IMG/VR virus record: IMGVR_UViG_3300013006_000007
Span: 1 to 32,954 of that record
DNA length: 32,954 nt
Source of the DNA: a virus
Reading direction: 5' to 3' (one strand)
The notes under the pieces are model-generated. The model worked only from the letters and a program-made list of their open reading frames with translations, did no database searches and was not told the origin of the DNA. The position numbers and the translations under genes were made by a program. How positions within the stretch are numbered: the first letter of the stretch is position 1; every line of letters begins with the position of its first letter. Below, one piece after another: positions 1 to 32,954 of the stretch.

Positions 1-123
1 TCCACTATTAGCATTAAGACTTAAACCTCCGCTTGTAGATGCCTTTATTTGTGGAGCAACTATAGTATCTGAAAATGTCTTAGCACCAGTAATTGTTTCA
101 ACTCCTGCTAAATGAACTACTAA
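1..123. repeat. Terminal direct repeat, left copy
   Basis: These 123 bases are identical to 32832-32954. The repeat lies in the middle of an open reading frame that stays in frame across the junction. It is therefore best read as the overlap left by assembling a circular or circularly permuted molecule, not as a biological terminal repeat. Confidence 0.95.
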
Positions 124-2433
124 ATTATCTGCAGCCTTAGTATTAATCTGTGCTTGTATTGCACTTGTTACACCTTTAACATAACTTAATTCAGTTAATG
201 AAGGATAAGTTGCAGTTGATAAAGAACTAATAGTTCCAGTAGTATCAAAATATGCTAATTGATTTATACTACCACTACCACCTATGTAAATAGGTACATT
301 AATATTACCGCTTGTATATGTTGCAGCACCACTTGTGCCAGTTGTTGATATAGTAATAGCACTTTGTGCTCTACCACTTGTAAAGTATTGATTAGTCCCT
401 TCTGCGATGTTTGAAGTTGTTAAAACTACTGTTCCAGAAGCTCCGTTTACACTTGTAACTGGAAAAGCAATGTTTGTATTTGAAGCACTTGTAATTCTAC
501 CTTTGCCATCTACAGCTATTGTAGGCACAGCAGTAGAAGTTCCGTAAGTTGTAGCAGTAACTCCAGTATTAGCCAAAGTCAAAGCAGCAGTAGCGTTTGT
601 ACTACCATCAAAGTTTACAGTCCATGCAGCATCACCAGTTGCACTTATGCTTCTTGCAGTTGAAAGTACGTTTGCAGCGTTTGCAGTACCAGCTAAGTTA
701 CCTTCAAAGTTTGCAACTAATGTTCCAACTGTATATCCAACGCCACTTGTATTAACTACGTTAGTAGGTTCATCTACTAAGCCAGTAAAAAATTTAAACT
801 TTCCAGCATTAGAAGCATCTCTAAATAAACCAGTAAACTCTACTCTTTCTTGAATAGAATCATAATATCTTCCATAATATCCTATGTCTACAGCATCTGT
901 AGTATTGTTATCATTTGCGACCTCAAATAAAGGGTCTTTAGCCGATATTGATTGTGTATTTACATAAGTCGCAGTACCATTAATTGTTAAATTACCACTA
1001 ACAATTAAGTTGTTTGGCATTGTAACGTCATTAGTAAATCCGATGGTTGTAGTATTTCCAACAGTAGTAGCGGCAATCTGATTTGCGGTTCCATTTATAG
1101 TAGTTATACCTAAGTCAGTCCAAGTAGCTGTAATTGTATTAGCATCTTGTTCTGTTAAGGTTAATGTTTTTGTAGTAGTACCAGTTACTGCAGCAGATAC
1201 GATAGAACGATTATAAGCTGTATCGTATTGACCTAATTTAACTGTAGTTGGTATAGCATAACCAGCGGTTAAACTAAGAACCCCGCTAGTGTTAGAATAG
1301 TCTAATCCAACAGCAGTTTCGCTTATTGCTAATCTTGCACGAGCATCTGTATAATATAAATTAGTTCCTTCAGCTAAATCTGTAGTAGACTTTGCAGCAA
1401 AGGCAGTATTAAATCTAGCTTGTGTATAATAAAGGTTTGTGCCCTCTGTTAAGTTTGTAGTAGTCTTTGTGCTAAATCTTGTATCAAATCTAGCATCGGT
1501 CCAATATAAATTAGTACCCTCGGCTATATTAGTAGTAGTCAAAGTAATTGAAGTACCTAAAGAAACCACCTGGCTGTTTATAGTTACTGAACTATTTGTT
1601 AAACTTGCATTAGGTATAGCAGATAATCCAAATACACCAGTAGTGCTATTGTAATCAATGCCAGTACCCGCAGTAACACTTAGGGCTGTTCTTGCTCTTG
1701 CATTTGTAAAATATAAGTTAGTTCCCTCTGCAATGTTTGTTGTAGTTAAAGTAACAGAGCTTCCTAATGCTGTAACTTGACCGTTTATGGTTATTGAGCT
1801 ATTAGTTAAACTTGCGTTTGGAATTGCAGCTAAGTTAAAAACACCAGTTGTGTTATCATAAGATATACCAGTTCCTGCTGTTACGCTTAAAGCAGCTCTA
1901 GCTCTTGCGTTAGTAAAGTACAAGTTTGTACCTTCTGGCAAGTTAGTAGTTGTTTTAGTTGCAAAGTTAGTTGCAAAGTTTGCATCACCTCTTGCAGTTG
2001 TAAAATAAAGATTCGTTCCTTCTGCCAAGTTCGTTGTGCTCTTAGCAGCGAAAGCTGAATCAAATCTTGCTTGAGTATAGTATAAGTTAGTACCTTCTGG
2101 TACAACCGTAGTAGTTCCAGTGAAATTTCCAGTTAAAGTACCACCAGCATCATTATAAGTCCATGTAATACCAGTACCATTTTTAATCAAATTAGCAACA
2201 GTATCATCAATTAATTCTTTAATTTGTAATCCACCTCCAGTAATAATTAAATCACCAGTAACAGTTAAATCACCATTAACAGTTGCAGTTATAGTAGATA
2301 ATGACAAAGCAGTATTAACACCAGAACCATCTTGAACTGGTTGCAAAGTACCACTTACGCCTAAATTATTAGCACCAATTTGTAATACTTGTCTATATGT
2401 ATTTTTTACCGCTTTACCTTGAAGAGTAGCCAT
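1..2433 (-). CDS. Tail fibre/receptor-binding protein, N-terminal 811 codons (split by contig ends)
   Basis: This is the start of a fibre gene that continues through the circular junction into 31659-32831, giving 1201 residues in total. The ATG at 2433 overlaps the stop of the preceding neck gene (TAATG). The chain is rich in Thr, Asn, Gly and Ala. It carries eight copies of a repeat built around EGTNLYYTxAR, with seven between about residues 110 and 360 and an eighth near residue 675. Repeats of this kind recur in phage fibres and form trimeric beta-rich shafts. The residues before 110 are probably the virion-attachment end. It lies between neck and tail-terminator genes instead of after the tail tip, which is unusual. 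The fibre role is well supported by the repeats and the S74 C-terminus; the receptor is unknown. Confidence 0.88.
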   Translation of the reverse strand, partial: MATLQGKAVKNTYRQVLQIGANNLGVSGTLQPVQDGSGVNTALSLSTITATVNGDLTVTGDLIITGGGLQIKELIDDTVANLIKNGTGITWTYNDAGGTLTGNFTGTTTVVPEGTNLYYTQARFDSAFAAKSTTNLAEGTNLYFTTARGDANFATNFATKTTTNLPEGTNLYFTNARARAALSVTAGTGISYDNTTGVFNLAAIPNASLTNSSITINGQVTALGSSVTLTTTNIAEGTNLYFTNARARTALSVTAGTGIDYNSTTGVFGLSAIPNASLTNSSVTINSQVVSLGTSITLTTTNIAEGTNLYWTDARFDTRFSTKTTTNLTEGTNLYYTQARFNTAFAAKSTTDLAEGTNLYYTDARARLAISETAVGLDYSNTSGVLSLTAGYAIPTTVKLGQYDTAYNRSIVSAAVTGTTTKTLTLTEQDANTITATWTDLGITTINGTANQIAATTVGNTTTIGFTNDVTMPNNLIVSGNLTINGTATYVNTQSISAKDPLFEVANDNNTTDAVDIGYYGRYYDSIQERVEFTGLFRDASNAGKFKFFTGLVDEPTNVVNTSGVGYTVGTLVANFEGNLAGTANAANVLSTARSISATGDAAWTVNFDGSTNATAALTLANTGVTATTYGTSTAVPTIAVDGKGRITSASNTNIAFPVTSVNGASGTVVLTTSNIAEGTNQYFTSGRAQSAITISTTGTSGAATYTSGNINVPIYIGGSGSINQLAYFDTTGTISSLSTATYPSLTELSYVKGVTSAIQAQINTKAADNLVVHLAGVETITGAKTFSDTIVAPQIKASTSGGLSLNANSG

Positions 2434-2873
2434 TATATTTTAATTTTTTTAATTGTATTAACCATTTTATATAGTTCTTCCGAAGCTGTATTAAATAAGA
2501 ACGGTCTATGGGGCAAATTTACTACATTTCCTTTATTTCGTTTAAATGTATTTGCATATCCCTCAAGTGACGTCATATTTAAGTTCCTATATACTGGTAT
2601 TTGGAATCCTGGACCAGTACCAAACTCGACAAAAGGCGAGTAATAAATACGTGCTCCAACTACCGCACCATAGCTTCCACTATATGGGATGCTATATATA
2701 GAACCCTTTAATCCATAAGTCTCTCCTAACGGTGCACGTGCCCTAGCGTTATTCTCGATACTCAAAACAGTTATATTTATTATATCGTGAACCTTTTTCT
2801 TAACTTCTTCTGGAGCAGCCTTAAATCGCTTAGAAAGTCTATCTATGCCTTTATATTCTATTCTGAATGACAT
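2433..2873 (-). CDS. HK97 gp10-like neck/tail-completion protein
   Basis: A 146-residue protein matching the pattern of the HK97 gp10-like family: an N-terminal helix (GIDRLSKRFKAAPEEVKKKV), an ARAPLGETYGLKGSI stretch, then YYSPFVEFGTG and PHRPFLFNTA near the C-terminus. Members act at the head-tail interface of siphoviruses. The gene is joined to both neighbours by TAATG stop/start overlaps, downstream of the connector and head-closure genes, which is the usual position. The length is normal for the family. Confidence 0.82.
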   Translation of the reverse strand: MSFRIEYKGIDRLSKRFKAAPEEVKKKVHDIINITVLSIENNARARAPLGETYGLKGSIYSIPYSGSYGAVVGARIYYSPFVEFGTGPGFQIPVYRNLNMTSLEGYANTFKRNKGNVVNLPHRPFLFNTASEELYKMVNTIKKIKI

Positions 2874-3259
2874 TAAGTATTTTCCCAGGTTGTACTAATG
2901 TTCTCCCAGAAAGCAGTAATACTATCCCAAGTACCAACTCTCTTTAAGGTAGAACAAGTGATTCTTAAATAATTCTTATTGTCGTTTTCATCTATAATGC
3001 TGCTAATCAAGTAGATATTGCTATTATATAGAATAGTAAGGTCATTAGAAATAGAGATACTTTGTGCATCCCTTATTCTAAAAACAATATTATCTGATAT
3101 AGAATCCTTACCAGCAATGTTTGTCTTATTTTGATTTTCTCTAAATATCTCAGCCCAACAAGTATAATAGTCAACATCAGTTAAAACTTGACCACCAGCA
3201 CCGTCAGATTCTGATACTTTAGATTGAAAAGTAATTCTATTTTTTAAGTTACTTATCAT
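2873..3259 (-). CDS. Head closure / head-tail joining protein (SPP1 gp16 type)
   Basis: A 128-residue protein with the usual layout of the phage head-tail joining family: an N-terminal LKNRITFQ strand, a DGAGGQVLTD turn, YYTCWAEIF, a central FRIRD segment and a C-terminal YLISSI...YLRITC. These proteins close the portal channel and bind the tail. The start overlaps the previous stop by one base. The last 20 residues are a short Trp-rich tail in which TW/FWENIS is nearly duplicated. I do not recognise this as part of the family. Confidence 0.78.
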   Translation of the reverse strand: MISNLKNRITFQSKVSESDGAGGQVLTDVDYYTCWAEIFRENQNKTNIAGKDSISDNIVFRIRDAQSISISNDLTILYNSNIYLISSIIDENDNKNYLRITCSTLKRVGTWDSITAFWENISTTWENT

Positions 3260-3804
3260 TATAATATTATGCTTACTCGTTTAAAAGGCTTCATTAATTC
3301 GTATGCAGATGCTATGTTAGCATTTGGCTTACTATCTTCTACAGAAGATTCTCTATAATCATATAAATCAGCAAGAATCTTGTATAAGGCTGTTTTCATT
3401 ACTGCAGGAGTAGTTGCATAACCACAAGTATAAGTAAACCTAAATTCCATGTGACTAATGGAGTTCATATATAGCTTCTTATACGTAGTTCCTAAGATAT
3501 TATACTGAGGTATTGTAATTTCTGTCCAGCTATCATTATTCCAATATTCAACTTTAGTGATATTGTTAAGTGGTGCGTATGGTAGTTCTATAAACTCATC
3601 TACATAGGCTACAACTTGTAAAGTACGAGCTGTCATAGCCACACCAGCATATTTTTCTAATCTAACCCTTGCTGCAACTATTAAAGAGCTAATTAAGTCG
3701 TTATCATCATCAAAATCAATTTTTAGATAGTTCTTAGCCTCAGACAATGTTATTGGTTCTGAAACTGGCTCTACTGTAGTTGTCACATCCCTTATAATCT
3801 GCAT
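3259..3804 (-). CDS. Head-tail connector protein (HK97 gp6-like)
   Basis: A 181-residue protein of the phage connector/adaptor family that forms a ring under the portal. The N-terminal PITLSEAKNYLKID followed by DDDNDLISSLIVAARVRLEKYAG is the hallmark start of this family. A beta-rich middle (YAPLNNITKVEYWN) and a C-terminal helix (MKTALYKILADLYDYRE) follow. The ATG at 3804 sits just downstream of a promoter-like box at 3810-3829 and after a terminator that follows the capsid gene. The connector and its followers may therefore be transcribed as a separate sub-operon. Confidence 0.83.
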   Translation of the reverse strand: MQIIRDVTTTVEPVSEPITLSEAKNYLKIDFDDDNDLISSLIVAARVRLEKYAGVAMTARTLQVVAYVDEFIELPYAPLNNITKVEYWNNDSWTEITIPQYNILGTTYKKLYMNSISHMEFRFTYTCGYATTPAVMKTALYKILADLYDYRESSVEDSKPNANIASAYELMKPFKRVSIIL

Positions 3805-3809
3805 AAACC

Positions 3810-3829
3810 GATATTTTTACAAAAATAAC
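3810..3829 (-). promoter_or_regulatory. Promoter-like box before the connector gene
   Basis: On the minus strand this reads GTTATTTTTGTAAAAATATC. It contains TATTTTTG, a match to the Bacteroidota -7 consensus TAnnTTTG, 16 bases before the ATG. The 20-base box recurs with one mismatch before the portal gene (8839-8858). No clear -33 TTG was seen. It lies directly downstream of the capsid terminator, where a new promoter would be useful. Confidence 0.5.
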
Positions 3830-3846
3830 TAAAATATAGTAGACAT

Positions 3847-3875
3847 AAAAAAGGGAGCAGTTTTTGGCTGCCCCC
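3847..3875 (-). terminator. Rho-independent terminator after the capsid gene
   Basis: On the minus strand GGGGGCAG and CTGCTCCC form an 8-bp stem with one G-T wobble around a 7-base loop, followed by six T. It starts 24 bases after the capsid stop. It would end or attenuate the abundant capsid message inside the late unit. Confidence 0.85.
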
Positions 3876-3898
3876 TTTATATTTGAGTTAATCTAAGA

Positions 3899-5065
3899 TT
3901 AAGCTACGTTACCGAAATCACCATATACAAACGCACCAGCGTAGTAGATAGGGAATGCGATTCTTGCCTCAACACGAACTGTAATCATGTTCTCAACAGC
4001 GTTGTTACCATCTTGGTCAAAGAATTGAACAGAGATACCATTACGTTGCATGATTTGAGCACCCATTGACCAGTCTCCTACTAAGAACTTATCAACAGTC
4101 ATTGCTGTAGACTTGAAGATAGGAATACCAGCGATAGATAATTGACCATCAGTTGTAACTACTGTAGAACCTGGTAAAGAATACGCAGAGTTAGTGTTCT
4201 TAGTGTTTACAATAGCAGCCCAATCTAAAGGATTGATTAAGATACCAGTTGCAGAGTAGTTGCTGTTTTCAACTTGTGCAATAGCTTGTACTAATTGCTC
4301 AACGTCTACAGTTGCAGCACCAGTTGCAGCAGAAGCTACACCAGTGATACCTTGCAAGTTAACACCAGAACCAGAACCGAATAATAATTGGCTATCTTCA
4401 GCTACTAAATATTTCTCTAACAAACGAGATTGTAAGAAAGAAGTCATAGCAGGAACGTCATCTAACATTTGACGAGAGATTTTAACATAACCAGCAATAA
4501 CTTGAGCAGGAGCATTAACCATGCTGATATCGAAATCAACTTGAGCTTTTGCACTACCTTGAGTTTGGTTAGCAGGAGCACCTTCACCACCAGTTTCTTG
4601 AGGGAAAGTAAATAATCCTTGAGATATTGTACCTACTGGTAACAAACTTCTAACGTGAATTTTACGAGAAGGTAAACCATAAACTTGGTTAGCATATTGA
4701 CGAGGAATATCTCCAGTCAAGTTAACTGCTTCTGTCATGTTACCTACTGCTTTAGTGTCCATAATGAAAGAAGTATTCTTCATTTCACCACGACCTAATT
4801 TTGCGATGTTGTCCGCATTTTTTTCAATTTGCTCACCTAAAGTGGCATTGAAACCTTTAAATTGATTTTCGTTCATTGTCTTACGATTGTTTTTTGCCTC
4901 TAATTTGTCTGCAGCATCTTTAACTACAGCAACTTGAGATTTTAATTCTTCTAATTCCGTTTTTAAGCCATCTACCGCTACTGCGTTATCAGCTTTTAGT
5001 GTTTCGATAGCACCGTTTACTTCGGTTTTAACGCCTTCGAAAGCACTTTTAATTTCTTCTACCAT
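3899..5065 (-). CDS. Major capsid protein, HK97 fold
   Basis: A 388-residue capsid subunit. Residues 1 to about 100 are charged and coiled-coil-like, as expected for the delta/scaffold domain removed by the prohead protease. The mature shell part follows, with FTFPQETGGEGAPANQTQGS, a helix with YVKISRQMLDDVPAMTSFLQ, LLFGSGSGVNLQGI, GILINPLDW and a C-terminal VRVEARIAFPIYYAGAFVYG. These are typical of the HK97-type capsid family. The gene overlaps the protease stop by one base (TAATG) and is followed by its own terminator. Confidence 0.92.
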   Translation of the reverse strand: MVEEIKSAFEGVKTEVNGAIETLKADNAVAVDGLKTELEELKSQVAVVKDAADKLEAKNNRKTMNENQFKGFNATLGEQIEKNADNIAKLGRGEMKNTSFIMDTKAVGNMTEAVNLTGDIPRQYANQVYGLPSRKIHVRSLLPVGTISQGLFTFPQETGGEGAPANQTQGSAKAQVDFDISMVNAPAQVIAGYVKISRQMLDDVPAMTSFLQSRLLEKYLVAEDSQLLFGSGSGVNLQGITGVASAATGAATVDVEQLVQAIAQVENSNYSATGILINPLDWAAIVNTKNTNSAYSLPGSTVVTTDGQLSIAGIPIFKSTAMTVDKFLVGDWSMGAQIMQRNGISVQFFDQDGNNAVENMITVRVEARIAFPIYYAGAFVYGDFGNVA

Positions 5066-5835
5066 TAGTTGAAAATTTTAAATGATTGTAAATATTTGCT
5101 TACCTCAATTTCAATGGAAATCATCGGGTCCTCTTCTTCTTCCAATGCCATATTTGATTCACCTTCTGGTTGCAACTCAGTTGGTGCGTCTACTGGCGGT
5201 TGTTCTTCCGAAACGACTGATTCTTCATCTTCCATCTCTGCGAGATATTGTTGTAATTGTTTTAGTTTTAACTCTAACAAACTAAAAGTTTCATCTGTGT
5301 AGAAACCATTTCTCAATGACTTGATAGTTTTAGCTATCTCATCAATTAGAGTTGACTTGATTTCAGACTTAACCATAACTGTTGGCGTATTAGAATTAGC
5401 TCCCCATAAAACTGAGGAACCTTCAAACAATTTAATTTCTTGTATTTCGTTATATCCAGATTTAGCTTGAGACTTTATAGTCTGGAATCCAATGCTATGT
5501 TCTGTTATATGACCTTCTTTATACAACTCGTAAGTATCTCTACCTAAAGTTGTATTTGGCATCTTAACGATTGCCTTTAAACCAAACGCATCTTCTACCA
5601 ATTCCTTTGGCTTAGATACTGGCTTGTCTGTAGAGTGGTTAAACAAGTGCCAGATTCTATTCTTGCCTTGTGGACCATTCTCTTTAATAGACTTAGTAAA
5701 TGACCCTGGCATAATTACATCGCCATCGCTATCTACATTACCAAACGCAGAATAGTAAACCTCAATAGTTCTTGTATCATCAGCCATATCGACTGGAACA
5801 CCACTAACTGCTTTCTTGTTATAAAAATTACTCAT
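5065..5835 (-). CDS. Prohead maturation protease (HK97 family)
   Basis: A serine protease that trims the capsid delta domain during head maturation. I start it at the ATG at 5835 (256 residues); the frame is open upstream only to a TTG. The family core lies in residues 22-155: RTIEVYYSAFGNVDSDGDVI, the histidine of HLFNHS (about H67), the serine of ITEHSIGF (about S114) and the LFEGSSVLWGANS segment, giving the expected catalytic set. Residues beyond about 190 form a long acidic tail (EDEE, EEEEDP), plausibly a scaffolding extension. It is directly followed by the capsid gene. Confidence 0.88.
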   Translation of the reverse strand: MSNFYNKKAVSGVPVDMADDTRTIEVYYSAFGNVDSDGDVIMPGSFTKSIKENGPQGKNRIWHLFNHSTDKPVSKPKELVEDAFGLKAIVKMPNTTLGRDTYELYKEGHITEHSIGFQTIKSQAKSGYNEIQEIKLFEGSSVLWGANSNTPTVMVKSEIKSTLIDEIAKTIKSLRNGFYTDETFSLLELKLKQLQQYLAEMEDEESVVSEEQPPVDAPTELQPEGESNMALEEEEDPMISIEIEVSKYLQSFKIFN

Positions 5836-5845
5836 ATATATTTGT

Positions 5846-6685
5846 TTAAGCAAAAAACACAGTACAGCATCTACAGTTACAATTATTCATTGCACCTCCG
5901 TTTGCATCATGTGCGTATTGCATCTCAATTACTCCTCTTTCTGGCGTATTAACCATGAACGGTTGATTAATTGGTATTCTGACTCCGCCTCTATCTGGAT
6001 TAGTTCTCACATCCAAACTTCTATGCCAATCTCGATACCTATTATTCTTAGCAGGATAATCTGCTGCCACCCATTGCTTGAGCAAAGGTATGTTAACAAA
6101 ATTAACTGCTCCCATCATACCAGCACTTAGTGCTTGATGAGATTCCGTTCTAGCAATCAGTAGACTCCTTGCGTTGTTAATTTTTCCTTCTTTTAGGCTT
6201 TTAATCGCAAGTGAATTAACCTCGTTAAGACTCAAGTTATTTTCTTGTCCGTATCTAATAGAGCCGTTCAAGATTCTTGTTATCTCATTCTTGGTAGTAT
6301 TTTTAATCCCATACATTTTAGTTCCGCTGTAGGTTGTCCAATAAGACAACATGAAAGCTAACCATTCATCCATAATGTTCGATGGGTCTAAATCTACTGA
6401 TTCGTCTTTTTTATACTTGTCAAATATCTTTTCGTACTTCATAGCGGTATAACCACCTGTACTCTCATACAAAGTTCGTAAAATATTATTAATATTCTTG
6501 CCGTCAAATAACGCATTCCTATTATTAATCGTTTGTTGAACTCCATAATCTTTCACCAATTTAGCAGCTTTATCGAAATCAGATTGTAAGGCCGATAGTA
6601 TTTTCGGCTGAAACTCTCTAATCGACTTCCTTGCAATTTTTTGTTGTAAGGCAAATTGCTGAGATGAGGTATATATTTTTGCCAT
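5846..6685 (-). CDS. Minor head protein, phage Mu gpF / SPP1 gp7 family
   Basis: A 279-residue minor capsid protein. The N-terminus is helical. A segment with RSLLIARTESHQALSAGMM is followed by the family's C-terminal core (about residues 205-279): KQWVAADYPAKNNRYRDWHR, PINQPFMVNTPERG and a Cys-rich NNCNCRCC end, which may bind metal. Proteins of this family sit inside the head near the portal and are thought to help assembly or DNA entry. It overlaps the preceding gene's stop by one base and lies between the portal and protease genes, the usual position. Confidence 0.85.
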   Translation of the reverse strand: MAKIYTSSQQFALQQKIARKSIREFQPKILSALQSDFDKAAKLVKDYGVQQTINNRNALFDGKNINNILRTLYESTGGYTAMKYEKIFDKYKKDESVDLDPSNIMDEWLAFMLSYWTTYSGTKMYGIKNTTKNEITRILNGSIRYGQENNLSLNEVNSLAIKSLKEGKINNARSLLIARTESHQALSAGMMGAVNFVNIPLLKQWVAADYPAKNNRYRDWHRSLDVRTNPDRGGVRIPINQPFMVNTPERGVIEMQYAHDANGGAMNNCNCRCCTVFFA

Positions 6686-7080
6686 TACTTTTTGGCATCT
6701 ATAGCTTCTATCATTTTACCTGCTGCTGCAAAAACAGAAGTCAATCCATTTTGTGCTGACCTTTGTCTAATTGCTCGTAAACCTTCCCTATCAACTGTTT
6801 TAAAATCAGAAGTATAGATATAACCATAATGTCCTTTAGTTTCTTTGTCCATAGATGTATCAACTCCCAAAAACCATTTAGCAAACTCATCCCATCCATT
6901 CTCATCGATATAAGCATTTTCCATTTCTACAGATGGTCTTTCCCAAGATGATGGCTTAGTGACATCACCACTAGCAATTAAACTATTAGCGTGTGAGATT
7001 CCTTTTGGGTTAGTCTTATTGATTGCCTTTTCTTCAAACAATAATTCTAAAGCCTTTTCTAATTTTTCAAATGATTTCAT
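6685..7080 (-). CDS. Hypothetical head-module protein
   Basis: A 131-residue protein with no function I can assign. After a short helix it has PSSWERPSVEMENAYI, WDEFAKWFLGVD, HYGYIYTSDFKTVDREGLRA and an IRQRSAQNG segment. This resembles small substrate-like domains attached to head proteins in other phages, but I cannot name the family. It sits 5 bases after the portal stop and overlaps the minor head gene by one base, so it is almost certainly translated with head proteins. Together with the portal's C-terminal extension it makes an unusual pair of extra domains at the portal. Confidence 0.7.
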   Translation of the reverse strand: MKSFEKLEKALELLFEEKAINKTNPKGISHANSLIASGDVTKPSSWERPSVEMENAYIDENGWDEFAKWFLGVDTSMDKETKGHYGYIYTSDFKTVDREGLRAIRQRSAQNGLTSVFAAAGKMIEAIDAKK

Positions 7081-7085
7081 AATAT

Positions 7086-8831
7086 TTATTTTGATGGGTC
7101 GTAAGCCCAGTTTTTAAGTGATATATCTCTTTTAGAAGGGCATCCTTTTGATGCTGGTTCTCCTTGTTCTGCTCCTTTCATTCTACTGACAAAGCTAATT
7201 GTTCTGTTAGCATCTTCAATATCATTACTTGTCCAATCTTCTTTGCTCTTAGACAGCAATCTTAAATTTCTTTCTATCGGTGCTCTGTCTAAAGATGCTT
7301 TCTTTGAACATTCTGTTTTAGACCAGGCTTCTAATTCTGCATAGCCCATATTCGTTATAGCCTTATACTTAGAATAAACCTCATCTAATCTTTCACTCTT
7401 ACTCAAAAAAAAACCTTCGTTCTTCACTGGCGGTACATTGTAATCTCCTTGTTGTTGAGCATTTCTAGGGTCTTGCAACATTGTCAACTCATCAATAGGT
7501 AGATAACCTGCTGGTATAAATATCTCATCCATCACTGGGTCAGAAGAAGTATCATAACGCATAGCTGCTCTTTTTTCATTAGGACTAATCCACCAAGATT
7601 GAGATAAGATAGCAGAAAGCTCTTTCATATCTTCTTGTAATTCTGGGAATACTGTAATATCAAAATCGATATAGTAGCCATTACCAATTTCAACTGCAAA
7701 GAATCTATTGAAAGCATCACGAAGTGCTACTAACTCTGGAAGTACTACTTGCGTAAGCATTTCCTTTTTAGCTTCCTTCATGTTGTTATAAGTCTTATTA
7801 TCTGGGTCGTTAAACAACGCAGAGTTTACTCCGTACACGTTACAAAGTTCTCTAAGAGTAACTTTCTCAGATTCTAAAAGCTGAAGGTCAATAGGAGATA
7901 ATCCCATGTTAACCCATCCCAACTTAGCACCAGCAATTAAAATCTTACCAGCGTTCTGAACAATTTGACCTTGAGTCTTAGTTCCGTACTGATTGTAGAA
8001 ATCTTCTTTTAACTTACCAGCTTCTTCTTGTCCGAAGTTATTACCTTCGTCAGCATACAAGATACCTTTAGGTCCTTGATTTTGTAACATACCAACAGAT
8101 GTATCTTTGGCATCGTTGCTACGCTGAACAGTTCTGTAAGCAGCTTGTAAAGGACTAAGTCCATATAGTTGATTACCGTTAGTGTCAAAGTAAGGGTTGA
8201 AGTATTTTAGATGGATTACGTCTTTCGCATCTAAGAAATCCCATCCAACAAGCGTAAAAGAATAACCTTCAACCCCATTGATAGTTCCATCAGAAATGAT
8301 GGCCATGTATTGTGGAGGGAGCACGACTAATTCTTGAACCTTACCATTTTCTAATCGGTTAGCCCATACGTAAGAATTGCCGCAAATAAGTTTATAACCA
8401 ATAACACTTTCGATAAACTCAGAAAGAGATTGATATTCGTTTGGTTTTTCTAATAAATTGTTTAATGGGGAATCTGCAATCTCACTTATAGCTTTTACTC
8501 TCATTAACTCAGCTTTAGCTAAGTCTTGAGTAGTTGTAGAGTTTTTAGTGAGTGCTGTGTAGCGAGTAAGTGATTTCTTGTCTTTTACCTTGTAAACATA
8601 AAATGGTACAGTAGATACAGTTTTAGATATACGCTTTATGATTGCATATACCTCACTATTGTTTTCGTAGTCAAGTACAAATTTTCTTTGGTTAAGTTCT
8701 GGATATAAGGTTCTTCCAGCAAGTAATCCTCCAAAATCGGCAAATGGGCTAGTAACATTTATCATTCCGTTTGGAGCTTTAGCCTTTTGTTGAAAAGGAT
8801 TAATCGCTGCTAATATTTCATTTAATTTCAC
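7086..8831 (-). CDS. Portal protein (HK97 family) with C-terminal extension
   Basis: A 581-residue portal, the dodecameric ring through which DNA enters and leaves the head. Residues about 40-430 carry portal-family features: NSEVYAIIKRISKTVSTVPF, NSYVWANRLENGKVQEL, HLKYFNPY, GLSPLQAAYRTVQRSND and REL(C)NVYGVNSALFNDPDN. The reading frame starts with GTG at 8831, and I see no better ATG until residue 23. Residues about 470-581 are an unusual extension with ECSKKASLDRAPIERNLRLL, DIEDANRTISFVSRM and a closing GCPSKRDISLKNWAYDPSK. That end looks like a small basic domain of unknown function, not part of a standard portal. Confidence 0.88.
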   Translation of the reverse strand: MKLNEILAAINPFQQKAKAPNGMINVTSPFADFGGLLAGRTLYPELNQRKFVLDYENNSEVYAIIKRISKTVSTVPFYVYKVKDKKSLTRYTALTKNSTTTQDLAKAELMRVKAISEIADSPLNNLLEKPNEYQSLSEFIESVIGYKLICGNSYVWANRLENGKVQELVVLPPQYMAIISDGTINGVEGYSFTLVGWDFLDAKDVIHLKYFNPYFDTNGNQLYGLSPLQAAYRTVQRSNDAKDTSVGMLQNQGPKGILYADEGNNFGQEEAGKLKEDFYNQYGTKTQGQIVQNAGKILIAGAKLGWVNMGLSPIDLQLLESEKVTLRELCNVYGVNSALFNDPDNKTYNNMKEAKKEMLTQVVLPELVALRDAFNRFFAVEIGNGYYIDFDITVFPELQEDMKELSAILSQSWWISPNEKRAAMRYDTSSDPVMDEIFIPAGYLPIDELTMLQDPRNAQQQGDYNVPPVKNEGFFLSKSERLDEVYSKYKAITNMGYAELEAWSKTECSKKASLDRAPIERNLRLLSKSKEDWTSNDIEDANRTISFVSRMKGAEQGEPASKGCPSKRDISLKNWAYDPSK

Positions 8832-8838
8832 GCTATAT

Positions 8839-8858
8839 GATATTTTTACAAAAGTAAC
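8839..8858 (-). promoter_or_regulatory. Promoter-like box before the portal gene
   Basis: The minus strand reads GTTACTTTTGTAAAAATATC, differing at one of 20 positions from the box before the connector gene. TACTTTTG matches the Bacteroidota -7 consensus, 17 bases before the GTG start. No -33 element is obvious. The near-identity of two intergenic copies at the same distance from a start is the main support. Confidence 0.5.
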
Positions 8859-8869
8859 AAATTTTTAGC

Positions 8870-10006
8870 CTACACTACCCAACCCCTTTTTGGTTTGGCG
8901 AATTTTGTGTATATGGCATACCTCATGGCATCCATTAAGTGGTCTCTAAACTTAACTGGTTCATCAAGGGTATTACCATCATGGTCGGTTTTCCATTTAT
9001 AGTTTTTAACCTCATCCAACAAATCTAACGAATCGCTTTTAACATACAAAGAAAATGATTTTACCTTATTGATTCCAGCGAAAACATCTTTAATCGCTGT
9101 CTTTAAGTTAAACCCAGCTTTATTAATCTCTGCGATAGTTTTAGGCTCTGCGGCATCTGCGAATATCTCATCTCGTTTACCAAGGCCCAAAGACTTTAAT
9201 TTGTCAATAAGTACTGAAGTAGACATTTTAGTTTCGTACACAAGTTGCTCTACGTATATTTCACCATCATAGTGTTTTACACGAACCAAGGCTGTTTGAT
9301 TGTTATAACCAAAATCAAGTCCATAAAATATTTCTCCGCCTTCTGGGAAATTACGTCTGCGTTTCCAATGAGTGTAAATAGTTGCTTCTGATATTGCTCT
9401 TTCTCCTAAACCATAAACTCTCCAATACTGAACGTCTGAATCCTTTAGTCTTTCAATCTCTTCTACGAGTGACTTCTCTAAAAACGGATTGTCTTTGTAA
9501 GTAGTTATGGTAAAGTCAGCATCTTCTCTTGGAACGACCTTGTCGTAAATCCAACTGTAGTAATCTGATGGGTTATAATCAATAACTATCTTTTCGGTGG
9601 TTCTTAGAGCTAACTGCATCCAAGATTCGTAGTTTACCTCATTGGCCTCGTTGATAAAAAGGTAATTACGTTTTCTACCTCTGATTTTCTGCGGTTGGTC
9701 TGTTGATACGAACTCTACCGTATTATTACCCAAAAAATAAAGGTTTTCTGATTTGTTGTGTTTTTCTTCTGAGTACAAGCCATATTTCGACAGTATCTCT
9801 ACAAAGTCTCTCATTACAGAGCCCTTTATAGACGGTAGCGAGGAACGACAGATAGTCAAGGTCTTTCCGCTTTCCTGCAAGAGCTTTACTACAAACCAGG
9901 TCAAGATATTGTAGGTCTTGCCACTTCTTGTTCCGCCTTGCATAACGGATATTTTTTTTTGGCTTTCTTGCAGTATTTCGAAAACGACGTTGGTGGTTAC
10001 GTTCAT
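8870..10006 (-). CDS. terL: Terminase large subunit
   Basis: A 378-residue packaging motor. The ATPase domain has Walker A GGTRSGKT (residues 24-31), Walker B YLFINEANE (115-123) and a coupling/arginine region RGRKRN just before it. The C-terminal RNase H-like nuclease has YGLDFGYNNQTALV (D231), FADAAEP (D284) and DHLMDAMRYA (D359), the expected acidic triad. The length is usual for the short PBSX-like group of TerL. It cuts concatemers and drives DNA into the portal encoded next to it. It is separated from the small subunit by an unusually long 384-base gap containing inverted repeats. Confidence 0.95.
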   Translation of the reverse strand: MNVTTNVVFEILQESQKKISVMQGGTRSGKTYNILTWFVVKLLQESGKTLTICRSSLPSIKGSVMRDFVEILSKYGLYSEEKHNKSENLYFLGNNTVEFVSTDQPQKIRGRKRNYLFINEANEVNYESWMQLALRTTEKIVIDYNPSDYYSWIYDKVVPREDADFTITTYKDNPFLEKSLVEEIERLKDSDVQYWRVYGLGERAISEATIYTHWKRRRNFPEGGEIFYGLDFGYNNQTALVRVKHYDGEIYVEQLVYETKMSTSVLIDKLKSLGLGKRDEIFADAAEPKTIAEINKAGFNLKTAIKDVFAGINKVKSFSLYVKSDSLDLLDEVKNYKWKTDHDGNTLDEPVKFRDHLMDAMRYAIYTKFAKPKRGWVV

Positions 10007-10126
10007 AAGTCATGGGGAAAAATTAAAAAATATGGTTTGGTGAAACGAAGCTACAACTTTTTGTTTTTATAGCGAGGTAGGGGTATGTAAGTCAATAATC
10101 CTACTATTTGACACCTATCAATCGTT

Positions 10127-10159
10127 AATGAGCCGTATATCAACCAAAATCGGCTCATT
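10127..10159. repeat. Hairpin in the terminase gap
   Basis: AATGAGCCG and CGGCTCATT form a perfect 9-bp stem around a 15-base loop. It is followed by only a short T run, so it is a weak terminator candidate on the plus strand. On the minus strand the 3' side lacks a T tract. A packaging or regulatory role is possible. Confidence 0.6.
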
Positions 10160-10206
10160 TTGACCTATATATGACACATTATTGATTGATAAGGTATAAT
10201 TGGATG

Positions 10207-10257
10207 TCACAATTTGTGATGTTCACGTATTCGTGTACAGTTTAAAAATGTGAACAT
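10207..10257. repeat. Operator-like palindrome and inverted repeat in the terminase gap
   Basis: TCACAATTTGTGA (10207-10219) is a perfect 13-base palindrome with a central T. It is followed immediately by an 8-bp inverted repeat, ATGTTCAC (10219-10226) with GTGAACAT (10250-10257), which encloses the small hairpin CACG-TATT-CGTG (10224-10235). Such stacked dyads suit a protein-binding site. Confidence 0.55.
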
Positions 10258-10390
10258 TTGCGTAGTATTACTACCAATAATTAAAAAATCTAATTACAGA
10301 CAATTTAAGACTAGGTAATATATTTTTAAGGTCAATATACTACTATGGTAGAGATAATGGCTAGAATCGCCTTAAAATGGCCTTTAAACA

Positions 10391-11002
10391 CTATTCTTCG
10401 TATTCGTCATCTTCGTTCAAGTCCAATAACTCGCCTTTATCATGATTATAAAGCGGAACCTCCATTAATTCTTCGGTATCAAAACTAGGAACCGTAGCAG
10501 CAGTAGCTGGAACAAAATAAGTATCGTCAGTTTGGGTATCAAAGTTCATAATCTGAGAATTTTCAGACTCAAAGTTCTCTATTGGCGAACTTTCTGGTAA
10601 AGTTTTATTCTCGTCACCATCCAACTTTGGAATATCCGCCAAGGTAGCACCAGGCTTTAACACGTTAACCGTAATCTGCTTCACCACATCACCCTCATGA
10701 GCAACCTCCGTCTTTTCAATATACCCTCTTCTCTTGCCTTTTGTCTTTAACAGAAACATCGTAGCTAAAGTATCGCCCTTACTAATCCTCTCCATCAACT
10801 TATGCTCACCCCAATCCAACATAATCTCTTCTGGCTCTATTTCAGCTAAGGTCTTTCTAAACTCCATATCATTTTTCATCCATCCTTGATACATAGTCCT
10901 ACTAATACCACACGCTTGACAAGCTATGGTAATATTTCCAAAATTCTCTCTGTAAGCAATAATAAATGCTTCTTTCGTTATATCCTTAAACTCTGCGTTC
11001 AT
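10391..11002 (-). CDS. terS: Terminase small subunit
   Basis: A 203-residue DNA-recognition subunit, starting at the ATG at 11002. The frame is open 12 codons further upstream only to a TTG inside the preceding gene. Residues about 10-55 form a helix-turn-helix (FIIAYRENFGNITIACQACGISRTMYQGWM), typical of small terminases. An oligomerisation helix and LLKTKGKRRGYIEK follow. The last 80 residues are acidic, ending NEDDEYEE, and look disordered. It starts one base after the stop of the zinc-ribbon gene and lies upstream of the large subunit. Confidence 0.82.
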   Translation of the reverse strand: MNAEFKDITKEAFIIAYRENFGNITIACQACGISRTMYQGWMKNDMEFRKTLAEIEPEEIMLDWGEHKLMERISKGDTLATMFLLKTKGKRRGYIEKTEVAHEGDVVKQITVNVLKPGATLADIPKLDGDENKTLPESSPIENFESENSQIMNFDTQTDDTYFVPATAATVPSFDTEELMEVPLYNHDKGELLDLNEDDEYEE

Positions 11003-11003
11003 A

Positions 11004-11198
11004 TTATCGGTTTTTGGTTGGCGTTCTGATAGAGACAATACTCACTACCTTGTCTATCTTTATGTTATTAAACCCAAGAATCATCCCACACTTTGTGCAC
11101 TCAATCTCCTTCTCCCTAATCTCACTACTCCAAACATACTCCTCCTGGACAATACCACACTTGCATTTGTACAACCTTTTACATACTGTATCTTTCAT
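11004..11198 (-). CDS. Small zinc-ribbon protein, first gene of the late unit
   Basis: A 64-residue protein from the ATG at 11198. Two Cys pairs, CKCG and CTKCG, about 25 residues apart, form a likely zinc ribbon with beta strands between them. The frame extends upstream to a TTG, but that stretch is hydrophobic and is probably leader sequence. It ends one base before the small-terminase ATG and is the first gene after the putative late promoter. It could be a nucleic-acid-binding or transcription-related protein; the function is unknown. Confidence 0.7.
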   Translation of the reverse strand: MKDTVCKRLYKCKCGIVQEEYVWSSEIREKEIECTKCGMILGFNNIKIDKVVSIVSIRTPTKNR

Positions 11199-11259
11199 AG
11201 AAGTCAAAGCTACAACAATAATACCAAATATTAAAATATCGCAAAACAATGTTTTATAT

Positions 11260-11267
11260 CAAAAATA
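11260..11267 (-). promoter_or_regulatory. Putative late promoter -7 box
   Basis: The minus strand reads TATTTTTG, a full match to the Bacteroidota -7 consensus TAnnTTTG, about 60 bases upstream of the first late gene. A TTG lies only 9 bases further upstream, closer than the usual spacing, so the -33 element is not confirmed. Confidence 0.45.
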
Positions 11268-11349
11268 TGAGAGGCACAAGGGGTATATCCCATTTTTGGT
11301 GCGAATGAAAGGGGTAGAGGGTACCCACCATTATTTTTTAATTTATAAC

Positions 11350-11366
11350 TCATTGATAATCAATGA
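11350..11366. promoter_or_regulatory. Operator-like palindrome TCATTGAT-A-ATCAATGA
   Basis: A perfect 17-base palindrome with a central A in the divergent control region. Its 13-base core ATTGATAATCAAT recurs as ATTGATTATCAAT at 22234-22246, also in a gene-free stretch. It is a good candidate for the binding site of a dimeric phage regulator. Confidence 0.55.
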
Positions 11367-11530
11367 TAGATTTGTCTTATAATTACCATTATGTTAAATA
11401 GGATAACTTTCGTAGGGTATTCAAGTAAGTATTTTAATATATGATATCTTACTGACTCAATCGCAAAACATAAACAACAGCTCACTAATTAATCACTAGC
11501 ACAATCTGATGCAACTGGTAAAGCGGTCCT

Positions 11531-11625
11531 AATATAATATAGGATATATTATTTATTCTATTATACAATATATAATATATAATATAATATACATTATATA
11601 ATACAATATACAATATATAATATAT
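11531..11625. repeat. AT-rich TA repeat tract
   Basis: About 95 bases almost entirely A and T, built of TAATATA and ACAATATA units. The 17-mer TACAATATATAATATAT occurs exactly twice (11564-11580 and 11609-11625). Tracts like this melt easily and are common in origins and promoters. No coding potential is seen. Confidence 0.75.
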
Positions 11626-11742
11626 GCACAACTTACTACCATGGTAAAATATCTTTACTGGTGTACTAAATATGGACCGATAAAAGGGTAATATTTTTAC
11701 AATCTTTTAACATTATTTAACATTATTTACAATTTAATACCT

Positions 11743-11750
11743 TAACTTTA
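11743..11750 (+). promoter_or_regulatory. Weak early promoter candidate
   Basis: TAACTTTA differs from the Bacteroidota -7 consensus TAnnTTTG only at the last base and lies 31 bases before the first early ATG. Two tandem AACATTATTT repeats precede it. No -33 TTG was found. Confidence 0.3.
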
Positions 11751-11781
11751 GGTCTCATTAGTAACAATAAAACCATTAAAC

Positions 11782-12015
11782 ATGAACACAAAACAAAACT
11801 TTAACACAATGTCAAGGGCTGAATTGGAACGTAAAAGAAAGGTAATAAACTTTTACACTTTCGGATATGGTGCACCAGAGTTTGACGCCTTTGGTACAAA
11901 AGGAGGTAATGAATACTATCAATTTAATGACGTGGTTTATGCCATGAACAAAAACGATCGTGATAACTTTTACCCAATCTTTGATCAAAAGTTAAATAAA
12001 ATAATTAAACCTTAA
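11782..12015 (+). CDS. Hypothetical protein, first early gene
   Basis: A 77-residue protein I do not recognise. It has a charged N-terminus (SRAELERKRKVINFYTFG) and an aromatic, Gly-rich middle (YGAPEFDAFGTKGGNEYYQF). The ATG is preceded by an A-rich ATTAAAC context like those of its neighbours. As the first gene after the divergent control region it is expected to be expressed early and may act on the host. That is inference from position. Confidence 0.65.
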   Translation: MNTKQNFNTMSRAELERKRKVINFYTFGYGAPEFDAFGTKGGNEYYQFNDVVYAMNKNDRDNFYPIFDQKLNKIIKP

Positions 12016-12019
12016 TAAC

Positions 12020-12151
12020 ATGAAACACATCACCACAATTTTAGCCCTCTTATTAATTGGGGCAATCTATTACAAGGCTGAGACATTGGGCCCCTCCATT
12101 GCTCTTTGCTGTTTGTTATTATCTAATTTAATCACCAATAAAACAAAGTAA
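12020..12151 (+). CDS. Small membrane protein (43 aa)
   Basis: A 43-residue hydrophobic protein. Residues 4-17 (ITTILALLLIGAIY) and about 24-38 (GPSIALCCLLLSNLI) could form two short membrane segments; the end is lysine-rich. The ATG follows an AATAAC context 4 bases after the previous stop, and the next gene starts 1 base after its stop. The tight spacing supports a real gene. It is the first of three consecutive tiny membrane proteins. Confidence 0.55.
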   Translation: MKHITTILALLLIGAIYYKAETLGPSIALCCLLLSNLITNKTK

Positions 12152-12152
12152 A

Positions 12153-12263
12153 ATGCAACACTTAAATACCTTTCTTTTCGTTTGGCAATTAGTTCTATTT
12201 GTTATTATTATATCAAATATGACTAAATTATTAACCGATTATTTATTAACTAAAATCAAATAA
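12153..12263 (+). CDS. Small membrane protein (36 aa)
   Basis: A 36-residue protein with one hydrophobic segment at about residues 7-21 (FLFVWQLVLFVIIIS) followed by a short polar, lysine-containing tail. It starts 1 base after the preceding stop and ends 1 base before the next ATG. Compact packing and the shared layout with its neighbours are the evidence that it is translated. Confidence 0.5.
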   Translation: MQHLNTFLFVWQLVLFVIIISNMTKLLTDYLLTKIK

Positions 12264-12264
12264 C

Positions 12265-12372
12265 ATGAACACACACATCACATTAATTGAGCTTATCGGT
12301 TTTTTAATTATCGGCACTCTATTATTTACCCTTGCAAAAACAATATGGCAAGATTTAACAAAATACAAATAA
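12265..12372 (+). CDS. Small membrane protein (35 aa)
   Basis: A 35-residue protein with one membrane segment at about residues 6-24 (TLIELIGFLIIGTLLFTLA) and a polar tail. It is the third member of the small membrane-protein run. Its stop lies 11 bases before the next likely start (12384). The function is unknown. Confidence 0.5.
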   Translation: MNTHITLIELIGFLIIGTLLFTLAKTIWQDLTKYK

Positions 12373-12383
12373 AATCTAATACA

Positions 12384-12590
12384 ATGACACATCAACAAAG
12401 AGAAACAATATTCAACTGCATAGTAATAACTAAATGCGGAGCTAGTCCAGAGCTTTTAAATCTTAATGATAATGATTTATTAAATGAGCTCGTAAATTCA
12501 TGTCAAGCATTACATGAGGATTTTTGGCAAATTACTGACCAATTAAATACCTTAAAGAGTCGAAATAATGAATTAATAAATAACTTTTAA
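12384..12590 (+). CDS. Hypothetical protein
   Basis: A 68-residue protein from the ATG at 12384. The same frame has an ATG at 12345, but that would overlap the preceding gene and lacks the TACAATG-type context seen before neighbouring starts. It is helical and polar (NDNDLLNELVNSCQALHEDF, then a heptad-like QITDQLNTLKSRNNEL), suggesting a short coiled coil. No family is recognised. Confidence 0.55.
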   Translation: MTHQQRETIFNCIVITKCGASPELLNLNDNDLLNELVNSCQALHEDFWQITDQLNTLKSRNNELINNF

Positions 12591-12600
12591 ACTTAACACA

Positions 12601-12777
12601 ATGACAAACACACAAACACAAAAAGAAACAATTTCAAGACGTTTTCTAGTAGAAAAATTAGAGGCTTTACAAACTGATGAGTTTGACAGCTCCGAATTAG
12701 TTTACTTAACAGATGAGGAGTTAATATACAAAATAATTGAGGCGGCTGAATATTATCAAAACGAATACAATAACTAA
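12601..12777 (+). CDS. Hypothetical small acidic helical protein
   Basis: A 58-residue protein starting at the ATG at 12601 in the context AACACAATG. It is helical and acidic, with ISRRFLVEKLEALQ near the N-terminus and DEELIYKIIEAAEYYQNE at the end. It lies in series with short early genes of the same strand and spacing. I do not recognise it. The triplets CTGATGA within it are coding and do not form a ribozyme. Confidence 0.6.
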   Translation: MTNTQTQKETISRRFLVEKLEALQTDEFDSSELVYLTDEELIYKIIEAAEYYQNEYNN

Positions 12778-12807
12778 CAATCTTAAACACTACAAAACAA
12801 TAACACA

Positions 12808-13713
12808 ATGAAAACTCAATTTAACAATCCAGAATTAACACACATTTGGGCCAATCAGCAACAAGCACAAGGCAAAGGCTCATCAATGTTTTTTGAAAAT
12901 GAGTCTATATATTCTTATGGATATCATTTTAAGATTGCACAAATAGTAGAGCATAACAATAAAAAGGCGGTTTTATTCAATAACAAAAGCTATTCAAATA
13001 CAACGAATAAGCACCAGTCTTTGGTTAAACGTGCTATACCCTCTCAATATCCAGTATTTAACGTTAATTCCTTTCCAGATACAATGCCATTATTAATGAT
13101 GCATTATAATAATTTAATTAGCTATTTAAACGATGCCGAGGAAACTGAACAAAAATTAGTCAAGGCAACAAAATCAAAAGAGGCCTATATTAATTTAATA
13201 AATGTATATCTTAATAGCTTTCGTAATTATTGCGAATTTTACGAGCTTAAAGATTTATCTATTTTTACTTTGCCTAAAGTACAAGGTTTATCAATACACG
13301 AAAGATTTATGAACATAGGGAATTTTGTTTTTAAGTATACACATTCAGAATCTTATATAAATTGGCAACATAAAAGAGCCGAAAAAGAGAGAATAGCATT
13401 TGAAAAGGCTTTATCTGATGCAGCCGACAAAATCCAGCATTTTAGAGACTTTAAGGTTTCTACAGTTTGGGGTATTGGAACAAACCTTTTAAGATTTAAT
13501 AAAGAAACCGAGGAAATAGAAACATCTGGAGGGGTTAAAATGCCTAAAAATATATTTTTTGATGCTTACCAAAGATTAAAAAATAATACTTTGTTAATTG
13601 GTCAACACATAGGACAATATAGATTTAATGGCCTTGAAAATGATACTTTATTAGTTGGCTGTCATAAAATACCAGTAAATGAGGTTGAGAATATTGTACC
13701 AGTGCTAGGTTAA
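12808..13713 (+). CDS. Early protein of unknown function, message ends in a hammerhead ribozyme
   Basis: A 301-residue protein, the largest early gene before the replication genes. The N-terminus contains GKGSSMFFENESIYSYGYHF, the middle is helical (NNLISYLNDAEETEQKLVKA), and residues about 240-300 form a compact beta-rich end with ETSGGVKMP, IGQYRFNGL and VGCHKIPVNEVENI. I recall similar ends (T-S-x-G-G...GCH-x-I...E) in many phage proteins of unknown function but cannot name the family. Its TAA stop (13711-13713) is part of stem I of the ribozyme that follows, so its mRNA would end 54 bases after the stop once cleaved. Confidence 0.75.
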   Translation: MKTQFNNPELTHIWANQQQAQGKGSSMFFENESIYSYGYHFKIAQIVEHNNKKAVLFNNKSYSNTTNKHQSLVKRAIPSQYPVFNVNSFPDTMPLLMMHYNNLISYLNDAEETEQKLVKATKSKEAYINLINVYLNSFRNYCEFYELKDLSIFTLPKVQGLSIHERFMNIGNFVFKYTHSESYINWQHKRAEKERIAFEKALSDAADKIQHFRDFKVSTVWGIGTNLLRFNKETEEIETSGGVKMPKNIFFDAYQRLKNNTLLIGQHIGQYRFNGLENDTLLVGCHKIPVNEVENIVPVLG

Positions 13714-13773
13714 CTGATGAGGCTTGATATTAGCCGAAATAGAGGCCCATTCATTTGGGCCTTTATATTAACC
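13708..13773 (+). ncRNA. Type I hammerhead ribozyme
   Basis: All parts of the hammerhead fold are present in order. Stem I 5' strand GGTTAA (13708-13713) is followed by core CTGATGA (13714-13720). Stem II GGCT/AGCC (13721-13724 and 13732-13735) has a 7-base loop TGATATT. Core GAA (13736-13738) follows. Stem III is 11 bp with one G-U wobble (13739-13749 with 13756-13766) around TTCATT, including the required A15.1-U16.1 pair. The cleavage-site base is A13767 (NUH = AUA), followed by stem I 3' strand TTAACC (13768-13773). The open ends lie in stem I, so it is type I. Cleavage is predicted between 13767 and 13768. A further GTG/CAC pairing (13702-13704 with 13784-13786) may extend stem I beyond an internal loop. 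Confidence 0.92.
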
Positions 13774-13786
13774 AAAATTCAAACAC

Positions 13787-14014
13787 ATGTTTACACAAAT
13801 TAACAATGACACATACGGCAACCCTCGTTATGTAGTACATTATTTACAATTAGCCGACACATACCAAAGAGCTTTGTATTTAAGTCGCCAATTAGGGGGG
13901 AAAAAATTCCATAATAAACAGTATGGAGGCGGTATAGTTTTTCAGTCTTATAATACTAGAATTTTAGGTGATAAAATATGCCAAATAAAAGAGGCTGAAT
14001 ATTTAGCGAAATAA
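13787..14014 (+). CDS. Hypothetical protein downstream of the ribozyme
   Basis: A 75-residue protein. The sequence NPRYVVHYLQLADTYQRALY is followed by a Gly/Lys-rich GGKKFHNKQYGGGIVFQSYN, which looks like a small alpha/beta fold; no family is named. Its ATG lies 19 bases after the predicted ribozyme cleavage point, so the cleaved message would begin with a very short 5'-hydroxyl leader. This placement suggests its translation or stability may depend on ribozyme cutting. Confidence 0.65.
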   Translation: MFTQINNDTYGNPRYVVHYLQLADTYQRALYLSRQLGGKKFHNKQYGGGIVFQSYNTRILGDKICQIKEAEYLAK

Positions 14015-14040
14015 GGCTAAATAAGGCGGTTAAATTATGC

Positions 14041-14062
14041 GGTTGGTATATATGTACCGACC
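14041..14062 (+). repeat. Hairpin GGTTGGTA/TACCGACC
   Basis: An 8-bp stem with one T-G wobble around the 6-base loop TATATG, 26 bases after the preceding stop. There is no T tract after it, so it is not a standard terminator. It could be an RNA end structure or part of the origin. Confidence 0.55.
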
Positions 14063-14072
14063 AATAACAAAG

Positions 14073-14091
14073 ACAGCTCAAATAGGGCTGT
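14073..14091 (+). repeat. Hairpin ACAGCTC/GGGCTGT
   Basis: A 7-bp stem with one T-G wobble around the 5-base loop AAATA, 10 bases after the previous hairpin. It is followed by AAATAGCTT, not a T tract. The pair of hairpins may be one structured RNA element. Confidence 0.5.
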
Positions 14092-14150
14092 AAATAGCTT
14101 AAAAAGTTAGTATATATTAACGTGCATACACGTGCAAAAACTATCCTTTA

Positions 14151-14185
14151 ATGTTATAACATCGATGTCTAAACATTGTACAATG
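14151..14185. repeat. Cluster of three perfect palindromes
   Basis: ATGTTATAACAT (14151-14162), ACATCGATGT (14159-14168) and CATTGTACAATG (14174-14185) are each perfect palindromes within 35 bases. Such clustering is more than expected from neighbouring intergenic sequence and suggests bound dimeric proteins. Confidence 0.55.
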
Positions 14186-14206
14186 ATGCAACGTTTATGG
14201 CAACGT

Positions 14207-14305
14207 GCCAAAAATCTGGTAGGCCTAAAAATCTGCTTGGGTATAGGTACGCAAAAACCTGCCAAAAATCTAGCACCGACAAAAATCTTTTATAGACAAA
14301 AACTT
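14207..14305 (+). repeat. Phased iteron-like array, consensus gnCAAAAATCT
   Basis: Near-copies occur at 14207 (GCCAAAAATCT), 14224 (CCTAAAAATCT), 14261 (GCCAAAAATCT), 14278 (GACAAAAATCT) and 14295 (GACAAAAACTT). Start-to-start steps are 17, 37, 17 and 17 bases. Regular spacing of short direct repeats is typical of iterons bound by replication initiators. Confidence 0.6.
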
Positions 14306-14395
14306 TTTACGTTTTAACATTATATTAACTAAAAAATATTAAATAATAACAAAAAACCTTTAATTTTACTAAACCAAAGCAAAAAACTACAAATT

Positions 14396-14602
14396 ATGTT
14401 CAGATTAATTACCGCAACATTTGACTGCAGATGCAGTCTTACTGGTAGATTACTTCGCAAAGGAGAACAAGTCTACTACAACGACACTAGCAAAACTGTT
14501 ATAGAAGCATTAGAGTATGAGCTACTAATGAGAAAAACAGTTATCGGAGAGAAAAAAACCTATTTTACCAGACATTCTAAATTAAACACCAAAACAAAAT
14601 AA
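14396..14602 (+). CDS. Hypothetical small Cys-containing protein
   Basis: A 68-residue protein with a CRCSLTGRLLRKGEQVYYND core, resembling small phage proteins in which a Cys-x-Cys-S-x-T-G motif precedes K-G-E-x-x-Y-Y. It may be a single-site metal binder, but I cannot name a family. It is the first gene after the candidate origin region and is followed 1 base later by the next gene. A weak -7-like TAATTTTA lies at 14361-14368. Confidence 0.6.
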   Translation: MFRLITATFDCRCSLTGRLLRKGEQVYYNDTSKTVIEALEYELLMRKTVIGEKKTYFTRHSKLNTKTK

Positions 14603-14603
14603 C

Positions 14604-14798
14604 ATGAACACTTACCAATTTATCGAAGAGCACGACTTTTTATTAAACGAGACCTTCTATTTTACTAGAAAAGATGGACTTATAGTTTCTGGAACTATGG
14701 GTAAAAATTACGATAAGGCGTATTTAGTCTATCAAAATTTATCTTTAGGTAAAGCATTATCAGAAGAAAAAGTCTTGTTTACAGTTACCACACCATAA
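14604..14798 (+). CDS. Hypothetical protein
   Basis: A 64-residue protein I do not recognise. The pattern FIEEHDFLLNETFYFTRKDG followed by LIVSGTMGKNYDKAYLVYQN suggests a small beta-rich fold. The ATG follows AAAATAAC, 1 base after the previous stop. It belongs to a run of four short genes ahead of the HTH and DnaA-like genes. Confidence 0.6.
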   Translation: MNTYQFIEEHDFLLNETFYFTRKDGLIVSGTMGKNYDKAYLVYQNLSLGKALSEEKVLFTVTTP

Positions 14799-14807
14799 TA
14801 ATAAACA

Positions 14808-15047
14808 ATGAACAAAAAACTAACCCTTGAGCAAAAAAAGAAAGGCATCAAAGAAGAGTACACTTATGTTAACAGCAACGGAAGAATCTCAAAACAATAC
14901 ACCTATAAAGGAATGGTTATTAAATGGGATAATCAAATTCTAAATGGTAAATGGTTCTACTGGAGGAGTTCTTACTACTCATCATTAGATGCCGCAGTTC
15001 ATGGAATAGACAGACATATTAAATTATTTAATCAACAACAACAATAA
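14808..15047 (+). CDS. Hypothetical basic protein
   Basis: A 79-residue basic protein. A lysine-rich N-terminus (MNKKLTLEQKKKGIKEEYTY) is followed by a beta-rich stretch (YKGMVIKWDNQILNGKWFYW), then a short helix with DAAVHGIDRHIKLF and a poly-Gln end. The middle is compatible with a small nucleic-acid-binding domain, but this is not established. The gene lies 9 bases after its neighbour. Confidence 0.6.
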   Translation: MNKKLTLEQKKKGIKEEYTYVNSNGRISKQYTYKGMVIKWDNQILNGKWFYWRSSYYSSLDAAVHGIDRHIKLFNQQQQ

Positions 15048-15049
15048 AC

Positions 15050-15352
15050 ATGGAAAATCAAGAACAAGAATTAATCGACAACACAACAGTAGACGTAAAA
15101 GGTGAAACAATCGTATTCCCAGCAGAATGGTGCTTTAAGTTTGACGATGGAGAACCTCAAGTATTCGCAGCAGCTAACGAGAAAATAGATGGCCAAGAAC
15201 CAGCTATAAAGTTAGTGCTTAGTAACACAGAAGAGGCTAAAGTTACTTTTACACAAGACGGAAAAACTTTTACTATTTTTTGTAGAACACTTACAGAATT
15301 AGGACAAGAATTAATTAACAAAAACAACCCACCCCAAGATGATAGAAGTTAA
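15050..15352 (+). CDS. Hypothetical acidic protein
   Basis: A 100-residue acidic protein with beta-strand patterns (GETIVFPAEWCFKFDDGEPQ, AIKLVLSNTEEAKVTFTQDG, KTFTIFCRTLTELGQEL). No family is recognised. It starts 2 bases after the previous stop and overlaps the next gene by 14 bases, which argues for coupled translation with the HTH protein downstream. Confidence 0.65.
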   Translation: MENQEQELIDNTTVDVKGETIVFPAEWCFKFDDGEPQVFAAANEKIDGQEPAIKLVLSNTEEAKVTFTQDGKTFTIFCRTLTELGQELINKNNPPQDDRS

Positions 15353-15536
15353 GGATTATCGGGCTATGCTTAAACATGGTGATATTAAAAAAATATGTGC
15401 CATCACTGGGCTTACGCCTTATCTGTTAAAGACTCGTTTAGATAAGCACGATTATGAAACAGTAGAAATTGTTACAGCTTATTATGCTAAAAAATTAGAA
15501 GCATTAAAAAACCAAATAAATGATTACAGTGAATAG
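15339..15536 (+). CDS. Small helix-turn-helix-like protein
   Basis: A 65-residue protein whose centre, HGDIKKICAITGLTPYLLKT, fits a helix-turn-helix, followed by a helix (VEIVTAYYAKKLEALKNQI). It overlaps the upstream gene by 14 bases and the DnaA-like gene downstream by 17 bases. It may be a DNA-binding regulator or part of the initiation machinery. This is inference from the motif and position. Confidence 0.6.
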   Translation: MIEVKDYRAMLKHGDIKKICAITGLTPYLLKTRLDKHDYETVEIVTAYYAKKLEALKNQINDYSE

Positions 15537-15897
15537 AGGCAGACCATCAAGAGAATCTTTAAACATTAACAAAGTTTATAAGATAGAACGCAAGTTAATA
15601 AATGAACTTATAGAAGTAGTAACACAAGTATTTGAAGTAAAGATGAAAAACTTGTTAAGTCCTAAGAGAAATAGAGAGTTAGTTTTAGCTCGTAATATGG
15701 CATATTACATATTGCATACTGCTTACTGCCAAAAAGCTGCTCAAATAGCTCCTCATTTCAAAAGGGATAGAACAACTATACTACATGGGATTCACACTTT
15801 TGTGAACGACATAGAAGTAATACCATTCTACATGGAAAAATACGATGCTGTTATGGACCAATTATTTACACCAAATAATATATACGCCTTACAATAA
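15520..15897 (+). CDS. Stand-alone DnaA domain IV-like protein
   Basis: A 125-residue protein resembling the C-terminal DNA-binding domain of the replication initiator DnaA, without the AAA+ part. After a short basic start it has LLSPKRNRELVLARNMAYYI (residues 45-64), then KAAQIAPHFKRDRTTILHGI (72-91), where D-R-T-T-I-L-H is the DnaA signature (usually D-H-T-T-V-x-H). It could bind DnaA-box-like sites at the phage origin or compete with host DnaA. It overlaps the HTH gene upstream and lies 1.2 kb from the iteron-like array. Confidence 0.78.
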   Translation: MITVNRGRPSRESLNINKVYKIERKLINELIEVVTQVFEVKMKNLLSPKRNRELVLARNMAYYILHTAYCQKAAQIAPHFKRDRTTILHGIHTFVNDIEVIPFYMEKYDAVMDQLFTPNNIYALQ

Positions 15898-15908
15898 AAC
15901 CAAATACT

Positions 15909-16121
15909 ATGATATCTACATTCCACTTATTATCAGAACAAGAGCAAAAGCTATTCGTAGCTAAAATAATTCACGAGATGAATTACAATCAAGCATCCTA
16001 TAAACTAATGCAACTATTAGTTAGTTACTGGGATGAGAATCCAATTAATCATGTGCAATTTTTCCCAAACCAATTTATCACAAATACAAAACAACTAAAA
16101 AATGGAAAATCAAATAACTAA
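15909..16121 (+). CDS. Hypothetical protein
   Basis: A 70-residue, mainly helical protein (LLSEQEQKLFVAKIIHEMNY, then ASYKLMQLLVSYWDE) that I do not recognise. It starts 11 bases after the DnaA-like gene and overlaps the following gene by 20 bases, so both are probably translated from one message. Confidence 0.6.
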   Translation: MISTFHLLSEQEQKLFVAKIIHEMNYNQASYKLMQLLVSYWDENPINHVQFFPNQFITNTKQLKNGKSNN

Positions 16122-16797
16122 ACCAATGTACGATTTGATTAAAGCAGATGATATGCTTGAATTATCAAATCAATTAGCAAAACTTATTAAAGAGAAAGGC
16201 TTATCAAGCAATATTCAAGGTAAGCAATTCGTTAATGTTGAAGGATGGCAGTTTGCTGGAGCCTCATTAGGGTTAATGCCGATTATCACAGAAACTACGG
16301 ACTTAACTCGAAGAGGCACAGAACCTGGTCAAGTAGAAATAAAGTACATGGCTAAGTGCGAAGTACGAAATATTAATACTGGTCAGTTAGTAGCTACTGG
16401 AGTAGCAATCTGTAGCAACTTTGAACATAGTAAGAAAAGATTTGATGAGTACGCAATTTTATCAATGGCACAAACTCGTTCTATTGGTAAGGCATATCGT
16501 AACTTACTTGCATGGTTAATGAAGTCTGCTGGATTTGAAGCTACACCTGCTGAAGAGATGGACTTTGCTGGACCAGAAGAGGCAAAAAAACCTAACAAGC
16601 CAGTTAAAGAAGTAGTAGCAGAAATAATAGAAGATACAGAAGAGGTTGATTTAGAAGCTATAAAAGTAGAAATAGCAAACAGCACTAAAATGAAACAATT
16701 AACTGACATCTATTTTGGCTATAAGCAAGTGTTCGATTCTAACGAACAGCTAAAAAAACTATTATCCATGAAAAAAGAATCATTAACCAAAAAATAA
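16102..16797 (+). CDS. Putative single-strand annealing/recombination protein
   Basis: A 231-residue protein. The core at about residues 40-155 has QFVNVEGWQFAGASLGLMPI, a beta sheet (VEIKYMAKCEVRN, LVATGVAICSNFE), then YAILSMAQTRSIGKAYRNLL and SAGFEATPAEEMDF. The arrangement of strands before an AQTR-x-x-GKAYR helix recalls the ERF/Rad52-like annealing proteins, and I know the AQTR...TPAEEM pattern from other phages. The family name is not certain. The C-terminal 80 residues are charged and linker-like. Position next to replication genes supports a recombination role. Confidence 0.55.
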   Translation: MENQITKPMYDLIKADDMLELSNQLAKLIKEKGLSSNIQGKQFVNVEGWQFAGASLGLMPIITETTDLTRRGTEPGQVEIKYMAKCEVRNINTGQLVATGVAICSNFEHSKKRFDEYAILSMAQTRSIGKAYRNLLAWLMKSAGFEATPAEEMDFAGPEEAKKPNKPVKEVVAEIIEDTEEVDLEAIKVEIANSTKMKQLTDIYFGYKQVFDSNEQLKKLLSMKKESLTKK

Positions 16798-16802
16798 ATA
16801 AA

Positions 16803-17267
16803 ATGAGTTTTACATTATTACCAAAGGTTGAATTATCATCTATTGAACCTACAAAATTTAGTATTGAGTTACTAAAACAAACTATCGTTTCTCATTTCAG
16901 AGAGACTGGAGACAATCCTCTTGAGATGCTTGTTAAGGCAGAGGCTTTAATACAGCTTTTAGATGGCATTAGAACTGATTTAAAGGAAGATGTTATAACA
17001 ATTCTATCAAGTCATCCACAAGGAAAAGCAGAGGTTCTAGGAGCCGAAGTAAGTAAGTTTGAGTCTGGCGTTAAATATGCTTACGATGGTGACCATACAT
17101 GGCTTAAAATGAATCAAGAGTTAGAAGCTATTAAGTATAAGCAAAAAGAAAGAGAAAACCTACTTAAAACTATTAAAGACCCTTTAGTAGACCCAGAAAC
17201 TGGCGAAATGATTTACCCAGCTCCTAAGTATAGTACAACAACATTTAAAATCGCATTAAAGAAATAA
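16803..17267 (+). CDS. Hypothetical protein paired with the annealing protein
   Basis: A 154-residue, mostly helical protein. The N-terminal half has FSIELLKQTIVSHFRETGDN and KAEALIQLLDGIRTDLKEDV. The C-terminal half has YDGDHTWLKMNQELEAIKYK, a lysine-rich coiled coil and a YPAPKYSTTTFKIAL end. I do not recognise the family. It follows the putative annealing gene by 5 bases, the position often held by an accessory recombination factor; that role is inference. Confidence 0.6.
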   Translation: MSFTLLPKVELSSIEPTKFSIELLKQTIVSHFRETGDNPLEMLVKAEALIQLLDGIRTDLKEDVITILSSHPQGKAEVLGAEVSKFESGVKYAYDGDHTWLKMNQELEAIKYKQKERENLLKTIKDPLVDPETGEMIYPAPKYSTTTFKIALKK

Positions 17268-17268
17268 C

Positions 17269-17427
17269 ATGAATCAACCAACAATGACTAACGAGCAATT
17301 CGCTATGTGGGTAGCATTAGGCCAAGGCATGGATAGTAAACTCTTTGAAAGAGCAGATGATATATTAGATTGGCTTGAGAAAAAAGAGAAGAAAGTAGTT
17401 AAACCTATAATGCCTAAAACTAAATAG
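17269..17427 (+). CDS. Hypothetical small protein (52 aa)
   Basis: A 52-residue protein with an NEQFAMWVALGQGMDSKLFE helix and a lysine-rich end (EKKEKKVVKPIMPKTK). The ATG lies 1 base after the previous stop, and the next ATG 1 base after its stop. The tight spacing supports translation. The function is unknown. Confidence 0.6.
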   Translation: MNQPTMTNEQFAMWVALGQGMDSKLFERADDILDWLEKKEKKVVKPIMPKTK

Positions 17428-17428
17428 T

Positions 17429-17545
17429 ATGATAAAAAATACATTAGGTATGATAAAGTTTTTTTTTATCTCAGTACCACTTTTTCTTATTGTTTATTGT
17501 ACCGCCATGACAATAATAGAAATAAAACAATTTATAAGAAAATGA
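17429..17545 (+). CDS. Small membrane protein (38 aa)
   Basis: A 38-residue protein with one membrane segment at about residues 8-30 (MIKFFFISVPLFLIVYCTAM) and a basic end. Its TGA stop overlaps the ATG of the next gene (ATGA), typical of translational coupling. No family is known to me. Confidence 0.5.
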   Translation: MIKNTLGMIKFFFISVPLFLIVYCTAMTIIEIKQFIRK

Positions 17546-17874
17546 TTTACCAATTAAAAAATACTATTGATGTACATACTCCACTTGGGTACGGTAAAGC
17601 AATCGCCTGGATTGACTACGGTTCCGATACAAACACAGTTTGGAAAGTCATATTATACGACACAGGCATGGTTAGGAACTTTTACGACGATGACGTTCTC
17701 GTATATCCCAACGCAATGGATGGAGGAGAAATCGATGAAAAGTTCTTCGTCAAAAGAGAGTTTAAGTATAGTAATCAACAATTTATGAAAGGACTAAAAA
17801 ACCACTATAAACCAAATGAGTCAAGAGATAAGGGGATTGGAGAACAACATTCAAGTGAGAATGATTTATCTTGA
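17542..17874 (+). CDS. Hypothetical protein
   Basis: A 110-residue protein starting at the ATG at 17542, which overlaps the preceding TGA. The same frame is open further upstream only to a TTG inside the preceding gene. The first 70 residues are beta-rich (VHTPLGYGKAIAWIDYG, VWKVILYDTGMVRNFYDDDV) and resemble small proteins that bind a loop or strand. The rest is polar. I cannot assign a function. Confidence 0.65.
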   Translation: MIYQLKNTIDVHTPLGYGKAIAWIDYGSDTNTVWKVILYDTGMVRNFYDDDVLVYPNAMDGGEIDEKFFVKREFKYSNQQFMKGLKNHYKPNESRDKGIGEQHSSENDLS

Positions 17875-18025
17875 TACCAAAGAAGAGATAGCATTTAAGT
17901 CAATAGCACAAGCAAACAGAAAGACCAATATCAACGCACAAACCATACGAGAATCACTCAACCCAATACTAAAAAGGCGTTTTACCCATAACGCCAGGGT
18001 TGTAGTGTTTCGTATAAAAAAATAA
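17816..18025 (+). CDS. Small NUMOD-like DNA-binding protein
   Basis: A 69-residue protein. Residues from about 14 read VRMIYLDTKEEIAFKSIAQA, then NRKTNINAQTIRESLN and a basic VVVFRIKK end. This matches the layout of the short DNA-binding modules found beside homing nucleases: a strand, S-x-x-x-A helix, then helix and final strand. No nuclease domain is attached. The start is uncertain: ATG at 17816 overlaps the previous gene by 59 bases, and an ATG at 17861 would give 54 residues. Confidence 0.55.
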   Translation: MSQEIRGLENNIQVRMIYLDTKEEIAFKSIAQANRKTNINAQTIRESLNPILKRRFTHNARVVVFRIKK

Positions 18026-18029
18026 CTTA

Positions 18030-18629
18030 ATGTCACAATTTTACACAACAATAATTCATCCAGTACGGAAGGAATTTAAACTCTCGTGCAATGAATACTG
18101 CGTATTAGATACGATTATGCGTATGCAGAACAATGAATCGCATTGGTGCTACATGAGCAAAGAAACAATGGGTAAGGACCTTGACCTATCTAAGCAAACC
18201 ATAATGAATATCATTAACTCATTGTTAGATAAGCAGTTAGTACAAAAAAGTATGGCTACAAAACACTTACGTGTAACGTCAGTATTTATGGAATATTTAA
18301 ACGATTACAAAAAGTTTACCAATGGTAAAGAAAGTTTACCAGAGCATACAAAAAACTTTACCGAAATCGGTATAAAAAGTTTACCTAACAATAACACTAA
18401 CAATAAGAATACATTTATTAGGCCTACGGCTGAGTTAGTAAACGAATATTCTAAGGAAATTGGCTTTATATTAGATGCCTCTCAATTTATAGACCATTAC
18501 GAAGCAAGAGGATGGTTGATAGGTAAAAACCCTATGAAGGATTGGAAGGCAGCAGTAAGAACATGGAAACGTAATAGTTCCCAATTTGGTAACAATACAG
18601 AATCATCAACAAAGATTAAATTAAAATAA
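18030..18629 (+). CDS. Replisome organiser / helicase-loader-like protein
   Basis: A 199-residue protein. Residues 1-90 form a winged-helix domain (EYCVLDTIMRMQ, then MSKETMGKDLDLSKQTIMNI, NSLLDKQLV). A polar linker follows, and the C-terminal region has FIDHYEARGWLIGKNPMKDW and KAAVRTWKRN. This is the layout of phage replication proteins that bind the origin and bring in the helicase. The stop overlaps the start of the DnaB-type helicase gene (TAATG), strongly supporting a loader or organiser role. Confidence 0.78.
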   Translation: MSQFYTTIIHPVRKEFKLSCNEYCVLDTIMRMQNNESHWCYMSKETMGKDLDLSKQTIMNIINSLLDKQLVQKSMATKHLRVTSVFMEYLNDYKKFTNGKESLPEHTKNFTEIGIKSLPNNNTNNKNTFIRPTAELVNEYSKEIGFILDASQFIDHYEARGWLIGKNPMKDWKAAVRTWKRNSSQFGNNTESSTKIKLK

Positions 18630-19963
18630 TGGAAGCAATTTTATTACCATATAGCAAAGAACTAGAAAAGAACATACTTGGTGCAATACTTTTAGACAAA
18701 AGAGTACTTCCTTTAGTCGTAGGCCATCTAAAAACAGAAATATTTTATGACTTAGGACACCAAAAAGTTTTTGCTACTATTAAAAAAATGTACGATGATA
18801 ATGTTTCTATAGACTTATCTACAATAGCACAGAAATTAGTTAACGATGAGACAATAAAAGAATTAGGAGGTGCTTACTATCTTTCAAAGTTAACTGATAA
18901 TGTAACTGGTGGTTCGCATATTAACACACACATTGATATGGTAGTTGAGTTATACAAAAAACGTGAGGCATACATGCTGTTTAAACAAACGGAGATGGAA
19001 TGTTTAGACAATGATAGTCAAGCTATAGCTTTACTTTCTACTGTAAATAGTAAACTTATAGCTTTACAAGAGTTCGGTAATATCCACGAAAAAAGCATAG
19101 ATGATGTTATTATGGGCCTAAACTATGCAAGAGACAAAGCACAAAGTGGTCAACTTTTAGGATTTAATACTGGTTTTGAGGAGATTAATAACACATTGGC
19201 TGGATGGTGCAAACCAGACTTAGTTATCATAGCTGCAAGACCAGGAATGGGTAAGACAGCTTTCATGCTTTCTACTATTTACCATCTATGTATTGTGCAG
19301 AAGGTTCCAGTGGCCATTTTTAGCCTCGAAATGAGCTCCGAGCAGTTAGTTGAAAGGTTAGAGTCAATTACGAGCATGGTGCCCTTAAAACGCCTTAGAA
19401 TGAATTTAATGGATGACGAAGAGAGAAAGATTCTTTTGAAGTCTGATGATAAGATTTTACTATCCCCTCTACATATTGAAGATACAGGCGGTATAGGTAT
19501 TTCCCAATTAAGGGCTAAAGCAACCATAATGAAGCAGAAGTATGGTATAAAGGTCATCTTTATAGATTACTTGCAACTTATGAGTGGACAAAACAAAACA
19601 AACCAAAACCGAGAGCAAGAGGTGAGTTTGATTAGTAGAAGTCTTAAATCTTTAGCCAAAGAATTAGGAGTGCCGATTATCGCCTTATCTCAATTATCTC
19701 GTAAAGTAGAAGAACGAGCTGATAAAATGCCACAGCTTTCTGACCTAAGAGAATCTGGTTCTATTGAGCAAGATGCTGATGCTGTTATTATGCTGATGAG
19801 GCCTAATTATTACGAAATGACTAACCCAATAGAAATTGGTGGCAAAGAATATCCAACTAATGATTTGGTTATTTGTAAAGTAGAAAAGAATAGGCATGGC
19901 AGTACTAAAAATATTGCTCTTAGATTTTTACCAGAGACAATGACCTTTATAGATTATAAGTAA
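18629..19963 (+). CDS. dnaB: Replicative DNA helicase, DnaB family
   Basis: A 444-residue hexameric helicase. The N-terminal DnaB domain (about 1-150) starts LPYSKELEKNILGAILLD. The RecA-like domain has GFNTGFEEINNTLAGW, Walker A ARPGMGKT (203-210), FSLEMSSEQL, Walker B VIFIDYLQLMSG (309-320) and an LSQLSRKVEERADKMPQLSD segment with LRESGSIEQDADAV. The length and all motifs are normal. It is joined by one-base overlaps to the loader-like gene before it and the small gene after it. No primase or polymerase was found, so host enzymes are probably recruited. Confidence 0.95.
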   Translation: MEAILLPYSKELEKNILGAILLDKRVLPLVVGHLKTEIFYDLGHQKVFATIKKMYDDNVSIDLSTIAQKLVNDETIKELGGAYYLSKLTDNVTGGSHINTHIDMVVELYKKREAYMLFKQTEMECLDNDSQAIALLSTVNSKLIALQEFGNIHEKSIDDVIMGLNYARDKAQSGQLLGFNTGFEEINNTLAGWCKPDLVIIAARPGMGKTAFMLSTIYHLCIVQKVPVAIFSLEMSSEQLVERLESITSMVPLKRLRMNLMDDEERKILLKSDDKILLSPLHIEDTGGIGISQLRAKATIMKQKYGIKVIFIDYLQLMSGQNKTNQNREQEVSLISRSLKSLAKELGVPIIALSQLSRKVEERADKMPQLSDLRESGSIEQDADAVIMLMRPNYYEMTNPIEIGGKEYPTNDLVICKVEKNRHGSTKNIALRFLPETMTFIDYK

Positions 19964-20334
19964 TGGGAAAGTATAATGGCTATAGAAATAGACGAAAGTT
20001 TGAAATAGAGGAGGCTCGTAACCAAGATGGTACCTATCAAGCAATTAAACTATTTGCTAAGAATACTAAGGTGCTTGTTATACAAGCTCCCATGGCCCTA
20101 ATTAATAAGTATTTTTGGATAGAATATGAACGTGATGGTAAACCATCTGGTATATCTGATACTCGTATTGAGTTCTTTGCTATAAACTTTGACCTTAGAG
20201 ATAGAATCTACTTTATGAGGGCTGAAATGCTACGCAAAAAAGCTCGTAGATACTTCAGAGCCAGTGAGATAAAGGTAGAAGAAACAGTAAAATATGTAAA
20301 GTTTCCTACAGAGGAAATGATTAGACACGCTTAA
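19963..20334 (+). CDS. Hypothetical protein downstream of helicase
   Basis: A 123-residue basic protein with MGKYNGYRNRRKFEIEEARN, a beta-rich middle (YQAIKLFAKNTKVLVIQAPM) and a basic helix RAEMLRKKARRYFRASEI. It may bind nucleic acid, but no family is recognised. It overlaps the helicase stop by one base (TAATG), so it is translationally coupled to replication genes. Confidence 0.65.
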   Translation: MGKYNGYRNRRKFEIEEARNQDGTYQAIKLFAKNTKVLVIQAPMALINKYFWIEYERDGKPSGISDTRIEFFAINFDLRDRIYFMRAEMLRKKARRYFRASEIKVEETVKYVKFPTEEMIRHA

Positions 20335-20352
20335 TATATTAAATATATATAG

Positions 20353-20360
20353 TAACTTTG
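20353..20360 (+). promoter_or_regulatory. Promoter -7 box match TAACTTTG
   Basis: A full match to TAnnTTTG, 4 bases before the ATG of the nuclease gene, in an otherwise AT-only stretch. The spacing would place the start of transcription at about the ATG, so either the message is leaderless or the match is fortuitous. No -33 element is seen. Confidence 0.25.
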
Positions 20361-20364
20361 ATTT

Positions 20365-20733
20365 ATGGCAGCATACAAAACGGCTTCTGATTTAACAAAA
20401 ATGATGTTAGATTATTTACGTGAAAGAGGACATGAAGTATGGCGTAATAATAATTTAGCAGTAAAAGGTAGAGCATTTATTGGTAAAAAAGGAGTTCCAG
20501 ACATAATTGGCTACAATAAAAAATATGGTCAATTTATGGCTTGTGAGATTAAGGCTATAGGTGATAAGGCATCACCAGAACAGATGTCATTCTTAATCAA
20601 TCTTGCTATGTGCGGAGGTACTGCAATGTTATGCCAACAGTTAAGAGATGAACAAATTATAGTTAAAATATTTAATGAAGATGGCGAAAGCAAAGACTGG
20701 CAATTCATCGAAGGTGAGCTTCGGAAGTCGTAA
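20365..20733 (+). CDS. VRR-NUC family nuclease
   Basis: A 122-residue nuclease of the VRR-NUC/Holliday-junction-resolvase-like fold. Visible features are a first helix with LTKMMLDYLRERGHEVWRNN, then GKKGVPDIIGY (D46), FMACEIKA (E61, K63) and DKASPEQMSFLINL (Q73), the PD-(D/E)XK-type catalytic set. These proteins cut branched DNA during replication or packaging. It is stand-alone, as usual in phages. Its 3' end overlaps a small basic gene in another frame. Confidence 0.85.
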   Translation: MAAYKTASDLTKMMLDYLRERGHEVWRNNNLAVKGRAFIGKKGVPDIIGYNKKYGQFMACEIKAIGDKASPEQMSFLINLAMCGGTAMLCQQLRDEQIIVKIFNEDGESKDWQFIEGELRKS

Positions 20734-20806
20734 AAGAGGTAGAGCTAAAAAATCGTATAACAAACATAGTCCTAAGCCTAAAAAATATTTAGGTCAAGGC
20801 AGATAA
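20675..20806 (+). CDS. Small very basic protein (43 aa), overlaps nuclease gene
   Basis: A 43-residue protein rich in Lys and Arg (SFGSRKRGRAKKSYNKHS, KPKKYLGQGR). Two in-frame ATGs, at 20675 and 20681, are possible starts. It overlaps the nuclease gene by 59 bases in another frame. I recall short basic proteins ending in a Y-x-GQGR motif in other Bacteroidota phages. It may bind DNA or RNA; this is inference. Confidence 0.6.
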   Translation: MKMAKAKTGNSSKVSFGSRKRGRAKKSYNKHSPKPKKYLGQGR

Positions 20807-20817
20807 ATTAAAATAAC

Positions 20818-21003
20818 ATGGAAGATTTAGAATTAGAAAACAAAGCAGAAAAAGCTCCTAAAGCTACTAAAAAGGCTAAAGAGTTTGTATCTAACGAAAC
20901 TATTGACTTAATTCAATCAATATTGGATGATGGTTCAGTAGATTTAAAGTGGAGAGAAGCACTTAAAGCTCAAGTAAAAAAATACAAAAAGGATGCAGAA
21001 TAA
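20818..21003 (+). CDS. Hypothetical small charged protein
   Basis: A 61-residue protein with a Lys/Ala/Glu-rich start (KAEKAPKATKKAKEFV) and two amphipathic helices (ETIDLIQSILDDGSVDLKWR, EALKAQVKKYKKDAE). No family is recognised. It overlaps the following gene by 11 bases. Confidence 0.6.
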   Translation: MEDLELENKAEKAPKATKKAKEFVSNETIDLIQSILDDGSVDLKWREALKAQVKKYKKDAE

Positions 21004-21202
21004 TCAAGAATTAGATTCAATAGTAGAATCTGTAGTTATTAAGTATAAAGAAAGAGCCAATTTAGGCCTTACTAAATACGGAACTAACTTAGATAGAACA
21101 GATTTGAATGTTAAGGATTGGGTAGAACATCTACAGCAAGAATTAATGGATGCTGTTCTTTACTTAGAGAAACTAAAGAGTGAATTAAAAAATAGTATTT
21201 AA
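20993..21202 (+). CDS. MazG-like nucleotide pyrophosphohydrolase-type protein
   Basis: A 69-residue protein with the phage pattern KYKERANLGLTKYGTNLDRT followed by WVEHLQQELMDAVLYLEKL. The E-L-x-D-A...Y-L segment is the metal-binding helix of all-alpha NTP pyrophosphatases of the MazG kind. Small phage versions probably clean or adjust nucleotide pools, or lower host alarmone signals. It overlaps the upstream gene by 11 bases. Confidence 0.72.
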   Translation: MQNNQELDSIVESVVIKYKERANLGLTKYGTNLDRTDLNVKDWVEHLQQELMDAVLYLEKLKSELKNSI

Positions 21203-21219
21203 CAATTAAAACAAATATC

Positions 21220-21471
21220 ATGGCCAAATCAAGAGACAACTATCTTGGGAGATGCAAGACGTTAACTTCAGCTTACGGACCACTTAGGAAAATATCCCTA
21301 GGTCCAGATGACTTAAAAAAGATTAATGACTTCGCAGCAGAAAACAAAGGATGGACAAACATCCTATTTAAAATGAAGAAAACATTTGAACCTGGTGAAT
21401 CAGATTTCTATGTAGAAATGGATTTATGGAAACCAGACCCTTCTGTAACAAAAGAAAAACTACCTTTCTAG
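21220..21471 (+). CDS. Hypothetical protein
   Basis: An 83-residue protein with AYGPLRKISLGPDDLKKIND, FAAENKGWTNILFKMKKTFE and EMDLWKPDPSVTKEKLPF. It looks like a compact beta-rich domain with a proline-rich tail. The family is not known to me. It is one of the last genes of the early unit and is followed 1 base later by a membrane protein gene. Confidence 0.65.
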   Translation: MAKSRDNYLGRCKTLTSAYGPLRKISLGPDDLKKINDFAAENKGWTNILFKMKKTFEPGESDFYVEMDLWKPDPSVTKEKLPF

Positions 21472-21472
21472 T

Positions 21473-21655
21473 ATGAAAAACATCAAAGAAGTACTACTTG
21501 GCATTTTTGGTTTATTTACATTTACTTACATTCCATTCGCATTTGTATATGGAGAATGGAATCCTATCAACTGGAATGTATTTATTAGAGCATTATATGT
21601 ACTTTGTATCACAACAATCATTACATTTGCAATTAAAGAACAGAAAATAAAATAA
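21473..21655 (+). CDS. Small two-segment membrane protein, last early gene
   Basis: A 60-residue protein with two membrane segments, about residues 8-25 (LLGIFGLFTFTYIPFAFV) and 36-54 (VFIRALYVLCITTIITFAI), and a basic end. It is the last gene before the terminator at 21684. The function is unknown; a holin or exclusion role cannot be excluded, but early position argues against lysis. Confidence 0.65.
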   Translation: MKNIKEVLLGIFGLFTFTYIPFAFVYGEWNPINWNVFIRALYVLCITTIITFAIKEQKIK

Positions 21656-21683
21656 GTTGTGTTTTGTAGATAGATTAAAGGTT

Positions 21684-21714
21684 AGGCCTACTATTTTTAT
21701 AGTGGGCCTTTTTT
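21684..21714 (+). terminator. Rho-independent terminator of the early unit
   Basis: AGGCCTACTAT (21684-21694) pairs with ATAGTGGGCCT (21699-21709), 11 bp with one T-G wobble around TTTT, followed by T-rich sequence to 21714. It lies 28 bases after the last early stop. Confidence 0.9.
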
Positions 21715-21720
21715 GTACAT

Positions 21721-21748
21721 AAAAAAACCCCCAGATTTTACCTGGAGG
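21721..21748 (-). terminator. Rho-independent terminator of the late unit
   Basis: On the minus strand CCTCCAG and CTGGGGG form a 7-bp stem with one T-G wobble around a 7-base loop, followed by seven T (21727-21721). It lies 43 bases after the last late stop and faces the early terminator. Confidence 0.88.
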
Positions 21749-21791
21749 CCCTTACCAAAACCAAACCAAAACCACCTATGAGAGAGCATCT

Positions 21792-22067
21792 TTAGTTCTG
21801 TTTATTAGAACTATTATAAAATTTTGTTAATACTGAGCCATAAAGTATTGCTTGATACCTACCAATGAAATCATCTATTGATTCGTCTACATAGAAATAA
21901 TCTTCATTAGCCATGTACACAAAACATCTTTTATCATTTTCTTCATCACCAGTAACACTTGCTACTTGATATATGTTTATATAGGCATCAGATTGCTCAG
22001 AATTATCGGATAAATCATATCCTTCATCTTCATCATCTTCAGTCAACTGTATAATGTGCATTAACAT
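21792..22067 (-). CDS. Hypothetical acidic protein, last late gene
   Basis: A 91-residue acidic protein. An N-terminal strand (MHIIQLTEDDEDEGY) and acidic loop are followed by INIYQVASVTGDEENDKRCF, VYMANEDYFYVDESIDDFIG and a final helix. The strand order and V-D-E-S-I-D-D-F segment recall the small FlbD-like family, but similarity is loose. Two ATGs (22067 and 22061) are in frame. It precedes the late terminator. Confidence 0.6.
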   Translation of the reverse strand: MLMHIIQLTEDDEDEGYDLSDNSEQSDAYINIYQVASVTGDEENDKRCFVYMANEDYFYVDESIDDFIGRYQAILYGSVLTKFYNSSNKQN

Positions 22068-22070
22068 ATT

Positions 22071-22187
22071 CTAAGTTTTATAAACTAAGTACCTAAGTCT
22101 GTCTGCTATCACTTTTAATTTCGCCTCTAACAAATCTCTTTCTTTCATCAATTTGTCAATCAATTCTCTTGCTTCTTCGGTACTCAT
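22071..22187 (-). CDS. Small coiled-coil protein (38 aa)
   Basis: A 38-residue protein, almost wholly one charged helix (EEARELIDKLMKERDLLEAK then LKVIADRLRYL), with a heptad-like pattern of hydrophobic residues. It ends 3 bases before the next ATG. TAATTTTG (22189-22196), a -7-like box, abuts the ATG, and an operator-like palindrome lies at 22233-22247. It may be separately controlled. Confidence 0.55.
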   Translation of the reverse strand: MSTEEARELIDKLMKERDLLEAKLKVIADRLRYLVYKT

Positions 22188-22232
22188 ACAAAATTACGTT
22201 TTAATTATTATAGAAATAAAAAGTGCATACCA

Positions 22233-22247
22233 TATTGATTATCAATA
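22233..22247. promoter_or_regulatory. Operator-like palindrome TATTGAT-T-ATCAATA
   Basis: A perfect 15-base palindrome with a central T in the gap upstream of two small late genes. It shares its core with the palindrome at 11350-11366, differing only at the central base. It is a candidate binding site for the same regulator. Confidence 0.5.
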
Positions 22248-22293
22248 CAATACACACTTATTTGTTAATTGTCTAAAGTGGGTTTGTTAAATG

Positions 22294-23001
22294 TTACTTC
22301 CTGGGTAGCCTAATTATCTTAGACCCTAAAGGCATCGGCACAAATATAGCAATTCTTCCGCCATCTAAAACAACTCCACATCCTAATGTTGGTCGTTTGG
22401 GGAAAGGTCGTGAATATTCCATTGCATAGGCGTTAATATCTATTCCGCAGCCTACGTTCATACCAAATATCATATCCTTATCACTAGAAGAGTACAAAAC
22501 CCCTCCAAAGGAGTGAATATGACCTATAACAGTTGATTGTCGAGCATCTCTTGCTCTATTGATTGCACCAGCTTGTCCAGAACTACCAGTACCATGGGTA
22601 TATAAAACACCATCCATTTCCCATTCTAAGGCCCATTTCCAGCCTCTAGGAGCTTCCCAGGCATCTTCATAGGATTTGATGAAACGTTCTGGTAATCCGT
22701 TCGCTACGGCCTTTCTTTTATGAAGGGCTGAGTGGTTACCGATACATACTTTTACATTAGGGAATCTCTTGTACCAGATGTTTAATTGTTGCATAGCTAA
22801 AACAGCCTCTTTAGAAGCTGATTCTCCATTAGGATTATGCTCGTGAAATGAGATAGCGTGGTTATCTACTTCATCACCGATGTGGACAATTTCAGAACAT
22901 TGGAATTTGTTAAAGACTTCATAACAGAAGTCTAGATACTTAGGATGGCAGAAGGGAAAATGGGTATCTCCAATAATCCCTACGTTTTTGGCTTTGGCCA
23001 T
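22294..23001 (-). CDS. Calcineurin-like metallophosphoesterase
   Basis: A 235-residue enzyme with the full two-metal motif set: GDTH (residues 11-14), GDEVD (42-46), GNHS (88-91), THG (135-137) and GHIH (160-163). The family hydrolyses phosphate esters in nucleotides, nucleic acids or proteins; the substrate here is unknown. It lies 19 bases after the endolysin gene, so it is expressed late. A role in nucleic-acid end processing is possible; the sequence shows only the active site. Confidence 0.88.
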   Translation of the reverse strand: MAKAKNVGIIGDTHFPFCHPKYLDFCYEVFNKFQCSEIVHIGDEVDNHAISFHEHNPNGESASKEAVLAMQQLNIWYKRFPNVKVCIGNHSALHKRKAVANGLPERFIKSYEDAWEAPRGWKWALEWEMDGVLYTHGTGSSGQAGAINRARDARQSTVIGHIHSFGGVLYSSSDKDMIFGMNVGCGIDINAYAMEYSRPFPKRPTLGCGVVLDGGRIAIFVPMPLGSKIIRLPRK

Positions 23002-23020
23002 ATTGTTTGTTTTGGTTAGT

Positions 23021-23479
23021 CTACTTGTAAGGTGCGTAGGCAGTCTTGCCGTTAACCTTAAGTGCTCTCAACACTTGCTTTCTATTTTTAACTTCATTAT
23101 AAGAAACGTGAACCCAGTCTGGTTTATTGTTGTCTCCAAACTCCCAAATCATTTGGTCAAACTCTAAGTTATCTTTTATGTAGTTAAATATTTCTGTATT
23201 TGATGCACCACCCATACCATCTTGGTCTATGTCTGCAGCCTTACCCTCACAATGCTGTGAACTTAAAGAACCACCAATATAATGATTAAGGACCTTACTT
23301 CTATAGCCACTTGATATGTTTAATGGACCGAACTTAGTACGAATAGGCTCTAATACCTTTTCGCAAAGAACTTTAAGGTTCTCTAAATGCTCTGGAGTTG
23401 GTTCGTTAGATACTCCATGTCTTTTAGCTGACTCACTACGAGTAAATTCTGCTAGTGCAAAGTGTTCTGATAGTTTCAT
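23021..23479 (-). CDS. Endolysin, M15-family peptidase
   Basis: A 152-residue zinc peptidase that cleaves peptidoglycan cross-links. It begins LSEHFALAEFTRSE, as in many M15 phage lysins, and has NISSGYRSKVLN, SSQHCEGKAADID (H76 and D83 as zinc ligands) and PDWVHVSY (H124). No signal peptide is seen, so release would need a holin, consistent with the small membrane proteins just upstream. Confidence 0.9.
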   Translation of the reverse strand: MKLSEHFALAEFTRSESAKRHGVSNEPTPEHLENLKVLCEKVLEPIRTKFGPLNISSGYRSKVLNHYIGGSLSSQHCEGKAADIDQDGMGGASNTEIFNYIKDNLEFDQMIWEFGDNNKPDWVHVSYNEVKNRKQVLRALKVNGKTAYAPYK

Positions 23480-23488
23480 ATAGTAAAA

Positions 23489-23683
23489 TTACTTCTTTTT
23501 TGCAAACTGCTTTTTTAGGAAGCTATACATCTGCATACCTAACCAAAAAATAGTCATCAAATAAACAATAGTTTGTAACAATGGATTTAATTCTACTAAA
23601 CCAAAAATGTTTAACCATGATATTGATGTTATAACAATTCCTATTGGAGTTAATTCTGCATCCATTTGATTGAAATGTGACAT
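23489..23683 (-). CDS. Small membrane protein, holin candidate
   Basis: A 64-residue protein from the ATG at 23683; the longer frame begins only with TTG inside the preceding gene. The segments LTPIGIVITSISWLNIFGLV and LLQTIVYLMTIFWLGMQMYS could cross the membrane, and the tail FLKKQFAKKK is basic, as in many holins. It lies between another membrane protein gene and the endolysin. Confidence 0.6.
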   Translation of the reverse strand: MSHFNQMDAELTPIGIVITSISWLNIFGLVELNPLLQTIVYLMTIFWLGMQMYSFLKKQFAKKK

Positions 23684-23685
23684 GG

Positions 23686-23898
23686 TTATTTTTTTTGAAA
23701 TATTTTTTCTGCCGTAGTTAATCCTAAACAACCAAAAGCTAATGATGCAACTGCATAAACTAATGCTTCGCTTGGTGCCTTTGCTAATTCGCTAAAACTA
23801 TTATGATACATTGTTACACAAAGTGCGATAACACATAATAAGCCACATAATCTCTTCATGCTCAATCTGCCATTATCCTCTGTAAAAAACTGTTTCAT
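23686..23898 (-). CDS. Putative holin
   Basis: A 70-residue protein with a short soluble start (MKQFFTEDNGRLSMKR) and two membrane segments, about 17-34 (LCGLLCVIALCVTMYHNS) and 43-60 (EALVYAVASLAFGCLGL), ending in Lys. The hairpin layout with the N-D-G-R-L-S-M-K-R entry resembles known phage holins of Bacteroidota phages. It overlaps the upstream spanin-like gene (ATGA) and precedes the endolysin. Confidence 0.68.
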   Translation of the reverse strand: MKQFFTEDNGRLSMKRLCGLLCVIALCVTMYHNSFSELAKAPSEALVYAVASLAFGCLGLTTAEKIFQKK

Positions 23899-24149
23899 CG
23901 TTTACTTTCTTTTAATTCTTTAATAAACTCATCCCTTTGACCTATTAGGTACTTTTCTCTATCTATTAATCTCTGCCTTTCCTCTTCAGTCAATTTAAGT
24001 ATTAGTTCCTCTTTTGACTTAATCATTTGCTTATATTCGTTCATTTGACTGGTAAAAAGAGTATTTTGATAGTACATTATCCCAACTAAAATCAAAATAG
24101 TAAAAGATTGCTCTTTTAACTTACTCATAAATGTCTCTCCGTAATTCAT
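23895..24149 (-). CDS. Inner-membrane coiled-coil protein, spanin-like
   Basis: An 84-residue protein with one membrane segment at about residues 15-29 (SFTILILVGIMYYQN), followed by a long charged coiled coil (YKQMIKSKEELILKLTEEER onward). One N-terminal anchor plus a periplasmic coiled coil is the topology of an inner-membrane spanin. Four-base ATGA overlaps join it to the genes on both sides in the lysis cluster. The spanin role is inference. Confidence 0.6.
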   Translation of the reverse strand: MNYGETFMSKLKEQSFTILILVGIMYYQNTLFTSQMNEYKQMIKSKEELILKLTEEERQRLIDREKYLIGQRDEFIKELKESKR

Positions 24150-24742
24150 TTTTTACCTATCTTAAAATATACGCTACCAGAGTAACTAATATTATAATTT
24201 TTATTAATATTTACACTAAGACCTATTAGAGCCTTATTTTTGGCATTTAGTAAGATTCCAGGACTTAGTACTTCTAATCCTTTATCTTGGCTAAAATCGC
24301 CTCTTATGCCGTAATAAAGACCAAATTTGGCTTTTTGAGCATAATACTCTTTAATATAGATGGTTTTTTCGGTTAAATTGGCTTTAAATCCCCTTGAGAT
24401 AATCCTATTTTGGCTGATAGTATCATCTATCACAAAGATATTGGAATCTTGCTTAATCGTATCAGAATACGCATAAGTACGCATATAATCGGATATTATA
24501 CGTACTGTATCATGAATTTTGGTCGTATCGTTAGCTATAATAACAAAGGGAATAGAATCCCCTTTTATGTATCTAATCTTGTACGTATTCTTGTACAATG
24601 TGTCTCTAACCTCTTTAATCTTAGAAAACTTGCTTAAATCACTAAAGTCAACTGGCTTATAAGTCTTGTTAAACTCTAAATAAAGCCATACAGCAAAAAA
24701 TGCTGATAGTATGATTAGTAAATAGTCTTTAAGATGTTTCAT
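24146..24742 (-). CDS. Membrane-anchored protein with beta-rich C-terminus
   Basis: A 198-residue protein. Residues 7-23 (YLLIILSAFFAVWLYLE) are an N-terminal membrane anchor. The middle alternates Thr/Ile strands (KIRYIKGDSIPFVI, DTVRIISDYM). The last 60 residues have FGLYYGIRGDF, SPGILLNAKNKALIGLSV and SYSGSVYFKIG, an alternating pattern like outer-membrane strands. It resembles proteins near the lysis genes in other Bacteroidota phages, which I recall as a DUF6808-type family; this name is not certain. It may bridge the two membranes during lysis. Confidence 0.55.
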   Translation of the reverse strand: MKHLKDYLLIILSAFFAVWLYLEFNKTYKPVDFSDLSKFSKIKEVRDTLYKNTYKIRYIKGDSIPFVIIANDTTKIHDTVRIISDYMRTYAYSDTIKQDSNIFVIDDTISQNRIISRGFKANLTEKTIYIKEYYAQKAKFGLYYGIRGDFSQDKGLEVLSPGILLNAKNKALIGLSVNINKNYNISYSGSVYFKIGKK

Positions 24743-24745
24743 TTA

Positions 24746-25363
24746 TTATTGATTTGCACATAATCCAGTTGGAGATATTGTTCCAGTTCCACTTGTTATA
24801 AATATTTGAGCTAATCCACCAGAAATAAGAGCACATTGATAGAATGAACCAGGTCCACTTAATGCTATTGCATACGATTGATTATCGTTACAATCAACAT
24901 ATTCTACTGTTCCACCACCTCCACTTGTTATAGTAACATAATATCTTCCACAATTACTTGGATTGCTGTAAGTATATGGTCCTATTCCTTGAATAGTAAC
25001 AGAATATGTAGCAACTCCTTCTACTGGGCCAGTAAGTGTTAATGAAGTAATATAACCATATCCATAAATAACATTTGCTGATGCAGTTCCTATGTCAAAT
25101 CTGACAGTTATTTTAGTTCTATTCAAATTAGCATCAAGCATATCCTTATAATCATAATTACCTATAGAAATTAATCCATCACAAGTAATGCTCCATTCTG
25201 ATATATCATTTTTATATTCCTTAAACCAATCTGAAGAATAAGAAGTTACATCTATCTGTGATGTACTTACATCAAAAGAACAATTAGTTGAAGCTGCAAA
25301 ATTTGAATAAGTATTTCCAGCCTCACGATATGATAAAACTAAATTTGTACCTAAAATAGCCAT
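24746..25363 (-). CDS. Tail-tube-like protein with C-terminal adhesin-type domain
   Basis: A 205-residue protein. Residues 1-133 are related to the next gene and to the major tail protein: MAILGTN, STNCSFDVST, WSITCDGL, the L-D-A-N-L-N-R-T-K-I-T-V-R-F strand and TGPVEGVATYSVTIQGIG. Residues 134-205 add a Gly/Ser/Thr-rich domain with Cys residues (GGTVEYVDCNDNQSY, YQCALISGG), like small repeats on surface proteins of Bacteroidota. It may sit at the tail tip and touch the host. It starts 10 bases after its paralogue. Confidence 0.68.
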   Translation of the reverse strand: MAILGTNLVLSYREAGNTYSNFAASTNCSFDVSTSQIDVTSYSSDWFKEYKNDISEWSITCDGLISIGNYDYKDMLDANLNRTKITVRFDIGTASANVIYGYGYITSLTLTGPVEGVATYSVTIQGIGPYTYSNPSNCGRYYVTITSGGGGTVEYVDCNDNQSYAIALSGPGSFYQCALISGGLAQIFITSGTGTISPTGLCANQ

Positions 25364-25373
25364 AATATTATTT

Positions 25374-25772
25374 TTAAGATATTGTATATCTTCCGCTTCC
25401 TTGTAGCGTTATTCTATAAGTTGCAACATTCTCTACTGGTCCAGTGGCATTTATTGATACAATGTTAGCTGTTCCAGATAAAATATATGTTGGTGATGTT
25501 CCTATACTAAACTTAATAGTTATAGGATTTCTAGCTAATTGTGCATCAAGCATTAATTTATACTCATAATCACCATTAGCTATAAAACCATCACAATTTA
25601 CTGTCCAAGTAGATAAATTAGGAACTGAATCTGTAAACCATGCAGAATATGAAGAAGCTACTCCTAATAGGTCTGTACTAACATCAAATGAGCAGTTTGT
25701 AGCGGCCCCAAATGGAATGTTTGAAGAACCATTCCAATAATATAAAATAACATTAGTTCCTAAGATAGCCAT
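25374..25772 (-). CDS. Tail-tube-like protein (paralogue)
   Basis: A 132-residue protein with the same domain as the next gene's N-terminus: MAILGTN, ATNCSFDVST, WTVNCDGF, LMLDAQLARNPITIKFSIG and TGPVENVATYRITLQGSG. The same key positions occur in the major tail protein at 30600-31019. Copies placed after the tail-tip gene suggest rings at the distal tube or baseplate. That is inference; direct evidence is only the similarity. Confidence 0.7.
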   Translation of the reverse strand: MAILGTNVILYYWNGSSNIPFGAATNCSFDVSTDLLGVASSYSAWFTDSVPNLSTWTVNCDGFIANGDYEYKLMLDAQLARNPITIKFSIGTSPTYILSGTANIVSINATGPVENVATYRITLQGSGRYTIS

Positions 25773-25782
25773 TTCTTAATTT

Positions 25783-27756
25783 TTATTGATAGGTTATTGT
25801 TTGCGTAGAAGCATTATCCGTATTCGTAATCTCTAATAATTGAATCGCTTGAGTTTGATTAACTGATGGTATAACAGTTAATCTATTAGCCATAAATGTT
25901 TTACCACTATAAGATAATGCACCTGGACTTGTATCATTCATAGTATATTTTGCTTGTAAGTATAATCCAATACCACCACTATTTTGTAAGGCTCCTAAAT
26001 CAGCTTCTAGTGTAGCAATATTTTTATTAAATATATTTGAATATTGTCTACATAATAATATATTTAAACTAGAATATGTACCAGCCAATCCATATCTATA
26101 CCATCCAGTAAGTTTATTTAAAGCACTACTATATAATGTTCCTATTGTATTTGGCTGAAAAGTATCTGGATATGTAGCCCCATAAGGAACATCTATTGTT
26201 TTTTCTAATGCTAAGTTAGAACCTAAAGTTCTTTTTACTTGTATTGAAGAATAAGTATCAGAACCTTGTCTTAATCTAAAATCTCTAATTCTAAAATAAC
26301 TATAGTTTAAATCAAGTAAGAATCCAACTTTTGTATATCCATAAACATACGTTCCTGTACCAGCAGCAGTTATGCCAAATGGTATATTTTTTGTGTATAC
26401 TCCTCTTGGACTTGTAAATAAACCAGCTGTATTATGTTCTGGTAATTCTATATATGATGCAGTTGTTGTCCATGTATCATCATTTTTTAAATAATAAGCA
26501 GTTCCAGAAACATAAACTATTATAAACATTTTACATCTTGCTGGTTGACCATATCCTGGAAGTGGACCTGCATAGTATAAATCATATTCAAATGATACAT
26601 CACCAGGCTGATTAATCATATAAGGTAAATATGCAGGAGTTCCAGCATTTCCACTCATTTCAAATTGAACTGTACCACCTCCACCAGCACTGGTACCAGC
26701 TTGTAGTCTTACATCATTATATTTATCATCTGGTAAATCATAAATAGTAATAAATCCAGCACCAGTTAGTGTTACATCAAATGATGTAGGTGCAGCCGAA
26801 GTTGAACCATATTGTTTAAAATCACCATTATTTATATAGTTATCTACAAACTCAAAATTTGTATTTACTATTACTCTTGAATATCCTTTTCTTACAATTT
26901 TAGTTTGACTATTTTCTATAAAATGAACATTACCAGCTGAATATGGAGATATTGTTACCGCTGTGCTTAATGTTCCGCCTGTAACATACGAAGGAGATGA
27001 ACCTAGCAATACTTTTGTATAATAAATAGTAGATGCAGCCATCTCATTAATAGGCAATATATACCATATACCTTCATATTGGAATAATCTACATCCGAAA
27101 GATTTTACAATATTGTTTAATATAGTAAAATAATCAAGACCTACAAAATCCCTTTTGTACATATATGTTTGGTCAAACGGTTCATTTTGTACAGAAATAC
27201 TTCTATCATACATGGCTGATGCAAAATATGAACAACAAGAATAAAGATATGTTGTTGATGGAAAAGCTACTTCATTTAAACAAACATTAATTATATTTAA
27301 TAATGTAGTTGTAGAGTTTAAATTACCATTTACTGAACTATATTTAGAATATTTTAAATATGATAAACCATCAACACACACAAATCTTGCTTCTTGATAA
27401 CCAGTTGTAAATGGAATTTCTATATAATCATTAAATATAAAACCTCTCCATTTTACTAATTCTCCACTAATACCAGAAGTATATACTAATTCTACGTAAT
27501 ATTTTCTGTCATTTGCATTTAATAAGTCTGGAAAATTATTATAATCATCTGTTGTAGATACTAAAAAAGATACATTTAATTGAGAAGATATAATACCACC
27601 AATAGGGTCCTCTTCATTAGAGTTTGGTGCAAGACTTATACCAGTAAGTTTATAAGTATAAAAATCTCCAGTATAAGAGTCTTGGTATATTTTTACAATA
27701 GCTGAGTTACCATCTCTCATTTTCTCAGTCATCGTATATCTTAATCCGTATGCCAT
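25783..27756 (-). CDS. Tail tip / baseplate protein
   Basis: A 657-residue protein directly after the tape measure gene, where distal-tail and hub proteins lie. The N-terminal part (about 1-300) has GGIISSQLNVSFLV, WRGFIFNDYIEIPFTTGYQE and VCVDGLSYLKYSKY, a pattern I recall from tail-tip proteins of Bacteroidota phages. The region 330-520 is beta-rich, with Gly/Ser loops like a carbohydrate-binding module. No lysozyme domain is visible. It overlaps the tape measure stop by one base. Confidence 0.72.
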   Translation of the reverse strand: MAYGLRYTMTEKMRDGNSAIVKIYQDSYTGDFYTYKLTGISLAPNSNEEDPIGGIISSQLNVSFLVSTTDDYNNFPDLLNANDRKYYVELVYTSGISGELVKWRGFIFNDYIEIPFTTGYQEARFVCVDGLSYLKYSKYSSVNGNLNSTTTLLNIINVCLNEVAFPSTTYLYSCCSYFASAMYDRSISVQNEPFDQTYMYKRDFVGLDYFTILNNIVKSFGCRLFQYEGIWYILPINEMAASTIYYTKVLLGSSPSYVTGGTLSTAVTISPYSAGNVHFIENSQTKIVRKGYSRVIVNTNFEFVDNYINNGDFKQYGSTSAAPTSFDVTLTGAGFITIYDLPDDKYNDVRLQAGTSAGGGGTVQFEMSGNAGTPAYLPYMINQPGDVSFEYDLYYAGPLPGYGQPARCKMFIIVYVSGTAYYLKNDDTWTTTASYIELPEHNTAGLFTSPRGVYTKNIPFGITAAGTGTYVYGYTKVGFLLDLNYSYFRIRDFRLRQGSDTYSSIQVKRTLGSNLALEKTIDVPYGATYPDTFQPNTIGTLYSSALNKLTGWYRYGLAGTYSSLNILLCRQYSNIFNKNIATLEADLGALQNSGGIGLYLQAKYTMNDTSPGALSYSGKTFMANRLTVIPSVNQTQAIQLLEITNTDNASTQTITYQ

Positions 27757-29894
27757 TATGCTAAACTAATGTTTTGTCCTTTAATATTTGATGCCTTTTG
27801 TGCTCTATTTACTGACAAAAGTAAGTCTTGTCCTTTTAATACAAATGTACCACCTCCACCACCACCAATCATATCTTTAAGTTTATCTAAAGGAGCTACT
27901 ACTTCTGGATTAGAACTTGCACCTGGATATTCACCCATTAATCCCATTGTAGGACCAGAGATAATACCACCATTTGCAAACTTATTTGTTTTCTTACTAC
28001 TAAGAGTTGATTTAAGTAATGCTCCAGCAGCTACTGCAGCCACACCAGCAGCTAAGGCAACTGGCCAAGCTAGTGGATTTTCAAGGGCTAATAATGCCAT
28101 TCCCTCAAGTACAGCAAAACTAATTAAGGCTTTACCTATTTGAGAAAGACCATCTGCAATAATTAAACCTAATGTTTGAAATACATTTACATTTTCACCA
28201 GCCAATGCTTTACCAATAGTTTCTCCAAGTGATACAAAAGACTCATTTAAGAAATCTTGTATTACAGAGTTTATTTTTATAGCTGTATTTTTCCAGTTAT
28301 CTCCTAATCCCTTTAATTGTGCATCTAGCTTATCAAACATATCAAGATATGCTTGAGCTACTTTAGGATTTAAGGCGTAAGCAGCTAATACGGCTAATTT
28401 AGCCATACTTTCTTTTAATGCTTGTTGTCTTTGATTTAGATTGCCTCTATATAATTTCTGTTCAACATCTGATTGTGTTTTTATTACATCTGCTTGTTTC
28501 TTAGCAAAATCAACAGCTGTTTTAAGTTCTTTCTCTTTCTCTTTTTTCTTCTTTTCAGATAGCTTCTTAGAATTGTTTAATAACTGCTCTTGCATAGAAG
28601 CATCTAATAAAACAATATTATTAGCATATTCTTTATAAATCCCTTCTTCTAATGAAGCAGTTTGTTGTGCAGTATATCCAGCATTCTTTAATTTCTCTAA
28701 TGCTAGATTCCTTTCAAGCATAGCTAATTGTTTAGCAATCTCAAACTTTCTAAAAGCATCATCTTCAACCATCTTAAGTTCTTGCTTTTTAGCATCAATT
28801 AAGTCTTGGATAACTTTTTCGTTAACACTTTGTTGTTGCTTAAGAGCCTTTTGAGCATCTTTAGGGTCAGCAAAAGAACCAAACTTCAATGCTTTTTTAG
28901 CTTCTTCAGCTTGTGTCTTTAATGTGTTATATACCTTTTCAGCAGCTACAGCATTTAAACCAGCATCCTTAATAGCAGCTTGTTGATTTTCCTTACCTCT
29001 TTTAGCTAATTCTTCTGCAGTTCCAATAGCAGCAGCTGTTAAATTACCAAAAATATTAATTTGAGCACTAAACACTTTATCCCAAGTGCCTATAAATTTA
29101 GATGGGTCCTTAAATGCCGCAATCATCATATTAGCAGACTCCTCAGCTACTTTAGCAGCCGCAGCATTAGCCATGTTAATTTTAAATATATAATTAACAT
29201 AAGCATCTCCTTGATTTATTAAAGATTGTTGAACCTCCTTAAACGTATTTAGATGACCTAATGTTTTACCAATAGTATCATTATAATCATCAACAGCTTT
29301 CTTTTCTTTATCCTTATTACCAGCAGCTTCTTTTACTTGGTCATTAAGTAGCATTACTTGTAACTTAGTATCAGCATAAGCCTTTTGACCAGCCTCTATA
29401 GAAGCATTATATGTTTTTTGCATCCTATCTGCCTCAGTAACAGTACTAAATAGACTTGATATCTCTTTTTCAAAAGAAGTGGCAATCGCAATAGCAACAG
29501 AAAACGCTAAGTATATTGCTCCACCAGCAGCAGCAAAACTACCAACCAATGCTGGTAAGTTATTTTGAATAGCCCTAAATCCAAACGGTAAATCCTGTAC
29601 GATTAATGATAGTGCATTCCACTTTTTATTTGATTCTTTTATTGAACCTCCACCACTATTAAGAGATTGGCTTAACTTATCATAATTAGCCTTCATTTCA
29701 ACTATCTTCTTATTAGCTGGGTCCATCCCATTAGCTACTAATCTAACCATTTCTTTTTCAAGAGCAGCTAGATATTTTTCTGTATTTTTTGCCGTTTCAC
29801 CGAATATTTTAGTGGAAGCCTCAATCTTTTTAATAGTTTCAGTAAACCTATCTTCGGCAATAATGGGAATTTTTATACCTTCTTCGTTAGCCAT
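27756..29894 (-). CDS. Tape measure protein
   Basis: A 712-residue tail length ruler. The N-terminus is helical. The segment LSLIVQDLPFGFRAIQNNLP before a hydrophobic stretch (115-140) is familiar from tape measures of Bacteroidota phages. The centre (about 330-500) is long Lys/Glu/Gln coiled coil. A second hydrophobic region (about 590-645, LLALENPLAWPVALAAGVAA) precedes a Gly-rich end with GGIISGPTMGLMGEYPGASS and PEVVAPLDKLKDMIGGGGGG, as in many siphovirus tape measures. At about 1.5 angstrom per residue the tail would be near 100 nm. Confidence 0.88.
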   Translation of the reverse strand: MANEEGIKIPIIAEDRFTETIKKIEASTKIFGETAKNTEKYLAALEKEMVRLVANGMDPANKKIVEMKANYDKLSQSLNSGGGSIKESNKKWNALSLIVQDLPFGFRAIQNNLPALVGSFAAAGGAIYLAFSVAIAIATSFEKEISSLFSTVTEADRMQKTYNASIEAGQKAYADTKLQVMLLNDQVKEAAGNKDKEKKAVDDYNDTIGKTLGHLNTFKEVQQSLINQGDAYVNYIFKINMANAAAAKVAEESANMMIAAFKDPSKFIGTWDKVFSAQINIFGNLTAAAIGTAEELAKRGKENQQAAIKDAGLNAVAAEKVYNTLKTQAEEAKKALKFGSFADPKDAQKALKQQQSVNEKVIQDLIDAKKQELKMVEDDAFRKFEIAKQLAMLERNLALEKLKNAGYTAQQTASLEEGIYKEYANNIVLLDASMQEQLLNNSKKLSEKKKKEKEKELKTAVDFAKKQADVIKTQSDVEQKLYRGNLNQRQQALKESMAKLAVLAAYALNPKVAQAYLDMFDKLDAQLKGLGDNWKNTAIKINSVIQDFLNESFVSLGETIGKALAGENVNVFQTLGLIIADGLSQIGKALISFAVLEGMALLALENPLAWPVALAAGVAAVAAGALLKSTLSSKKTNKFANGGIISGPTMGLMGEYPGASSNPEVVAPLDKLKDMIGGGGGGTFVLKGQDLLLSVNRAQKASNIKGQNISLA

Positions 29895-29896
29895 TT

Positions 29897-30184
29897 TTAT
29901 TCTGGTTTAATATTTTCGTATTTCTTTAATACCTCTTGTAACTCTTCGTCACTCATTATTCTTACATTCTTCTTTCTATTCCTTTTATCACAATCTAACT
30001 CAATTAGCTCAGTTGGTTTAACCTTTTTACCTTTTGGTAGTTGGATATTAATAAGCAAAGTTGTTTGCCATCTTGTTCTAACCCAGGCTTGTTCTTCTTT
30101 ATGCCTATAACCGTACCAAATAAAGTCTAGTTCGGCCATGGTCATATCCCAAAACAAATGGGGAAGTATTTGACACTCCCCCAT
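29897..30184 (-). CDS. Tail assembly chaperone, frameshift-extension part
   Basis: This frame is open upstream of the ATG at 30184 as far as 30223, inside the ten-A run at the end of the preceding gene. It is therefore most likely read by -1 frameshifting as the C-terminal extension of that protein, like phage lambda G-T. The segment FWDMTMAELDFIWYGYRHKE with a following WVRTRW matches the typical extension, which binds the tape measure. The tape measure gene starts 3 bases after its stop. Independent start at 30184 is possible but less likely. Confidence 0.75.
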   Translation of the reverse strand: MGECQILPHLFWDMTMAELDFIWYGYRHKEEQAWVRTRWQTTLLINIQLPKGKKVKPTELIELDCDKRNRKKNVRIMSDEELQEVLKKYENIKPE

Positions 30185-30210
30185 TGTATATCTTTCTATG
30201 TCAAGCCATT

Positions 30211-30582
30211 CTAATTTTTTTTTTCATCACCACCTTCGCTTGATGTAGAATTAGGTTGCTCTATGCCACTACTCATGCTTTCAGATAATGTAGCCATAAT
30301 ATCTTGGAACTGAGTTCCTGCAATACCGCCCATATCATCTATCCAGTCGCATACGTCAATCTCTTTGAAGTCTGGAGTTCTCCCTTCTTTGTAGAATGGA
30401 TATTCAGCAGCAGACCTAACTAGGTTAACTATTGCATCTAAAGCGGTTTCACCACTTAAAGCTGTACCTATTTCAGTAGGTCCTATACCTTGTAACTGAC
30501 AGAATCTCTTTAGAGACCATGTACAGAAACGAAGCGGTATTACCTTACCATCAGAAAGTGATAGGTTAAATTGTCCTCTCAT
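30211..30582 (-). CDS. Tail assembly chaperone, zero-frame part
   Basis: A 123-residue chaperone that keeps the tape measure soluble during tail assembly. It is helical (FCTWSLKRFCQLQGIGPTEI, DAIVNLVRSAAEYPF, IDDMGGIAGTQFQDIMATLS) with a polar tail ending GGDEKKN. It lies between the major tail protein and tape measure genes, the usual position. Its last codons run over a ten-A slippery tract and then reach TAG; a -1 shift fuses it to the 29897-30223 frame. Confidence 0.8.
   Translation of the reverse strand: MRGQFNLSLSDGKVIPLRFCTWSLKRFCQLQGIGPTEIGTALSGETALDAIVNLVRSAAEYPFYKEGRTPDFKEIDVCDWIDDMGGIAGTQFQDIMATLSESMSSGIEQPNSTSSEGGDEKKN
30215..30224 (-). promoter_or_regulatory. Slippery A10 tract for -1 frameshifting
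   Basis: On the minus strand the end of the upstream frame reads GAA AAA AAA AAT TAG. A -1 slip within the ten A gives GAA AAA AAA AAA TTA GAA TGG, continuing into the downstream chaperone frame. That frame is closed just above the tract by TGA (30226-30224), so only a slip in the tract joins the two. Conserved tail-chaperone frameshifts in tailed phages support it. Confidence 0.78.
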
Positions 30583-30599
30583 ATATTTTGGTTTTTAGT

Positions 30600-31019
30600 T
30601 TATGCGTTGGTAGTCATCACTAATGGTCCAGTACCAGTAAATGATGCAGAGAAGGTAGCTGGAGATTCCATGTCACCAGTAAAGTCTAAAGACTCTATTT
30701 GTGCAACACCAGTCCAAATCTTGTCACCACTAACAAAAGTAGAGAAAGTCAAAGTAACATCAGTTCTTGAGCTAATAGAAGAGAATAAATCTTCTACGTT
30801 TACTAAAGCAGCAGATGCTTCAATAACAGCTAAACCATCTGTAGATACTGACCAAGAACGTTGTCCTTGAATTTGAGCAGCCCAACCTTGACTATCTTTT
30901 GTAGATGCGTCTGGTAAGTCTGTACTTACGCTTAATGAGCAAGATGTAGAGTGAGCAAATGCGATTCCGCCAACCTTTACTACGAGTAAAGTACCGTTAA
31001 AAATTCCTGTAGTTGCCAT
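30600..31019 (-). CDS. Major tail (tube) protein
   Basis: A 139-residue beta-rich protein: MATTGIFNGTLLVVKVGG, STSCSLSVSTDLPDASTKDS, RSWSVSTDGLAVIE, TLTFSTFVSGDKIWTGVAQI and DFTGDMESPATFSASFTGTG. This pattern is typical of tail tube proteins of the TP901-1-like family. It lies between the tail terminator and tail chaperone genes. Two further genes (24746 and 25374) share its motifs and are probably divergent copies. Confidence 0.85.
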   Translation of the reverse strand: MATTGIFNGTLLVVKVGGIAFAHSTSCSLSVSTDLPDASTKDSQGWAAQIQGQRSWSVSTDGLAVIEASAALVNVEDLFSSISSRTDVTLTFSTFVSGDKIWTGVAQIESLDFTGDMESPATFSASFTGTGPLVMTTNA

Positions 31020-31037
31020 TTTATTTGTTTTTTATGT

Positions 31038-31466
31038 TTATGTTATTTGAGTTACATAGTGATTTACTACTATGATTCTTCTAAAAATATATGTTTCTTC
31101 TACATAATCAAAAGTAGCCTGGTTTGATGCCATGTTCCTAGTGACTATGTTAAAGTTAGGACCTGCATTTGGGTAGTTGGCTGGTGCGGTTCCAATAATC
31201 TCTAAAAGAGCATTAGCCCATTCATCAACCGATTTTTGCCCTACTTCCCCAGATTTGAAGGTTCTGTAAATAATGTCAAACTGTATGCTTACATCAAAGT
31301 TATAGCTTGTTTTGTCGCTAGTCTCTGTTGACGTCTGACTACTTATCAATAAGAAAGGAGGCTCTGAACCATCTGGGGCTATAGTATCATATACCGATAG
31401 CTCAAATGCAGCAGCCGTAATCTTATCGAAATAAGCCTTTCGTATGGCATATCCGCAGTCTTTCAT
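31038..31466 (-). CDS. Tail terminator / completion protein
   Basis: A 142-residue protein: an N-terminal helix (AIRKAYFDKITAAAF), VYDTIAPDGSEPPFLLISSQ, then FDVSIQFDIIYRTF, a helix with DEWANALLEIIG and a closing strand YIFRRIIVVNHYV. The layout fits the tail-completion family that caps the tube (DUF3168-like). It precedes the tube protein gene and overlaps the stop of the upstream small gene by one base. Confidence 0.75.
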   Translation of the reverse strand: MKDCGYAIRKAYFDKITAAAFELSVYDTIAPDGSEPPFLLISSQTSTETSDKTSYNFDVSIQFDIIYRTFKSGEVGQKSVDEWANALLEIIGTAPANYPNAGPNFNIVTRNMASNQATFDYVEETYIFRRIIVVNHYVTQIT

Positions 31467-31627
31467 TATCCTTTTACCTCTAGTTCTTTAACATCCGTTT
31501 GTTGGCCATTTTGAGCCTCATTTAGCTTACCAAAGAACTGAATCAAGGGTAAACCATACTTTGTAGGCATCTCTTGAAAAAAGGCGTCTAATTGCTTAAT
31601 TTCTGCTTCTGTTAGTGTAATGTTCAT
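31466..31627 (-). CDS. Small hypothetical protein (53 aa) before tail terminator
   Basis: A 53-residue helical protein (NITLTEAEIKQLDAFFQEMP, YGLPLIQFFGKLNEAQNG). Its TAA stop overlaps the ATG of the tail-terminator gene (TAATG), so it is translated with it. The ATG lies 17 bases after a promoter-like box (31644-31651) and directly after the fibre gene. The function is unknown. Confidence 0.62.
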   Translation of the reverse strand: MNITLTEAEIKQLDAFFQEMPTKYGLPLIQFFGKLNEAQNGQQTDVKELEVKG

Positions 31628-31643
31628 ATTTGGTTATTTTTTA

Positions 31644-31651
31644 CAAATTTA
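31644..31651 (-). promoter_or_regulatory. Promoter-like box after the fibre gene
   Basis: The minus strand reads TAAATTTG, matching TAnnTTTG, followed by TAAAAAATAAC, similar to the boxes at 3810 and 8839. The distance to the ATG is also 17 bases. It overlaps no coding sequence. No -33 element was identified. Confidence 0.4.
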
Positions 31652-31658
31652 GGTAAAA

Positions 31659-32954
31659 TTATTTAGCTGCAATCATTGCCTTTAATTCTTCTATTTGAGC
31701 TTGTTGCTCTTGCATACCCTTTACTAAAATTGGTACTAATTTAGAATAGTCTACCCCTTGCATTCTTTCTGCATCTTTTTCTCCATTAACTGCATAAGGT
31801 AAAACTTCTTGTAGCTCATGTGCTAAAACACCATCCATTCTATTATCAGAATTGATGTACTTATAATCGTAAACTTTAATACCTAATATCTTTTCTAATC
31901 CTTTAGTATCTTTTAAATCTTCTTTTAGTCTATAATCAGATGTAACGTTATAAGAAGTTGTAGTTCCGTTAGAAGTAATATCTCCTACTGCTGATGAATT
32001 AGCTTGAAAATATTGAAAATAATAAGTACCACCATTACTTACACCATAACTAGCATAACAATAACCACCAGCACCTTGCTGTTGTACCAGTACTCCCTCA
32101 CTAGAACTTGTATTAATTTGAAGTTTAGCAGATTGACCGCCAGTTGCAGTTCTATTAATCATGACAACACCACCACTTGTAATACGTAATCTTTCTACTG
32201 CTCCCGTTGAAAAAGCCATAGTATTTGCAGCAGGAAAAAATATACCAGTATCTGTATCGTCTTTTACACGAATCATTGGGTCTGTTTCATTACCACCACT
32301 TGCAACCCAAAATCTTGTTGCAGCAACATTACCACTTACATCTAAAGTATATGCAGGTGAAGTTGTACCAATACCAACATTTCCAGATGTAGCTATGGTT
32401 AAATTATTATTCCCTTGCGTTCCAAAATATAAATTATTTCCATATATTTTTATATCTTTCCAAAGACTATTTGTTCTATCATAAGATTGTAAGAAAGAAG
32501 AAGAAGAAGAAGTTTGATAAAATAATTCTAAACCAACACCACTTGTAGGGTCTGTTTGACCTTTTATAGAAACTGTGCTACTAGAATTTACTGTACCACT
32601 TATATCTAATGAATATAAAGGAGATAATGTTCCTATTCCAACTCTATTATTTGTACTATCTACAAATAAAGTATTTGTATCAATAGTTAAATTACCGCTA
32701 AATGTTGCACTTGTACCACTTAAAGCACCAGTAACTCCTAATGTAGAACTGAAACTTGCACTTGTACCTGTTAATCCTCCATATAAAGTTATATTAGCAC
32801 CACCACCAGCTCCAAGATTAGCTATCTGTGTTCCACTATTAGCATTAAGACTTAAACCTCCGCTTGTAGATGCCTTTATTTGTGGAGCAACTATAGTATC
32901 TGAAAATGTCTTAGCACCAGTAATTGTTTCAACTCCTGCTAAATGAACTACTAA
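31659..32954 (-). CDS. Tail fibre, C-terminal part with S74 intramolecular chaperone
   Basis: This is the end of the 1201-residue fibre that starts at 2433 on the other side of the contig junction; codons 32832-32954 duplicate those at 1-123. It has repeated S-G-N/S-G-T strands, two copies of a VGIGT-x-SP-x-Y-x-LDVSG-type unit, and a five-Ser run. The last 93 residues form an S74 chaperone domain: SDYRLKEDL (predicted self-cleavage before the Ser near residue 1109), YDYKYINSDNRMDGVLAHEL and a terminal coiled coil QEQQAQIEELKAM. Such domains fold trimeric fibres and then cut themselves off. Confidence 0.9.
   Translation of the reverse strand, partial: LVVHLAGVETITGAKTFSDTIVAPQIKASTSGGLSLNANSGTQIANLGAGGGANITLYGGLTGTSASFSSTLGVTGALSGTSATFSGNLTIDTNTLFVDSTNNRVGIGTLSPLYSLDISGTVNSSSTVSIKGQTDPTSGVGLELFYQTSSSSSFLQSYDRTNSLWKDIKIYGNNLYFGTQGNNNLTIATSGNVGIGTTSPAYTLDVSGNVAATRFWVASGGNETDPMIRVKDDTDTGIFFPAANTMAFSTGAVERLRITSGGVVMINRTATGGQSAKLQINTSSSEGVLVQQQGAGGYCYASYGVSNGGTYYFQYFQANSSAVGDITSNGTTTSYNVTSDYRLKEDLKDTKGLEKILGIKVYDYKYINSDNRMDGVLAHELQEVLPYAVNGEKDAERMQGVDYSKLVPILVKGMQEQQAQIEELKAMIAAK
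32832..32954. repeat. Terminal direct repeat, right copy
   Basis: Identical to bases 1-123. See the left copy; removing one gives a circle of 32831 bp, with the fibre gene restored in frame. Confidence 0.95.

Follow-up and report, generated by a model that had tools for sequence, protein, structure and literature searches.

The role of hammerhead ribozymes in bacteria and phages has been in question since 2010-2011. The window, the whole 32,954-nucleotide stretch of viral DNA analyzed here, carries a putative hammerhead at a gene junction, and the question is what such an element would do there. Prophage hammerheads that cluster around single genes or short gene blocks were described in 2011; they cleaved in vitro and, for one cloned set, in E. 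coli, and long phage transcripts were proposed to be cut by them to gene-length mRNAs (Perreault et al. 2011, PMC3088659).

Genomic setting of the window hammerhead

The + strand block at 11782-21655 contains small genes together with a SarA/Rot-like regulator, a DnaB helicase and a VRR nuclease, and the portal and terminase genes lie on the opposite strand. This neighborhood supports reading the ribozyme region as an early operon, of which only one junction carries a hammerhead. A preliminary description of the DNA had placed the element between two unknown early genes of a Bacteroidota-type phage. The early + strand block and the phage type agree with this: the terminase matches of best coverage were to Bacteroides, Phocaeicola and Parabacteroides phages. 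The downstream gene is not an unknown, since it belongs to the Pfam family Phage_TreK, which takes its name from a terminal-repeat protein of a Staphylococcus phage. Distant relatives of the upstream gene occur in named phages, one of them within the terminal repeats of Caulobacter phage Karma.

Sequence and predicted fold of the window element

A complete type I hammerhead was read from the sequence between the two genes (Table 1). The preliminary description had reported CTGATGA and GAA boxes with all invariant bases, a 4-bp stem II with a 7-base loop, an 11-bp stem III carrying the A15.1-U16.1 pair, and a 6-bp stem I (GGTTAA/TTAACC), all of which were borne out by sequence and fold; the AUA triplet and the cut expected from hammerhead structure also lie where it had put them. 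The A15.1-U16.1 pair is A13739-U13766, H17 is an A and not a G, and A13707 and A13774 flank stem I. The last three bases of the stem I 5′ strand are the TAA stop codon of the upstream gene (13711-13713).

Table 1. Features of the hammerhead locus in the window.
Feature	Position	Strand	Basis
Upstream gene, 301 aa, PHROG 7247	12808..13713	+	homologues found
Complete type I hammerhead	13708-13773	+	sequence reading
Stem I 5′ strand, GGTTAA	13708-13713	+	sequence, fold; compensatory GGTTTA/TAAACC in L307, L309
Catalytic core CUGAUGA (C3-A9)	13714-13720	+	sequence, fold, relatives
Stem II, 4 bp, GGCT/AGCC	13721-13724 with 13732-13735	+	sequence, fold
Loop II, UGAUAUU, 7 nt	13725-13731	+	sequence, fold
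Catalytic core GAA (G12-A14)	13736-13738	+	sequence, fold, relatives
Stem III, 11 bp including one G-U	13739-13749 with 13756-13766	+	fold; compensatory changes across L001-L006
Stem III loop, UUCAUU	13750-13755	+	sequence, fold
Cleavage triplet AUA	A13765-U13766-A13767	+	sequence
Predicted cleavage site, after A17	13767/13768	+	position from hammerhead structure
Stem I 3′ strand, TTAACC, 6 bp with GGTTAA	13768-13773	+	sequence, fold
Predicted 19-nt leader of downstream mRNA after cleavage	13768..13786	+	relatives' spacing
Downstream gene, 75 aa, Phage_TreK (PF24229), PHROG 3164	13787..14014	+	Pfam/PHROG matches

When the RNA of 13700-13780 was folded, the hammerhead was both the minimum-energy and the centroid structure, with three stems that join at the core, of which II and III end in loops and I is open. 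Its energy of -26.8 kcal/mol compares with a mean of -15.3 (standard deviation, 2.85) for shuffled sequences (z = -4.05), and none of 200 shuffles did as well. Over both strands of the window, a hammerhead descriptor (the core, stems of at least 4, 3 and 4 bp, A15.1-U16.1 and H17) had one match, this element; 200 dinucleotide-shuffled versions of that DNA together yielded one. As far as sequence can tell, all features of the element are those of a type I hammerhead.

Rfam families and a covariance model of the class

The Rfam covariance check suggested in the preliminary description, taken by itself, went against the element. At gathering scores, the Rfam 15 families RF00163, RF00008, RF02275-RF02277 and RF03152 gave no match in the window; the top sub-threshold hammerhead family was RAGATH-1-hammerhead, at 21.6 bits against a cut-off of 56.3. 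A class model (R1) was used for comparison, a covariance model built from 41 equal-length relatives and the hammerhead structure with the window sequence excluded. Searched with filters off, it scored 45.1 bits at 13706-13775, with an E value of 2.8e-9 (R1 E values are rough), and the runner-up place in the window reached 17.8 bits. Since the members of the R1 alignment were picked by a pairing descriptor, pair counts on it are partly circular.

The hammerheads in 31 other phage loci did not pass the Rfam cut-offs either. A textbook hammerhead in locus L060, for example, scored 24.1 bits with RAGATH-1-hammerhead (RF03152), its best Rfam family. Because Rfam fails at these 31 loci too and the class model succeeds, the miss in the window is best read as a blind spot, and Rfam was rejected as arbiter for this phage class. 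Current Rfam annotation overlooks phage hammerheads wholesale.

Relatives of the window hammerhead

A search of viral contigs with the upstream protein returned six loci (L001-L006; 54 to 97% identity), and all six keep a hammerhead over the upstream stop codon. Stem III has changed in compensated fashion among them (GGCCCA/TGGGCC, GCCCC/GGGG and AGTCCC/GGGACT), the core is identical apart from one inserted U in four (L001-L004), and the genes downstream of the ribozyme differ in kind. A more distant relative of the upstream gene in genome G003 (29% identity) also has a hammerhead over its stop codon.

With the downstream protein, 80 loci were found, 7 of which (L304-L309 and L376) have a hammerhead directly in front of the gene; in L307 and L309, stem I carries a compensatory change to GGTTTA/TAAACC. 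The start codon lies 18 to 19 nt past the cut in nearly all copies of the window clade, the distance being 19 nt in L001-L006, L306 and L308 and 18 nt in L307 and L309. The other 73 of the 80 downstream homologues have no hammerhead in front of them, and 4 of 5 distant homologues of the upstream gene in named phages are likewise without one. Processing is therefore not essential to either gene.

The 3′ side of one distant homologue of the upstream gene, in Rhizobium phage RHEph01 (L553:2390-2446; JX483873, about 2577-2633), contains a probable, unannotated hammerhead with stem I ACCAC/GTGGT.

In a variant core, a single base is inserted after A9, before stem II begins. There were 29 such insertions, 28 of them a U, always before GG, so that 28 of 340 copies among the matches listed have the U-inserted core (L001:4316-4380, L002:3617-3683, L003:5901-5967, L004:2291-2357 and 24 others). 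The insert is present in the closest relatives of the window hammerhead and absent from the window. Perreault et al. 2011, in the part available here, list the core insertions A6a, U13a and 2a/2b, an insertion between A9 and stem II not being among them (PMC3088659).

A widespread phage class and its signature

IMG/VR DNA was scanned with sequence patterns, each scan listing at least 120 stretches, so that all copy counts are lower bounds; the sampling is not random. In the first 202 sources, which total 1.79 Mb, the descriptor picked out at least 272 hammerheads, versus 1 in one shuffled copy, and the number of distinct copies rose to at least 332 after the third pattern scan. To guard against circularity, 330 of the copies listed were selected on the core, stem II and stem III alone, with stem I ignored. 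In this set, stem I positions 1 to 6 were paired in 97, 97, 97, 97, 95 and 89% of copies, with all Watson-Crick pair types represented, and position 7 in 7%. Position 7 was A-A after a 6-bp stem I in 269 of these 330 matches. Loops II of 5 nt follow the consensus UNANU, positions 1, 3 and 5 conforming in 207, 190 and 207 of the 211 matches listed. With so short a stem I, fast cleavage at cellular magnesium would need a tertiary contact; the UNANU loop and the A-A flank may constitute a conserved contact of this kind between loop II and the end of stem I.

The window hammerhead fits the class by its R1 match, its 6-bp stem I with A-A, a TAA at 13711 and an ATG 19 nt after the cut. Its loop II is a 7-nt variant, unlike the 5-nt UNANU loops, and its cleavage base, A17, is a minority choice, C being commoner. 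GGTTAA as an invariant stem I was rejected: it was an artifact of the search pattern, and a looser pattern returned many stem I sequences.

Applied to GTDB genomes, the same pattern gave nearly all chance matches and one true contig (L405) among the matches listed. For the Flavobacterium cucumis family, 301 genomes were searched with the model under strict filters and without a positive control; there was no match, a result that carries no weight. On the GTDB scan, the class elements look phage-borne, though prophages may carry them as well. Hammerhead queries were generally too short for significance in blastn against named phages, although one search led to Pelagibacter and Flavobacterium phages (see below).

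Placement at gene junctions

Upstream open reading frames were called at 60 or more open codons and downstream starts as an ATG with 30 or more; the calls at control positions were simple. In 233 of the 332 matches listed, the upstream stop codon fell between -15 and +8 relative to the core (versus 21 at random positions), and in 212 the first ATG lay 15 to 30 nt past the cut (versus 26). In 180 of the 280 listed copies that have an upstream frame, the stop codon of that frame falls within the ribozyme itself. Going by these positions, the window hammerhead is not isolated but belongs to a widespread class at gene junctions.

Full phage records contain hammerheads in series: nine within 4.3 kb in G007, seven each in G013 and G003, six in G006 and five in G001. 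These copies partition small-gene operons, each block holding one gene or a few. In G003 (L551; G003:C1:75000-82750), all seven post-hammerhead leaders have in common about 30 conserved nt, GTCAGGTGCAGACTATAACAGGCAC, which lie between cut and start; variation there between GTC/GAC and GTG/CAC suggests a small hairpin.

The G+C-rich 11-bp hairpin of stem III could be taken for a mere intrinsic terminator or attenuator between genes, its hammerhead likeness being secondary. In a few relatives, such as L022:4069-4135 and L037 (IMGVR_UViG_3300006030_000497), stem III is indeed a GC hairpin with a U-tract, as in a textbook terminator. However, a scan of 11500-15500 of the window gave no terminator-like site, just 3 of the 336 matches listed have 6 or more T's among the final 9 nt of stem III, and termination would account neither for the invariance of the core nor for a stem I of exactly 6 bp nor for the 18- to 19-nt leader. 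A general role for stem III as an intrinsic terminator was rejected on the rarity of the U-tract and the empty scan, and we consider this account of the window element very improbable. In L022 and L037, a single hairpin could serve termination and ribozyme alike.

A second alternative is that the ribozyme serves as a joint at which genes are shuffled. As a boundary tolerant of recombination, it would give any upstream gene its stops and any downstream gene its leader, and RNA processing would only safeguard the junctions. Neighboring genes are swapped while the ribozyme stays, at least 187 pairs of copies sharing only the upstream family and at least 51 only the downstream family. In 129 of the 332 matches listed, the 5′ half has a stop in each of the three frames, versus 11 of 332 control positions. 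G007 and G013 have homologous genes in common whose order and grouping differ, so both junctions and genes have been reshuffled. If breakpoints lay inside the ribozyme, though, stem II would be expected to go with the gene before it and stem III with the gene after it, and this asymmetry is absent: among the matches listed, mean similarities of stems II and III were 0.59 and 0.53 where the upstream gene is shared and 0.60 and 0.51 where the downstream gene is. The idea of stem I as a universal joint, with breakpoints falling within the ribozyme, was rejected because the similarities of the two stems do not track the genes separately. Shuffling as the primary function appears unlikely.

Proposed role in the early operon

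We think it quite likely that the window element is an active type I hammerhead at an intercistronic junction of a phage early operon, where it splits the transcript. The structure, its compensated conservation, the placement of the stop and start codons and, as precedents, the cleavage of phage and prophage hammerheads and the HF2 transcript end (see below) suggest cleavage, a timing relative to translation and an effect on expression that would run as follows. Since the stop codon is built into stem I, ribosomes completing the upstream gene would mask that stem together with the core, and the early transcript would fold and be cut there only after the last of them has cleared the stop codon. 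The polycistronic early mRNA would then cut itself between A13767 and U13768, parting the upstream gene from the TreK-family gene. The upstream mRNA would end in the stem III hairpin with a 2′,3′-cyclic phosphate, and the TreK-family mRNA would begin with a 5′-OH, the TTAACC strand of stem I being its first 6 nt. The A-rich leader of 19 nt would be long enough for ribosome entry. The most likely purpose would be to turn one early transcript into messages that are translated and degraded separately.

Successive hammerheads might instead act in pairs, with cleavage followed by ligation yielding circular or spliced single-gene RNAs. Copies often flank single genes, and the stem I sequence is common within a phage, so that any 5′-OH end could meet any cyclic-phosphate end. 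Against this, the window has one copy only, and a search by Perreault et al. for products that were spliced or circular came up empty (PMC3088659). We give this possibility hardly any credence.

For transcript splitting, the series and the placement statistics extend the proposal beyond the window: at hundreds of phage gene boundaries, the class probably cuts long messages to gene size. More tentatively, with confidence a little short of even, we suggest that these hammerheads form a distinct class that Rfam misses, defined by a 6-bp stem I with A-A, a UNANU loop, an embedded stop codon, a start codon 15 to 30 nt after the cut and up to nine copies per phage. Many phages would use the class as a general means of cutting early operons to messages of one gene each, and the departure of the last ribosome from the upstream gene would set the time of cleavage.

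Comparison with known hammerheads

That phage hammerheads process mRNA was already proposed by Perreault et al. (2011), and we do not claim the class features as first observations. Their prophage clusters resemble the window element in flanking single genes or short gene blocks and in the proposed cutting of transcripts; unlike those clusters as described in the available part of that paper, the window is a free-phage contig of Bacteroidota type, with a hammerhead that Rfam misses and a stop codon inside stem I. The same part of the paper makes no mention, for the prophage hammerheads, of the UNANU loop II or of a 6-bp stem I followed by A-A (PMC3088659).

The HHphage hammerhead of the haloviruses HF1 and HF2 likewise sits a short way (13 nt) before an early phage gene, and an early transcript of HF2 has its 5′ end within 3 nt of the cleavage site. 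HF1 and HF2 are archaeal viruses, however, and their core has a two-base insertion, whereas the core in the window is canonical (PMC3088659). RAGATH-1-hammerhead (RF03152) shares core and topology with the window element, but its 5′ extension is not conserved here.

Cultured phages also carry the class. The class model found hammerheads in Pelagibacter phages HTVC019P, HTVC022P and Jormungand and in Flavobacterium phage elemoC (E values of 2.4e-11 to 1.1e-8). Like the window element, they have a 6-bp stem I and a 4-bp stem II, in the UNANU loop architecture; they differ in having unrelated neighbor genes and other stem I sequences (GCAAAA, GTTGTA and GGCAAA), with a single copy in each phage. 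The elemoC hammerhead (minus strand of MT497067, predicted cut at about 16958/16957) lies 28 nt before a start codon, and the published annotation overlays a small reverse-strand open reading frame on it.

Among the papers that our literature search covered, none dealt with hammerheads in Pelagibacter phages, and there was no report of stop-codon embedding, of the start spacing, of the UNANU/6-bp/A-A signature, of the Rfam failure or of the U-inserted core. A class with fixed placement of stop and start codons predicts mRNAs with 5′-OH ends 15 to 30 nt before start codons, and its cultured carriers (elemoC and the Pelagibacter phages) make this prediction testable by ordinary RNA end mapping.

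A different element ahead of TreK-family genes

Before some TreK-family homologues, the place of the hammerhead is taken by another element, CCCATCGCTTAAGGCGTGGCATTCGATTGCAAATGGGT, with a predicted three-way junction (L310:2722-2762, L311:2934-2974 and L502-L509); it also precedes at least two other genes. An Rfam search with this element gave no match, and a looser pattern returned no further true copies. The three-way junction was not favored when L310 was folded alone. Compensatory changes in a single divergent copy affect the outer stem as well as the inner hairpin, in which GCA/TGC contrasts with AGA/TCT.
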